NCBI GenBank assembly: GCA_029259915.1
Contig: JAJDED010000010.1
Coordinates: forward strand, 1 to 64,000
DNA length: 64,000 nucleotides
From: Planctomycetota bacterium
GTDB lineage: Bacteria > Planctomycetota > Planctomycetia > Pirellulales > Lacipirellulaceae
Direction of reading: 5' to 3'
Positions 1 to 64,000 of the stretch are shown here, in pieces. Numbering within the stretch: position 1 is the stretch's first letter; each line of letters starts with the position of its first letter. The notes below the pieces were generated by a model that worked only from the letters and a program-made list of their open reading frames with translations, made no database searches and was not told the DNA's origin. Made by a program: the position numbers and the translations under genes.

Positions 1-719
1 AAGGTCTGACGCGGGAGTGCCATTTCAGCATTCACGTTTGGTTCGAGTGGCAGAGAAGCAGCCGTAAGCTCGAACGTATCCGAGAAGATCGTATGAGGTC
101 CCGTAGGGCCGAGCGTGGCAAAGCCGGGTGAGGCGACTCGGCCATCCGCGAGGGCAATGGCACCATTCAGCCCCGCCGTACTCAAGCGACCCATGGAGCC
201 CCCGGTGTTGGTACCCCACTCAAAGGAGACACCAGTGGCTGCAGCGCCAGTTGGAGCACTGGCGAGAAGGTTCGCGGTTCCCAAAGTAGGAGGGGGCCCA
301 TCGTACAAGTGGATCAATTCGCTAGTGCTACCCAAGCCAGAAAAAGGGGCGAGGCCCGTGAACTGATTCTCCATCAAGATCTGGACCGACGGAGCCAAGC
401 CCCAGTCCGAACGGAACGCAGCTTCAACACCAGCTTGAGCACTATCTCGCAGTATGATGATGGACTCACCGCTGGCAACTGAGATTCCGGTGGGGAACAC
501 AGCAGTTTGATTATTGGTAACATCACGGTCGATCCATTCGAATCCGTCGAGCGAGGCAGCGCTCAGTCCTGTGTTAGTCAGTTCCCACCAGTCCATGCTT
601 TGCAGCAAAGGATTGGTACCACCTGGACTAGGCACCGCTTCGGTAATCACCAGATCGGCAAACGCCATTTGGCCGGCAAGACATAAGGCCAGCGATGCCA
701 GGTACAGTTTTAGTTTCAT
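1..719 (-). CDS. Secreted lamin-tail-domain (LTD)-like protein, 3' end truncated by window
   Basis: Minus-strand frame open from ATG at 719 to the window edge: MKLKLYLASLALCLAGQMAFADLVITEAVPSPGGTNPLLQSMDWWELTNTGLSAASLDGF...; signal peptide then LTD-like sequence. Missing from ORF track because no stop lies in the window. Confidence 0.7.
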   Translation of the reverse strand, partial: MKLKLYLASLALCLAGQMAFADLVITEAVPSPGGTNPLLQSMDWWELTNTGLSAASLDGFEWIDRDVTNNQTAVFPTGISVASGESIIILRDSAQAGVEAAFRSDWGLAPSVQILMENQFTGLAPFSGLGSTSELIHLYDGPPPTLGTANLLASAPTGAAATGVSFEWGTNTGGSMGRLSTAGLNGAIALADGRVASPGFATLGPTGPHTIFSDTFELTAASLPLEPNVNAEMALPRQT

Positions 720-1225
720 CAGACACTATCCTCCAAAAGAAAAAAGAATAGAAAACACCGGCATTTTGGAATAACTTCAACCTGTTAATAACGATTGACC
801 GAGCCACCAGAACATGTAGGATAATCGATTATTCAAAGATATCCAGTATATTTTTCAACAGAATCGGAAAAGTCGCACTATTTTTACCCGTTTGAAGAGG
901 AAAACGGCACTTTTCTTGGGGGGGGATCCGCCAATCCTAGGAACTGCCGGCGGCAAAGACCGGGCGGTTCTCCTATTCGACACCATGAAGAAAGGGGTCG
1001 CCATTGCTACCTGCGGATTTGCTGGGACCGGTCAGGCTTCTCACGGTCCGAACAGTGAAAATTAACTAAACCGGTTTTGGCGTCTCTTAGCCCCACCGTA
1101 TTGCAAGGCACTACTCAACCTCCTACTCGAACTAGCAGCGTTGAATTCGTTTGGAGAAGAGCAAATCAGCCTTTTGAATAACGGGTTTTACGATTATCAC
1201 CTCCTTACTTTTCCGGGAAAACACG

Positions 1226-2620
1226 ATGCGGCATATCTCGCTCATAACAGCAGCTTTCTTTGTTTCTTTTCTAGCTGGACAGCCGGTAAATGCAGTTGAA
1301 GGCGACGCGATCTTATTGAAACAGAGCAACTTCGACCACTCTTCAAGGGCACTGCATGACTACCTAGCCAAAAAGGACTCCAGTTATCGCTGGCAAGAAG
1401 TTCGCGATGGAGAAATTGCCGGCACAAAATACGTCGAACTCATCCTCACCTCGCAAACGTGGCGCGAGATCGTGTGGAATCATCGACTCTTCATTATCAA
1501 GCCCGAGAAAATAGATGCCAAAAAGCAATCGCTGCTGATCATTTCTGGTGGCAATTGGAAGGAGGAATTTTCCGACCCGTCTTATAAGGTTGCACCAGTC
1601 GAGGAAGTGGCCCTCTTTGCAACTTTGGCACAGCAGCTTGAATCTCCAGTTGCCGTGCTCTTGCAAGTCCCCCAGCAACCAATTTTCGATGGATTGACAG
1701 AAGATGAGATCGTCTCGTACACGTTTGACCAATTCTTTGACACAGGCGATCAAGAGTGGCCCTTACTCTTACCTATGGTAAAGAGTGCCGTGAAGGGCAT
1801 GGATGCCGTCCAAGAGTATTGCGAAAAACAATGGTCGCTCTCTATCGAATCATTTACCGTAACCGGTAGTTCTAAGCGAGGTTGGACCACTTGGCTAACA
1901 GGAGCCTCTGACTCGCGCGTAACCGCCATTGCTCCGATGGTGATCGACATGCTTAACGTGAAACTTCAGATGGATCACCAACGAGAAACATGGGGAGAGT
2001 TCTCACCACAGATTGACGACTACACGAAAAGAGATTTCCCTGAGAAAATAAAAACGATTGCTGGTGAGTCGCTCTTGAATATCGTCGACCCTCTGGTATA
2101 TCGAGAGTCGCTCAAACTCCCAAAGCTCATTATTCTGGGCACGAACGACCCCTTTTGGACTCTTGATGCACTCAACCTGTATTGGTCAGAACTCCTGGGG
2201 CCGAAACACATTGTTTATGTACCGAACAATGGCCATGCGCTGCAAGATATTCCTCGCGTTCTAGGTGGCATTTCGGCTTTGCAAGAACAAGCCGCACGTG
2301 GCGATCAACTTCCGGATCTGACTTGGGCGTTTCATGAAACGGCCGATAAAATCACGCTCTCTATCAAGTCCGATATTCCACCAACCAAGTGCCAAGTGTG
2401 GACCGCTAATTCGAAGACAAAAGATTTTCGCGAGTCATTGTGGACTGCTTCAGAAGTTTCTCGTAGTGGCGACAGCTATACTTTCGAAACCAATATCCCC
2501 AAAACCGGGTCGAAAGCGTTGATTGGCGAAGTCGTCTATGCTCGCAAACACTTGCCACTTTATCTTTCAACAAATGTGCATGTTATAAGTCCTGCTGAAA
2601 TCGCTTCCCCAAACGAATGA
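1226..2620 (+). CDS. PhoPQ-activated pathogenicity-related (PqaA-like) protein
   Basis: 464-aa ORF with signal peptide; ...LHDYLAKKDSSYRWQ..., VTGSSKRGWTTWLTGASDSRVTAIAPMVID typical of the PqaA alpha/beta-hydrolase-like family. Confidence 0.85.
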   Translation: MRHISLITAAFFVSFLAGQPVNAVEGDAILLKQSNFDHSSRALHDYLAKKDSSYRWQEVRDGEIAGTKYVELILTSQTWREIVWNHRLFIIKPEKIDAKKQSLLIISGGNWKEEFSDPSYKVAPVEEVALFATLAQQLESPVAVLLQVPQQPIFDGLTEDEIVSYTFDQFFDTGDQEWPLLLPMVKSAVKGMDAVQEYCEKQWSLSIESFTVTGSSKRGWTTWLTGASDSRVTAIAPMVIDMLNVKLQMDHQRETWGEFSPQIDDYTKRDFPEKIKTIAGESLLNIVDPLVYRESLKLPKLIILGTNDPFWTLDALNLYWSELLGPKHIVYVPNNGHALQDIPRVLGGISALQEQAARGDQLPDLTWAFHETADKITLSIKSDIPPTKCQVWTANSKTKDFRESLWTASEVSRSGDSYTFETNIPKTGSKALIGEVVYARKHLPLYLSTNVHVISPAEIASPNE

Positions 2621-2720
2621 CGTCCTGGCGGCCAAAAAGCGCAAGGTAAAAGTATCCCGCTAAAGGCAATCTTGCGATAGCCCAAGATTGACGGAATAGG
2701 CTCAGTGCCTCCAGACCTAT

Positions 2721-3036
2721 TTATTCCTCGCCGACGATGTAGGGGTCTGCCAGTCCCACCGCCATGACTCTTTGGCGTATATGGGAAACGAATCCATCAA
2801 GTGTCATTTGCTCTGAACCACTTTGGGAGGCAAGCATGTCCCGAAATTGAAGGCCATAGCACGGGAACAAGTGGCCGATTACCTTCGACTTTCTGCCACG
2901 AAGGCATCTGCATGTAGGGGATAATTTCATCCAACATCAAATCTACTTTGGATTTGCCATAATCGAGCGCGTTATGGCAATAAAGGGCATAGGTAAAGTT
3001 GAACCGATCTTTCTTGGAGCGTGACGGATTGCGTGC
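2721..3036 (-). pseudogene. Frameshifted C-terminal remnant of a glycoside-hydrolase-like protein
   Basis: Minus strand reads NPSRSKKDRFNFTYALYCHNALDYGKSKVDLMLDEIIPYMQMPSWQKVEGNRPLVPVLWPS, then shifts frame near 2845-2860 into QFRDMLASQSGSEQMTLDGFVSHIRQRVMAVGLADPYIVGEE*. The two parts make one coherent sequence only with a frameshift. Confidence 0.65.
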
Positions 3037-3051
3037 GGCGGTGTGGCCAAG

Positions 3052-4308
3052 TCAGACTCGAATAAAGATCTTCTGACGATATAGCCAGTAACAAAACACC
3101 CAAATAGCAAGGCCAGTCAGAGTCGATGTGACCATTGGCACGTAGGTGTCGCCAAATAACTCGAAAACACTTTGTCCCAAATGGGTTTTGAGCATCGTCG
3201 CCGTCCACGAGATGGTGAATTGGGTCATCATGTAGACGAGCAGCGAGTTCATGCCGACCACCGCCAGCACAAACCCCAGCCGGCGAAACGAGAGCACGTC
3301 GATCAACACGTACATGAAGGTGAGCATCAGGAAGCACCACCCACCGGCGAAAAGGACAAAGGACGGTGTGACAATCCTCTTGATGATTGGAAAAATGCAC
3401 GTCGCTTCGAGTCCGTAACCGAGAGCCAATGTTAACAGACCGCCGACCGCCAACAGCGACGTTTTCCGCAGATCGCTACGGTGCGACCGCAGCAGCTCCC
3501 CGCTCATCAGCCCGAAGATCATAAACACCATCGATGGAAAAAACATGAATGTCGCGTATCCGCCCTCCTGGAATGTGAAAGGCTCTTCGCGGGGAAAGAG
3601 ATTCAGCAACCGAACATCCAGAGCATGGCTAAAATCAGCGTTCTTGTGCCAGACGGGATCGAAATCGGCGAGATGGTTCTTGGCCCAAGACGCGCTCACG
3701 CCGACATCTGAATTTCCCATTGTTAGATCAATTCCTTCGGTGGGATAAGTAACGTACAAAAGCCCTGTCGTTACAAGAACCACAGCCACCGCGATAGCCT
3801 GAATTAGGAATGGTCGCCCCCAAAGCAGGAGCACGAACAGATAACCGAGCCCGATCATCGTCAACACATTGATGAAGCTCCAATTCGTTGAGGGACTGTC
3901 AAGCGAGACAAGAAACACACCTAAGAGAACCAGGATGACGGCCCGCACCGCAGCATGTTGAAACATCCTTGCATAGGAATCGCCCAGTTGCTTTCGCTTT
4001 GCGAAGGAATAGGGCATCGACACGCCGACCATGAACATGAAGGACGGCAAAATCAGATCCCACAAACTGCAACCGCTCCATTGTGGATGGGATGTGTGAT
4101 ACACGATCCCTTGCCAGAAAGAAGAGTCCGGGGCATCCTTCAATTGTCGAAGAGCAACGCCCCCCAGACCAAAGACGTTGGTGGCAAGCACAATCATGAT
4201 CAGGCCACGATAGGCGTCCAGCGAGAGAAGCCGCTGAGAAACTGCGGGTGTTTGTGGGATTGTGGCTTCTCCGCTCGCCGTAACATTACCTGCATCGTCT
4301 CGTATCAT
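3052..4308 (-). CDS. DUF5009 / heparan-alpha-glucosaminide N-acetyltransferase-like membrane acyltransferase
   Basis: LLSLDAYRGLIMIVLATNVFGLGG...WSGCSLWDLILPSFMFMVGVSMPYSFAKR, multi-TM. Start taken at MIRDDAGN to avoid overlap with the upstream gene. Confidence 0.85.
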   Translation of the reverse strand: MIRDDAGNVTASGEATIPQTPAVSQRLLSLDAYRGLIMIVLATNVFGLGGVALRQLKDAPDSSFWQGIVYHTSHPQWSGCSLWDLILPSFMFMVGVSMPYSFAKRKQLGDSYARMFQHAAVRAVILVLLGVFLVSLDSPSTNWSFINVLTMIGLGYLFVLLLWGRPFLIQAIAVAVVLVTTGLLYVTYPTEGIDLTMGNSDVGVSASWAKNHLADFDPVWHKNADFSHALDVRLLNLFPREEPFTFQEGGYATFMFFPSMVFMIFGLMSGELLRSHRSDLRKTSLLAVGGLLTLALGYGLEATCIFPIIKRIVTPSFVLFAGGWCFLMLTFMYVLIDVLSFRRLGFVLAVVGMNSLLVYMMTQFTISWTATMLKTHLGQSVFELFGDTYVPMVTSTLTGLAIWVFCYWLYRQKIFIRV

Positions 4309-4312
4309 GCTG

Positions 4313-5626
4313 TTATCTCCTGTCGGTACTGGGTGACACCGACTGCTGGCACTCAATCACCAAACAACCTCCTGGCCCCAGTTGCCACTGGGAAAGATCT
4401 TCACCGCTCGATTTATGGCGGGCTTCAAGAGATACGATCACTGTAGAAGGCTGCCAGTTGCCCTTTGGTTTGATCGTGATGGCAGCGCTTTTGGCATAGC
4501 TGTCGTTGGCAATCACAACACGCCGACGGTCGCCACGCACAAAAGTACCGACGACTAGCTTAGTGTCCGCTCCAACCGGCGTTAAACAAGTCGACTGGCT
4601 GCCATCCATCAGCTCTCCATTCTCGTAGTGAGAGATGAATTTGTTATCCCAACCAATGAGCTCCCTTCCCGCCTTTCGCAAGAACAGATTGGCTTCACGA
4701 ACCGCGTCGTACATTGGCGTGCGCCGGCCATCATAGGAAATCATGCCGCCTACATGACGCTCGATCAGTTGATGTTCAACCGGTAGGTCAGCGGGGAAAT
4801 CTTGCATTGGCGGGGGGGTCCAGTAAGTAAACCAGTAAACACTCCTCGCACCATATGCCAAGACCGTACCAACTTGCCAAAACACTTCCGAACGAGTAGG
4901 AATTCGCAAGAGGCCTTCCATTCCCTCGCTTTGCAAGTAGATCCAAAACGGAATTCCAGCCTGTCGTGATTCGTCACGAATCACTTTCAAATCGTCATAC
5001 CAACCAGTATCGGCGAGACCGGGATTTCGCAAAGGATAGTGGTCGTAGCTGAGTACCTGTGGCTTTACGGCTTGGATAAAGCTATGCACATATTCCCTAT
5101 AATCCTCGACGCCCAACTGCGCAGGACTGGCATAACCTGGGAACAAATTGGTTAAATGTAGATGTTCTGGATCGGCCAGGTGCATTCGTCGAGAAGTGGT
5201 AGCGAGTCCTTCGAAACATCCGGCGTGTGGTTCATCGCAGATAAAATATCCTAACAAGGCTGAGTGGTCTCGACAGTCGGTAGTAACTACGTCGATCAGC
5301 GATTGATCGATTATTTTTCGATTGTCTTTGTGCCAAAACAGAATAGGCGGGTCGCAGATAATTACGCGCAGCCCAACTTTTTCCGCTAAATCCAAAACCT
5401 GGCTGTGCGATTCATGGTCCCAAGCTCCCATGCCGGGGACGATCGCATCGAAACCTGCGTTCGCAATCTCTCGATATCGCTCGATATTGGAATAATTGGA
5501 TGGCGGAGCGGAGTAGGCGATTACCAGAAATTCGTTCGCATACTGCGAGCCAGGCGGCTGCTCACCCCACACTAAGCCGAGCGGCGACGATAGAATTGCT
5601 GCAAGTAGGAACAACATCGTTTTCAT
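4313..5626 (-). CDS. Secreted TIM-barrel glycoside-hydrolase-like protein
   Basis: 437 aa, signal peptide MKTMLFLLAAILSSPLGLVWG; ...YREIANAGFDAIVPGMGAWDH..., GYFICDEPH, VLSYDHYPL. Confidence 0.6.
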   Translation of the reverse strand: MKTMLFLLAAILSSPLGLVWGEQPPGSQYANEFLVIAYSAPPSNYSNIERYREIANAGFDAIVPGMGAWDHESHSQVLDLAEKVGLRVIICDPPILFWHKDNRKIIDQSLIDVVTTDCRDHSALLGYFICDEPHAGCFEGLATTSRRMHLADPEHLHLTNLFPGYASPAQLGVEDYREYVHSFIQAVKPQVLSYDHYPLRNPGLADTGWYDDLKVIRDESRQAGIPFWIYLQSEGMEGLLRIPTRSEVFWQVGTVLAYGARSVYWFTYWTPPPMQDFPADLPVEHQLIERHVGGMISYDGRRTPMYDAVREANLFLRKAGRELIGWDNKFISHYENGELMDGSQSTCLTPVGADTKLVVGTFVRGDRRRVVIANDSYAKSAAITIKPKGNWQPSTVIVSLEARHKSSGEDLSQWQLGPGGCLVIECQQSVSPSTDRR

Positions 5627-5674
5627 AGAACTTCTCCTCGGTGATGACTTTCAAAAAGACATTAATTAATCAGA

Positions 5675-6358
5675 TCAAATACAAAGCACCGTGAGCTGCT
5701 TCGGGCCATGGGCGCCAAGGACTAAAATGCGCTCGATGTCACCCGTTCGACTAGGGCCAGTTATCAGCGAGATAAAACTGGGGTAGTTGGTAGCGTAGCG
5801 TTCTTCGAGCAATGCGAACGCAGACGGCAGATCGGGCAATAGCTGATCGCGCCGGGCGAGTACGATGTGGTGCGGCGGCAATACGGATAACGCACGGCCA
5901 CCCGCGCTGCGTGCCGTGACTAGCACACTGCCGGTTTGGGCGACGAGGCAATCGCACTGTGTGATACCGACGTCGCAGGACTCCAAATAGGATGCATCGT
6001 AGCCTTCATCCGTAATACAAACGGGCAGCCCCAGCTTTCCACAAACGGCATCGGTTAATTCGCCACGGTGAATCGCTATCTTCTTCCAACCGGACGCCAT
6101 CTCGGCGAGTTGAGCGAGCAGATCTTCTTCGGAATCTACGAGACGAAAGTCCGTTTTGAGTTCATAAGAATTCTTCGCAAACAGCGCAAGGCCGTCCTCT
6201 AAGGTTTCGCCGACTGCTGGCAGCCACTCGTGAATATGCTGAGCGGCTTCCTCTTCCGACACCACCTGCAACAAGTGGTCCTGAGGATGCCCAGGCACTG
6301 CTGCGGACAAGGTCAAGGCCTCGCGGATGCGACTCAGTATTTTCTCACGCTCGCTCAT
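5675..6358 (-). CDS. lutC: Lactate utilization protein C (LUD domain)
   Basis: MSEREKILSRIREAL...; CDCLVAQTGSVLVTARSAGGRALSVLPPHHIVLA; overlaps lutB by 4 bp. Confidence 0.85.
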   Translation of the reverse strand: MSEREKILSRIREALTLSAAVPGHPQDHLLQVVSEEEAAQHIHEWLPAVGETLEDGLALFAKNSYELKTDFRLVDSEEDLLAQLAEMASGWKKIAIHRGELTDAVCGKLGLPVCITDEGYDASYLESCDVGITQCDCLVAQTGSVLVTARSAGGRALSVLPPHHIVLARRDQLLPDLPSAFALLEERYATNYPSFISLITGPSRTGDIERILVLGAHGPKQLTVLCI

Positions 6359-7749
6359 TTGCGGTTCTGCCAGAATTCTTTGAAAGTCTGCGGGGCGATC
6401 TTCGGCAGCTTGCGAGTTTTCGTCCATCCAAGTGCAGGATCTAGCCGCGTGCCATCGACGAAACGGTGTAGCGGTTGTATCAGTCGGCTAAGTTTTACAC
6501 AGAAGAGATAAACTCTCGGTTGGTTCATCACCAAGCGAAAGAGTTTGAATGTCAGTTTTTCCCGCCACGCTGGATTCTCTGTGAAGGCGTTTCGGCGGTT
6601 TTGGAGCAAATGATGGTGTAAATCAATTTTGACGGGGCAAGCCTGAGTGCATGCCCCGCAGAGAGAAGAAGCGTTCGACAAATGCTTCCAATCCTGCAGA
6701 CCACGTAGGTGCGGTGTGATTACCGAACCAATGGGGCCTTGGTAGGTCGTGCCATAAGTGTGACCGCCTACGTTACGATAGATCGGACAGACGTTCAGAC
6801 AGGCTCCACAGCGGATACAGTGCAACGCATCACGCTGTTCTTTGTCGGCCAGTAAATGGGTGCGATTGTTATCAAGCAAGACCACATGAAATTCTTCCGG
6901 TCCGTCCGACTCGCCCGGCTGCCTTGGACCGCCGTAGAGCGAGTTGTAGCAGGTGAGTGCCTGCCCTGCTCCCGCTGTTGCCAACATCGGCAGAAAGAGG
7001 GCCAGATCACGTAGTTTTGGCAAGACTTTTTCTATGCCCAACAGCGCAATGTGAACCCTTGGCAGTGCACAGGTCAGTCTTGCATTCCCTTCGTTCTCTG
7101 TGATCGAGATCATACCGGTCTCGGCAATTGCAAAATTAGCGCCGCTAATGCCAACGTCGGCAGTGATGTATTTTTCGCGGAGTACACGCCGGGCGATCAT
7201 CGTCAATTCTTCCGGATCATCGGTCGGTGCCGTACCGAGCTCTCGTGAGAAAAGTTCGCTAATCTCACCCCGCTTGAGGTGCATTGCTGGAAACACAAAG
7301 TGATAAGGTGCCTCTCGGCGAAGCTGGACGATGAATTCGCCCAAGTCCGATTCCACCACTTCAAAGCCGGCCTTTTCCAGGGCTTCATTGATGTGAATCT
7401 CTTCGCCGGTCATTACCTTCGACTTGATGATTGACCGAGCATTGTTCGCGCGAATGATGTTTAGAATAATATCACGGGCTTGCTGAGCGTTGCTGGCCCA
7501 ATGGACCTGAGTACCCCGCGCCTGCAATTTCTCGGCAAACTCGCTGAGATATTGATCCAGATGATTGACCGCGTCCCACTTAATCTCGGCAGCAGTTTGT
7601 CGGGCTGCTTCCCAATCCTGAAATGCCGACTTGTGCGCGTCTCTGGCGACTTCGTACGAGCGTAGTGCCGACTGGATTTGCGCTCGTTGCTCCAAATCTC
7701 GAGTGGTACGATCGGCATCGCTGCTAAATTGCTGGGCATGTGTGGTCAT
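6355..7749 (-). CDS. lutB: Lactate utilization iron-sulfur protein B
   Basis: LUD domain plus CIRCGACLNVCPIY and LCGACTQACPVKIDL ferredoxin motifs; between lutA and lutC. Confidence 0.9.
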   Translation of the reverse strand: MTTHAQQFSSDADRTTRDLEQRAQIQSALRSYEVARDAHKSAFQDWEAARQTAAEIKWDAVNHLDQYLSEFAEKLQARGTQVHWASNAQQARDIILNIIRANNARSIIKSKVMTGEEIHINEALEKAGFEVVESDLGEFIVQLRREAPYHFVFPAMHLKRGEISELFSRELGTAPTDDPEELTMIARRVLREKYITADVGISGANFAIAETGMISITENEGNARLTCALPRVHIALLGIEKVLPKLRDLALFLPMLATAGAGQALTCYNSLYGGPRQPGESDGPEEFHVVLLDNNRTHLLADKEQRDALHCIRCGACLNVCPIYRNVGGHTYGTTYQGPIGSVITPHLRGLQDWKHLSNASSLCGACTQACPVKIDLHHHLLQNRRNAFTENPAWREKLTFKLFRLVMNQPRVYLFCVKLSRLIQPLHRFVDGTRLDPALGWTKTRKLPKIAPQTFKEFWQNRK

Positions 7750-8462
7750 GAATTGGCGAGCACCTCCGCAAGATGAATGGTTTTGAGAGGTTTGCCCTGC
7801 CGATCAAGGAGTCCCTGGAGATGCATGAGGCAGCTTGAATCGTTCGAGACGATGTACTCGGCGCTAGTCTCTTGGGCGCTCGCGCATTTTCCGTCGCCCA
7901 TGGCGGTGGATATCATCGGAAACTTCGTGGCAAACGTGCCACCAAATCCGCAACAAGTCTCAGCTTCTGGCATTTCCAGCAGTTCTAGATCGCGGACATG
8001 CGAAAGCAACGTGCGCGGTTGCTCTTTCAGGTTCAGCTCGCGTAGACCATGACATCCATCGTGAAAGGTGACTCGCGCCGGAAACCGTGCTCCCAAATCC
8101 GTTACGCCTAGTTTTGTTACCAAAAAATCGGAGAACTCGAAAGTCTTGTTCGCTACCGACTGCACCTTCTGCTCGTAGGCCGTTCCTTGAAACAGCTCGA
8201 TGTAAAACACTTTGAGCATAGCGCCACAGGACCCAGAAGCAATGACGATCGTTTCTGCATCCTTGAGACGCTCAACCACCCTCACCGCGACATCTCGTGC
8301 TTCGTCCCAGCAACCTGAGTTAAACGCCGGCTGACCACAGCAGGTGAGTTCTTCCGGGTAGTCGATCGTATGCCCCAGCCGTTCCAGGATCTGTACAATG
8401 CTCATCCCCACGCTTGGGTAGCAAAGATCGATGAAACAAGGGATGAACAGTGTAACTTTCAT
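7746..8462 (-). CDS. lutA: (Fe-S)-binding protein, lactate utilization protein A
   Basis: CCG-domain motifs: MKVTLFIPCFIDLCYPSVG, ELTCCGQPAFNSGCWDEA, AETCCGFGGTFATKFP. Confidence 0.9.
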   Translation of the reverse strand: MKVTLFIPCFIDLCYPSVGMSIVQILERLGHTIDYPEELTCCGQPAFNSGCWDEARDVAVRVVERLKDAETIVIASGSCGAMLKVFYIELFQGTAYEQKVQSVANKTFEFSDFLVTKLGVTDLGARFPARVTFHDGCHGLRELNLKEQPRTLLSHVRDLELLEMPEAETCCGFGGTFATKFPMISTAMGDGKCASAQETSAEYIVSNDSSCLMHLQGLLDRQGKPLKTIHLAEVLANS

Positions 8463-8470
8463 GGCCGTTA

Positions 8471-10669
8471 CTATCTGAGAAACGCTTCGTGCAGTCCGCC
8501 ATCAACAGTAATTATCTGCCCAGTCGTTTTGCTTAGTCGTTTACTTACCAGAAGAAAGTACGCTTCCGCCTGATCTGCAGGAGTGATTGGTGACTTGGTC
8601 AAAGTGCGATCCGCATAAAACTGTGCCAGCTTGTCAACGAGCGATTCGGTGGGTTCGTCGTCGCTGTAGGAAATATCATATTTTGCAAGCGAGCCAATGA
8701 CGCGGTCGCGAGGAAACATTGCCGAACCCTTTACCACGGTTGCTGGGGCGACTCCGTTGACCCGTATCAAGGGTGCCAACTCGATCGCCAGCTCGCGCAC
8801 CAGGTGGTTGGCGGCTGCTTTAGAGGTGTCATAAGCAAGACTTCCTTTCTTAGCGACAGCGGCATTGGCGCTGGTGGTAAGCACGAGATTTCCGCGCAGC
8901 CCCTGGTCTTGCCAAATCTGCCTCGCTTCGTCCGCAACAAGGTAGCTGCCCGTGACATTGACATTAAAGGTGAGCGCCCATTTTTCGTCGGGTATATGCC
9001 CGGACGTATCACTGGGAACGAAGATTCCCGCGGTCACTTCTATCGAATCGAACCCACCATAAGCCAATGCCACTTTATCGAGCATCGCGCGGATGCTAGC
9101 GCGATCCGTAATATCCGCGCCCAACCCGATCGCCAGCCCACAGCCGCTAATGCCACTACCGGCCACCCCAATACCTTGGCCCAGCTGGTCCGTGATTTCC
9201 TGGGCGGTTGCTTCGGCCGCTTCCTGGTTGAGATCGACTGTCACAATATGTGCGCCTTCTTTTACCAATCGGTGGGCTGTCTCTTTACCGATCCCCGAGC
9301 CTGCGCCAATCACTACATGAATCTGCCGAGCTAATTCTTTTTCGGGAGGCATCCGCTGCAGTTTAGCTTCTTCCAAGAGCCAGTATTCAATGTCAAACGC
9401 CTCCTGCTGTGGAAGCGAGATGTACTCGTCGATCGCTTCGGCACCGCGCATCACTTCGACCGCACAGTTATAGAACTCTGCAGTGACCCGCGACTCGCTC
9501 TTGTTCTTGCCCCAAGCGATCATGCCCAGCCCGGGGATTAGAATTACCGTAGGGTTGGGATCTCGCATGGCAGGTGAGTCTGGATGTTTACAGGCTTCGT
9601 AATAAGCCGCGTAGTCCTCGCGGTACTTGGTGAGCCCTTCGGCAAGCAGATTTCGCAACGCGTCGACGTCGCACGTCGCAGGATCCCACGCGACGTACAA
9701 TGGCTTGATCTTAGTACGCAAGAAATGATCTGGGCAACTCGTTCCTAACTCCGCTAACCGTGGTGCATCCTGCGAATTCACAAAGCGGTGAATTGCCTCA
9801 TCGTCTTGAATCGTGCCAATAAAACGCTTTTGCTGCGACACCTGGCCACGCAGCCACGGCAGAATCGCAGTGAAAGTTGCACGCCGCTCGGCTTCATCAA
9901 GTGATTGGTACTTTTGTCCCCCAAACGCGGCTGCATGACCACCGTTGGCCTCGTATTTGTCCTCGATATAAGACGCGGCCTGTTCGATCAAGGTGAGTGT
10001 GAGCTCGTAACACTCCTTGTCGTTATCGGACCAATTAATGATTCCATGCTGGCCCATGATAATGCCCTCGGCCTGCGGATGCTCTCGACATATTTTTTGC
10101 ATCTCTAACCCCAATTCGAAACCGGGGCGTAGCCAAGGGGTATGCACTACTGTGTCGCCGTAAATCTCTTGGGTCAGTTGTACGGAATGTTTCGCGGCAG
10201 CGATGGCAATCGCTGCGTTGGGGTGCATGTGGTCAACATGTTTGAATGGAATAAAAGAATGCAGAGGCGTGTCAATCGACGAAGGCCGCGGGTTGAGATT
10301 GAATGTGGTGTGGGCATACATGCCGACCATGCGGTCTTCAGCCGCCGTTTTAGGCCCACGATCAGAATCGGCTGCATAGACTTTTTGCAATCCCAACAGT
10401 TTATCTTGATACAACGAGGAAAAATTCTCTCGCTTTGCAGTCCGCAGATCACCGCCCGAACCTTTCACCCACAGTACTTCGGTCTCTTTCCCCGTCAGTG
10501 GATCTCGCTCGAGAATCTTCGCCGAGGTGTTGCCACCGCCTGTGTTGGTGATGCGTTGATCGGAGCCTAGTAGGTTCGAGCGGTAGACTAGCCGCTCGAC
10601 TGGATCGAGTGAGGAGGCCTTCGTCTCATCCCAGCAGTAGTTAACGTGCGTAAACTCCATGGTCTTCAT
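8471..10669 (-). CDS. Bifunctional rhamnulose-1-phosphate aldolase / lactaldehyde dehydrogenase (class II aldolase + SDR)
   Basis: 732 aa: N-terminal class II aldolase (NTGGGNTSAK, PSSIDTPLHSFIPFKHVDHMHPNA) and C-terminal SDR (VVIGAGSGIGKETAHRLV, YDTSKAAANHLVRELA). Confidence 0.9.
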   Translation of the reverse strand: MKTMEFTHVNYCWDETKASSLDPVERLVYRSNLLGSDQRITNTGGGNTSAKILERDPLTGKETEVLWVKGSGGDLRTAKRENFSSLYQDKLLGLQKVYAADSDRGPKTAAEDRMVGMYAHTTFNLNPRPSSIDTPLHSFIPFKHVDHMHPNAAIAIAAAKHSVQLTQEIYGDTVVHTPWLRPGFELGLEMQKICREHPQAEGIIMGQHGIINWSDNDKECYELTLTLIEQAASYIEDKYEANGGHAAAFGGQKYQSLDEAERRATFTAILPWLRGQVSQQKRFIGTIQDDEAIHRFVNSQDAPRLAELGTSCPDHFLRTKIKPLYVAWDPATCDVDALRNLLAEGLTKYREDYAAYYEACKHPDSPAMRDPNPTVILIPGLGMIAWGKNKSESRVTAEFYNCAVEVMRGAEAIDEYISLPQQEAFDIEYWLLEEAKLQRMPPEKELARQIHVVIGAGSGIGKETAHRLVKEGAHIVTVDLNQEAAEATAQEITDQLGQGIGVAGSGISGCGLAIGLGADITDRASIRAMLDKVALAYGGFDSIEVTAGIFVPSDTSGHIPDEKWALTFNVNVTGSYLVADEARQIWQDQGLRGNLVLTTSANAAVAKKGSLAYDTSKAAANHLVRELAIELAPLIRVNGVAPATVVKGSAMFPRDRVIGSLAKYDISYSDDEPTESLVDKLAQFYADRTLTKSPITPADQAEAYFLLVSKRLSKTTGQIITVDGGLHEAFLR

Positions 10670-12144
10670 TCACTAAGCTCCAAGTTCGCAAAACGCTGGC
10701 AGGCTTGCAGCCAGTCGGCGGTTTGTTGAGGTTCGTATGTATCAATGGCGAAAGAAGTACGTACCACGTACCGTAGTTCTTCCAACGAGTCCAAGTCTCC
10801 CAACGCAATAGCCTGAATCAACAAGTTGCCTATCGCTGTTGCTTCCACAGGGCCAGCCAACACTATTCTACCAGAGGCATTCGAAGCAAACTGATTCAAT
10901 AGCTTGCTTTGACTGCCGCCACCCACAATATGCAATTTCGAGATTTTTTGCCCGGCAATCTGTTCAAGAATGTCGAGAAACTCTCCATAGAGTAGCGCCA
11001 AGCTCTCGAGGATACAGCGCGCAAATTGCCCGGGGGTTTCCGGTTCTAGCTGCCCCGTTTCACGGCAAAAGGCTGCAATCTCAGTCGGCATGTCCTGCGG
11101 TTTCAAAAACCTCGCGTCATTGGGGTTGATCAGCGACCGGAAAGGCTCGGCCTCTTCTGCCAGACGGTTGATCTCCGCATATTCAAGCTTCTGCCCCTGT
11201 TGCGCCCAGGCACGGCGAGATTCCTGCAACAGCCATAGCCCGACAATGTTTTTCAAGAATCTTGTTTTACCACCAAAGCCTGCTTCGTTGGTAAAATTGC
11301 ACTCTCGTGTGTCGTCGTTGATCAGCGGCGCAGGAAGCTCAATGCCAATCAAGGACCAGGTTCCTGAACTCAGGTACGCCCAATCTTCTCCCTCAGCAGG
11401 TACTGCAACGACAGCAGCCCCCGTGTCATGTGAGCATGAGGCAATGACTTCAACTTCAGGCAATCCTGTTTCGGCACACAGCTCTGCTTTCAGCTGCCCT
11501 AATCTAGTACCTGACGGAACAATAGGTGGAAACAGCGATTCGGGAAGCTGAAACGTGTTGATCAATTCTGCAGACCAACTACGTGTCCTTGGATTGTAGA
11601 TCTGTGTGGTGCTGGCCAGGCTGACCTCGGCTTTGCCCACACCGCAGAAAAGGTAATGAAAATAATCGGCGATCCCTAAAAACTGATCGGTGTTCGCTAC
11701 TATCTCAGGATTCTCGTCCACTTCTGCCAGCAATTGGTAAAGCGTGTTGATCGGCATGAACTGGATGCCGGTCTCATCATAAATCAACTCGTGTCCAACG
11801 TTCTCCAATGCCTTTGCGTAAGTACTCTCGGTGCGCGAATCACGGTAGTGATAAGGCATTGACAACATCGGTTTCCGATCGTTGACCAGCACGTAATCGA
11901 CTCCCCAGGAATCGACGCTCAGCCCGGCAACCGGCATGTCGCGAGCTGCCACTTTACGCAAACCGCGTTTGAGTTCTTCGAAAATACCCTGCACATTCCA
12001 GTGCAATGAGCCCCTAATTCGAACCGGATTGTTGGGAAAGCGGTGCACTTCTTCGAGCCGTAGTTTTCCGTCGCCCAGCGCGCCAAGTATCACTCGACCG
12101 CTCTCAGCCCCGAGATCACAAGAAATGTAGTACTTGTCAGCCAT
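10666..12144 (-). CDS. rhaB: Rhamnulokinase (FGGY family)
   Basis: YISCDLGAESGRVILG..., GLSVDSWGVDYVLV, YLSSGTWSLIGIE, HIVGGGSQSKLLNQFAS. Confidence 0.92.
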   Translation of the reverse strand: MADKYYISCDLGAESGRVILGALGDGKLRLEEVHRFPNNPVRIRGSLHWNVQGIFEELKRGLRKVAARDMPVAGLSVDSWGVDYVLVNDRKPMLSMPYHYRDSRTESTYAKALENVGHELIYDETGIQFMPINTLYQLLAEVDENPEIVANTDQFLGIADYFHYLFCGVGKAEVSLASTTQIYNPRTRSWSAELINTFQLPESLFPPIVPSGTRLGQLKAELCAETGLPEVEVIASCSHDTGAAVVAVPAEGEDWAYLSSGTWSLIGIELPAPLINDDTRECNFTNEAGFGGKTRFLKNIVGLWLLQESRRAWAQQGQKLEYAEINRLAEEAEPFRSLINPNDARFLKPQDMPTEIAAFCRETGQLEPETPGQFARCILESLALLYGEFLDILEQIAGQKISKLHIVGGGSQSKLLNQFASNASGRIVLAGPVEATAIGNLLIQAIALGDLDSLEELRYVVRTSFAIDTYEPQQTADWLQACQRFANLELSE

Positions 12145-12158
12145 AGCACTATTGATAT

Positions 12159-12356
12159 CTAAATCCGCACTTGATCAGAATCTGGTCCAAGCGTGCGCCC
12201 CATCCAAAGTGGCGTCACGACAAACCAAACGAGCGTGCCAGCAAGGGACAGCCATTTCAAAGTGTCCAGCGAAAGTATGCTGTTCACGTAGAGCAAGCTG
12301 GGGAGGATCGTTATTACGAGAGCTACCAAAGATAGAATTTTCAGGACAAGAATCAT
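12159..12356 (-). CDS. 65-aa two-TM membrane microprotein, possible permease partner
   Basis: MILVLKILSLVALVITILPSLLYVNSILSLDTLKWLSLAGTLVWFVVTPLWMGRTLGPDSDQVRI; ATG overlaps the upstream permease stop by 4 bp. Confidence 0.65.
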   Translation of the reverse strand: MILVLKILSLVALVITILPSLLYVNSILSLDTLKWLSLAGTLVWFVVTPLWMGRTLGPDSDQVRI

Positions 12357-13765
12357 GCAAGTCCTCCTTTGATTTCGGAAGTCTCTGATACAGGCTGCTG
12401 CGTGACCTTGCTCATAACGACATAGAGTATTCCACAGGCGATCCAGCAGGGAATCACCAGAAAAGCCGCGAATACTCCTTGCCAGAAAATCAGGTAAAGA
12501 CCCACCGCTACGGGCAGCAACCAAGCTACAAAGACGGCTAGATTAAAATTAGTCAAGGCGCGTGCGGCATATTCATCAGCCAAACCAAACTTCTTCATCA
12601 GATGATAGTCGACGAAAACGACCGCTCCCATCGGACCGAGAATGGTGCCGTAAGTTCCGACAAAGCCGAGTAACTGAGCGGACAGATTGGGAAATGCGCC
12701 GGCAAGTGTTGCAACTGCGCCAGCCGCAAGCGTCATCGCCACCCGCGACTGCTTGGGTAGGATCCCTTGAAATGCCAGACCAGCACGATAAATGGTGGGA
12801 TTGGCAGTGGTCCAACCGGCGATGACAACGCACAAAATACCCGTCCAACCAAGGGCACCCCAAGCCAGCGCGCCTGGATTGGCGGCATGGTCTTGGCTCA
12901 GTTTGATTTGGGCAGCCAACATCAGGGCAGCGGCAATCCACGCCATGTAGTGCCCTAGAAACATACCAATCGCTGGTGCCCAGCCGGAGGATCTGTGGCG
13001 AGCAAAACGAAAGATTGAGAGGTCGGCCATGCCAAAGTGCATCGCGCCATTGCAGAGCCAAGCGAAGACCACGATCTGCCAGAAGCCGAATTCTTGTGGC
13101 CCTTCTTTTTCTTGCACAAAGGCAATGGCGTCGTTCCAAAACTTGCCTTCGGTGAGCGCGGAGAAGCTGTTCACTTCCATCTGACCCAAGGATATCAGTC
13201 CACATGCCGCAAAGATGGCAATCATCCAAGGTGCAGCGATATTGGCAACACGGGCTACCGTCTCGTAGCCTGCGGCGGCAATCACAGCCATCACAGCACC
13301 CACAACGATAACTAAGACTGTAAACGATAACTCGCCGAAGGCAAAAGTATCCGACGGTACCGAGTAGAAGATACCAAACGGGATTCCAATGGCACTGGCT
13401 GACACCGTCACCATGGCGCCCGCCAGAAAACAAAACAACAGACCGTTTACCAAGTTGTATAGCTTTACTAACGAACCGCCTGCGATACGTTCCAGTTGAT
13501 AATAAAGTGTCATTCGCTTGGCTATTGCGATGGGAACGACCAGATAGCGCCAGGTCAACACGGCTAAGGCGTTTCCGAGGAGTAAACCAAGCACTAGATC
13601 CTGTAAGCTGGCGCCAGCGCCCAGAAACAGGGGACCGATCATAAACTCGGTACCCGCTGCATGCTCTCCAGCATACATGCCCCAGAATTTACCAGGCCCT
13701 TTGAGGGCCGAGTCGGGGACCGGTTCGCGCTCAAACTCACCGCTGCCTGATTCTTTTTTTGCCAC
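12353..13765 (-). CDS. NCS1/cytosine-purine-permease-like transporter, possible L-rhamnose transporter
   Basis: 470-aa polytopic protein in the middle of the rhamnose operon; NCS1-like architecture (GPGKFWGMYAGEHAAGTEFMIGPLFLGAG...). Confidence 0.75.
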   Translation of the reverse strand: MAKKESGSGEFEREPVPDSALKGPGKFWGMYAGEHAAGTEFMIGPLFLGAGASLQDLVLGLLLGNALAVLTWRYLVVPIAIAKRMTLYYQLERIAGGSLVKLYNLVNGLLFCFLAGAMVTVSASAIGIPFGIFYSVPSDTFAFGELSFTVLVIVVGAVMAVIAAAGYETVARVANIAAPWMIAIFAACGLISLGQMEVNSFSALTEGKFWNDAIAFVQEKEGPQEFGFWQIVVFAWLCNGAMHFGMADLSIFRFARHRSSGWAPAIGMFLGHYMAWIAAALMLAAQIKLSQDHAANPGALAWGALGWTGILCVVIAGWTTANPTIYRAGLAFQGILPKQSRVAMTLAAGAVATLAGAFPNLSAQLLGFVGTYGTILGPMGAVVFVDYHLMKKFGLADEYAARALTNFNLAVFVAWLLPVAVGLYLIFWQGVFAAFLVIPCWIACGILYVVMSKVTQQPVSETSEIKGGLA

Positions 13766-13777
13766 TTCGTTCCCCCC

Positions 13778-15067
13778 TTACACGGCTGCAGACACGTCTG
13801 ACCTGAGGGAAAGCACATCTTTCTCGTATTGCTTCACTTCCTTGAGCCAATTCGAACCAATCGACACACCTGATTTCAGACAGTAGTAATCCCAGACCGC
13901 CCCGAAGGGCAACGACTTTTGTTCTTCCATCAGAGCCAGCCGACTTGTGAAATCACCTGCCAACTCAAGTTGTTTCAACTGCTCTGTCGGTTCGAGAAGT
14001 GCCATCAATAGTGCTTTAATCATGTTGCGCGTACCGATGATCCAGGCGGCAACTCGATTGATACTGGCGTCGAAGAAGTCCAAGCCGATATGCACACGAT
14101 TCAGGTAATCTCCCCTGACCAGTTCTTGTGCGATGGCCAGTAGTTCATCCGTGAGTGTAACGACGTGATCGCTATCCCAGCGTACACCGCGGCTCACGTG
14201 AAGTAGTAACTCCGGTACGTAGTTCAACACAGAGGATATTTTGTCCGAGATTACTTCCGTCGGGTGAAAATGACCGGCGTCCAAACACAAAAGCTTTTGG
14301 CGTGTGATTGCATAGCCCAAATAGAACTCATGCGAACCAACGACATAGCTTTCCGATCCTATCCCAAACAATTTGCATTCCACAGCATCGAGATTTAGCT
14401 GTGGATCAATCTTTTCAGAAAAAATTGCGTCCAGCGATTCCGTTAAACGCTCGCGCGGTGCCTTACGACTTGCAGGAGTATCTTTATAGCCGTCGGGGAT
14501 CCAGAAGTTTGTGACGCAAGGATTTCCCAATGCCTGCCCCATCGCCGCGCCGATCTTTCTACAGGCAATGCCGTGATCGATCCAAAATTTACGAATGCCG
14601 ACATCGGCGTGAGAGAGTGTCAAACCATCGTCGGCTTTCTCATGAGAAAAGTACGTTGGATTAAAATCGAGACCAACCTGTTGTTGCTTTGCCCAGTCGA
14701 TCCAGCCTAGGAAATGCTCGGGACCGATTTCGTTACGCTCTACATCCTGCCCTGAAAACTCACCATAGATCGCATGTAGATTGAGTCGGTGTGTGCCTGG
14801 AATCAAGGCGTATGCTTTTTCGAGGTCAGAGCGCAGTTCATCCACCGCACGAGCTTTGCCGGGATAGTTACCAGTCACCGCCAAGCCACCTCCGAGCTCT
14901 TCGCCCGAACCCTCAAAACCACCAACATCGTCGCCTTGCCAACAGTGGAGTGAAATCGCAATCGAGGCAAGACGCTCAACCGCTGCATCTGTCTTCACGC
15001 CCAACTCGGCATATCTCTCACGGGCTAGCAGATAAGTCTGCTCAATTTTTTTGGTTGGGTCGGACAT
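13778..15067 (-). CDS. rhaA: L-rhamnose isomerase
   Basis: [67 protein letters not shown] matches the RhaA signature region; start at MSDPTKK. Confidence 0.93.
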
Positions 15068-15153
15068 GGCTCGAAGCCTGGGGGCCAAGAAAAGACATTT
15101 GAAAGACAAGATGCGAGTCATTCTAGCACTGCTAAAGCTGCAATACCTTGACA

Positions 15154-15176
15154 ATTGTGCCGTTAACTAGCACAAT
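15154..15176. promoter_or_regulatory. Inverted repeat ATTGTGC-N9-GCACAAT, candidate operator
   Basis: Perfect 7-bp arms in the divergent rhaA/araC-type intergenic region; overlaps TTGACA-like sequence. Confidence 0.5.
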
Positions 15177-15239
15177 ATTGCCAATAGCACCTTACTGGTC
15201 GCTTAGGGCTTTCTTCGAGATTACCCACTTATAAGATGT

Positions 15240-16115
15240 ATGCCGTCCATGGTCCGAATTCTCAAAAAAGACGATTGGTTCCACCCGGACGGCTTCCCCA
15301 TTGCAGTGGAGCGACGCGACCCGCAAGAGCCTTTCGGACTGCACGCTCATGAGTTCTCGGAACTCGTCATTATCACCGGTGGTCGAGGACTGCACGTAAC
15401 TGGTCAGGATTCCTGGCAACTTGGCACGGGTGACGTGTTTGTGATCGGCGGCTCGCGTCCGCACGATTACCTCAACATGGAAAACTTAAGGCTGATTAAT
15501 GTGTTGTTCGATCAGGAGGATCTTTCTATCGAATTGATGGATCTGCCATCGCTTGCTGGTTATCACGCACTTTTCCATCTGGAACCTGCTTGGCGCAAGC
15601 GTCATGATTTCAAAAGCCGGTTGCGACTAACTCCCACAGATATGAAAATCTCTGTTGGGCTCGTTGACGAGTTGGATGGAGAGTTGAACAAGCGCAACGC
15701 CGGCTTCGGTTTTCTGGCAACGGCTATTTTCATGCAGATCGTGGGCTTCTTGTCTCGCTGCTATGGTCGTTCGAGAAACACGGACTCCCGCGCACTACTG
15801 CGCATTGCACGGACCATCACGCATTTAGAATCCCACTATGCCGATGCGATAAACCTCGATGAATTGGTCGACATGTCTCAGATGTCTAAACGCAGTTTCC
15901 TGCGCGCCTTTGAAGCGGCCATGGGGTACACGCCGATTGCTTATGTGATTCAGCTACGCATTGCGCGCGCTGCCAAGCTGCTGTGCCAAACAGATGATAA
16001 CGTTACAAATATCGCCTATTCCGTCGGATTCAACGATAGCAACTACTTTTCCAGACAGTTCCGCAAGCACTTCGGAATTACTCCCCGCGCCTACCGACAA
16101 CACCATCTCAAGTAG
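15240..16115 (+). CDS. AraC-family transcriptional regulator (cupin + HTH), RhaR/RhaS-like
   Basis: N-terminal cupin ([22 protein letters not shown]) and C-terminal HTH ([31 protein letters not shown]); divergent from the rha operon. Confidence 0.9.
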
Positions 16116-16129
16116 CATCCATGCTACTT
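16110..16129. terminator. Hairpin AAGTAGCAT-CC-ATGCTACTT overlapping the regulator stop codon
   Basis: Perfect 8-9 bp inverted repeat, no U-tract on the + strand; function uncertain. Confidence 0.35.
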
Positions 16130-16142
16130 AAAAAGCAAGTCG

Positions 16143-16286
16143 TTAAAATGCGTTTCGCAGACTCGGTCGGTGCCGGGTGTAGAGGATCAATGCTTTGGGC
16201 CTGCCATTGGCGCCATACTCATTGTGGTTTTGGGTCATCAGGCCGAGTGGGTTCGATTCTCTATAAGATTCAATAGGGTAGGTCAT
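16143..16286 (-). CDS. Possible 47-aa small protein
   Basis: MTYPIESYRESNPLGLMTQNHNEYGANGRPKALILYTRHRPSLRNAF*, with AGGAG about 8 nt upstream of ATG. Below ORF-track cutoff. Confidence 0.3.
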   Translation of the reverse strand: MTYPIESYRESNPLGLMTQNHNEYGANGRPKALILYTRHRPSLRNAF

Positions 16287-16615
16287 GCGTGGGTCTCCTA
16301 TTTCTGCGTGAAACAGACAATCTAGAGACCGACGTGGACCTTCCCTTCAAGGCAGGCACCAGCTATTTTCATGAAAAAGGGTGCGGCCTTACGCTGATAC
16401 TCTTTGAGGTGTTATGCTTCGGCTGAGGAACTGCTAAAGGATATTGGCTTCCTCAACAGTCTGGTCACAATCATCTTAAGCCCATACTCTTACTTGCATA
16501 CAAAGCAAGTGGCGCGGCAACAAAAGCTTTTTTGCATGTGGCTTCCATGGTCTTCACTCTGGGAGTCGCATATTCTCGACATCCACATCCGTTGACTCCG
16601 GGGAGCAAGTATCAA

Positions 16616-17896
16616 ATGTCTGAATCTGATCCAATACAAACTGATATCTCTCGTCGTCGATTTTTTGAGACGGCTGGTGCTACATCTTTGTGTCTAGGAT
16701 GGTCCGCCGCGAGTTATGCTCGATTTGTTGGGGCCAACGACCGAATCCGGGTCGGCTTCATTGGCGCTGGCGGTATGGCAAAAAAACACATGCAGACTTA
16801 CCTCGATTTGAAAGAGGGGAATAACCTCGAAGCGGTAGCCGTGGCAGATTGTTGGAAAACTCGTGCTGAGGAGGGCGCCAACCTAACAGGCGCCCTATAT
16901 GCACTCACCGACTATCGAAAATTGCTTGATCGGGCTGAGATCGATTACGTGACGATTGCCACGCCGGAACATCAGCACGCACAGATGACGCTTGACGCGC
17001 TTGATGCAGGCAAAGCTGTTTACTGTGAAAAACCTCTCACACACACAATTCCTGAAGCATTGACCGTGATGAAAAAGCAGAGGGAGACCAAGTTGCCGGT
17101 GCAGGTTGGCGTGCAGGGAATGTCAGATGATAGTTACAGTTCAGCGCGCCAAGCGATCAAAGAGGGAGTCCTGGGAAGGGTCGTCCAGGCACAGATTGAA
17201 TATGTCCGTCGCCCGGGAAAACAAGGACCGTTTGGCGTGCCGGATCTGAAGGACGACATGCCCAAGCCAGATGACCTCGATTGGAATGCCTGGCTCGGCA
17301 GCGCGCCTTACACAGACTGGAACCCGCACCACTATTTTGAGTGGCGGAATTTCTCAATGTACTCAGGAGGCATTGCCACCGATCTGTTCGTCCACCGCAT
17401 TACTCGAATAATAAAAGCCCTCGATCTGACGTATCCTCGACGCGTGGTCGGCATGGGGGGAATCTGGCAATGGCCGAAAAACCGAGATCTTCCCGATAAC
17501 TTCGAGATGATTTGTGAATACCCGCAAGGATTAACCGTATATGTGCTCGGAACCCAGAGCAACCGAGTTGGTATCGACCATCTCATTCGAGGCTACAGAG
17601 GCACGCTTTATTTTACTGAAGAAGGATGGGTGGCAAAAGACAAAGATGGCAAAGTGCTTGCCCAGCACGAGAAGACCGGGGCAGAAGATACAGATCTCCA
17701 CCATGCCAATTTGCATAATCACATGCGTAATGGGGAACCGCTCAACTGCCCGATCGAGCTAGGTGCAGCAGGAGTCGCGGCGGTAGTGATGGCCAACGAG
17801 TCCTGGCGCACCGGACAAATGCTGGGGTGGGACGATCATACTCAGGCCGTGGTGCCCTGTCATACGATTGAGCACGATCCTTACCCTGCGCGCTAA
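16616..17896 (+). CDS. Gfo/Idh/MocA-family oxidoreductase, Tat-exported
   Basis: Twin-arginine-like DISRRRFFETAGATSLCLG; Rossmann RIRVGFIGAGGMAKKHMQTY; EKPLTHT motif. Confidence 0.9.
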   Translation: MSESDPIQTDISRRRFFETAGATSLCLGWSAASYARFVGANDRIRVGFIGAGGMAKKHMQTYLDLKEGNNLEAVAVADCWKTRAEEGANLTGALYALTDYRKLLDRAEIDYVTIATPEHQHAQMTLDALDAGKAVYCEKPLTHTIPEALTVMKKQRETKLPVQVGVQGMSDDSYSSARQAIKEGVLGRVVQAQIEYVRRPGKQGPFGVPDLKDDMPKPDDLDWNAWLGSAPYTDWNPHHYFEWRNFSMYSGGIATDLFVHRITRIIKALDLTYPRRVVGMGGIWQWPKNRDLPDNFEMICEYPQGLTVYVLGTQSNRVGIDHLIRGYRGTLYFTEEGWVAKDKDGKVLAQHEKTGAEDTDLHHANLHNHMRNGEPLNCPIELGAAGVAAVVMANESWRTGQMLGWDDHTQAVVPCHTIEHDPYPAR

Positions 17897-17920
17897 CCTG
17901 CCGATTGCTGAAGAAAGTGA

Positions 17921-18253
17921 GGCGATCCCGACAATTACTGCGAACCGATTGAGGGAAAGATCCCTTATTCTGGAGAACTCGTGCGTCCAACTGCGTACGT
18001 TGATATTTCTGAGGTGATCGATCGCAAGGTTGAAATGCTCGCTTGCCATGCCTCGCAGCGCGAATGGTTGCGCGCCCACCATGGGATGGATGCGTATACT
18101 GAAGCCATGAAGCGGAACAGCGCGATGCGCGGCAAGGAACACGGAATCGCCTTTGCGGAAGCGTTCGTCCAGCACCGAGGGCTTCCCAATCCCCAATCCG
18201 ACATTCTCAAAAATCTCTTGGAGGCAAATAAGTTCTATGGCACGTCCGATTAG
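17921..18253 (+). pseudogene. C-terminal remnant of a PIG-L (GlcNAc-PI de-N-acetylase)-family protein
   Basis: Frame after TGA at 17918: [85 protein letters not shown]; matches the PIG-L C-terminal part, N-terminal HPDD catalytic part absent. Confidence 0.65.
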
Positions 18254-19163
18254 CAAGGTCGCTCCCGATTGGTGGGACTACACAACGCTGGAACCCGATG
18301 TACTCGCAGATGCTGCCCGACTGAATGTCGACGATTTGGTGGGGCTGTCGCGCGATGGATTCGAAGTGGTCCTCTACGACACTTTGGAGGAATTCTACTG
18401 CGCTGAAGCGCTCGAATACGTTCAGGCCTGGCGGCAGGCAACGCCTGACAATCCCGTAGGAATCTGCGGCCCAGTTGGACCGACAGAGCAACTGCCTTTG
18501 GTCGCACGGATTGTCAACTCTCTCGATATCAAGCTATACGATGCCCACTTCTGGGGCATGGATGAGTGGGTCGAGAACGACCAGTCCGTGCCGACCGAAC
18601 ATCCTCTGTCTTTTGCCAAAGCCGACATGGATCTCTGTTTCAATCGCATCCGTCCCGATCTGCGCATGCCCACGGAAAACATTCATTTCCCCACGGACTT
18701 GGAAGCTTATTCCAAAAGCTACGACGACGTCCACTGCGTCCTCATGCAGGGCGGACAAGGGGAAGTGAAGCACTGGGCATTTAACGATCCGCCCAAACGC
18801 GAAGGGCAATACCAGGATCAACCGCCGTCGCCTGAAGAGTATCGCAAACTGGGCACTCGCATCACCGACTTGCACCCGATGACGGTCATTCAAAATGCAC
18901 GCACTTCTGGGGGAGGATATGTACCGCAAGTCCCCATTCGCGCGGCTACCGTCGGCCCCGTGGAAACCTGGAAGGCCGACTGCGTTTCGATCTGGCACCC
19001 GGGCCATCACGACAACCCCTTTGGCATTCGCCTTTCGGCGTTGATGATCGCCAAGAAAATCGCCGACAGTGCGGTGCCGATGTCGCTCTTAGCCGATCAT
19101 CCCCAGGTTCGTTTCAGCTATTACCGGGGTGGAATTGGCACCGTCGAAACAGAAATGCACTAA
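18237..19163 (+). CDS. Glucosamine-6-phosphate deaminase-like (NagB/6-phosphogluconolactonase fold) protein
   Basis: [39 protein letters not shown], sugar isomerase-like fold; start at MARPISK. Confidence 0.7.
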
Positions 19164-19168
19164 AGGTT

Positions 19169-20371
19169 TTGAATGCCATGGCGAAGCAATTTGACGTCAT
19201 CGTTGCGGGGCACATTTGCCTCGACATGATTCCCGCGCTCGCTGCGTCACAATCGCGTGCGGAAGATCTTCTTCTGCCGGGGCGATTAGTCCACGTCGGG
19301 CCAGCGACACTGACACTCGGGGGAGCGGTTGCAAATACGGGAATCGCGTTACATCGTCTCGGAGCAACCACAAAGCTGATCGGCAAAGTAGGCGACGATT
19401 TGTTGGGAACGACGGTTTTAGAATCGCTACGGACAATCGACCGTGGTTTAGCCGATAGAATCATCGTTGCGCCCGGCGAGCCGACCTCCTATACGATTGT
19501 GATTAGCCCTCCGGGAGTTGATCGCAGCTTTCTTCATTGCTCGGGGGCGAACGACACGTTTTCCGGCGCTGACCTAAATATTAAAACCTTAACGGATGCA
19601 CGGCTGGTTCACTTCGGCTATCCTCCGCTGATGCAGCGGCTTCTTGCCGACGGTGGCGAGGACTTGGCCCAGCTACTTCGGCAGGGTCAACGCAGTGGTG
19701 CATTGGTTTCGCTCGATATGGCGATGCCTGATGTCAACTCACCCCAAGGTCATGTTCAATGGAAAGCTTGGCTCAGCCGCGTGTTACCTTCAGTCGACTT
19801 TTTTCTGCCGAGCTTTGATGAGATTTTGTTGATGCTTGACCCGGCGCGTTACCAGCAGTTGGTCGAGCAGGCCAAAGGAAAGAATCTGGCAGCCCTGGCC
19901 GACTTGCCGCTGCTCCAGACGATTGGCGACCAATTGATCGAACTGGGAAGTCCGCTAGTTGCGATCAAATTGGGGGATTGTGGACTTTATTTGCAGACCC
20001 ATGCGCAAACCGCCCAACTGCTGGCGGAGCGTTCTGCCTGGCAGGGGTTTGATTGGCAAGCATGGCAAGGGTGTCGGCTCTTCGCTCCTTGTTTCGACGT
20101 GGAAGTTGCTGGAACCACCGGAGCGGGCGACTGCACCATTGCCGGCATGATCATGGCGCTGCTCCATGGCCTCGCCCCTGCGTCTGCGCTGCGCCATGCC
20201 GCGGCGGTTGGTGCTTGGTGCGTGCAGAGTCGCGATGCCACGAGCAACATTCCTAATTGGTCGGAAGTGGGCGAGAGCATGTCGAACGGTTGGCCCCTGC
20301 GCAAGACGACTTATGAACTGAATAGTTGGACGCGCTGCCAAGAAACTGGTGTTTACATTGCTCCGAACTAA
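19169..20371 (+). CDS. PfkB-family carbohydrate kinase
   Basis: DVIVAGHICLDMIPAL..., LTLGGAVANTGIALHRLGATTKLIGKVGDD, EVAGTTGAGDCTIAGMIMALLHG; TTG start or ATG at 19178. Confidence 0.88.
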   Translation: MNAMAKQFDVIVAGHICLDMIPALAASQSRAEDLLLPGRLVHVGPATLTLGGAVANTGIALHRLGATTKLIGKVGDDLLGTTVLESLRTIDRGLADRIIVAPGEPTSYTIVISPPGVDRSFLHCSGANDTFSGADLNIKTLTDARLVHFGYPPLMQRLLADGGEDLAQLLRQGQRSGALVSLDMAMPDVNSPQGHVQWKAWLSRVLPSVDFFLPSFDEILLMLDPARYQQLVEQAKGKNLAALADLPLLQTIGDQLIELGSPLVAIKLGDCGLYLQTHAQTAQLLAERSAWQGFDWQAWQGCRLFAPCFDVEVAGTTGAGDCTIAGMIMALLHGLAPASALRHAAAVGAWCVQSRDATSNIPNWSEVGESMSNGWPLRKTTYELNSWTRCQETGVYIAPN

Positions 20372-20389
20372 GCCCATTGGAATACCCAG

Positions 20390-21421
20390 ATGACCAAAAC
20401 ACTCGACGAAAAACTGGCTCGAATTGCCGAGGACCCGACGTGCGAGGACTTCATTTTGGCCGACGCCAAAGATGCCGACATGGCTTTTGGGATATCGGCG
20501 CCGGGTCGTCGTCAAAACGCTGAGAGTGCCGCCACGGAGTTTTGCACTCTGGACGAATATATCAAGAAGATTTGCGAAGTGGTCGATCAGGGCTTGGTTG
20601 ATATTATGCTGATGAGCGTAAGTACAAGTGATCGCTTGACGCTCGGCATACGATTGTTTGATGACAGTCTCGTCACGCCGGCAATTCGTGCCAACGACAC
20701 GACCGACATCTGGCTGGCCGGGGGAGTAGGAGGCTATAGTTCACAGCCTTCGCTTCCGTTTCGTACGGCAACGATCGATCATGCGATGTGTGGACACGAG
20801 AAGTGCACTCCGGAACAACGGTGCCTTGGGGCCGACTTAGGGCTGTATTCTATCACGTTCAACAACGACGCAACGCTAGACCGTGCGGCATTGGAGTCCT
20901 ATCGTGAGTTTCGCATCGAAGCCGAGGAGAAAGGATTCCGCCATTTCTTGGAAGTCTTTCCGCCCAATGCTTGCCCGGGGCTTGCGCTGGAAGATGTTCC
21001 GCGGTTTGTCAACGATTGTATTGTGCGCACACTAGCCGGCGTGCCCCAATGTGCCCGGCCGATCTTTCTAAAGATCCCCTACTTTGGCCCAGCTGCCATG
21101 GCAGAACTCGTGGCTTACGACCGTTCGCTCGTGGTGGGTATTTTGGGCGGTTCGGCGGGTACTACACTTGATGCCTTTCACATGTTGTGGGCTGCAAAGC
21201 AGCATGGCGCACGCGCCGCACTTTTCGGTCGGAAGATCAACAACGCGGAACACCAGCTATCGTTTATCCGGCATCTACGTGCTTTGGCAGATGGCCAGAT
21301 TGAGCCCACGGATGCGGTGCGAACCTACCATGCCGAACTAAAAGATCTGGGAATATGCCCCGATCGCACTTTGGCGGCAGACCTTTGCTTGAGTGTTTCG
21401 AGTGCAGTAGCCCAAGATTGA
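20390..21421 (+). CDS. Putative class I aldolase-like TIM-barrel protein
   Basis: 343 aa adjacent to kinase and NagB-like gene; barrel-like segments (VDIMLMSVSTSDRL, FLEVFPPN, RPIFLKIPYFGPAAMAELVAYDRSLVVGILGGSAGTTLDAFHML). Confidence 0.5.
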   Translation: MTKTLDEKLARIAEDPTCEDFILADAKDADMAFGISAPGRRQNAESAATEFCTLDEYIKKICEVVDQGLVDIMLMSVSTSDRLTLGIRLFDDSLVTPAIRANDTTDIWLAGGVGGYSSQPSLPFRTATIDHAMCGHEKCTPEQRCLGADLGLYSITFNNDATLDRAALESYREFRIEAEEKGFRHFLEVFPPNACPGLALEDVPRFVNDCIVRTLAGVPQCARPIFLKIPYFGPAAMAELVAYDRSLVVGILGGSAGTTLDAFHMLWAAKQHGARAALFGRKINNAEHQLSFIRHLRALADGQIEPTDAVRTYHAELKDLGICPDRTLAADLCLSVSSAVAQD

Positions 21422-21585
21422 CGGATACCGGAAGGGGATAGAATCATACCCATGAAAGGAATCCTGATGGACTCGTCGGGGAATCCGATCTGTACACCGC
21501 TGCTGGAAATGTATCATCTGGATTGAGGCTCGCAATAATAGCGTGCCAGTTGTAATTTGGAAGGCTGAACGACAGGAGCAGCTTA

Positions 21586-23226
21586 ATGCGACTTTTTGGT
21601 CAATGGTTATTGTCGACTTTCTTGGTGTGTACCTTGAATTGTTTGCCGTCGGAGTGCGATGCTCAGCATAGAGCAGATGAGCGTCCCAATATCCTTATCA
21701 TCCTGGCTGATGACTTAGGCTTCTCGGACATCGGCTGTTATGGTGGAGAGATCGCTACGCCGAATCTCGATTCTTTGGCGGCTGACGGGCTACGCTACTC
21801 GCAGTTTTACAATACAGCCCGTTGTTGGCCGACGCGAGCTGCACTGCTTACCGGATACTATGCACAACAAGTCAACGCAGACGCGTTGCCGATGTCGAAC
21901 AAGCGGGGCTACCATGCACGGCCCGCCTGGGGGCGGCTCCTGCCGAAACTGCTTCAGCCATACGGATATCGCTCGTATCACTCGGGCAAGTGGCACATTA
22001 GTGGAAACCCTCTCGCTAGTGGCTTTGAGCATTCCTACCGTCTAAACGACTATGACCACTTCTTCACTCCCAGTAAACACCTCCTGGATGGAAAAGAGCT
22101 GCCGCCAAAGACGTTGGATGACGGTTACTACGCGACAACAGGAATTGCTGACTATGCCATTGAATTTCTCCAGGAGCACAAGCTGAAGCACCCTAATCAG
22201 CCGTTCTTTGAGTACGTGGCGTTTACGTCGCCGCATTTTCCGCTGCATGCTCCGGCGGTGGACATTGCCCGCTATGCAGAGAAGTACAAAATAGGTTGGG
22301 ATGACGTTCGCACTGCTCGTTGGCAGAGAATGCAGGACATGCAACTGCTCCCGGGCAGTCTCTCTTCCTTGGAACCGGAGATCGGCCCTCCGTATCATTT
22401 TCCCGAAGCACTCGATCAGCTTGGCAGTGGAGAAGTGAACCGAGAGTTGGCGTGGGAATCACTCACCCCCGGTCAGCAGACCTTTCAGGCCGCAAAAATG
22501 GCAGTTCATGCTGCGATGGTTGATCGCATGGATCAAGAGATTGGTCGGATTCTTGACGAATTGAAACGACTCGGCAAGTACGAAAATACCGTAATCTTTT
22601 TCTTGTCTGATAACGGCGCTAGCGCCGAAATCATGATCCGTGGAGATGGGCACAACCCCCAAGCAGATCCAGGATCCGCTGCAAGCTACCTCTGCTTGGG
22701 CCCTGGATGGTCGAGCGCTTCCAACACTCCTTTCCGCCGTCACAAAACGTGGGTTCACGAAGGAGGCATCTCGACTCCTTTGATCGTCCACTGGCCGGAG
22801 CGTATCAAAGAGGGCGGCCAGTGGCGGCAGGCGGTCGGGCATGTCATTGATATTGCCCCTACGATCTTGGATCTCGTTAGAGGCTCTTGGCCGACGATAG
22901 TGGAGTCGATCAAAGTTCCGCCGTCACCAGGATTGAGCATGACCTGCACCTTCGATGAGGATGTGCCCATTGAGCGGGACTGTTTGTGGTGGTTTCACGA
23001 AGGTAATCGAGCGCTCCGCGTCAGAAATTTGAAGTTGGTGGCCGCCAAGGATGAGCCCTGGCAACTTTACGACTTAAGCAAGGATCGTGCAGAAACTCAC
23101 AATTTGACTAACCAGTCGCCCGACAGGATTCAACATCTTGTGAAAACATGGAAAGATCAGACAGCAAGCATCGAACAGCTCGTTAAGCAATGGATTCGAG
23201 TTGGCCTCAAGAAACCCATCGAGTAA
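21586..23226 (+). CDS. Secreted arylsulfatase-type sulfatase
   Basis: Signal peptide; RPNILIILADDLGFSDIGCYGGEIATPNLDSLA; FGly motif NTARCWPTRAALLTGYY; SDNGAS. Confidence 0.93.
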   Translation: MRLFGQWLLSTFLVCTLNCLPSECDAQHRADERPNILIILADDLGFSDIGCYGGEIATPNLDSLAADGLRYSQFYNTARCWPTRAALLTGYYAQQVNADALPMSNKRGYHARPAWGRLLPKLLQPYGYRSYHSGKWHISGNPLASGFEHSYRLNDYDHFFTPSKHLLDGKELPPKTLDDGYYATTGIADYAIEFLQEHKLKHPNQPFFEYVAFTSPHFPLHAPAVDIARYAEKYKIGWDDVRTARWQRMQDMQLLPGSLSSLEPEIGPPYHFPEALDQLGSGEVNRELAWESLTPGQQTFQAAKMAVHAAMVDRMDQEIGRILDELKRLGKYENTVIFFLSDNGASAEIMIRGDGHNPQADPGSAASYLCLGPGWSSASNTPFRRHKTWVHEGGISTPLIVHWPERIKEGGQWRQAVGHVIDIAPTILDLVRGSWPTIVESIKVPPSPGLSMTCTFDEDVPIERDCLWWFHEGNRALRVRNLKLVAAKDEPWQLYDLSKDRAETHNLTNQSPDRIQHLVKTWKDQTASIEQLVKQWIRVGLKKPIE

Positions 23227-23637
23227 ACGCTTATGTGTGTTTAACTGGAAAAGAAGTTCTATAATGTTTCTCGATGCCGAGTCTCTTTATTGGCAAAGTG
23301 TGGCTATAAGAACTTCCAAGCTTGACGATCTCTTATTTGTTCGCAGATATTCAACTCCGGCTGAGCATCGGCAGGGCCGATAAAATCCACACCGAATCGT
23401 CTGAATTTCTCAAACATTTTCGGGAAAATGCCGAGAGTCGTACCGTGCAAAAATTAGTGCCACCAAGAAAAGTGATTGAGTTACTGGAGTTACGTTGCAA
23501 TTCAAAGCCGAGAAATTGTCGCAATGAGAGACCCATTGCCAATTGACGACAGATATTGTCAATCGATGAAAACCGGCGACAATTGTTTTTGGCAAGCCTG
23601 AGGGTAAGCGGCTTTTTTGGTTTTCGCAAAGTACAGC

Positions 23638-23722
23638 GGAGGAACGACTTAAGAAAAGTGGGTTCCTGATTGGAATTCAGGTGCTCCGTAAGGAGTTGCG
23701 GGTTCGAGTCCCGTGCCCTCCG
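23638..23722 (+). tRNA. Degenerate class II tRNA-Ser(GGA)-like sequence
   Basis: Anticodon arm CCTGA-TTGGAAT-TCAGG (GGA), variable arm CTCC-GTAA-GGAG, T arm GCGGG-TTCGAGT-CCCGT, terminal GGAGG/CCTCC pairing; D-arm lacks a normal 3' half and the acceptor has mismatches. Confidence 0.45.
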
Positions 23723-23780
23723 CTTTGACAACCGATGACAACCACAGTGGTGTAAAATGTAACGCCGTCAGAACAGTTCG

Positions 23781-24965
23781 CTACCGTTGAAAGATCGGTA
23801 GCAGTTGGTTTGGTGCTCCCAGGGCCATGACGGCCAGTGCTGTGGAGTACGTTGTGCCGAACTGTCCATCGTAGCGATGGTTTTCCGCAGGCCAAGAGCC
23901 CTCGGGTGTCTGATTTTTAAGCAGTACCCGTACCATAGGCGGGTAAAATTGTTGCCAATACTTGCCACCCAATTGATACATTGCCTGGGTACATACAAAC
24001 GCACTGTAATGGTATCGATCTCTGGGAAATTGGGTTTGTGTGAATCTTTCAATTTGGTTGTAGCGGCGGAAATCTTGTTCTAAAATCCACTCTCCTGCCT
24101 GGATTGCTTCAGGAGCATCGTGTAAGCCGGCATGGGCAAGTGCCAGGATTCCTGCGCCAGCCATTCCTCGGCTACGCTCATCAATGTCAGTAACACGCAA
24201 AAGAAATGCACCGAATTTAGGTCGGTAGCATTTCCTGACAAAACCTACGGCTTCGTCGATTGGTTTTTGCGGGACATCGAAGCCCGCATTCTTCGCTGAT
24301 CGTAAGAACATCAGCTGCCAGCCAGAGACCGACAAATCAGCGTTAAAATCTCCTTGGACGTTCAAATAACGCCATCCCCCCTTTTCCTCGGGAACGCGTT
24401 TAGGCCATCGCTGCATTGCCAGAGTGGCTTCAATTGCATTTTTGATAGTGGAGTCAAGATTTTCGATCTGACTAGCCTGCCCCATGGCATACGCTTCGCT
24501 CAAAGTGAGACCGGATAAAGCGTGATTGTAGGGCGCGGTATTACTTATCTCGTAGGAGACGTTGCGAGAAATCGTTTCGCCACGCGGTGCGATCAGCGAC
24601 AGCAGGCCGTTCTGTTTTTGGCACGAGGCAATATATTCGATCGCCTTGAGCAACTGAGCGCCATAGGGCCCCTCGCCAGGAACATGTCCTTGCGCTACAA
24701 ACGCCATCACGCACAAGCTGGTAACTCCAGGCTGCCCTTGTGGCAGGGTAGGAAACGAACCGTTACGCTGCTGTGTGCTGGCTAACCATACCAAAGCACG
24801 TTCTACCGAGTCATCGACACTCTCCCACTCAGCTGATGTCAGCACGTCGACTGAAGTTTCTTGCGCAAAGGTAGCCTTGGTTTTAATCTCAACCAGACAG
24901 AGACACAGTACGAGAAGAATTTTTAGGACATGCTGAAAAAAGTGCGTCTTTGATTTGTGATTCAT
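23781..24965 (-). CDS. Secreted prenyltransferase/squalene-oxidase-repeat (terpenoid cyclase fold) protein, copy 2
   Basis: RALVWLASTQQRNGSFPTLPQGQPGVTSLCVMAFVAQGHVPGEGPYG repeats; ends LGAPNQLLPIFQR. Confidence 0.8.
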   Translation of the reverse strand: MNHKSKTHFFQHVLKILLVLCLCLVEIKTKATFAQETSVDVLTSAEWESVDDSVERALVWLASTQQRNGSFPTLPQGQPGVTSLCVMAFVAQGHVPGEGPYGAQLLKAIEYIASCQKQNGLLSLIAPRGETISRNVSYEISNTAPYNHALSGLTLSEAYAMGQASQIENLDSTIKNAIEATLAMQRWPKRVPEEKGGWRYLNVQGDFNADLSVSGWQLMFLRSAKNAGFDVPQKPIDEAVGFVRKCYRPKFGAFLLRVTDIDERSRGMAGAGILALAHAGLHDAPEAIQAGEWILEQDFRRYNQIERFTQTQFPRDRYHYSAFVCTQAMYQLGGKYWQQFYPPMVRVLLKNQTPEGSWPAENHRYDGQFGTTYSTALAVMALGAPNQLLPIFQR

Positions 24966-24999
24966 AATTTCCTTGCTATGCTAGGAGGCTGCGGCCCGC

Positions 25000-26178
25000 T
25001 TACCTCTGGAAAATTGGTAGTAATTGGTTAGGCGCGCCCAACGAAAGCACCATGAGCGCAGTGGTATAGGCGTTGCCAAACTTACGATCGCTGGAATGGC
25101 TTTCCGCATCCCACGAACCATCGGGGCGCTGATTGGCCAAGATTACCCCGACCATCGGTGGAAAGAACTGTCGCCAATGCCGCCCGCCGAGTTGGTAGGA
25201 TGCCTGCGTACAATTAAACACCCCGTAGTGGTAACGGTCGTCCAGCCAGCCGATTTGGCCGAAGGGTTCGACTTTGTTGTATTCGAGAAAAGTGTTTTCC
25301 AATATCCAGTTACCGGCGGTTTGGGCTTCGTTTGAATTGTGTTTGCCCGCCAATGCCAACGAAATAATCCCAGCACCCGCCATGCCACGCGTACGATGAT
25401 CCATGTGCGACGGCATGAGCACGAACGTACGATATTCTGGATGAAAACAGTTCCGGATGAACTCGACCGCGTCATCGATTGGCTTCTGCTCGACATCGAA
25501 TCCCGCGTTTTTGGCCGAGCGCAAAAACAACATCTGCCAAACCGTGTTCGACAGGTTCGAATCCACAGGTTCGCCGCTGGTACGCAGCAGATCGAGATAT
25601 CGCCACCCACCCTGATCGATTTTTCGGGCTTTGGGCCAGTTCTGCATCTGAAGCGTCGCTTCGATCGACTTCTCGATAATCGACTTGATTTCCTCAGACG
25701 AGGTATGTTGCGTAGACGCATAAACCTCGCTGAGAGCGAGCGACGAAATGCCATGGTTGTAGGTTGCGGTGCCGCCGACCGTCCGCGATACATTGCGGCT
25801 AATCTCCATTCCGAATGGCGCTACCTGAGCAACCAGCCCATTGGGTTTCTGACACGAGACGATATAGCTCACAGAATTTTCCAACAATTTGCCATAGGTT
25901 CCCTCGCCAGGTGTGTGACCGTGGGCCAGATAGGCGAGTGTGCAGAGCGCCGTGACTCCCGGCTGACCCTGCGGCATGGTAGGAAACGAGCCATCGCGTT
26001 GTTGCTGTTTGGCCAACCATGCAAGGGACTTCTGGACCGAAGCATCAACCTCCGACCATTCTTCTTCGGTCAACACATCCATAGATGGGGTGTCCGTCTG
26101 GCCAGCAACCTGCAACGCCATCGATGGCCACACCAGCAAGCAAGTCGCGATAGTCGTATGGATTAAACGATTCATCAT
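25000..26178 (-). CDS. Secreted prenyltransferase/squalene-oxidase-repeat (terpenoid cyclase fold) protein, copy 1
   Basis: KSLAWLAKQQQRDGSFPTMPQGQPGVTALCTLAYLAHGHTPGEGTYG; collinear with the 23781 ORF, same C-terminus PNQLLPIFQR. Confidence 0.8.
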   Translation of the reverse strand: MMNRLIHTTIATCLLVWPSMALQVAGQTDTPSMDVLTEEEWSEVDASVQKSLAWLAKQQQRDGSFPTMPQGQPGVTALCTLAYLAHGHTPGEGTYGKLLENSVSYIVSCQKPNGLVAQVAPFGMEISRNVSRTVGGTATYNHGISSLALSEVYASTQHTSSEEIKSIIEKSIEATLQMQNWPKARKIDQGGWRYLDLLRTSGEPVDSNLSNTVWQMLFLRSAKNAGFDVEQKPIDDAVEFIRNCFHPEYRTFVLMPSHMDHRTRGMAGAGIISLALAGKHNSNEAQTAGNWILENTFLEYNKVEPFGQIGWLDDRYHYGVFNCTQASYQLGGRHWRQFFPPMVGVILANQRPDGSWDAESHSSDRKFGNAYTTALMVLSLGAPNQLLPIFQR

Positions 26179-26213
26179 GGGATTTCTACTCCAACCGTTA
26201 GACCTTTCGGGGA

Positions 26214-28670
26214 CTATTGCTGAACCATCGTCAGCTCCTGTTCGCCCAAGTCGATCGGCTCGTCGGTTGTTTCAGATTTTGATTCGGGTACTGTGACGCT
26301 TTGGTGGAGCAAACCAATCTGCTTCCACTGATAATTGTCGCCCGAGTAAGGCTCTTGGAGTTGCACAACCATTTGATACTGGCCGGGCAGAACGTCTCGG
26401 ATTTCGAATGTTCCATCCTCCGCTATGGCTGCGGCGTAGCTGCGGAAAAACTTTTGGACAGGTGGTTTGGCAGCAGGGTCCGGTTCCTGGCCGAACTGCG
26501 CGAGAGCCTTTCCTAATGCAACCAGTGGGTTGTTCCATCTCGGCCCGGACAGCTGCTCGTGAAATAGCACGAGGCCCATGTTCCAAGCGACTTGCCCTTC
26601 GTACTCGTCAGGCACGGTGAGATGGCCTTTCAAGGTACGTCCTGTGCCACCGATCTGTATTTGGGCAGTCTTCCCGGGTTCGAGAGTGACCTGCTGGGTG
26701 TGTGTCGTGGCTCCCATTTGAAAACGTTGTGCATCTCCGTAATTAATCGTTTTCCCCACGGTAAACGCACCTGCTCGAACTCGATCGAAAGAAAAAGATC
26801 CGTCGCCATTAGTTTGCGCGACATGGGACCAATAGACATTGGGTTGATTCGGTCTATGTTGCATAGGGATACTGAGCTGGATTTGCCCGTCTGGCAACGG
26901 CTCTTTGCCTTGCACGAGTTTTCCCTCGACGCGAGACCAAGGCGTCAGAGTAATCTCATTGGAATCTTCAAACGCCTGGCCTTCAATTTCGCTCCAACCC
27001 GACTCGTGCAAGAAAATCACCAGGAACTCGCTTTCGGGAAAGGGCAAAGTGAATCGACCCTCAGCATCCGCGAGTACATTTCCTGCACCGGAGTTCTGAA
27101 TTTGTTTCCCATTGCTAATTTGCAAGTGCTGGTTAGAGACCGCCATCAAAACCGCCGTGCCTGCGGCTGGCTCTCCCGTCGGAGTTTTTACCAGGCCACT
27201 GGGGCCTGAACCCGCTTCCAATTCGAAGTCGATGGTTACTTCTCCCTCGTCGGTCTTGATCATCCGCGAGACGCCTGGTCGGTAGCCCTCGGCTTCGATT
27301 CGCACCAAATGGCCGAAGCGGGGTTCGGAAAACGTAGTGCGATACTCGCCGCCTTGACCGGACTGAACGTTATAACGTTCCCAATGGAGATTCTGGTTCG
27401 ATTCATTCCAACGAATGCCTTGTACGATGTTGAATTTTTCAATCGCTTTGCCGGTCTCGGAGTCGACAACTTTGCCCTGCACGACCAGAGGATTGGGCAT
27501 GACAATAACGTGTTCGTCGGCTTGCGCGATCAGTTTTTGATTGCGCACTGACACATGGCCCTGCTTAAAAATGGCAAATTCAATTTCATCCGCGGGCATG
27601 CTATCCGATTCCCAGATTCCGGACGAATCTGTCATAAACCTTGGCATGACCCCACCACCCCCACTCACGGTACGGTGGCCGCGCCATGAATCTGGCGCTA
27701 TCCAGACACTCGGAATTGGCTGGCCATCGGGATCGGTAACACGAACGCGAATGCTGTGGCCTGGCTCCAGTTCGAGATCAATCGGCTCCATGTCATGCTC
27801 GGCCGTAACCATCCGTAAGTCGGGAGCCCAATGCTCGGCATAAACAGTAAGCACGCCGTTTCCAGCGGGAACATTTTTCAGTGCATACTCCCCGTTTTCG
27901 TTCGAATCCACCACTTGAGAAGTGCCCCCAAATTGGCTCGATCCCACCGACACCTTGGCGCCGGCAATCGGCTGACCCTCCGGATCCGACACTTTGCCGC
28001 GAATCTCGATCCCTTTTTTCAAAACCAATACATGGTCCAACGACAAGAGTTGATCCCACGTGGCCCGATGTCGGCCGTTAGCCGTGTCCTCGATATAGTC
28101 TGTATGCTGAAGTCGCAGTTGGATTTGCAGCTCGTTCTCGGGGGCCGACTCGTTACGCCAGCGCCCCTCGCTATCGGTAGTGCCAATCACGCCGTTAAGC
28201 CACGGTCGCAACTCTCCTGGCTTGTCATTTCTCGACGAGGTGACAGCCTGGATTTCGACGCCCTCGATTGGATTGCCGTCTTCGTCGTGAACAATGCCGC
28301 CGATCGTGGTCCCTTTGGCGACGGGAATCGTAAACTTGGTGGGCAGCTTATCGCTTTTTCCCCAACGAGCACCAAGTGCTGCGTAGCCGTCTTCGCGTAC
28401 GGTGAGCGTAAGGCTGCTTTCCAGTTGGCTCGGCACATTGAACGAAACGATTCCCTCCTCGTCGGTCATAAGCGGAAATTCCATGCCATCGATCGAAACT
28501 TCGACATTCGCGTCAAGCAGTGGCTTGCCGTCCGGATCGAGCACGGTGATTTCGAGGAATCTAAAACCACCGATTTCTTCGAGTTGAGCCGGGGCCGTGG
28601 AATCCATCAGCAGAGTCGTCAGCGCGAGGACAACGCAGAATAGGTGATGACTGGAACGCATGTTTTGCAT
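26214..28670 (-). CDS. Secreted protein with repeated carboxypeptidase regulatory-like domains
   Basis: Signal peptide; many segments of type ITVLDPDGKPLLDANVEVSIDG, GIVHDEDGNPIEGVEIQAV, GKVSDPEGQPIAGAKVSVG. Confidence 0.8.
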   Translation of the reverse strand: MQNMRSSHHLFCVVLALTTLLMDSTAPAQLEEIGGFRFLEITVLDPDGKPLLDANVEVSIDGMEFPLMTDEEGIVSFNVPSQLESSLTLTVREDGYAALGARWGKSDKLPTKFTIPVAKGTTIGGIVHDEDGNPIEGVEIQAVTSSRNDKPGELRPWLNGVIGTTDSEGRWRNESAPENELQIQLRLQHTDYIEDTANGRHRATWDQLLSLDHVLVLKKGIEIRGKVSDPEGQPIAGAKVSVGSSQFGGTSQVVDSNENGEYALKNVPAGNGVLTVYAEHWAPDLRMVTAEHDMEPIDLELEPGHSIRVRVTDPDGQPIPSVWIAPDSWRGHRTVSGGGGVMPRFMTDSSGIWESDSMPADEIEFAIFKQGHVSVRNQKLIAQADEHVIVMPNPLVVQGKVVDSETGKAIEKFNIVQGIRWNESNQNLHWERYNVQSGQGGEYRTTFSEPRFGHLVRIEAEGYRPGVSRMIKTDEGEVTIDFELEAGSGPSGLVKTPTGEPAAGTAVLMAVSNQHLQISNGKQIQNSGAGNVLADAEGRFTLPFPESEFLVIFLHESGWSEIEGQAFEDSNEITLTPWSRVEGKLVQGKEPLPDGQIQLSIPMQHRPNQPNVYWSHVAQTNGDGSFSFDRVRAGAFTVGKTINYGDAQRFQMGATTHTQQVTLEPGKTAQIQIGGTGRTLKGHLTVPDEYEGQVAWNMGLVLFHEQLSGPRWNNPLVALGKALAQFGQEPDPAAKPPVQKFFRSYAAAIAEDGTFEIRDVLPGQYQMVVQLQEPYSGDNYQWKQIGLLHQSVTVPESKSETTDEPIDLGEQELTMVQQ

Positions 28671-28717
28671 GGTTTTTGACTCAAAAAGGGTAAGATTCTG
28701 TCATCAAAAAATGCTTT

Positions 28718-31700
28718 TTATTTTGAATTCGCTTTTTCGTCGGAAGCACCGCTGATCTGCCGGAAATATTGCTCGATAGCCCGACGATACCGTTCCGGCG
28801 GGGCCGTGTTGCGACCTTGCTGAAGATCATCTCCCAGCCGCGATACAAGGCGGTTCCAGTCGACGATGGCTCGTGCTGGTGTAGATGGTTTGACGACAAG
28901 CTGGGTTTCCGATTCTTTCATGGCGCGCGCTAGTGCTTTTCGAAATGCCTTTTCGATGGCTCGCTGCCGTCTCAATTGTTGCTCGCGGAATTTATTCATA
29001 AGCACCTGGTTCTGATAGTTGCCGATCGAGCCGCTGCCCATTCCGTCGCGCATCCAATCGTCAACAATTTGTAAATTGGAGGGGCGATTGGGAATCCCAA
29101 GAATATCGCTAATCGATAGTTCCTGCTCGAGCGCTGCCAACAACTCATCAAGAGTGGGATCGTCCAAGAGACTCGCAATCGGGTCTTGGACAGGAAACTT
29201 ATCCAGCTCGATAATCACCAACTCGATCATCGCATCGTATTCTTTTTCCGCTAATTGCAGTGCTTCTAGCGCAGCTTCCTGTCGCGAGATCGCGCTCGGC
29301 AACTTATTTCGGCGCAAACCATAAACGGCAGCAAGCTGGTTGGGCACGGCTTGTTCGTCGAGTGTCGCAAGTAAACTTCGAGCCTTCTCAGCAATGGGCA
29401 ACGGCAACGTGCCATCCTGAATTCGCAAGGTTACTGATAGCTGCTGTTCGAGGTCTGCAAACTTGCCCGCCAAACGGTCGGTGGCTAGGACTAACTGATG
29501 CTGTTCGATTTCCGCGGCTCGATGATATTCGCCCGATTGATGGTATTTGAGTTGCCGAATCCAGGCAGACGTTTTTTCGACAAGCCGTCGTGTTTCGAGT
29601 AGGCGATTCGTGGCGAATCCCGCGATTTCAATCTGCTCATCGCGCGCGCCAATTTGGTTCAACACAACTTCCAGACGATTGAATTGATCGTAAAGTCGCT
29701 CGGCGTCTGCCACGATCACATCCAGAGCCTCCATCCCTTGTGTGGTATCGGTTTCGCTCGGCTCTGGAGTCTCCTCGTCTGAGGAGGCTGCATCTTGCGC
29801 TGTCGGCGGAGGAGTTCCCGTTTGTTGGCCAGCAAATTTTCCTGCGCTTGCACTCACCTCTTGCGTCGCCACGGCAATCTGTTGAAGCAATTTGTCGGTC
29901 GTAAGCAGCTCGGCATCCTGGGTATTGCGGTTGAGTGGCAACCAAATTTCAAACCGATCGTGCAAGTCGGCTGCCTCGATCGCAATTGATTCAATTCCGT
30001 TGACGTGCCGTTGAAGTAGGATGGCTGCCAATTCGGTCCGGTGCGCTTCTTCGACAACGTCCCAAGATTTCGACTTTCGGTTTACGATCCTATGTTGTTC
30101 GGCCAAGTCGGCAAGTTCGAAGCGGAGCACCCGAGTCCGATTCCGCTCGGCATCGAGAAATCGCCGCAACAAACGCGGATCATCAGCCAGCAGGCGTGCT
30201 AATTCGGCACGCATTTTGTTCCGCATTTCGAGGACTTCTTTGAGACGAGCCAGATATTCTTCATCGAGATCAAATTCCACCATCTTGCGCGAGTAAGGGC
30301 TAGAATCGCCCTCTTCTCGCATGAGGGCGAGAGAGTTCTCGACGTAGATCTGGTACATCTTCTTGATCGCATCAATCGTTTCAGCAAGCGCATAGTCGCG
30401 ACGTGCCCGTTCAAACTGACCGGTCAGGCGCTCCAACAGCTCGCGTGCTCGGACCGTTTGTTGCCAACCGGTTCGGATGGCCTCGATTCGGCTCTCGTCT
30501 TCGGTCTGCAATGCCTTCCAAAAATCTTTTCGAGCGGGATAAATGTGAGCCTGGCTAATGTCAAGTAGCTGGAGTCCGATAAAAGAATACAAGGTGTCCC
30601 GAGTACGGTAATGCAGTTTGTCGACAACATTCAAAGCAGACGCGACTTGCGCTTCCGCATTGTTCATATCGCGATAGTACTTGTCCAACCACTTGGGGTT
30701 CTTTTCTATCTCATCAAGAACACTGCGTGAAAGTTGCTGTGCCTTGCCAAGAGCAATGTCGATTCGCTCTAAGTCCGGAGCAATCTCAATCTCTAGCTGG
30801 AGTCGCTGCTGGCCAATGAAGTTCAAAACTGATTCATCGACCGTCAACCGCATGCGCTGGCTTGTGGTGGACTGGGCCTGGGGAAACTCTAGGTAACCTG
30901 TTTTGATTTGCGACGACGAGTTCGACCCTGGATCGGCAGAGGTGTTTATTTCATTCTCCCCTGAACGAGAGGATCGCGGCATAGTGGATGCCACTTCGGA
31001 GGAATTTGGAACTGATTCTTGCGCGAGTTTCTCCGTCGACGCCGATGGATCGGCACTCGGACGATCTGACTGTGCCAGCTTTGTTTCTTGAGCGTCACGA
31101 GCTGATGAGTTAGCCGCATTTCGCGGTGCGGATGGCGTCTGGGCTTCGGTCACGGATTCGAGATTTTCGGTCGCGCTTGCCTTATTCTCTGTAGAGCTAC
31201 CGTCAGGCATGTTTTCAGTTTGGCTAGCTGCTTCGACATTTTTCGCTGCACCACGATCTTCGCTCACGCGGATTGCAAAACTTAGCTGAGATCCATCATC
31301 AAGATCGAATTGCGAAAGATCGAGATCAACCGTCCCACGGATTTCGGTCTTCCCCTGTTGTTCGCCCAGGGGGATCGGCAGGGTTGCTAGTGGCAAAGGA
31401 TCGCCATCCATCGCCAAGCGTTCGTCGAACACAAGCAACTCAGCACTTCCTAGTCCGATGTCGTCCTTAGCTGAGAACGTAATTGGAATCGTATCATCGG
31501 GGAGCACCGCAAGCTGGTCGTTGGGCTTGAGAATTTTGACCACGGGTGGCGCATCTTCACGACATACGACTTTGCATGTCGGTGGCCTGCTGTTCGTCAA
31601 CCCGTGCGATTCGGTGAGAACCGGCGACATGGCAAAGCTCTCTTCTAGCGTGGTCTCCCAACGATACCACCCCTGTTCATCAACGGTGAGCAATTCACTT

Positions 31701-32734
31701 CGATCTCCACCAAACTGCAGCTCCACATTTTCGACGCTATCTTTTGGATGAATTGCCAACTGCAGAAGGCTGCCTTTCAACGTGGAAATTTTACGCGGAA
31801 ATTTATGTAGCTGATTCGACTCTTGGCGGGTATACGCGGGAGGGACCACGGTGAGTTGGACTTCGCCAAGTTGTGGCCGATCAGCGACCTCGACGCTGTA
31901 CCAGGGAGTTTGACCGTCTCCTGCTTGCAATCGGTAGCGCAGCGGTACATTGATCGAGCGAATCCGATGAGAGAGATGCTTTGCCTCGTCGCCTTTGGGT
32001 AATAGGGTTACCAATTGCGAATCGCTCCCATCCGGTTCTAAGGTAAGCGTGGCATGCCTCACGAGTGTGCCTTCCATTTGGGCGGTGATTTTGAGTGGCT
32101 CGCCGCGGGCTACGACAACATTTCCTGGCACTTCGACAAACTCGGTCGCTGAAATCGAGGAGGTAGGTGCCCAAAAACGGCGTAGCAAAACGGACGTCCG
32201 ATGCGCGTCCAGTACGGCTGCAACTCCTAGTACTGCCGTGATTGCAGTCAAACCCCACAGTACGTGAATCAATCCCTCGAGCGAGACCACTTTCTCGGGA
32301 TCAACGCGCGGACTCCAACTTGAGGCTTCTTGGGCAACTTTTCGATACATTGCCGGATGCACGTTTTTGGCATGGGGTGAAGTGGACAATTGTGCAATCG
32401 TTGACCACCGCTGTTCAAGCTGGGGGATCCCTCGGTCGACGTCACTTGCCGCGCGGCGAATCTGCCGCGATTGGCGCCAAGCTGTCATACCCCAGATGCA
32501 AAATGTCACTCCGGCAGCCGTAAGTGCCGAATAGGTTAATGCTATCCTCCATTGCGAATCGTAGAGTGTTGCTAACCAATCCACGAGCATCGCCAACGCC
32601 ATTGCAGCCATCAACACCACCACTGCCGCAACAAGTGCTGTACTGATGCGAACCTTAAGTGTTCGTCCTTTTACAGCGTTGAGTTTATCCATGACGGCAT
32701 GGGGTACCACGACATGTTGTTGTCGCTGAGTCAT
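28718..32734 (-). CDS. 1338-aa DUF4175-like membrane-anchored protein with long helical region
   Basis: N-terminal TM helices, beta-rich middle, long charged helical C-terminus; adjacent to VWA/BatA genes. Confidence 0.65.
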   Translation of the reverse strand: MTQRQQHVVVPHAVMDKLNAVKGRTLKVRISTALVAAVVVLMAAMALAMLVDWLATLYDSQWRIALTYSALTAAGVTFCIWGMTAWRQSRQIRRAASDVDRGIPQLEQRWSTIAQLSTSPHAKNVHPAMYRKVAQEASSWSPRVDPEKVVSLEGLIHVLWGLTAITAVLGVAAVLDAHRTSVLLRRFWAPTSSISATEFVEVPGNVVVARGEPLKITAQMEGTLVRHATLTLEPDGSDSQLVTLLPKGDEAKHLSHRIRSINVPLRYRLQAGDGQTPWYSVEVADRPQLGEVQLTVVPPAYTRQESNQLHKFPRKISTLKGSLLQLAIHPKDSVENVELQFGGDRSELLTVDEQGWYRWETTLEESFAMSPVLTESHGLTNSRPPTCKVVCREDAPPVVKILKPNDQLAVLPDDTIPITFSAKDDIGLGSAELLVFDERLAMDGDPLPLATLPIPLGEQQGKTEIRGTVDLDLSQFDLDDGSQLSFAIRVSEDRGAAKNVEAASQTENMPDGSSTENKASATENLESVTEAQTPSAPRNAANSSARDAQETKLAQSDRPSADPSASTEKLAQESVPNSSEVASTMPRSSRSGENEINTSADPGSNSSSQIKTGYLEFPQAQSTTSQRMRLTVDESVLNFIGQQRLQLEIEIAPDLERIDIALGKAQQLSRSVLDEIEKNPKWLDKYYRDMNNAEAQVASALNVVDKLHYRTRDTLYSFIGLQLLDISQAHIYPARKDFWKALQTEDESRIEAIRTGWQQTVRARELLERLTGQFERARRDYALAETIDAIKKMYQIYVENSLALMREEGDSSPYSRKMVEFDLDEEYLARLKEVLEMRNKMRAELARLLADDPRLLRRFLDAERNRTRVLRFELADLAEQHRIVNRKSKSWDVVEEAHRTELAAILLQRHVNGIESIAIEAADLHDRFEIWLPLNRNTQDAELLTTDKLLQQIAVATQEVSASAGKFAGQQTGTPPPTAQDAASSDEETPEPSETDTTQGMEALDVIVADAERLYDQFNRLEVVLNQIGARDEQIEIAGFATNRLLETRRLVEKTSAWIRQLKYHQSGEYHRAAEIEQHQLVLATDRLAGKFADLEQQLSVTLRIQDGTLPLPIAEKARSLLATLDEQAVPNQLAAVYGLRRNKLPSAISRQEAALEALQLAEKEYDAMIELVIIELDKFPVQDPIASLLDDPTLDELLAALEQELSISDILGIPNRPSNLQIVDDWMRDGMGSGSIGNYQNQVLMNKFREQQLRRQRAIEKAFRKALARAMKESETQLVVKPSTPARAIVDWNRLVSRLGDDLQQGRNTAPPERYRRAIEQYFRQISGASDEKANSK

Positions 32735-32789
32735 GATTGGGCTCCCAAATTAACAGTGGCGGGTAGTCGATTTTTTCTTCACGGGACAA

Positions 32790-35597
32790 TTACACCAGCC
32801 CCTTGCGTTTCCGAACGATCCACTCGATGAATAAACAACCTAGAACGATCCAAAGATTCCCCCATCGATTCCATAAGGGGGTTCGGTGGATCGTTTCGTT
32901 TACCTCGGGGGATAGCGACGCCAATCGCAAAACTTCGCCGATTGCCGTGGGGGGGACAACTTGCCCGCCGGTAACCTGTGCGATCTGCTCTAAAAGTGGC
33001 TGATTGCAACTGGTATCCAACATTTCGATATTGTCGGATTGTTCGATCGTTATCAATCGACGAACGATCTCGTGATCGTCTGCCGAAGCTAACTTTTCGG
33101 CGACATCACCCGTGGCAACGAGTTCGTAAACCCCTGGTCGCAGGTTTTCTAACGTATTGAAATACCGACCGGCAATGTCGGAATCGGGCTCTAATTCGAC
33201 GGTGGTCACTTCACCCTCAAGCATCCTCACTTCGACCATGAGCGACTCCCCTGCAACGGGGCGTCCTGTTTCGTCTTTCAGCCAAGCAGTAATTTCAATC
33301 GGTTCGTGAACTTGATAGCGAGTTTGATCGGTGACGAGGCGTAAAAGTTCTGATCCGCTTCCGATATTGGACGAAGTCACCCATCGCAACATTTGCCCCC
33401 AGAATCGGTGGTGCATTCGATCACCGCGGCGAAATCTTAGCACCCAAGTTTGAGGTGCTGAGAGATACACGACCCGTCCACCACCGACTTGATGCCAACA
33501 GAGAAATGCCTTTTGGTCTTCTCGAGAAGATTGCTCATCAAAAACAACCGCCTTTGCAGTTGGTTGGGCACGCAGAAGCGTTCGCGCTGTCGATTTGGGA
33601 AAGCAATAGGTCGACAAGCGATGAATCGGTTTCCGCCGATAAATATTGACCCATGCAGCTTCGCTGGCAACTACGGAGTCTTCGATGGCAGTCGCGCTGT
33701 GCAATCGTCCTTCGTCGGTCAGCGCTACCTCGTAGGACTCGGCAAATGGTTTTCCAGCACTCTCTTCGACCGGTAGCAAATCGATCAGCGGCTGTCCCGA
33801 AAATCGCTTGGGCATGTGGTTTTGGCCAGCAATTACGATCGCATGCCCATGTCCTTGCTGGACATACTCCGCCAAGGACTCCTGACTTGCACGGCTCAAT
33901 TGTTGGGGGCTGAGGTCGCCCAAAATTACGACATCGTAGACGGACCAATCCTCAACACGCCGCGGCAATCTTGGGTTCACCGCCATGGCCCCAGTACCAC
34001 GAAGCCTGGGATGGAACAGCAGTTCATCAAATTCGACATGGCTATCACGGCGAAATAACTGTTGCAGATAACGATACTCCCATTGCGAAACGCTATCTGC
34101 AATCAAGATGCGCAGCTTATCGCGCACGACCTCCCAAGATAGAGGAACGACATTATTGGTTACACTTGCCTCTTCTTCCACCGGTTCGACCGACAACTCG
34201 TATTCCTGCCAACCTATCTCCTCAGCCGACACTCGAAACTGTACACGGCGATCGAGTCGCTCGCTATCGAATTCCAAAACATGGCGATCGATCTCTTTGC
34301 CATCATGGCGTAACACCACGTCGGTACTCATCCCGTCGCAGTCATAGGCTGTAACAATCGCCTCGATAATTCCCGAGTCCTTCTCAATGATTGTGGCAGG
34401 TGCTTCCACACGATGGAGGCGAATATCGCGTATCGTTTCAGAGTTGCCGATGGGCACGACATAGATCGGCAGATCAATCAGTTCGCCTGCCACTTCTTGC
34501 GGGGCTGGTACTTGCGGGTCGTTATGATGCCCATCGGAAAGAATCACCGCCAATCGAGTCGAATCAGCAGTGCGGTCTTTCGAAAGTTGCTTTAGCACAT
34601 TGGTCAGATTTGTCACGCGGTGATCATTTGCGACTTCTGCTTTCGGCGCAAATTCTGCTGCATCGGTCCAGCCGACGCCTGCAGCAACTGGTTGCAAGCG
34701 CTCATCAAACTGAAAGCGGCGAATTCGCACCGTGCCAGCCAGATCAGAGAGCACCTCTTCTTCAAGGACATCAAGGACTCGAGTGGCAAGCTGACGCCTT
34801 GTAAACGGTTCTGACTCATCTTCAGCATTGGCAGTGACCAAACTATCAGCAATGTCGCTGCCAAGACGAGTGATGCGTCGTTGTGCTCGTTGGATGCCAT
34901 CGCTTATCGCATCTAAGGAGGTCGTTATGTCTGCTGCGACAACGTTGTCTGCATCGTCCAATGTCGTGAGTAAATCCTCCAGCGTCTCGAGAACCGATTC
35001 GGTCAGTTGTGCTTCGATTTGCGCTATCTGTTCGAGAAAAACAGTTTGCGCAGAATCGAGATTTTCCTCGACCTGAATACAAAGTTCTACCGCTCGCTGA
35101 ACGGCAGTTTGAGCTTCCGCGAGTGTTCGCTGGATTTTCCGAAGGGGCCGATGCTCTTCGAGCTGTTGTTGAGTTTTTTCGCAGGCGTGTTTCGCTAGAC
35201 TAATTGCAACACGGGCTCGGTCGCACTCCGACAAAGCATCCTTGCCTTCCTCCTGGTTAATCGCCAACTGCCAGCGCAGCGAGGTCGTAGGCTCAGGAGG
35301 ATCGAAAATTTCCATACTCTGACTCGCATCGGAGAGAATGGCAATCGATTGTGTTGCGGTGGTTAACTCAATGGTCTCCTTGGTGGGGCCCACGACCATC
35401 CACAGGGCAACTCCAACAGCAATCATCCTCAAGGTCCAGAAAACAATCGCCCAGCCCGTTCCGACGGCATCTCGATATCGCCAAAGCATCCAAGCTGCCA
35501 TCGCTGCTAGAAACAGCGCCAGCGCAATAGCCGTCGAGACTCCCAGGGCCCCTTCGAAAACGAAGTGTTCAGAAGTAATGAAATGATCCTTAGGCAT
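32790..35597 (-). CDS. VWA-domain / glutamine-amidotransferase-like membrane protein
   Basis: AIALALFLAAMAAWMLWRYRDAV, TQSIAILSDASQSMEIFDPPEP, RLAVILSDGHHND, HAIVIAGQNHMPKRFSGQPLIDLLP. Confidence 0.75.
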   Translation of the reverse strand: MPKDHFITSEHFVFEGALGVSTAIALALFLAAMAAWMLWRYRDAVGTGWAIVFWTLRMIAVGVALWMVVGPTKETIELTTATQSIAILSDASQSMEIFDPPEPTTSLRWQLAINQEEGKDALSECDRARVAISLAKHACEKTQQQLEEHRPLRKIQRTLAEAQTAVQRAVELCIQVEENLDSAQTVFLEQIAQIEAQLTESVLETLEDLLTTLDDADNVVAADITTSLDAISDGIQRAQRRITRLGSDIADSLVTANAEDESEPFTRRQLATRVLDVLEEEVLSDLAGTVRIRRFQFDERLQPVAAGVGWTDAAEFAPKAEVANDHRVTNLTNVLKQLSKDRTADSTRLAVILSDGHHNDPQVPAPQEVAGELIDLPIYVVPIGNSETIRDIRLHRVEAPATIIEKDSGIIEAIVTAYDCDGMSTDVVLRHDGKEIDRHVLEFDSERLDRRVQFRVSAEEIGWQEYELSVEPVEEEASVTNNVVPLSWEVVRDKLRILIADSVSQWEYRYLQQLFRRDSHVEFDELLFHPRLRGTGAMAVNPRLPRRVEDWSVYDVVILGDLSPQQLSRASQESLAEYVQQGHGHAIVIAGQNHMPKRFSGQPLIDLLPVEESAGKPFAESYEVALTDEGRLHSATAIEDSVVASEAAWVNIYRRKPIHRLSTYCFPKSTARTLLRAQPTAKAVVFDEQSSREDQKAFLCWHQVGGGRVVYLSAPQTWVLRFRRGDRMHHRFWGQMLRWVTSSNIGSGSELLRLVTDQTRYQVHEPIEITAWLKDETGRPVAGESLMVEVRMLEGEVTTVELEPDSDIAGRYFNTLENLRPGVYELVATGDVAEKLASADDHEIVRRLITIEQSDNIEMLDTSCNQPLLEQIAQVTGGQVVPPTAIGEVLRLASLSPEVNETIHRTPLWNRWGNLWIVLGCLFIEWIVRKRKGLV

Positions 35598-35618
35598 ATT
35601 TTTTTCTTCGTGAGGAAA

Positions 35619-37838
35619 TTATGTCGTGCTGACCGCGACGCCACTTCGTTGACGTCCTAGCCAGTTGGATAGCAAGAGCTCGCTTGCGAGAAAAACGATG
35701 AGTAGTAGTAGGAGAAATTCCCAGATCGGTTCTTCAGGACGAATGGCTTGGGCTTGTTGCGGGGCGACAGAACTGTCAGCACCGGTATGCAATCCCAGGG
35801 CGGAGAGGAGTTTTTCGCGTTCCTCTTCCGAAATCACTTGCCATGAGGATTCGCCTGTGTCGCGCGCAACATAAAAAGGCAAACTGGCCACGGTTTCGTT
35901 CCCCGATTTGAACGCGATGCGATACATTCCGGGCTGATGAGTTCGCGAGAATTGGAATCGTGCATGGCCATCATTCGTAGGCTCCACGATTAGCGAATGT
36001 TCGTTGCCATCGGGAGTCACCAGCTCTGGTGTGGCAAATGCCGCTTCGGCTGGAGAAGATGCGACAATCGCATGACCTGGGCTAAGGTTGTAGCGAGCTG
36101 TCGAGCCGGCAGTCAAATAGTCAAGCCAATCGTGGACCATCACCACATAAGATTTCAATTGGGGAAGATTGCTCCACTCGAGCCCGAGTGGAAAAGCTTG
36201 CACCAGAATGCGTCCTCGCCCAAAATAGTTTTCAACTACCAAGGGGCTGCCATCGCCCGACTCAACAAGCACCGACACGGATGATGACTCTCCTTGAGTA
36301 GGTGAGAGCTGCCAATATTCGTAGAGCCGTGCTTCGTCGATATCTAATTGAGTTGTATTGGCCAGGTGAACTGTTGCGGGATGTTCGTGCGAAGGGGGAT
36401 GAATCATTCCCGCGGGTTCGTTGGTATCGTCGACGGTTCTCAAAATCTGAATGGCAACAGGGCTCGGCCCTTGTCCCTCGTCGTGCCAAGTCCGATTGAA
36501 TGCAACGCGATCGGTTCGGGCTCCTAAAGCTACCCACAACGCCCCCCCTTTGGCAACAAACTCGGACAGTCGATCCAAAACATCAGGTTCTAGCTCACCA
36601 AGATCGGTAAAGATGACGCAACGATAATTTGCAAAAGTCCTATCTGCGAGCTCATCCGACGTAACCGATTCGGGATGATAGACAGAATGCCACGGCTGCG
36701 CGTTCTCATCTTGATGGTAGCCCAAGGCGGCCATCAAAAGTTCGTTTGCCGACTTCGCATTTTCACCCGGCTGGGAATCATGGACTAACAACACAGGCAA
36801 TTGGTCTGAAACTTCCACCACGACGCTCGACTGTTGGTCCAGCGCGATTTGGTCCTGCAAATCTGCTCGACAAGTGATGGCATAGTGGCCAGCGTGTTCG
36901 AGACGAACAGAGGTCTTAACCCGAGCAGATTGATTGGACTGAAGCCCTTTGAGGTTTGTGGTTGCAACCACATTTTCGTCGACCAACCACTGGACCGTTG
37001 CATTCTGACTGGCAACGTGTCCCGTGTTGTTTACTAAGGCTGAAAGTTCGATGGAGTCGTTCGGCTGCACGATCTTGCTGGATGCTTCGATCTGCATCAC
37101 CGCGAGATTATTGAATTTACTCTCCTGCAAGCTGCAATCAACAATCTCGATTGCAGTGGGCGCTGCTGAATTTTTTCGTGCTTCCTCTAGCTGTCGCCAG
37201 GCTCCTTGGGCATCTAGCTGCCAACTATTCGCCTGATTGTCGGTAAATACGACAATCCGCCGATGTCTCTGCTTGCCTTCGGATTCGGGTTGGATTGCAC
37301 GTTGCATGCAATCAAGCAATTCTGCCTTACCCAAGGTGGGCTCAACATTATCTAAAATCGCTTCGAGACGGCTTTTGCCCCCGCTATCTGCGGGGATGCC
37401 TTCGGCTGTTAGCCACTCGCCCCCACCAGAGGCTAATAGCACATGGACACGGTCTCCGCCGCCGAGTTCTGCAAGTACCTCATTCATATTTTCGTTCAGC
37501 AGATCCCATGCGGAGAGATCCTCCACTGTGCGCGACATCGAAAGTGAATTATCAACGATCAACACCACTTCGGAAGCATCGCTGGTCGCCCACCAGGCGC
37601 CGCGAATCAAGGGTTGAGCTAAAGCGAGTACCAATGCCACAATCGCCCCCATACGTAGCGTTAGGAGCAACAGTTCTTCCAATCGCTCTATGCTGCGCCC
37701 TTTGGTTTTCGCCTGTGTCAAAAACTGCATTGCGCCCCAAGGAATCACGTCTCGCTGCCGACCTCGGTAGAGATGAATCAATACCGGTACCGCAACCAAG
37801 GGCAAAGCTGCCAAGAATAGTCCGTTTAAGAAGCTCAC
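35619..37838 (-). CDS. BatA (aerotolerance N-terminal) and VWA-domain membrane protein
   Basis: MSFLNGLFLAALPLVAVPVLIHLYRGRQRDVIPWGAMQFL; EVVLIVDNSLSMSRTVED. Confidence 0.88.
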   Translation of the reverse strand: MSFLNGLFLAALPLVAVPVLIHLYRGRQRDVIPWGAMQFLTQAKTKGRSIERLEELLLLTLRMGAIVALVLALAQPLIRGAWWATSDASEVVLIVDNSLSMSRTVEDLSAWDLLNENMNEVLAELGGGDRVHVLLASGGGEWLTAEGIPADSGGKSRLEAILDNVEPTLGKAELLDCMQRAIQPESEGKQRHRRIVVFTDNQANSWQLDAQGAWRQLEEARKNSAAPTAIEIVDCSLQESKFNNLAVMQIEASSKIVQPNDSIELSALVNNTGHVASQNATVQWLVDENVVATTNLKGLQSNQSARVKTSVRLEHAGHYAITCRADLQDQIALDQQSSVVVEVSDQLPVLLVHDSQPGENAKSANELLMAALGYHQDENAQPWHSVYHPESVTSDELADRTFANYRCVIFTDLGELEPDVLDRLSEFVAKGGALWVALGARTDRVAFNRTWHDEGQGPSPVAIQILRTVDDTNEPAGMIHPPSHEHPATVHLANTTQLDIDEARLYEYWQLSPTQGESSSVSVLVESGDGSPLVVENYFGRGRILVQAFPLGLEWSNLPQLKSYVVMVHDWLDYLTAGSTARYNLSPGHAIVASSPAEAAFATPELVTPDGNEHSLIVEPTNDGHARFQFSRTHQPGMYRIAFKSGNETVASLPFYVARDTGESSWQVISEEEREKLLSALGLHTGADSSVAPQQAQAIRPEEPIWEFLLLLLIVFLASELLLSNWLGRQRSGVAVSTT

Positions 37839-37914
37839 GAATCGCCCACACCTTGGTTGGATTGTTTTTCCGCTAGACAGGTAACAAGGAAAAATGCCTA
37901 ACCCAGGAACACCG

Positions 37915-38985
37915 TTAAACTCTCGTTCTTGCTGCCTGCGTTTTTTTTTGTGACGCCCGTTTGTGTAAGTAACCTGCTAGCGAATCCCCCAAATCGCAAT
38001 CGGTGGTCATCGTCACCAGATCAGCACCTATGTCGACTACAGCCTGATGCAGATCGTTCAGAAACTGTTGAAATTCTTTGAGGTACTGCTTTCTTACCGT
38101 GTTTGGGTTCACCTGAATTTGTCGTGGCAACTCCAAGTCCTCAAAAAATGCCTCACGCCGAAACGGAAATGTTAGCTCCTCCGGTGCCAGAATTTGCATG
38201 ACCAGAATATCGTGCCCGCGAACTCGAAACTGTTCGAGAACTTGTTTCAATTGGGCAACCTCGCCAAAGCAATCAGACAACAAGATCACTAGACCCCGAC
38301 GCTTAAGACGCCCAGTCAATTCAACCAGCGAGTCGGCAAGATTCGATTCGCCTGAAGCATCGACATTACTTAACACATTGAGTACTCGTGCCAAATGATT
38401 TGCCCGCGGCAAGGGACGCACATACTCGTGAGTTTGATTTCCTACGACCGCCAAGCCTACTGAATCTCGTTGGCGCAAAAGTAAGTGACCAAGACAAGAA
38501 CTGGCCATCTGCGCGTAGCGCCACTTGCTGACGGGTGACATTCCAAATCGCATGGAACCACTGGCGTCGGCAACGATTAACGCCTGCAAATTGGTTTCGT
38601 CGTCGAATTGCCTCACATAGTAACGATCGCTCTTGGCATAGTGACGCCAGTCGAGTTGCCTGAGGTCATCGCCTTGGGCGTAGGGCCGCAACTCAGAAAA
38701 ATCGGTACAGCCACCTTTGTGTGTGGAGCGATGTTTCCCCGACAAGAAGCCGTCGACTACCGTTTGGGCTATTAATTCCAAATTCCCTAATTTCGAGAGC
38801 GTTTGTGGATCGAAGATTGAGACAGAGTTCTCATTAAGACCGTCCGAATCGATCGATGTTGCGTCGGACTGGGCTGTCCCGCGAAGAGATTTTTTGTGGC
38901 TGTCTGGCGAGAGCGCAACCCCCCCATCCACCGTTTGCCTTTGGCGAAGCGAATCGACAAAATTCCGTACACGGTGATTGCTCAC
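37915..38985 (-). CDS. DUF58 domain-containing protein
   Basis: STHKGGCTDFSELRPYAQGDDLRQLDWRHYAKSDRYYVRQFDDETNLQALIVADASGSM. Confidence 0.92.
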   Translation of the reverse strand: MSNHRVRNFVDSLRQRQTVDGGVALSPDSHKKSLRGTAQSDATSIDSDGLNENSVSIFDPQTLSKLGNLELIAQTVVDGFLSGKHRSTHKGGCTDFSELRPYAQGDDLRQLDWRHYAKSDRYYVRQFDDETNLQALIVADASGSMRFGMSPVSKWRYAQMASSCLGHLLLRQRDSVGLAVVGNQTHEYVRPLPRANHLARVLNVLSNVDASGESNLADSLVELTGRLKRRGLVILLSDCFGEVAQLKQVLEQFRVRGHDILVMQILAPEELTFPFRREAFFEDLELPRQIQVNPNTVRKQYLKEFQQFLNDLHQAVVDIGADLVTMTTDCDLGDSLAGYLHKRASQKKTQAARTRV

Positions 38986-39082
38986 AAGGTTCTCTACTTT
39001 TCAGGGTCGAGCGGGCGTTATCCGTCTGCCGATAGCTCTTTGCTTCTGGCACAGACGTTTGGTTTTTCGACTGAAAAAACAT

Positions 39083-40132
39083 TCAAGTGCTGAGGGCGGC
39101 ACATTGTTCGATCAGGGCAGTAACAATATCGTCAATGTCGAGGCCTGCCGCTTCGGCATTGAATGTGGGAATGATGCGATGACGTAGCACAGACAACGCT
39201 ACTTCGTAAATATCTTCGGTCGTCACATGACAACGCTTGTGGAGCAGCGCTCTGGCTTTCCCCGCCATCATCAGAGCGATACTCGCGCGAGGACCTGCTC
39301 CATATTGGACTTTGTCTTGTAAGTTCGCCGGCAACTGGCCTTCTTCGGGTCGGCTCATCCTCGCCAGATCGACCGCGGCATGATAGACATGATCCGACAC
39401 GACCACCTTGGGGACAAGCGCCTGCATCTCGCGCAAAACGGTAATGCCAATGACGTGCGAAATTTCGTAGGAATAATCGGTCGTCTGACGCCGGCAAATC
39501 TCAAGTTCCCCGTCACGGTCTGGGTACTCGACTTTGATCTTCATCAAAAATCGATCGAGTTGAGCCTCTGGCAGAGGATACGTGCCCTCAACTTCAATCG
39601 GGTTTTGGGTTGCCAACACAAAAAATGGATCGGGGAGCTCGTAAGTTATTCCCCCGATCGACAACTGGCGTTCCTCCATCGCTTCAAGCATCGCACTTTG
39701 CGTTTTGGGGGGAGTACGGTTGATTTCATCTGCCAAGATCAAGTTGGCAAACAATGGCCCTTGGACGAAGCGAAAAACTCGCTTTCCCGTCGTGCGATCT
39801 TCTTCCAGAACTTCCCCACCCGTGATATCCGCAGGCATCAGGTCGGGCGTGAACTGGACGCGATTAAACGACAGATCCATCAGCGATGCGAGTTGCGATA
39901 TTAGCAAGGTCTTTGCCAAGCCAGGCATGCCCTGCAAAATACAATGACCTCGGCAGAGCAAGCAAATCATCAGCTGCTCGGTCACATTGTCCATGCCTAC
40001 TATGACCCCACCCAATTCGGTACGTATCTGTTGATACTTTTCAAAGAGATTGTCGACCAACTGGGCGACTTCCTCTGTGCTGGAATCGGGAGTTAACACT
40101 GGCTGGTGATTATCAGTCATCGTCGATCTCAA
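39083..40132 (-). CDS. MoxR-family AAA ATPase
   Basis: IVGMDNVTEQLMICLLCRGHCILQGMPGLAKTLL, FANLILADEINRTPPKTQSAMLEAMEERQ; start may be 40120. Confidence 0.93.
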   Translation of the reverse strand: MRSTMTDNHQPVLTPDSSTEEVAQLVDNLFEKYQQIRTELGGVIVGMDNVTEQLMICLLCRGHCILQGMPGLAKTLLISQLASLMDLSFNRVQFTPDLMPADITGGEVLEEDRTTGKRVFRFVQGPLFANLILADEINRTPPKTQSAMLEAMEERQLSIGGITYELPDPFFVLATQNPIEVEGTYPLPEAQLDRFLMKIKVEYPDRDGELEICRRQTTDYSYEISHVIGITVLREMQALVPKVVVSDHVYHAAVDLARMSRPEEGQLPANLQDKVQYGAGPRASIALMMAGKARALLHKRCHVTTEDIYEVALSVLRHRIIPTFNAEAAGLDIDDIVTALIEQCAALST

Positions 40133-40218
40133 AGCTTGAATGGGTTAAAATGATCGTGAAGCGTATTGTATCACGAGAGAAATTGTTTAACGAAATTTAT
40201 TCGGTACGGTATTCTCAC

Positions 40219-41901
40219 CTATTCGTTGCTCACTGGAAAATCTTGGACTTCTAGGGTGTTCACCAGACCGTCCCCATCTCGGTCAAGACGAGAAAACTGT
40301 TCCGAGGTACCGAGAAACTCGCGCTGGGACAAATCTCCATCCGCATTGCGATCCATGTCAGCAAACCAGGATGGCGCCGTCGGGCGTTCTAAGTCGCGCA
40401 ATTCTCTCGATGCGGCGATCGGCTGATCGAGAGCTTCATGGGCCAATAAGCCTCGGGTAACCGTTAAACGGATAGCGGTAGGAAGCTCCGCACCAGCAAT
40501 CTTCCCATCAGCATTCCTGTCTAACCCGGCAAGCGACTTGCCCAAGTGTCGGCATTCGCGCGAAGTCAGCCGATGATTGTTGTCTTGGTCGAGGAGGCGA
40601 AACAATGGGTAACCATCAACGACAGCTCCGATTGCAATCTGATTTTTTTCACTCTTCGATGCCATGCAAGTTATGGCAGAGAGTTCAACATACGTTCCAT
40701 CGCAATCGATGGTGATCACATTTTCGCTGGACGAGACAACTTGGTCTCCATCAACCGCCAATAGGACAACTTCACCGCTTCCAATTGTCAGATCGATGCT
40801 ACAAGCGAAATCTGGCGATTCGTAAAGCAAGCCTTGAATGTCAGCTACCGTCAACGATCGATCGCCGAGAGACAAGCGAGTTTTTAGTTGATCGGTTTCC
40901 GATCTAGCACCAGCTTGTGCGTCATAACGAGCAACCATCTCCCGGCGTAAGCCATTCCAATCTGTCTGTTCATTCAAAACTACGGCTAGGGGATGACTCA
41001 TTGCCCGTGGGTAGGGTGAATCGCTTTCTTCTGGGTGCAGTTCGGCAAGATCGATCACGTCGTCCTCGTCAACATCCGCTTGGCGCAACTGCGCTGGAGC
41101 CTTACTTATTTCTTCTGTCGAGAGAACTTGGTCGTGATCGGTATCAAGCCAACTCCATAGCGGAGCTAGTTTGGCACGGCGCCAGCTCATTGCGGGAGCG
41201 AGAGTCAACAAGCCAGGACCACCAGCCCATTCTGCGAGTAGCCAGCGAATCTCATCGCGGTCGGTGTCTGCTACTCCCGCAGCCAAATACTGGCGTAACC
41301 GTGCGCTCGCCGTAGGGGGACGACGGCTGCGCACCTTAACGACAGGTACAGCATCTTCGTCGGTAGGGTCTTCTGTAGCTGTTTCGGAAACAACAGCTGT
41401 AGAAGACTCCGCAGGTTCAACCTCCTCGACAGGGTCAACAGACGTGGAGGCGGTTGCCTGCTCTACAAGAGAATCGATCCAGGACTCCCGCCAATCGCGA
41501 AAGGGCACACCTTCGACATGGATCGCCAGATCGACCAAGATCGGCATCGTGGGGCCCATGACTAACACACGTATCCACGGATCGCTACGATCGACCTGAG
41601 CAGGGATGCTCCACTGACCATCATGACTGCGAGCATAATATTCCAAGGAATTTATTTCAGTGACCGACTGCACCGAACCACAAGCATTGGTTGTCGTCTG
41701 CGGCTTTGCATCGGGAGACTTCAACTGTTGAACAGCGCATTGCGCAAGTGGCTTTTGACGGAGCAGTTCCACCCGATCTGTTTCGCCCCGGGCAATCTCC
41801 ATCGAAGCGGTGAAGAGAATTGCGATAACAGCGCAGTAAGACACCGTCGACGTCCGACGCCAACGTCCAGAACCCCTCGTTGCTGAGAAATATTTCATCA
41901 A
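40219..41901 (-). CDS. Secreted EF-hand multi-repeat protein
   Basis: DTDHDQVLSTEEI, DVDEDDVIDLAEL, DQDNNHRLTSREC, DRNADGKIAGAEL, DRNADGDLSQREF, DRDGDGLVNTLEV. Confidence 0.85.
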   Translation of the reverse strand: MMKYFSATRGSGRWRRTSTVSYCAVIAILFTASMEIARGETDRVELLRQKPLAQCAVQQLKSPDAKPQTTTNACGSVQSVTEINSLEYYARSHDGQWSIPAQVDRSDPWIRVLVMGPTMPILVDLAIHVEGVPFRDWRESWIDSLVEQATASTSVDPVEEVEPAESSTAVVSETATEDPTDEDAVPVVKVRSRRPPTASARLRQYLAAGVADTDRDEIRWLLAEWAGGPGLLTLAPAMSWRRAKLAPLWSWLDTDHDQVLSTEEISKAPAQLRQADVDEDDVIDLAELHPEESDSPYPRAMSHPLAVVLNEQTDWNGLRREMVARYDAQAGARSETDQLKTRLSLGDRSLTVADIQGLLYESPDFACSIDLTIGSGEVVLLAVDGDQVVSSSENVITIDCDGTYVELSAITCMASKSEKNQIAIGAVVDGYPLFRLLDQDNNHRLTSRECRHLGKSLAGLDRNADGKIAGAELPTAIRLTVTRGLLAHEALDQPIAASRELRDLERPTAPSWFADMDRNADGDLSQREFLGTSEQFSRLDRDGDGLVNTLEVQDFPVSNE

Positions 41902-41946
41902 AATCTTCTCACCCTAACCGTGTCGTCGAATACTGACGAACATAAC

Positions 41947-43290
41947 TTATGCCAGCAATTGCTTGATCGGTTCATCATCAACGATTGCAATGGGCCGACC
42001 GATGTTCGATATGTTTTGGGTATCCGGGGGGACTCCCATTGCCGCGCAGATTGTCGCTAGAACTTCGGTGACCGAAGTTTGGTCTTCTTCAATATCCATG
42101 CCATCTGCGCTGGTGCGTCCGTAGACCTGTCCGCCCGCGATTCCGCCACCAGCCAAAACACACGACCAAGCACGCGGAAAATGGTCGCGTCCTGCCTGCC
42201 CGTTAATCTGAGGTGTGCGGCCAAATTCGCCCATCCAGATGATCGTGGTCGAGTCTAATAAGCCACGATCTCGCAGGTCGGTCATCAAGGTCGCCCACCC
42301 CGCATCCAGCTCGGCAGACAACGCAGCGACAGACTCAAAATTATTGCTATGCGTATCCCAGCCAAAGTTCGCGTTTGATGAAGTGGTAAGCGAGACTTCG
42401 ACAAATGGCACGCCTCGTTCAACCAACCGACGTGCAAGCAAACAGCCTTGGCCAAAAGTCCCTTTGCCATAGGCTTCGCGGACTTCGTCGGCCTCTTCCG
42501 ACAAATTGAACGCGCCGGCAGCATCGCCCTGGGTCATTCGCAAGGCGCTATCGTAAACCGACCTATGGGCATTCGTGGTCTCCCCTGGATGCTGTGCCAA
42601 AAAATGATTTTCCATGGATTTCCAAAGTTCTAAACGGCTAGCCATTTGCGATGAGGTCACCTTGCCAGGCGGACTCAACGATTCTACTTTCAGTTCAGCA
42701 AATCCTTCCGTTTCTGGGGCTACCGCAGGAGTGCCAATGCGTGTTCCCCCAACGATTAGGGGTGCAAATTTTGGACCCAAAAAACCAGGACCAAACGCAG
42801 CTTGATCAATACCGAGCGAAGGCGCAATGCTGACATAGGGTGGCAATGTCGCGGAGGGTAAGACTAGCTGCTTTGCTAACGCAGCCCCAATCGACGGATA
42901 CTGCTCCAATCCCATCGGCGGATGTCCCGTGCGCATCAGATGCGAACCGCGGCTGTGGTCACCTTCCTTGGTACTCAAGCTGCGAATGATTGCTAATTGA
43001 TCTGCCTGCTTGGCAAGCTGTGGCAAATGTTCGCTGAATCGAATTCCTGGCACATTGGTAGAGATTTCCTTGAATTCGCCGCCATTCTCATGGTTGGGCT
43101 TCATGTCGAAGGTGTCGGTCTGACTCGGTCCCCCGCCCATCCACAATACTATGCAATGGCGACTTCGCTTGGGGTCGTTTGCAAGCTTTTGGGCGAACGC
43201 CGGCAGCCACCCGCTCATGCTCATTCCGCACAAACCCAAACCAGTCGATTGCAACCAACGACGACGATCGATGGGGTTTAATTGTGACAT
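41947..43290 (-). CDS. DUF1501 domain-containing protein
   Basis: RRRWLQSTGLGLCGMSMSGWLP, HCIVLWMGGGPSQTDTFDMKP, WMGEFGRTPQINGQAGRDHFPRAWSCVLAGGG. Confidence 0.93.
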   Translation of the reverse strand: MSQLNPIDRRRWLQSTGLGLCGMSMSGWLPAFAQKLANDPKRSRHCIVLWMGGGPSQTDTFDMKPNHENGGEFKEISTNVPGIRFSEHLPQLAKQADQLAIIRSLSTKEGDHSRGSHLMRTGHPPMGLEQYPSIGAALAKQLVLPSATLPPYVSIAPSLGIDQAAFGPGFLGPKFAPLIVGGTRIGTPAVAPETEGFAELKVESLSPPGKVTSSQMASRLELWKSMENHFLAQHPGETTNAHRSVYDSALRMTQGDAAGAFNLSEEADEVREAYGKGTFGQGCLLARRLVERGVPFVEVSLTTSSNANFGWDTHSNNFESVAALSAELDAGWATLMTDLRDRGLLDSTTIIWMGEFGRTPQINGQAGRDHFPRAWSCVLAGGGIAGGQVYGRTSADGMDIEEDQTSVTEVLATICAAMGVPPDTQNISNIGRPIAIVDDEPIKQLLA

Positions 43291-43326
43291 CTAATTGACC
43301 CTCGTAGCTTGTACTGATTTAAAAAT

Positions 43327-45954
43327 TCAGTGAATGAAAGTAAATTCTGCGCTATTGAGCAATGCCCATAGCACGTCACCCATCGCCTGCATCCGCTCGG
43401 CCTCATCTTTGGCCGCACCAACATACTCGAACATCTTTCGCTGCTCTTCCCCGTTCGGCAACCTCGACAGCGTAGCTAAGAACAGAGTCTCAATCCGCTG
43501 CTGATCGCTAAAGAATGGCGCTCCGAGTGACTTCAGCAAGCCACTCGTTTCGAGATCCGTTGCTCCATGAATAATCTGTCCATGCAACAGAGTCAGGGCT
43601 TGGGGGATGCCTGCGTGATAATTCGTTCGTTCCCCTGGTGGGGCCTGAAACTGAACGATGAAAGCCTGTCGCGAAGTATTAGAAAACCGAGCCAAGGCCC
43701 CATTCTCCGTGCTCTCGAGGGACATCGCTGCATTCTGTGTTGACACAGCAATACAGTCATACAGTTGGTCGGCTGTCATGCTCTTCAAATTCATGCGGGC
43801 GAAGAGCAAAGTTTGCGACGGTTCCTCGACATCCGCGCGACTCGAAAGCTGATAAGCTTCGCTCAAAACCAGCGTTCGCAGCAATCGCCGTAGGTCAAAG
43901 CCGCTGGCCGCAAAATCTTGGCTTAGAAATTCCATCGCTTCAGGAATGACTGGTGCATTGTCGACTCGCAAATCGTCAACCGGATCAACCAATCCACGAC
44001 CAAAGAGGTGCGCCCAAACACGATTGACCGCTGAGGATGAAAATCGACGATTGTCGCGAGAAGTAAGCCAAGCAACCAACTGCCGCCGGCGAGACAAAGC
44101 CTTCTTGCTTTGGATGAAGTCTTCCCCCTGTCCGGCGCCAGGCAAATGCGGGGCAATCACCTCCTCAGTATCTGGAAGCATCACTTCGCCTCGTGCATTA
44201 TCGCGCACCCGGAGAACGCGCGAGGTCACTTCCATTTTCCCCTGGGGGCGAGATATCTGTGCAAAAAAGGCCGCAAAGCCCCAAAAGTCTTCCTGGCTGA
44301 TTTCGTCGTCAAAAGGATGATCATGGCATTGCGCACATCCCATGCGCGTTCCCAAGAAAACGCGCGAGGTTTTGGAGGCAAGCTCCTCGGGATTGAGCTT
44401 CAAAGCGGCATAAAACAGCAACGGCCCTGATTCGCTGACACGTCCTTCGGCCGACAGCAATTGGGACACAAGTTGGTCATAAGGCAAGTTTTGTGCGAAA
44501 CGATCGGCTAGCCATTCATCGAACTTCGCCGTGCCACCAAAGGCTTGTAAGTCGACTCCCTCGGGCAACAACATCGTGCGCCAAACTGTAGCTAAATGGG
44601 TTGCGTGATCGCGACTCGCGAGCAGCTCATCCACCAACCGAGTTCGTCGATCAGGCGAGGGATCCTCGAGAAATTGATAAGCCTCGCTAACCATGGGAAT
44701 TCTTCCCGTAAGATCGAGATACACGCGGCGAAGGAACTCGGCATCGGTCGCCAACTCCGCAGGATGCACTCCTTGCGACTCCCAATAGGCTGTTAGCATT
44801 GCGTTGAGTTGCTCAACCAACTCACGCGAAGATAAGGGTTCCGCAGAGACATCCCAGTCGGTTGATTCATGAGGCGAAATAGACAGATCGAGAGCAGGTG
44901 ACGTAATCTCTGACTTAACAACCGCGTCGATCGCTTCGCTACCAGACTCTTTCTTGCCAATGGCTCCTAACTGCGCAGAAATAGTTTTCGCTCCAGACGG
45001 CGTAATCAATTTTGCCTCAGGGGAAACTCCTAATGCGAAGATCGTCGTTGGCCCTTGTTCTGGGTAAGCAAATTCAAAAACGGCATCTTCGAAATTTGCA
45101 TCTTCAAGAGTAACGTCTTTGAGTACGCGACCAGAAATAGGCAGATGCGTGGCCGGGTCGAGCAGAAACTCGAGTTCAACCGTTTTGGCCTCCTCGCCAA
45201 TGGCCCTCAGTTTCACTCGCAACTGGACAAGGCGGTCGTGTCCCGCTTTATTCTCGACAAGTTTCCAAGACTCGGAAACTAATTCCCAACCTTGCGGCGC
45301 GTCGTTCAGGATCGCTCCGATCTCGTCAACGTCCGACAACAACAGGGCGAGCAGCCTGACTTCCCAACTCGTGGCGTTCCTCGATTCCAACGATTTCTGA
45401 GTGATTGTTTGTTCTTCGGCGCGGTAATCTGCTCCCATCGCTTGACGGTCGTCTCGGAACACAGTGCGAGTGGCCGATTGGGCAGCGACAATGCCCTGTG
45501 AAGCCGAGGCCCAACCGCTCACGCCCTCGTTGGAAGCGACCGTCTGTACCCATGCGCATTGCTCAAGGGCCCTTAGCATCGCAGCCCAACCATAGGCTGG
45601 GGGGCTATTCCACAAAGTGGTGGCAACCAGCAAGGATGCCGCAGTGCCGAAAATCACGGCAAGCCGCCATCTTGATCGATGAAACGCCGACCTTGGCTTC
45701 GCTTCAGAAGCCGGCAAAGGATCGTCGGCTTTGGTGTTGACCCAACCAGCCTGGCTAGCGCCGTTGTTCGAAGGGCTCGAATCCCATCCGATAGATTGTT
45801 GAACTTCAGCGGGTTGAGCAAATTCCCGATCTAGTTTTTTCGACAGTGCATCGACGAAGGCATCGTCGAGTTTTGGCACGTCGTGCGCCACCTTGAGTAG
45901 ATGCTCAAGGCGAGCATCACTCAATTCGCCAGAATGTTCACGTTCTGCAGCCAT
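43327..45954 (-). CDS. Fusion: anti-sigma-like N-terminus with TM helix + DUF1549/DUF1553
   Basis: N-terminal 330 aa with one TM (RLAVIFGTAASLLVATTLW); C-terminal DATFLRRVYLDLTGRIP-type DUF1549 (AEFLRRVYLDLTGRIPMVSEAYQFL, CAQCHDHPFD) and DUF1553 (NRRFSSSAVNRVWAHLFGRGLVDPVDDLR). Confidence 0.82.
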   Translation of the reverse strand: MAAEREHSGELSDARLEHLLKVAHDVPKLDDAFVDALSKKLDREFAQPAEVQQSIGWDSSPSNNGASQAGWVNTKADDPLPASEAKPRSAFHRSRWRLAVIFGTAASLLVATTLWNSPPAYGWAAMLRALEQCAWVQTVASNEGVSGWASASQGIVAAQSATRTVFRDDRQAMGADYRAEEQTITQKSLESRNATSWEVRLLALLLSDVDEIGAILNDAPQGWELVSESWKLVENKAGHDRLVQLRVKLRAIGEEAKTVELEFLLDPATHLPISGRVLKDVTLEDANFEDAVFEFAYPEQGPTTIFALGVSPEAKLITPSGAKTISAQLGAIGKKESGSEAIDAVVKSEITSPALDLSISPHESTDWDVSAEPLSSRELVEQLNAMLTAYWESQGVHPAELATDAEFLRRVYLDLTGRIPMVSEAYQFLEDPSPDRRTRLVDELLASRDHATHLATVWRTMLLPEGVDLQAFGGTAKFDEWLADRFAQNLPYDQLVSQLLSAEGRVSESGPLLFYAALKLNPEELASKTSRVFLGTRMGCAQCHDHPFDDEISQEDFWGFAAFFAQISRPQGKMEVTSRVLRVRDNARGEVMLPDTEEVIAPHLPGAGQGEDFIQSKKALSRRRQLVAWLTSRDNRRFSSSAVNRVWAHLFGRGLVDPVDDLRVDNAPVIPEAMEFLSQDFAASGFDLRRLLRTLVLSEAYQLSSRADVEEPSQTLLFARMNLKSMTADQLYDCIAVSTQNAAMSLESTENGALARFSNTSRQAFIVQFQAPPGERTNYHAGIPQALTLLHGQIIHGATDLETSGLLKSLGAPFFSDQQRIETLFLATLSRLPNGEEQRKMFEYVGAAKDEAERMQAMGDVLWALLNSAEFTFIH

Positions 45955-45969
45955 AACAGCACCATTTAC

Positions 45970-46596
45970 TTACTGAGAAGGGGAATCGAATTCTGCCTGT
46001 CTTTCATGCAAAACTCGGTTTGGGACTTTGGACTGCTGATTTTCTGACAATCCAAACAAGCGCCGAAACTCGCGTCTTGCTCGATACAAGGTTGCCTCAA
46101 CCGCTTTCTCTGTTTCTCCCAAACGCTGGGCGATTTCCCGTACACATAAACCTTCGACATACTTCCACTCCAACACGATCCGCTGACGTTCCGGCAAATC
46201 GTCGAGAATTTCAAGAACCTGTTCGCGCGTTTCCGCAACCTCCAACGGTTCTGCAGGACTTGTGTCCGACTTGTGATTGGTTTCCTTCCCAGCAAGCATT
46301 TGGTTCATGCGTTGCTCCGACCGATAATTCCGACGGTGATGGTCTGCTACCTTATGTCGCACCACCGAACGCAACCAAGCAGATATTTTCGGGGCTTCCG
46401 TATCGATGCCGTCAATCCCATGGAGAAGAGCTAACATCGTCTCTCCTACGACGTCTTCTGCCAGATGAGTATCGCCTAAGAGCGCATACGCACAGCGCCA
46501 CACCGATGGCAAGTAACGCTGGTAGAGCGTCCTCCATGCCTCGGCATTTTTTTGCTGAGCACCTCGCACAAGTTCGACGTCAGTCAAATGGCACAC
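45970..46596 (-). CDS. ECF-type RNA polymerase sigma factor
   Basis: YLPSVWRCAYALLGDTHLAEDVVGETMLALL; LPERQRIVLEWKYVEGLCVREIAQRLGETEKAVEATLYRARREFR. Confidence 0.9.
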   Translation of the reverse strand: MCHLTDVELVRGAQQKNAEAWRTLYQRYLPSVWRCAYALLGDTHLAEDVVGETMLALLHGIDGIDTEAPKISAWLRSVVRHKVADHHRRNYRSEQRMNQMLAGKETNHKSDTSPAEPLEVAETREQVLEILDDLPERQRIVLEWKYVEGLCVREIAQRLGETEKAVEATLYRARREFRRLFGLSENQQSKVPNRVLHERQAEFDSPSQ

Positions 46597-46854
46597 CTAA
46601 TATGTCAGAAGCGATGCCCCCTTAGCGCTCGCTAGTAGTAGGTCTTTCAATAACCGACAACCTAGTCGCTGGCGGACCAGATTTCACTCAAAAAAAACGA
46701 AGTTTCCTCACTCAGCCTCGATTTTACCCGGAATTTTCCACTCGGATGTTTTCCCACCCAAAAACTCCCTACGATGAAGATCGGCAAGATGATCGCAGGG
46801 GGGAAAGAACAGGGGGCAGGCCAGAATTTAACTGATCGGACTTCAAACCTACCG

Positions 46855-47433
46855 TTAAATCGAGTTCTGCGGGGTTCCGAACAGTCGTTCGACGACGTTA
46901 ATCAACGTCAGGTACGCGCCCATGACTTCGTTAGGAATTATTCGCACAGGTGGCGGCAACCGGAAAATTCGGTTTCGGTAGGCTCCGATCAGAATGAGAT
47001 CATCTCGGCTCTTCTCACCCAACGAAATGCCCGTGACTTCCGCAGTATACGCCCGCACGCGATGGCACGCAGAATGCTTGTCTTCCCAGCCGTGGTGAAG
47101 CTGCGGGCTAATACAAGACAATTGCTTCCCGCTTAATAAATCGAGTACGTCGATGTAACGGAGCCATTTGGGCGCGTGTAGGAAATCTCGATCTGCTTCG
47201 ACTTCGGGCGGAGGCGCTTTCAAAAGGCTAGCAATCGTGGCGGGGAATTTGTCTCGCACCGACTCGAGACGCTGGACCGTCAAGATTTCGACAACACGCG
47301 TACCCAGGTCAATGGCTTCGCAAAGATGAATAATGCCTTTCGGGGCTTTCCGCAAGGCTTCCAAGGTGCCATCCCAGAGACGCTGCGCCTCGAATTTCGG
47401 TTTCAGCCATTCTTCTTCAAGAAGTTGAGACAT
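46855..47433 (-). CDS. Hypothetical protein
   Basis: 192-aa ORF with a purine-rich RBS-like sequence (GGAGCAG) upstream; no family recognised. Confidence 0.55.
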   Translation of the reverse strand: MSQLLEEEWLKPKFEAQRLWDGTLEALRKAPKGIIHLCEAIDLGTRVVEILTVQRLESVRDKFPATIASLLKAPPPEVEADRDFLHAPKWLRYIDVLDLLSGKQLSCISPQLHHGWEDKHSACHRVRAYTAEVTGISLGEKSRDDLILIGAYRNRIFRLPPPVRIIPNEVMGAYLTLINVVERLFGTPQNSI

Positions 47434-47677
47434 GATCTGCTCCTCCCTTGTCGGTCAAACACAAAGGGCTAAAGACTCTTTAGTCCCCACTCACTCATAA
47501 GCAAATGTCATACCAAAGAAACACTTGACTAAGCCATTTCGAGTTGACTCGAGTGAGAATTTGGCACTCCTAGTAAAGCGCCCAGCGAACACGAATATGC
47601 TTTTCGCACAACGGTTGCGAGCCCTCCCTATCCATCGCCTCTTATCCGAGGGGAGCGCGTCAAATGATGTTCGATGC

Positions 47678-47980
47678 TTAGTCTGACAGCTTTGACAAAA
47701 TGCTGGACAATTCTGATTCCCGAAAGGCGCGGCCCGTTTGTGTTTGTACAGACCCGAGCGACCCCAGATAGAGCATGACTGCCGTGGCAGTTTCCTCGTC
47801 AGGGGCATCAAAAACGATCAGTCCATCAAACGCGCCAAGTGTCCAAAAAATGTCCGTCACTTTAGCGCCCATCTCCTCCGCTTTGGACTTGAAAGCGATA
47901 GCACGTTGGGTGGTGTCGCGAATTTTCTCGGCGCCTCGCTCGGTGAATTTAATTGTCGTTACGAAGGTAGGCATGGCCAA
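47678..47980 (-). CDS. GYD domain protein
   Basis: MPTFVTTIKFTERGAEKIRDTTQRAIAFKSKAEEMGAKVTDIFWTLGAFDGLIVFDAPDEETATAVML; RBS AAAGGAGCT. Confidence 0.88.
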   Translation of the reverse strand: MAMPTFVTTIKFTERGAEKIRDTTQRAIAFKSKAEEMGAKVTDIFWTLGAFDGLIVFDAPDEETATAVMLYLGSLGSVQTQTGRAFRESELSSILSKLSD

Positions 47981-48002
47981 AGCTCCTTTGTGTTGCTAAT
48001 AG

Positions 48003-48018
48003 TGCAATTTTGTTGCCG
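48003..48018 (-). promoter_or_regulatory. Candidate sigma-54 -24/-12 promoter for the GYD gene
   Basis: Minus strand CGGCAACAAAATTGCA vs consensus TGGCAC-N5-TTGCA, GG/GC spacing exact. Confidence 0.45.
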
Positions 48019-48188
48019 CAAAATATGAACTGTCACACATTGCCCATTGTAGTGCCGCTGTTTGGCAAGGAAAGCACCGATATCTCGGCAGAAATAGGGC
48101 AATACTCTCCGCCTGAGCCCGAGACTGTGAACGCCTGGTAGGGGACCTGAATTCTAACCGTTTCGCAATGCGCGCGTTACCGCACACT

Positions 48189-48208
48189 ACTGTCCGATGC
48201 TGGACAGT
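48189..48208. promoter_or_regulatory. Inverted repeat ACTGTCC-GATGCT-GGACAGT, candidate activator site
   Basis: Perfect 7-6-7 dyad about 185 bp upstream of the GYD candidate promoter. Confidence 0.45.
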
Positions 48209-48260
48209 TTCGCACGTTGAAAAGGGATGAACGAATGCACCACAAACTACTTTTGCGAGT

Positions 48261-49325
48261 TCAATTCTGTTCTTCAACAGACAAGAAATACCTTTGTTGA
48301 AAACGCAAAGCAACACCCACCAAGCCAATCAGTACCGGCACTTCCACCAGGGGACCGATGACTGCCGCAAACGCTTGACCAGAATCAATTCCGAAGACGG
48401 CCACCGCGACGGCAATCGCTAATTCAAAATTATTGCTAGCTGCAGTAAATGCAACAGTAGCCGTGCGAGAGTAATTCGCACCGATACGTTTCCCCATCCA
48501 GAACGACACGAGAAACATCACCACAAAATAAATGCACAGTGGAACCGCAATACGCAGCACGTCGAGTGGCAACTGCATGATGGTTTCGCCCTTCAGTGAA
48601 AACATCACGACAATCGTGAAGAGCAAAGCGATCAGCGTAAGCGGAGACACTCTCGGCACGAACACCGACTCGTACCACTCTTTGCCCTTCGACTTGAGCA
48701 GAAAGAATCGAGTCGCCATTCCAGCCGCGAACGGAATCCCGAGATAGATCAGCACACTCTTTGCGATATCGGAAATCGCGATCTGAACGACTGCCCCTTC
48801 GAGTCCAATGAGCGGTGGCAGGAACGTGATAAAGAACCACGCGTAAACCGAGTAAAACAGCACTTGAAACACCGAGTTGAACGCCACCAGCCCCGCAGCA
48901 TACTCGTTGTCGCCCTTGGCCAGCTCGTTCCAGACGATCACCATCGCGATGCAACGCGCAAGTCCAATCAGAATGAGCCCCACCATGTATTCGGGATAGC
49001 CCCGCAAAAAAACCACCGCCAAAGCAAACATCAATACCGGCCCAATCACCCAGTTTTGGACAAGCGAGAGCCCAAGGATTTTGGTGTTGCGAAAGACGTC
49101 GCCCAACTCCTCGTACTTCACCTTTGCCAACGGCGGGTACATCATCAGAATCAGGCCGATAGCTATCGGGACGTTGGTCGTTCCCACCTGAAAGCGGTTG
49201 ATAAACGATTCCACTCCAGGCACAAAGTACCCCAGCCCAACGCCACAAATCATCGCCAGAAAAATCCAAAGCGTGAGATAGCGATCAACAAAAGACAGTC
49301 GTCCAGGACAAGGGGCATCATTCAT
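48261..49325 (-). CDS. arsB: ACR3-family arsenite efflux transporter
   Basis: [77 protein letters not shown]; start could also be 49373. Confidence 0.93.
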
Positions 49326-49377
49326 GTATCTATTCTTCCTTGTTTTCTTACAGTCGCCAAAATCGATATCCATCGAC

Positions 49378-49749
49378 TCATTTTTTACTAGTTGTTCTTC
49401 GTCGTCGATTCTTTGCCTTCTTGTCTTTGCATGATCCTGATGTCGCTGGCCAACACAGGTGGGGTTGCCCCTGACAACAGTCCTCGCTGAGGAATTCCAT
49501 CAGGTCGCGAATGCCATCCGGTCGAAGCGCATAGATGATTGAACGCCCCTCGCGGCGCGACTCGACGAGCCGTGCGTGACATAGCTCTTTCAAGTGAAAC
49601 GTGAGGGTGGCTGGGGGTATCCCCAGTTGCTCCGCAATTTCCCCGGCTGCGAGACCCTCTTCTCCCAGCGGTACCAGCAATCGAAAGACTTCCAGGCGAG
49701 ATTCTTGGGCCAAAGCCGTGAGTGCGGTTACGGCGTCTTTTATTTTCAT
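49378..49749 (-). CDS. arsR: ArsR-family transcriptional repressor
   Basis: [73 protein letters not shown]-terminal [10 protein letters not shown]. Confidence 0.9.
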
Positions 49750-49763
49750 ATTTCTAAAAATAT
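49748..49763. promoter_or_regulatory. ATATTT-CTAA-AAATAT dyad at the arsR start, candidate ArsR operator
   Basis: Perfect 6-4-6 inverted repeat overlapping the arsR start codon. Confidence 0.35.
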
Positions 49764-49892
49764 CAAAATTATGACGGTGGATCAATCCCTCTCTATTCAG
49801 GAGGTTTTCTGGAAACAAATTTCCTCTCGAAAAACCTCTTGCCGTGAATTCCACTAAAAATCGTCGTCGAAAACGAATTTGAGAAACAAGCC

Positions 49893-49924
49893 TTGACTCC
49901 GTACCAAGGTACGGACGTTATACT
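49893..49924 (+). promoter_or_regulatory. mer-type promoter/operator
   Basis: TTGACT, then perfect dyad TCCGTACC-AA-GGTACGGA inside a 19-20 bp spacer, then TTATACT; matches known MerR-operator architecture. Confidence 0.85.
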
Positions 49925-49946
49925 ATGGCTTAGGAAAGGTTTTTCC

Positions 49947-50354
49947 ATGCCAGCATTATTAAAAACAGGCGAGCTTGCCCACGAGGCGGGGGTGAACGTC
50001 GAGACCATTCGCTTTTACGAACGTAAGGGCCTGCTTCCTGAGCCTCCGCGCCGCTCCTCAGGCCACCGGGAGTACCCACGCGAATCTGTCCGACGGATTC
50101 GTTTTATCCAACGTGGTAAGGAGCTTGGCTTTACGCTGCATGAGATTAAGGGGCTGCTAGAACTTCGCGTCGATCCCGAAACGAATTGCGACGCGGTACG
50201 AGAACGGGCGTTGGAGAAGATCGCCGATGTGAAGCACAAGATTGCCGACTTACGAAAGATTGAAAAGGCGCTTCGCAAACTCACCGATAGCTGCTCCGGA
50301 AACGGGCCCAAAGATGATTGTCCCATTCTCGTTCATTTGGAAAAGAACCTTTAA
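49947..50354 (+). CDS. merR: MerR-type mercury-responsive regulator
   Basis: LKTGELAHEAGVNVETIRFYERKGLLPEPPRRSSGHREY; three Cys in the MerR arrangement (TNCDAV...DSCSGNGPKDDCPIL). Confidence 0.9.
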   Translation: MPALLKTGELAHEAGVNVETIRFYERKGLLPEPPRRSSGHREYPRESVRRIRFIQRGKELGFTLHEIKGLLELRVDPETNCDAVRERALEKIADVKHKIADLRKIEKALRKLTDSCSGNGPKDDCPILVHLEKNL

Positions 50355-50365
50355 TCGGCAAACCA

Positions 50366-51343
50366 ATGTCTTCCAGCAGTTTTGATTTATCAGCCACTAG
50401 CCGTCGAGCATACACGCTGGTTGAATTGCTGGTGGTCATCGCGATTATCGGCATACTCGTGTCACTTTTGGTGCCTGCCGTTCAATCGGCGCGAGAATCT
50501 TCCCGGCGGTCAAGTTGCTCGAACAACCTCAAACAGCTTGGGCTGGCTGTGCACAGCTTTGAAAGTCAGCGAGGCCGCTTGCCCCGGTCGGGGACCGATC
50601 AACAACCGTTCAAGGAGTTGCGGAAACTGGGCGTCGGCATGAAGTTCAGTTGGGTCGTGTTGCTGCTCCCCTATCTGGACCAACAGACGATATACGAACG
50701 TTTTGATCTGAGCACCAATATCCTTCGGCAATCGGACGACCCACAAAATGAGCAAATTGCTTCGCTTCAATGCCCCAGCGATGAGAGTACCGGTCGACGC
50801 TATACAACCTCGCAATGTCCACTGTGCGTCGGCAATTTCTACGGCAAGGCCAACTATGCAGCATTTGTTAGTCCGTCTCAACTCGGTTTAACTTGGCAGG
50901 GATCGCTAAGCGAAGCGGGCCGACGGCTTGCGGAAGTCACCGACGGTTTGTCGCAGACAATACTTATCGGAGAAGTCCGCACTCGTGACCACGAGAGGGA
51001 TGTTCGCGGAGTTTGGGCGTTGCCTTGGCCAGGTGCCAGTTTGTTGGCTTTGGATTTCAACGTGTCAGACAGCGGTGGATTCGAGGTAGCTCGGACACCT
51101 AATTCCACTGCCCCAGATGTTCTCTTCGAATGCATTGAACCTGCAAAAGCGCAAAGTGAAGGGCTGCCATGCCACGATCAGTGGAATTTGTATATTTCCG
51201 ATGCACCGCGTAGTCAACATGCGGACGGGGTCAACGTCGTGTATCTTGATGGCCATGTGACATTCTTGCGCGACTCAGTTGCACCAAGCGTCCTGGCTCA
51301 GATGATCGCCGTTGACGACGGAACTACGACGCAAATTGAATAA
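50366..51343 (+). CDS. DUF1559 domain protein with type IV pilin-like N-terminal methylation motif
   Basis: RRAYTLVELLVVIAIIGILVSLLVPAVQSARESSRRSSCSNNLKQLGLAVHSFE; HADGVNVVYLDGHVTFLRDSV. Confidence 0.93.
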   Translation: MSSSSFDLSATSRRAYTLVELLVVIAIIGILVSLLVPAVQSARESSRRSSCSNNLKQLGLAVHSFESQRGRLPRSGTDQQPFKELRKLGVGMKFSWVVLLLPYLDQQTIYERFDLSTNILRQSDDPQNEQIASLQCPSDESTGRRYTTSQCPLCVGNFYGKANYAAFVSPSQLGLTWQGSLSEAGRRLAEVTDGLSQTILIGEVRTRDHERDVRGVWALPWPGASLLALDFNVSDSGGFEVARTPNSTAPDVLFECIEPAKAQSEGLPCHDQWNLYISDAPRSQHADGVNVVYLDGHVTFLRDSVAPSVLAQMIAVDDGTTTQIE

Positions 51344-51396
51344 AATATTTCGTAAGCAGTGCGACAGAGATCAAGGGTGAGTCAGAGAGAATCACA

Positions 51397-52506
51397 ATGG
51401 CGAATGTATGTCCAAGCTGCGGTGCCAAGGGTCTGAAGGTCGAGCCCGTTACACTACGAGCCTTGCTTAGAGATGTGTTTGTGAATGACGTCGCAGATGA
51501 GAAATACCAATTCTGTAATGCCACGGAGTGCGAAGTAGTTTACTACAGGTCTAGTCAAACTTTCACCAAGTCTCAATTGAAGGTTCCGGTTGGAGTAAAA
51601 GAAAAGACTGGCAAGCGGCCCCTTTGCTATTGCTTTGGACATTCGGTCGCCAGCATCAAGGAAGAATTGCGAATCAAAGGCCACTCCGACGCGTTGGAGG
51701 ACATCCGACGGAAGATGGAAAACCCAGGTTGTCGCTGCGAGACCGAAAATCCGTCTGGCTCGTGCTGCCTGGGTAGCGTAGCTAAAGGAATCTCAACTGC
51801 TCAGGAGGAGCTTGAAACGAGTGATGCAGTCGTTGTTCCGGCAGGTTTTGCTACCAGGTCCCCTTCTATTCGCGGTGAGACTATCGCGAAGGTTGGCACA
51901 GTAGTTTCAGCAATCATAGCCTCCAGCTGCTGCTGGTTGCCGTTGGTGTTGTTGGCCGTCGGAGTGTCAGGAGCGGGTATCGCTTCGACAATGGAAGCTT
52001 ACCGTCCGTTGTTCATCGTCATCACCTTCGGTTTCTTGGCGGCGGCCTTCTACCTTACATACCGTCCAAAGAAAATTGGTGCCGGTGCTGAACTCGATTG
52101 TTGTACCACAGAAAAAGTCGAGGGCTGTTGCTCTCCGGCAACCAAGGGACGTTTTAGCATGATGGCGTTGAACAAGGTCATGCTTTGGGGCGTGACGGTG
52201 ATAGCCGTAGCGTTTTTGCTCTTTCCCAGTTACGTCGGAGCCTTCCTTGGAGGCGATGGAAGTACAGTGACTGCGAGCATGAACCGTTCGGTATTTGCCA
52301 TCGAAGGGATGACCTGTGAGGGCTGTTCGTCCGTTGCCGCCAAGGCGATCCGTGGCGTACCTGGCGTACTCGCTGTGGAAGTGAGCTATGCCGATGGGCA
52401 AGCTATGGTTGGCACCGAAGCATGTTGCGCTGTTCCCGAAAAAAAGATTCTTGCTGCAATTGAGGCTGCGGGATTCAACGGCCAGTTCACTTCAGCCGAC
52501 AAGTAG
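51397..52506 (+). CDS. Fusion: CopZ-like Zn/[2Fe-2S] domain + MerT-like transporter + MerP-like HMA domain
   Basis: VCPSCGAKG...FCNATECEVVYY...RPLCYCFGHSVASIKEEL; TM CC pair IIASSCCWLPLVLLAVGVSG; GMTCEGCSSVAAKAIRGVPGV. Confidence 0.9.
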   Translation: MANVCPSCGAKGLKVEPVTLRALLRDVFVNDVADEKYQFCNATECEVVYYRSSQTFTKSQLKVPVGVKEKTGKRPLCYCFGHSVASIKEELRIKGHSDALEDIRRKMENPGCRCETENPSGSCCLGSVAKGISTAQEELETSDAVVVPAGFATRSPSIRGETIAKVGTVVSAIIASSCCWLPLVLLAVGVSGAGIASTMEAYRPLFIVITFGFLAAAFYLTYRPKKIGAGAELDCCTTEKVEGCCSPATKGRFSMMALNKVMLWGVTVIAVAFLLFPSYVGAFLGGDGSTVTASMNRSVFAIEGMTCEGCSSVAAKAIRGVPGVLAVEVSYADGQAMVGTEACCAVPEKKILAAIEAAGFNGQFTSADK

Positions 52507-52521
52507 GGACATCCAGCTACT

Positions 52522-53880
52522 TCACGACTTGGAGATGGGTGTGCTGCGGATATAGAGCACTAGCAGGGCCACCACGGCAAAGATTGGCACAAGCGAGAGT
52601 CCCAACCAAACGCGGCGATTGGTGTATTCCTTGAGAACTGCCTCGGCATCCGCGTCGACCTCCGTGGTGACGGTGAGACCCTCGGTAACCGCCTCTTGCA
52701 CGGGCTCGATTGCGAAAGTGTGCACAAGGGTTCTCGCGTTGGTGAGGGCATCGTTCGCATCCCGCAAACGAAAACGGGGGCCCCGAATCTCCATTCCCAG
52801 ACGTTCGGCTTTATCCAGCTTTTCTTCCACGGTGCTGATTTGAGTCACCAAGTCGGCGAGTCCATCGTGCATTTGCCTGGCGATTTCCGCTCCAGCCAGC
52901 GTTGCTCCGTGCTCGCCTTCTTCATGGCATCGAGCGCAGAGGGCCCCATCAATCATTCCTAGCATCTTGTCGGTGGGAGAACGGATTTCATGATTTCCAT
53001 GACAAGTCGCGCAGCCGGGGAGATCAATTTTTTCGAAACTATGTTTCATTTTGGTCGTCGCAAACAACTCAGCCACTTTCACGTGGCATGTCCCGCACGC
53101 GTTGGCTACCGAATCGACGTCGGGCGGCACCGCGCCGTGATTGCCGTGGCAATCGTTGCAGGTGGCAGCGCTCAAGTCGCCCTTTTTCATCATCGCCTGG
53201 GCATGCACGCTTTTACTCCAAAGCTCGAATTGTTGATGGCCGAGTGGGCGGTCGTGATAATTACGACCGGCCATCAACTCCGCGTCCGCATGGCAAACGG
53301 CGCACGTCTTGGCCACACGCGTGGGATAGACGCGCGATTCCAAGTCGCCAACCGCTCGAGTGTCGTGCCCGCCATGGCAAGAGACACAGGTAGCTACCTT
53401 GGCAGTCGGTTTTTCCTGCAATAGTTGCCCATGTCCACTGGTCCAGTACTCTGTCTCCTGGTCGACCCGAGGCGAGGGCCGATAGCGCCGCATGTACTTG
53501 GTATTCGAGTGGCAATGTCCGCAAAAACCCGGAACATCCTGTGGCGATGTAAGGGAGCGGAAGCTTGGGTCGTTACGATGATCTACAAAATCATCAAGCT
53601 TAGGGTTGCCCCCGTGGCATTCGTGACAGCGGAGCCCTTTGCGCCAATGGATGTCCGTTTTGAGATCCTCTTCGGAAACAATCAGGTGCCGATTCTTTTC
53701 CGGTCCCGCGAGTGTGCCATTCTTGCCGTGACAAAACATGCACGAGTAGTCCTCTTCCAAACGCTCGGGGACGGCAGCTTCCGCGACGGGAACCACCGCA
53801 TCGTTTTCATCAGGGGCTGCTGCAAAAACTGCTGAGTGAAATAACGTGATCCCAAAAATAATGCTAGCCAGGGCTTTCAT
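52522..53880 (-). CDS. Nine-CXXCH multiheme cytochrome c with C-terminal TM
   Basis: Counted CMFCH, CHECH, CGHCH, CVSCH, CAVCH, CNDCH, CGTCH, CATCH, CARCH; ATGA overlap with the cytochrome b stop. Confidence 0.9.
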   Translation of the reverse strand: MKALASIIFGITLFHSAVFAAAPDENDAVVPVAEAAVPERLEEDYSCMFCHGKNGTLAGPEKNRHLIVSEEDLKTDIHWRKGLRCHECHGGNPKLDDFVDHRNDPSFRSLTSPQDVPGFCGHCHSNTKYMRRYRPSPRVDQETEYWTSGHGQLLQEKPTAKVATCVSCHGGHDTRAVGDLESRVYPTRVAKTCAVCHADAELMAGRNYHDRPLGHQQFELWSKSVHAQAMMKKGDLSAATCNDCHGNHGAVPPDVDSVANACGTCHVKVAELFATTKMKHSFEKIDLPGCATCHGNHEIRSPTDKMLGMIDGALCARCHEEGEHGATLAGAEIARQMHDGLADLVTQISTVEEKLDKAERLGMEIRGPRFRLRDANDALTNARTLVHTFAIEPVQEAVTEGLTVTTEVDADAEAVLKEYTNRRVWLGLSLVPIFAVVALLVLYIRSTPISKS

Positions 53881-55148
53881 AGGGTGAGCTCCCATAAAAG
53901 ACCAACCATCAACAAGCAGAAAGCCAATGTTCCCAGCAGCCACAAAACCGACCGCGACCGTGTTCCGCGATTAGTAAACGGAATGGTCAACGCGAGCGAT
54001 CCCAACGATAGCGATGCCCCGAGAATTAATCTTAAGCTGTTCTTATCGAAATAACCCCAAGCGGTCATGACGATAAAGAAGAGTACCGCAGCCGTTGCCA
54101 GGATATTGAGCACATGTCGGCTCCGCGGTCCTCGGTCGAGAAAAGGAACCACGAGCACCACGAGACCAACCCCGCCGAAAAACAGGGTCCCCAACATCTC
54201 GCCTTCCATGCCAAGAATATGCCCCGGCAACTGCTTCAGCGCCTGAAACATAAACAGGAAGTACCATTCCGGTTTGATCCCTTCGGGTGCCGACCCGAAA
54301 GGATCGGCTTTCTCTCCGAGTTCCCAAGGAAACAAAGCTGCCAATGCTGCCAACAAACCCAAAGCGAGATACCACCCAACGGCGTCGCGCAACAGAAAGT
54401 CGGGAACAAAAGGCATGGTGGGAATCTGCTGTCGGCCTCCGTAACGCCGGAGGTCTCGCTCTGGAATACTCATTCCATGTTGTTGCACCATGAACAAGTG
54501 AAAACCGAGCATGCCGAGCGTCAGCAGTGGCAAAATGGCCACGTGCAATGCGTAAAACCGGCTGAGAGTATCCCCGGTAACGTTTTCGCCACCGCGAGCA
54601 AGCAACAACAAGTCCGGCCCGACCACGGGAACAACTCCCACAAGGGCGGTCCCCACACGCGTCGCGAAAAATGCCAGCTGGTTCCAGGGCAGCAGGTAAC
54701 CACTGAACCCAAACGCCATGAACAATAGCAACAACAGAATCCCGGAAACCCAAGTGAGTTCGCGTGGCCGATGGTAAGCGCGCATCATATAGGCTGTAAG
54801 CAAATGCAAAAAAAGAATCCCGATCAAGAGATTGGCAGCCCAGGAGTGAACCGATCGGATCAGCCAGCCAAAGTCGACCTCCGTCATAAACGCTTGAACG
54901 CTTTCAAACGCCTGATCTGGAGAGGGCTTGTAGTACAGAGAAAGCAGCACCCCGCTGATTATCTGGACAATGAAGAGGAAGAGTGCCATTCCTCCTAAGA
55001 AATAGAAGTGTGTGCTGCGGTGAATGGGTACCAGTTTTTTGGCAGCAAGGCCGGCCAGCACTTCCAATCCCAAACGTTCGTGGAAGAACTTCTGGATTCC
55101 TTCGGTGCGTGCCGGTGAGACCGCAGATTCTTCAGGCGCGTGAGACAA
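53877..55148 (-). CDS. Cytochrome b of a bc/b6f-type complex (N- and C-terminal parts fused)
   Basis: VPIHRSTHFYFLGGMALFLFIVQIISGVLLSLYYKP, FSGYLLPWNQLAFFATRVGT, GIKPEWYFLFMFQALKQLPG; probable TTG start at 55148 overlapping the Rieske gene. Confidence 0.92.
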   Translation of the reverse strand: MSHAPEESAVSPARTEGIQKFFHERLGLEVLAGLAAKKLVPIHRSTHFYFLGGMALFLFIVQIISGVLLSLYYKPSPDQAFESVQAFMTEVDFGWLIRSVHSWAANLLIGILFLHLLTAYMMRAYHRPRELTWVSGILLLLLFMAFGFSGYLLPWNQLAFFATRVGTALVGVVPVVGPDLLLLARGGENVTGDTLSRFYALHVAILPLLTLGMLGFHLFMVQQHGMSIPERDLRRYGGRQQIPTMPFVPDFLLRDAVGWYLALGLLAALAALFPWELGEKADPFGSAPEGIKPEWYFLFMFQALKQLPGHILGMEGEMLGTLFFGGVGLVVLVVPFLDRGPRSRHVLNILATAAVLFFIVMTAWGYFDKNSLRLILGASLSLGSLALTIPFTNRGTRSRSVLWLLGTLAFCLLMVGLLWELTL

Positions 55149-55650
55149 TGATCTCCTCCTGGCCTGGTTTTCCACGAAGGTTGACCTTGAAGGATTCGAG
55201 TGGCCTCGGCGGTGGCCCGGCAACATTGCGACCGTTTATGTCGTAAACGCCACCATGGCAGCTGCAATAAATGTCGCCCTCTTGGGGACGAAACTTCACC
55301 GTGCAATCGGTATGTGTACAAACCGCATTGAATGCTTTCACCTCGCCATCGAGGGTTCGCACAAGGATGCACGGTTTGCCCGCAAATTCAAATGGCGCGG
55401 GCCAGTTCCCCTCTTCGTCGGGCCGCAGTTGATTCACACGCAGTGGAGCAACCACTTGGAACGCCCCGGAGCTTGTGCTTCGCCGAGGTTTCAGAAACCG
55501 CAGGACGGGATACAGGAGGCTCGCAACCGTGGCCAGATTCATGCCCACCAGCATGCGAAACAACCAAGAACGCCGCGGACAATTGTCGCATGTGTCGAGC
55601 TTGTCACATTTATCTTCCACCGGTGCTTGCTCCAATGATGGCCACTGCAA
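55132..55650 (-). CDS. Rieske 2Fe-2S protein
   Basis: N-terminal TM; CTHTDCTVKF and CSCHGGVYD cluster-binding motifs. Confidence 0.95.
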   Translation of the reverse strand: MQWPSLEQAPVEDKCDKLDTCDNCPRRSWLFRMLVGMNLATVASLLYPVLRFLKPRRSTSSGAFQVVAPLRVNQLRPDEEGNWPAPFEFAGKPCILVRTLDGEVKAFNAVCTHTDCTVKFRPQEGDIYCSCHGGVYDINGRNVAGPPPRPLESFKVNLRGKPGQEEIIVSRA

Positions 55651-55818
55651 GTTAGCTGATTTCCGATAATACGCCAGCCGACAATAGCTAATAGCTAGCC
55701 GCTAACAGCTCAAAATTATAACCATTTCCGCCAATGATCCAATAAACTTTCGGGAAGACGCAACACACAAGTTGCTCATCCCAATCGGTTTGACAACCAG
55801 TATCAATAAATCACCCTC

Positions 55819-57786
55819 TTATGTGAAAAGTCCAATCACAATGGCGACCAGCAGCGCCAAGCCAACAAGCAGGGCAAAAATCCCAGCCATGGCCAATAAG
55901 AAGGACGAACCACGGGACGGAATCGGGGACTGCAACAACTCCAATCTGCCTTCGCGTTTCAGCCGTTCGTAATACTCCGGTCGCTCCTCGCGTAATTCCT
56001 CTTCGCTCGTCAGGCCGGTGAGAATCGACATATCCAGAGGGAATTTTTCCGGGCGAAAATGCGTGTTGAAGAAATGGATTGAAAACACAAATCCCGTGGC
56101 CAACAGAGCCAGTTTGCCATGGATCAGGTGGGCAAAGTTCAGCGTTTCCCCTGGGAGCACGGCACAGAACTGCGTCGGAAACCACAAGATCAGGCCCGTC
56201 GAACCGATGAGGATGATGTCGGCACTGGCGGCCCAGAGGTCGAATTTCTCCCAATACGACCAACGCTCGAAAGTCGGCTTCGGCCCGAGACCGACGAACC
56301 AACGCAACATTCCGAAAAAATCCTGGAAGTCACGGCGATTGGGTACCGGAGAATCGGGGCTGAAAAGCCAAGTGAATCGTCCGGTACCATCCGCGGGTCC
56401 GACGATCAGTCGACCTAGCAACCACGACAAGTAAAACAACAGGCAACCGATATTCGCCACGCCGAAAATACGGTGCCAGAGTCCGGTTGAAGCAAAATCG
56501 CCCAGCAGCCCGGACAACGTATGTGCCCAACCGTATTCGCTGTACTTCAACGGCAAACCGGTCAGCGCCAGCCCCAGAAACGAGACCATCAGCACAGCGT
56601 GGGCAAAGCGATGCACAGGCTTAAACCGAACATAGGCGGTCGTCCCCGGCGAAGGATGTTCGGGACGCTTCTGGTGGCGGAGACTGATAAAACTGCGACC
56701 AAACCAAAGAAGCGTGTGTATGCCGAAAATGGAAAATACCGTGATCAAAAGATACGTGATCCCAAGGTCCACCCAATAAAGGGCCGGGTTGCGTGTGGCG
56801 TCGTGAGGGTCGGCATGGGGATCGAACTCTAAAAAATTGCTGCTCACGTCCGGATGACACTGTCCGCACGTTTGGTGACGATTGACCTTGGAAAGCCGAG
56901 AATCGGTTTCCGTCACCGGAAGAATATCGTGGGCCCCATGACAATCGGAACACTCGGCTGCAGGGACGTAGCCAAGTTCGGTAAGTTGCCCATGCAGGCT
57001 AATCGCATACTGGGTGGAAAGTTCCGCATGACAATCGCCGCAACGCTCCGCCATTCCCAGCCGAAAATCGGGCGACCGGGGATGTGCAAGATCGTGCCCC
57101 TGATGGCAATCGGTGCAGCTTGCGGTTCGCTTGACCTGCCCGCCCGGCGCGGGGTCTTTAGTCTTCCCACCCAGCCCCGCTTCGCGGCCATGCACACTCC
57201 GCTGTACGCGCTCGTCGACAAATCGGTGACATGTTGCGCAAGTTGCCGCGACATTGGTCGCATGCAATGACGACTGCGGATCCGACGCTGGAAAGATGCC
57301 GTGACTACCATGGCAATCCGTGCAAACAGCCGTGGCAACCAGCCCCGATTTCTCCAACCCATGCCCGTGTACACTCGCCAAGTACGTTCTCAGAGCTTCC
57401 TGATGGCAGCTACCACAGAGCCCGATTTGTGTTTCGAGACGCGATGCCGAGCGTTTAACGTGATTTAACGGCGACCTGAAGGGAAGCACTCCTGATTGTG
57501 CGCCTTCGACATGCGTTGCATGAGCCTTCCCAACATCGAAGCTACTGGGATCTCCACCATGACAATCGTGGCAGTTGACACCCTGTTTCCAATGCGCGTC
57601 CTCAGCCAACGTTTCCATGGGTACATACAACCGCAACGTATCGCCTTCCCACAAATCACGTTCACCGTGGCAGGCGGCGCAATTGTTCTTTTCCGGCGGC
57701 AGGCGCGAACCGCGGGGCTCGGCAGCGGCACCCGGGCACTCGGCCAACAACACAAACAACAGCGTGAGCGACATTAGTGACTTCAT
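55819..57786 (-). CDS. CbcL-like fusion: 9-CXXCH cytochrome c + C-terminal b-type TM domain
   Basis: Nine CXXCH, then RFKPVHRFAHAVLMVSFLGLALTGLPLKYS...WHRIFGVANIGCLLFYL...IHGKLALLATGFVFSIHFFNTHFRPEKFP. Confidence 0.88.
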   Translation of the reverse strand: MKSLMSLTLLFVLLAECPGAAAEPRGSRLPPEKNNCAACHGERDLWEGDTLRLYVPMETLAEDAHWKQGVNCHDCHGGDPSSFDVGKAHATHVEGAQSGVLPFRSPLNHVKRSASRLETQIGLCGSCHQEALRTYLASVHGHGLEKSGLVATAVCTDCHGSHGIFPASDPQSSLHATNVAATCATCHRFVDERVQRSVHGREAGLGGKTKDPAPGGQVKRTASCTDCHQGHDLAHPRSPDFRLGMAERCGDCHAELSTQYAISLHGQLTELGYVPAAECSDCHGAHDILPVTETDSRLSKVNRHQTCGQCHPDVSSNFLEFDPHADPHDATRNPALYWVDLGITYLLITVFSIFGIHTLLWFGRSFISLRHQKRPEHPSPGTTAYVRFKPVHRFAHAVLMVSFLGLALTGLPLKYSEYGWAHTLSGLLGDFASTGLWHRIFGVANIGCLLFYLSWLLGRLIVGPADGTGRFTWLFSPDSPVPNRRDFQDFFGMLRWFVGLGPKPTFERWSYWEKFDLWAASADIILIGSTGLILWFPTQFCAVLPGETLNFAHLIHGKLALLATGFVFSIHFFNTHFRPEKFPLDMSILTGLTSEEELREERPEYYERLKREGRLELLQSPIPSRGSSFLLAMAGIFALLVGLALLVAIVIGLFT

Positions 57787-59264
57787 TGCATCTTTTCGAC
57801 CTTATTAGGCAAAACCACCTGCGGTTCTTCAATCGTTAACTCGCGGCAGATTGCTATCAATTGATCTACCAAATTGCGGGTGACCGACGTGGTGTAGTGG
57901 ATGTTGTGAATACCGTTGCCAACACGGATGAAATTCAAGTTGTCTTCCAGTTCTTCTAATTGTTTTTCGATCTCTATCACTCGCGTTTCATCCAGACTGG
58001 ACGCTTTGAGTGCTTCGTAAACATGCGATAAATTTGCTTCGATCTCAGCTAGAGAATCTTTCAGCAACTGGTGATGCGCTTGAAGCCTTTCGGTGGCCAG
58101 TGCGTCATGGCATTGGGTACAGACTTTCGTCGAAGCTTTCCAAAGAACGGTCCCCGTTGGCGAAATTTCCTTGACCTGGTGGCACGAAGGACATGCAATC
58201 CGAGCGCCGGCCATGCCGCTTTGATGCGCAAAATCGCCCTTCGCACCTTTGCCCAATAACATCCGAACCTGTTCGCCGTGTTGATTGGGGTGACACGACT
58301 TGCAATCAGAAGCAGCGTGCTCAATCCTCTGCGGGTCCAACGAATGTTGGATCTCTAAATGGCATTCAAGACAGTCGACTTTGTGATCAGTCACGTGCTT
58401 CTGGTGCAAGAACACGTGGTCGTCTATCTGTTTCAGATCTTCCTCGCGATCGTGACACACCGTGCATCGTTCGAACGGGACGACTCCGTTGCCACGGATT
58501 AAGTCGCCATGACAATTGGCACAATCCACACCGCGCTCGTACGCCAATTCGTGGCTAAATTTTACTCCTCCCCCCAAGTCAAACGTCTCTTCCGGGATCT
58601 GGTGGCAACGGGTACAGGTTCCCAATCCCTCGTTGAACAACCCTTCTTTGAAATGGCACAAAAAGCATGTCGACGTGGTAACGGTCATGTGTTTCCCCTG
58701 CATGACCTGACTGTGGCAACTGGTGCAGCGCAGCCGCTTTTCGCGTCGCAACCCGGTGAGATGCGGGCGGTGATCGAAGGGAACACCGTGAAACTCAACG
58801 CGACCGGAGAGCAATCGCGTATCGTGACAGCGCAAACAACTGGCGTCAGATATCTCGGCAGCCGGGCGCGGGCCGGCGCTTTCGGTAACATACTTCAGCA
58901 GTTGGACGAGCCCCATCAACTTTCCTCGCACCTTTTCCCCGGCGCCGGGTGGAAAATGGCACTTGATACAGGACACATCCTTATGGCTCGACTCCTGCCA
59001 CGAAACGTAATAGGGTTCCATGATGTGGCATGAGCGGCAAAATTGTGGCCGCGAAGTATAAGTTGCCGCCCCGCCCGTCAGCAGCATCGATAACAGTAGG
59101 AAGGCGCCGAATACCGCCGCAATTCGCAAAGCGATCAAACGCGCCCGCTGCCAAAACGTTCGTTGGTCGGGCGGATCAGTGGGTTCAGCCGCACCGACGC
59201 CGGTGGAAGAGACCGGGAAGTCGGTCGTGCTTTGAGTGCCGGAAAGTGGTTCTTTTTCGGGCAT
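57783..59264 (-). CDS. 12-CXXCH NapC/NirT-type multiheme cytochrome c with N-terminal anchor
   Basis: N-terminal TM then CRSCHIMEPYYVSWQESSHKDVSCIKCHFPPG; 12 CXXCH counted. Confidence 0.88.
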   Translation of the reverse strand: MPEKEPLSGTQSTTDFPVSSTGVGAAEPTDPPDQRTFWQRARLIALRIAAVFGAFLLLSMLLTGGAATYTSRPQFCRSCHIMEPYYVSWQESSHKDVSCIKCHFPPGAGEKVRGKLMGLVQLLKYVTESAGPRPAAEISDASCLRCHDTRLLSGRVEFHGVPFDHRPHLTGLRREKRLRCTSCHSQVMQGKHMTVTTSTCFLCHFKEGLFNEGLGTCTRCHQIPEETFDLGGGVKFSHELAYERGVDCANCHGDLIRGNGVVPFERCTVCHDREEDLKQIDDHVFLHQKHVTDHKVDCLECHLEIQHSLDPQRIEHAASDCKSCHPNQHGEQVRMLLGKGAKGDFAHQSGMAGARIACPSCHQVKEISPTGTVLWKASTKVCTQCHDALATERLQAHHQLLKDSLAEIEANLSHVYEALKASSLDETRVIEIEKQLEELEDNLNFIRVGNGIHNIHYTTSVTRNLVDQLIAICRELTIEEPQVVLPNKVEKMQ

Positions 59265-59277
59265 TCCTTGACTCTCC

Positions 59278-61380
59278 TCATTCCCCCAAACTAGCCAACA
59301 GCGTTACTGCCAACAGACTTAACCCCAACGAGTAAATCAGCAGGCCCCAAAAAACATGGAGCCACAGACGCCCGTTGGACGTAGCCGCTACCTGCAAGCG
59401 ATCGAGCTTGCCTTCGCTTTCCAGTCGGGAAATATATTCCGGACGATGTTTTCTCAGATGCTCCAAGCTCACCAAGCCCGTCAAAACAGACAGGTCCATC
59501 GGAAATTTTTCGGGACGAAAATGTGCGTGGAAAAAATGGATCAAAAACAGAAAACTGGCTACGTAAATGGCAAACTCCGAATGAATAAGTTGGGCACCGT
59601 TCAAAACTCTTCCCGAAAGCACAAGACAAAACAGATTCGGATACCAAAGCATCAGCCCGCTGATCCCAATCAGAGCGGTCGCTAAAAAGAAGGCCCAATA
59701 GTCGAGTTTCTCCCAATAGGTCCAGCGCTCGAAGGTCGGCTTTTGCCGGAGTCCCAAAAACCAACGCACCATTCCCCAGAAGTCACGCAGATCCCGACCG
59801 CCGAGAACTGGTGAATCGGGGCCAGTGACGATGGCATTCCAACTCCGTTTTCTGCGGAGCCTGACAATCTTTGCGATAGCCCGCGCCAAGTGAATCACGC
59901 AGGCGACGATTGCCATCACCGCAAAGAAGTGATGCCAAACACTCACGGCCCGGCTGCCACCCAAACCTCGGGCCAGCCACTCCCCCCAATTCTGGTTGCT
60001 GGTCTTGAGAGTCAGCCCGGTCACAGTCAGACCGAGAAAGGCAACAACCAACGCAACGTACAAGGCTCTGTGAATCAATCCAAAGCGAGGCAAGGCATAT
60101 TGCTCGGACTCCACAAGCGTTACATGCCCCCCATGCCTGAGCCTGTGAATCAACGCGCGGACAAACCACAGAAAGGCGTGTAGCAAAAAACAACCAAAGC
60201 CAAGGTTGACGAAAGTCTTGATCCCGCTGTACACGACATGCAACCCTGGAGAACGTGATGCATCCTTAAAGTCTGCATGGGGATCGAAGTCGGTGAAGTG
60301 AATCACCGCGCGAAGATGACATGCCTGACAAGTCTGGTGCCGGTTCTCCCCCACGGCGAGCCGTGAGTTCGGATCGTCGACCGGCAAAATGTCGTGGGCC
60401 CCGTGACAGTCGGCACAATTCGCTGCCGACGCAATGCCCTGATGTGTCAATTTGCCATGCTTGCTCAAAGAATAATGCGACGACACCTCGGCGTGGCAAT
60501 TGCCGCAGCGATTGGCCAATTGCAATCGAAATTCGGACAAATCGGGGTGATGGAAGTGATGCCCTTGGTGGCAATCCGTGCAACTGGGAGTCCGTTTTCC
60601 GTTTCCACCGGGGGCCTGATGCTCCGAGGCCGTTCCCAATCCTCCGCCGCGACCATGCACACTGCTCTCCAGCCGCTGCTGAATGAACTTGTGGCATTGC
60701 GTACAGGTCGCCGCAACTTTCGAGGCGTGCAGCGTCGAGCGCCGATCGGCTGCGTAGTAGATTCCATGCGCTCCGTGACAATCGGCACAAACGGCCGTCG
60801 CCAACAGTCCCGAATCGACCAGGCCCTTGCCATGCACCGTATTCCCATACGTCTGTTCATCTTCTGGATGGCACTGTCCACACGTGCGAACTTGGTGGTT
60901 CAAGAACACCGGCGAACGGTCATCGTCGACCGGCTGCATGGGGTGCGCCTTCGCGCCATGGCATTTGCCACAATCCAACGGCAACCCTCGGCCCCGATTG
61001 TCTTTGTCGCCCGACTTGGCATGGACGCCTTTAAGCAAGCCAAGCGCCTGGTCCTGATGGCAACGGGCGCATGTCTGCCTCATTGATTTTAGAGGGGCCA
61101 ATCCTTGATGCGCTTTGGCAACATTAAAACTGGCGGGATTCCCTCCGTGGCAATCGTGGCAGTTCACACCCTTGCGGAAATGGGCGTCGTCGACCAACCC
61201 CTCCAACGAAACATAGAATCGCTGCTGATCCGCTTCCCACAGTTCTTGTTCGCCATGACATTGTGCGCAAGTATTTTCGTCGGTCGCCAACTGCGAACCG
61301 GTTGGCGGCAATGCGACAACCTGGCAGGCAAGCGCCGAAAATAGGGCTATCAGCAGTAAAGTTCTCCCAAGAGTTTCCAC
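59278..61380 (-). CDS. CbcL-like fusion: 11-CXXCH cytochrome c + C-terminal b-type TM domain
   Basis: Eleven CXXCH; C-terminal RFGLIHRALYVALVVAFLGLTVTGLTLK...WHHFFAVMAIVACVIHLARAI...IHSEFAIYVASFLFLIHFFHAHFRPEKFP; GTG start likely at 61380. Confidence 0.88.
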   Translation of the reverse strand: METLGRTLLLIALFSALACQVVALPPTGSQLATDENTCAQCHGEQELWEADQQRFYVSLEGLVDDAHFRKGVNCHDCHGGNPASFNVAKAHQGLAPLKSMRQTCARCHQDQALGLLKGVHAKSGDKDNRGRGLPLDCGKCHGAKAHPMQPVDDDRSPVFLNHQVRTCGQCHPEDEQTYGNTVHGKGLVDSGLLATAVCADCHGAHGIYYAADRRSTLHASKVAATCTQCHKFIQQRLESSVHGRGGGLGTASEHQAPGGNGKRTPSCTDCHQGHHFHHPDLSEFRLQLANRCGNCHAEVSSHYSLSKHGKLTHQGIASAANCADCHGAHDILPVDDPNSRLAVGENRHQTCQACHLRAVIHFTDFDPHADFKDASRSPGLHVVYSGIKTFVNLGFGCFLLHAFLWFVRALIHRLRHGGHVTLVESEQYALPRFGLIHRALYVALVVAFLGLTVTGLTLKTSNQNWGEWLARGLGGSRAVSVWHHFFAVMAIVACVIHLARAIAKIVRLRRKRSWNAIVTGPDSPVLGGRDLRDFWGMVRWFLGLRQKPTFERWTYWEKLDYWAFFLATALIGISGLMLWYPNLFCLVLSGRVLNGAQLIHSEFAIYVASFLFLIHFFHAHFRPEKFPMDLSVLTGLVSLEHLRKHRPEYISRLESEGKLDRLQVAATSNGRLWLHVFWGLLIYSLGLSLLAVTLLASLGE

Positions 61381-61576
61381 AGTGCCACTTCTACCCTCCT
61401 TCTTGCAGACTCGCTGGCTGAAGGTGCGGTATGGTTTCAAGTAATGCGCAGAAAAAGAGCCGCCCTGCTGCGTTGCACGGACGGCTCGAACTCCGCGCCA
61501 TTACCGTGACGGGTCACAAGCCACTTTCATTGTCAACACGTCACGGTCGACGCGACGCGAACGTCGCATTGCCGAC

Positions 61577-62149
61577 TCATTCCCTTTGCCAATGTTTCCC
61601 ACCCCGTCGTACCATGACCGCCATCCCGGTTAAACCGATGCCCAATAGGGCCAGCGTTGCCGGTTCGGGAATCACATTCACTACGAACGATCCGAACGTG
61701 CCTTTTGCACCGCCTGCTGCCGCAACGTCGCCTCCTGCAAGGTACCAAGTGAGGTTATAGGAACCTTCGACAGCACTCAAACCGATATTCAAATCAAGTG
61801 TGTACGGCCCTGTGCCGATATTCTCATCCGACTTGGTAAAAGTCCCTAGCGCCCAGTTGCCACCACCAACGCCAATCGACGCATCCAGACCCGCTTGCGT
61901 CAGATCCGTTAGCGCAATCATGTTATTGCCAGTCGGCTCAGGGAGAGATGCAACGCTAAAAGTAAGCAAACCACCTCCGCCAGCGAGAACATCAAGCGGA
62001 TCGGGGGAAGGCGTTAGACTGCCCGCACCATCGTTGTGGCACATGGTACACGCGCTGTTTGAACCTGGAAATGCGTAGGCAGTTCCAGCTGCAAACACCA
62101 GCAGACAAGCCACAGTGGCGACCGTCGTTAAGTTAAAAAATGTTTTCAT
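61577..62149 (-). CDS. PEP-CTERM sorting-domain protein with one N-terminal CXXCH
   Basis: Signal peptide, FPGSNSACTMCHNDGAGS, C-terminal VIPEPATLALLGIGLTGMAVMVRRGGKHWQRE. Confidence 0.9.
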   Translation of the reverse strand: MKTFFNLTTVATVACLLVFAAGTAYAFPGSNSACTMCHNDGAGSLTPSPDPLDVLAGGGGLLTFSVASLPEPTGNNMIALTDLTQAGLDASIGVGGGNWALGTFTKSDENIGTGPYTLDLNIGLSAVEGSYNLTWYLAGGDVAAAGGAKGTFGSFVVNVIPEPATLALLGIGLTGMAVMVRRGGKHWQRE

Positions 62150-62327
62150 GGTCAAGCCCCTCACTTTCGTGATATCAGAGTCCCTTAAAAAATTACTTTA
62201 CCTCCATGCAAAAAATTTTCTGTTCAACCATATTAGCGCCCCCTCCATTACAACAGTTAAGTTCCTGAACCGACCCCACGATATGCTTGCTTTGAACAAA
62301 CACAAAACATGCTTGGGAAAAGAAATC

Positions 62328-62343
62328 CGCAAACGCTATACCA
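62328..62343 (-). promoter_or_regulatory. Candidate sigma-54 promoter upstream of the PEP-CTERM/multiheme genes
   Basis: Minus strand TGGTATAGCGTTTGCG vs TGGCAY-N5-TTGC, correct GG/GC spacing. Confidence 0.35.
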
Positions 62344-62413
62344 AAAATGTTCTGCAAGTGGTGACGGCAACAACTTCCTGAAGGTGTACTTCCGCGTTTG
62401 TTAGCCAAGAATG

Positions 62414-62433
62414 CTTACCCTTTTGAGGGTAAG
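62414..62433. promoter_or_regulatory. CTTACCC-TTTTGA-GGGTAAG dyad
   Basis: Perfect 7-6-7 inverted repeat about 80 bp upstream (minus strand) of the 62328-62343 element. Confidence 0.35.
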
Positions 62434-62729
62434 AACCACCCGTCATCAAGTTGCCCTCGTAGAAAACACCTAGATGCAATTAGATGTCTTTCTGAAGTGA
62501 ATGTGGAGCGCTGTTACGAATTCACCGGCCGACTATTGCTGCAAGTGCATATCGCACAACCATGTTCCGACAAACTGCTTTTCTCTCCGCAGTTTTTACT
62601 GAGAAAAAGGCGATATGTTCGTAGGGAAGGTGCCAGAATCGCCTGCAAAAGACTCTCCCTGAACAAGCATGCAATCCCATAATTTTTCTGACTGTGCAAA
62701 AGTTCTTTGAATCACGTAATTCGTGCCAC

Positions 62730-62761
62730 CACAAATGTGTGCGGAGACGCGCGCATTTGTG
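62730..62761. terminator. Strong 14-bp hairpin downstream of the polyferredoxin gene
   Basis: + strand CACAAATGTGTGCG-GAGA-CGCGCGCATTTGTG, fully paired counting two G-U wobbles; no U-tract. Confidence 0.5.
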
Positions 62762-62808
62762 TACAAACCAGACATAAATGCACAGCAACTGCAATTTTTT
62801 CGGGGTAA

Positions 62809-64000
62809 TTACATGGCCGAAGTGCGCATTTCCATGGGTTGCTTGAGCAACCACAGACTGAAAACGCTGAAAGCAATCATCCCCGCCAACATGGGGAGCT
62901 GACTGCGAAACGCCGCCTGGCGATTGCCAAAAAGATTTAACGAAGTTCGTTGCGCGACCCACAGACTAAACACGTGTCCAACTAAAACTAAAAGAACTTG
63001 CAGAATCCAGAGTACGTCGAGCGACACCAACGGCGGAACGCGCCAATCGAGCGTACCGAACATATTCCAGCCCCAGCCGAATGGGTCGGACAACAGCGAC
63101 ACCACCTTAGGCCCTTCCATAAGCAAATGCTCAAGGTTGTGGGCGAGATGGTAGAACAAGGCGATCGGGAGCAGCGCATAGGCGTAACGAATGAAATAGT
63201 CGCGGTACGTCATTCGTGTCGGCGTTTCGATTCCTGCCACCATCCGAAACGAAAAATGCACAAGCACTGCATAAATGAGAATCGGCGCGATCATCAAGCC
63301 CGCCATGCCGATTGAAAAAGAAATCATATGCCCCACCGAAAAACTACTGCTGAGCCAATCAGTCAGTCGGTGCCAATTGGGCGTCATGGTCAATCCATGA
63401 AAACCGGTGATCGAAAGCATCAACAGCGCAAGATAGGCTTCGTCGGACCGTGCCCGATGATTGGCTACCAAGTCGGCGCCCCAAGGCCGAAGATTGAGCG
63501 CCAAATTGTCTTCAGGACATGCCTGAATGCATTCGGAACACTGAATGCAGTACGTGTTCTCCGTGAGATTACCGGGATATAAAAACGTCGGACAGCCGTA
63601 GGCCGTTTCGCTGCCATGCACACATTCCTTGCCATGGCACGTTCGACATGTGCCCTCGTCTTTTGCGCGAATCTCCACACCGGAGAACATGGCATACAGC
63701 CCACTCACTCTTCCCACCAGGCACGCGTACCGGCAAAAACCTTTGCGCTCGAAGAGAAACGCGCTGACAATCGCCATCAGCAACATCGCGATTGCCAGGT
63801 AGGCCGTCACGCGCGGTTTCATCGTGACGCCAAAACCAAGTTCGACCCACGTCAGACCCACAAAGAGTATTGTCGCGATCAAAACATTGCGCAGCGCTCG
63901 GGGCCATTTCAAGTTGAGCCCCAGGCCTTCGTCCGTTTTGCGCCAGAATCGCAGCTTTTCCATCCAGCCCGCCACGGCATCCCACGGGCAAACAAAGCAC
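62809..64000 (-). CDS. Membrane polyferredoxin (NapH/NosR-like 4Fe-4S), N-terminus beyond window
   Basis: Frame stays open to the window edge (CFVCPWDAVAGWMEKLRFWRK...); CRYACLVGRVSGLYAMFS, CIQCSECIQACPEDNLAL, multiple TM helices. Confidence 0.85.
   Translation of the reverse strand, partial: CFVCPWDAVAGWMEKLRFWRKTDEGLGLNLKWPRALRNVLIATILFVGLTWVELGFGVTMKPRVTAYLAIAMLLMAIVSAFLFERKGFCRYACLVGRVSGLYAMFSGVEIRAKDEGTCRTCHGKECVHGSETAYGCPTFLYPGNLTENTYCIQCSECIQACPEDNLALNLRPWGADLVANHRARSDEAYLALLMLSITGFHGLTMTPNWHRLTDWLSSSFSVGHMISFSIGMAGLMIAPILIYAVLVHFSFRMVAGIETPTRMTYRDYFIRYAYALLPIALFYHLAHNLEHLLMEGPKVVSLLSDPFGWGWNMFGTLDWRVPPLVSLDVLWILQVLLVLVGHVFSLWVAQRTSLNLFGNRQAAFRSQLPMLAGMIAFSVFSLWLLKQPMEMRTSAM

Follow-up and report, generated by a model that had tools for sequence, protein, structure and literature searches.

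Planctomycetes carry genes in which parts known from separate metal-handling systems are joined in one reading frame. In an assembly of the family Lacipirellulaceae (GCA_029259915.1), such a gene lies on contig JAJDED010000010.1, in a stretch of 64,000 nucleotides (positions 1 to 64,000, forward strand) which is called the window throughout. The gene joins a CopZ-type domain, a MerT-type membrane segment and a MerP-like domain, and no merA is seen within the window. The locus raises the question which metal such a chain handles, in which direction, and where the metal goes.

Architecture of the fusion protein

The open reading frame begins with ATG and contains zero internal stops and no in-frame TGA. 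Its parts are the following:

51397-52506, forward strand: fusion ORF of 369 aa, CopZ-type N-terminal domain, MerT and HMA/MerP (Pfam and NCBIfam profiles)
51403-51780, forward strand: CopZ-type N-terminal [2Fe-2S]/Zn domain, residues 3-128 (PF18423, NF047645, sequence and fold of 2HU9)
51871-52245, forward strand: MerT membrane segment with three helices, residues 159-283 (PF02411, AlphaFold2 helices, hydropathy peaks)
52282-52488, forward strand: HMA/MerP-like domain with GMTCEGC (C307/C310), residues 296-364, predicted periplasmic (PF00403, fold matches)

All three Pfam domains exceeded their curated cut-offs and appear in the order zf_CopZ (PF18423, residues 3-62, 65.6 bits against 28.4), MerT (PF02411, residues 164-227, 41.3 bits against 32.9) and HMA (PF00403, residues 299-360, 44.1 bits against 24.8), just as the initial annotation had proposed for a triple fusion of CopZ-type, MerT and MerP parts. 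The MerT match spans only profile positions 10-75, which counts against a MerTP-type uptake protein. Similarly, the threshold of the MerTP equivalog NF033556 was not reached (99.1 bits against 180), a point against a MerTP reading; by its sequence the protein is related to this equivalog, yet not filed under it. The HMA domain did not reach the threshold of the MerP model TIGR02052 either (21.6 against 92.55). A fluke of the window or a frameshift chimera is ruled out, since the same architecture was present in 52/52 aligned sequences.

For the N-terminal part, the NCBIfam model NF047645, named 'iron-sulfur cluster-binding metallochaperone', matched residues 3-128 with 111.7 bits (cut-off 100). 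A phmmer search against the PDB aligned the N-terminal domain of A. fulgidus CopZ (2HU9) to residues 5-125 (E 1.7e-16) with all nine aligned 2HU9 cysteines retained, and 2HU9 was also the top Foldseek match of the predicted fold (E 2.2e-9, TM 0.84-0.85 over the target). The kinship with the CopZ Fe-S family, on which the initial annotation had staked its proposal, was thus recovered by PF18423, NF047645 and 2HU9 alike. By homology, putative Zn ligands are C5, C8, C40 and C45, and putative Fe-S ligands are to be sought among C77, C79, C114, C123 and C124. A Cys-rich linker (CRC...CC) had been described behind this domain as well. Its cysteines are present, but they do not make up a separate linker: C114, C123 and C124 line up with cysteines at the C-terminal end of 2HU9, and the pairs C112/C114 and C123/C124 fall within the latter half of the Fe-S domain, which rules out a separate metal site. 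The true linker (about residues 129-158) has zero Cys in the window protein. A. fulgidus CopZ has the same N-terminal fold and also an HMA domain; however, it is soluble, copper-linked and without a membrane segment, whereas the two metal domains of the fusion flank the MerT core on opposite sides.

The AlphaFold2 model, for which the window protein and 51 relatives served as input, reached a mean pLDDT of 82, with about 85-97 in both metal domains and low confidence in the linker and in the loop between the second and third membrane helix (TM2-TM3 loop). Because the pTM was 0.52, the model does not fix the arrangement of the domains. The MerT helices comprise residues 159-187, 192-222 and 255-283; a CC pair (C178/C179) is located in TM1, and the TM2-TM3 loop carries C235/C236 and C244/C245. 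Among the many HMA folds that Foldseek matched after 2HU9 were the MerP structures 1osd and 1afi. K/R residues abound in the loop (223-254) and not in the stretch following TM3; by the positive-inside rule, this points to a cytoplasmic N-terminal domain and loop and a periplasmic HMA domain. Such a predicted topology is consistent with a path from periplasm to cytoplasm, as the proposed relay in one chain implies.

The MerTP fusion (NF033556) and the MerT and MerP proteins of mer operons share with this protein a CC pair within TM1, a cytoplasmic loop that bears cysteines and an outward HMA domain, and control by MerR with a mer operator is likewise found at the fusion locus. The fusion differs from them by the extra CopZ-type domain and by the usual absence of merA, and the clade of the window protein has CC...CC in place of their C-x5-C MerT loop. 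Each of the three modules is already known, as are MerTP fusions and MerT/HMA selenoproteins. In the databases, NF047645 (CopZ_Nterm_CC) is the family of the N-terminal domain and NF045683 (MerT/CopZ fusion-like selenoprotein) that of MerT-HMA fusions; the three-domain chain lies outside the description of both, and no profile model matched here describes it. A search of the open literature found no published characterisation of the triple fusion.

Distribution and conservation

The survey of taxonomic spread that the initial annotation had suggested revealed a patchy occurrence within Planctomycetota and, in addition, some carriers among MAGs of Verrucomicrobiota and other groups. A full-length or near full-length fusion was found in about two dozen of 395 Planctomycetota genomes, and 3/13 other genomes of the same genus carry it, one of them partially. 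When 85,462 species genomes were scanned, at least 79 loci were found; at least 68 of the loci listed encode at least the CopZ-type domain and MerT in one frame, most of them being full triple fusions and a few being cut by contig ends. Carriers among the loci listed are mostly Planctomycetota, joined by MAGs labelled Verrucomicrobia (Verrucomicrobiota), Nitrospirae and Myxococcales, some of which may be mis-binned contigs. The fusion is a recurrent, patchy planctomycete architecture with dozens of members and is not unique to the window. One copy (L150, CP036351.1:37939-39174) resides on a 70-kb mobilizable plasmid and is annotated 'merA: Mercuric reductase'. This label is a misannotation, and it exemplifies that the existing annotation of the fusion is misleading in places.

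In the alignment of 52 sequences, the relatives are 33-67% identical to the window protein and the three Pfam domains were all found in 52/52. Twelve cysteines are invariant: C40, C45, C77, C79, C114, C123, C124, C178, C179, C244, C307 and C310. C5 is kept in all 51 sequences having a residue there, one gap being the sole variation, and C8 is missing from some of the 52. The sequences form two groups: that of the window protein, with the CC...CC loop and a linker without cysteines, versus a second one whose MerT loop is of the canonical C-x5-C type and whose linker contains Cys. A separate Cys-bearing linker was seen only in this latter clade.

Trees of the CopZ half and of the MerT-HMA half show the same deepest split (23 members, support 0.98/0.97), and the distances of the two halves are correlated (r 0.77, 0/999 permutations). 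Other supported splits are in conflict between the two trees, and given this conflict a later exchange between the halves may have occurred. At two loci (L026 and L155) a CopZ-type gene stands beside a MerT-HMA gene, which argues for a functional link between the halves. Several relatives have additional C-terminal HMA copies. In the case of L154 (G001) and L155 (G006), the MerT-HMA gene has an in-frame TGA in its GMT-x metal motif, probably encoding selenocysteine; in L155 the separate CopZ-type gene follows this TGA-containing gene.

Regulator, operator and neighbouring genes

Upstream of the fusion, the window contains the following elements:

49893-49924, forward strand: mer operator/promoter TTGACTCCGTACCAAGGTACGG (TTGACT, dyad CCGTAC-N4-GTACGG, TTATAC/TATACT, 19/20-bp spacer)
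49947-50354, forward strand: merR, 135 aa, ATG start (C81/C116/C125-P126; TIGR02051)
50366-51343, forward strand: DUF1559/pseudopilin-like gene between merR and the fusion (PF07596)

The residues C81/C116/C125-P126 of the window MerR equal C82/C117/C126-P127 of Tn501 MerR, shifted by one, and C82, C117 and C126 are the Hg(II) ligands of the Tn501 protein (PMC5027573). Alongside this Hg(II) triad, the CP(I/L) motif is present as CPIL. Scored on a longer ORF with TTG start, merR remained slightly below the TIGR02051 cut-off (143.2 against 150.85 bits). The element at 49893 is an exact match to a mer-type operator, with 0 occurrences in 100 shuffles. It precedes an Hg-type merR or the fusion at about 11 other fusion loci, and the mer operon of pUM505 has it with one base changed. 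At three loci, the end of merR runs into the beginning of the fusion, with 4 bp shared by both genes. Regulators with 40% identity or more to the window MerR were found at 26/68 listed loci and a more divergent MerR at 39/68, some loci having both; the divergent regulators count against the mercury reading.

In the window, merR and the fusion are kept apart by the DUF1559 gene, a point against a Hg(II)-induced uptake protein. In the same genus, the merR-fusion pair of L161 lacks this gene. It is therefore probably a local insertion outside the mechanism, and a role as conserved partner is ruled out on the same ground. Divergent from merR lie genes for an ACR3 arsenite exporter and an ArsR-family regulator (48261-49854, reverse strand), so that arsenic and mercury-type genes stand back to back; ACR3 is also found near the fusion at two other loci (about 80% identity). 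Directly downstream of the fusion, the opposite strand carries a multiheme c-type cytochrome cluster with cytochrome b- and Rieske-like genes (52522-59264, reverse strand). Elsewhere in the genome there is a second Hg-type MerR, 47% identical (L058 (G000:C48):3055-3444, reverse strand). It adjoins an unrelated-looking membrane protein of 772 aa, and mer genes were not seen nearby.

Mercury uptake and the fate of the metal

That merA is missing from the window, as noted initially, was found for the assembly as a whole: no gene exceeded the TIGR02053 cut-off. Because the assembly is 93.2% complete, the absence of merA from the genome is likely and not proven. The genome contains only MerA-like relatives below the cut-off, all ruled out as MerA. 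L031 is classed as an NF004991 FAD-containing oxidoreductase and lacks the Cys pair at the C-terminus; L032 and L033 scored far below the cut-off and, by sequence, resemble lipoamide dehydrogenase and transhydrogenase types. A search for MerB gave zero matches in the window genome, as did the control in every genome. Among the 28 genomes that encode the fusion or its halves side by side, 26 gave no MerA above the cut-off. Only 4/395 Planctomycetota genomes have it, and in all four an adjacent MerT-HMA protein, fused or not, is encoded. A genuine MerA, counted as such if above the cut-off or ending in SCCA (C-terminal CC), was detected downstream of the fusion within about 2 kb at seven distinct loci. 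A longer cut of one of these regions (L164) comprises the fusion, a MerF-like gene, merA and an Hg-type merR with operator; the MerF-like gene, between fusion and merA, is a weak NCBIfam match below the cut-off.

Mercury is the best-supported metal for the fusion. We consider it rather probable that the protein is a MerTP-type uptake protein for Hg(II), as a soft metal, which bears a CopZ-type metallochaperone domain on its cytoplasmic end and is made when MerR senses Hg(II). The outward HMA domain would capture Hg(II) with C307/C310 and pass it to the CC pair C178/C179 in TM1, from where it would move on to the loop cysteines C235/C236 and C244/C245. The tethered CopZ-type domain would then receive Hg(II) as a built-in acceptor and keep free Hg(II) out of the cytosol. 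The final sink may vary by genome, being MerA where merA is adjacent; elsewhere a heavy-metal P-type ATPase may serve, or else thiols or some other reductase. An importer of Hg(II) should do harm where a sink is lacking and, with merA missing in the window assembly, this counts against uptake. Nakahara reportedly described Hg hypersensitivity from cloned mer fragments in 1979, as cited by title in PMC4570782. If mer fragments can have this effect, a tethered acceptor would make sense.

A heavy-metal P-type ATPase above the TIGR01525 cut-off is encoded directly beside the fusion in L163/L071. Another one (L165:2849-5583), also above this cut-off, has a 4-bp overlap with a truncated fusion copy of the same genus, from which most of the CopZ-type domain is lost, and a third, recognised by eye, is convergent to the fusion in L042. 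Such neighbours would suit a protein that passes Hg(II)/Cd(II)/Pb(II)/Zn(II) through its CopZ-type domain to the ATPase for efflux, as archaeal CopZ serves CopA, and A. fulgidus CopZ indeed has a Cu ATPase as partner (PMC5552934). However, an ATPase is nearby at only 5/68 listed loci and none belongs to the window operon, the window MerR is Hg-type, and to import the metal just to export it again would be futile, unless the aim is to clear the periplasm. Hence, efflux appears unlikely.

The closest structure being that of the A. fulgidus CopZ domain, the fusion might also serve mainly copper, its CopZ-type domain using the [2Fe-2S] cluster to reduce Cu(II) to Cu(I), an activity reported for the Fe-S domain of AfCopZ (cited in PMC7558416). 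The Hg-type MerR triad, the mer operator and the merA linkage speak against copper, and the membrane part is MerT and not a Cu transporter, so that we regard this reading as distinctly unlikely.

Another proposal concerns hosts without merA, where an L031-type MerA-like FAD-containing oxidoreductase, lacking the C-terminal CC, would take Hg(II) from the fusion. L031 is encoded in the window genome, and relatives of it adjoin the fusion in two cases. One from a Limisphaerales MAG (L146:563-3191), 71% identical to L031, ends about 22 bp upstream of the fusion on the same strand and is a candidate alternative reductase; the other (L131/G148) is convergent. Yet similar-scoring relatives occur in nearly all genomes examined and are mostly unlinked to the fusion, as is L031 itself in the window genome. 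Together with its score below the MerA cut-off, its NF004991 class and the missing vicinal pair, this leaves such a flavoprotein a slim chance.

The redox-coupled release that the initial annotation had suggested on account of the Fe-S domain found no support in these results. Since cupric reduction was reported for AfCopZ, the fused domain could conceivably reduce metal. By this analogy, the tethered [2Fe-2S]/Zn domain might be the endpoint in most carriers and, independently of merA, either retain Hg(II) or reduce it to Hg(0); capture, transport and detoxification would then be achieved by a single polypeptide. We think this very unlikely. A non-functional, horizontally acquired mer fragment, interrupted by DUF1559 and deprived of merA, would fit the patchy presence in the genus, the truncated L165 copy and the plasmid-borne relative, but is highly improbable in view of the intact ORF with every conserved Cys, the perfect operator, the MerR triad and the fact that copies without merA are the rule across the phylum.

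If Hg(II) uptake by the fusion holds true, it would explain how Hg can be imported safely, the metal being bound to one chain from the periplasm to the cytoplasmic acceptor. The finding raises the question why MerA mostly does not accompany the Hg-regulated importers of planctomycetes. For the CopZ-type Fe-S domain, of which little is understood, the fusion offers a context linked to function.
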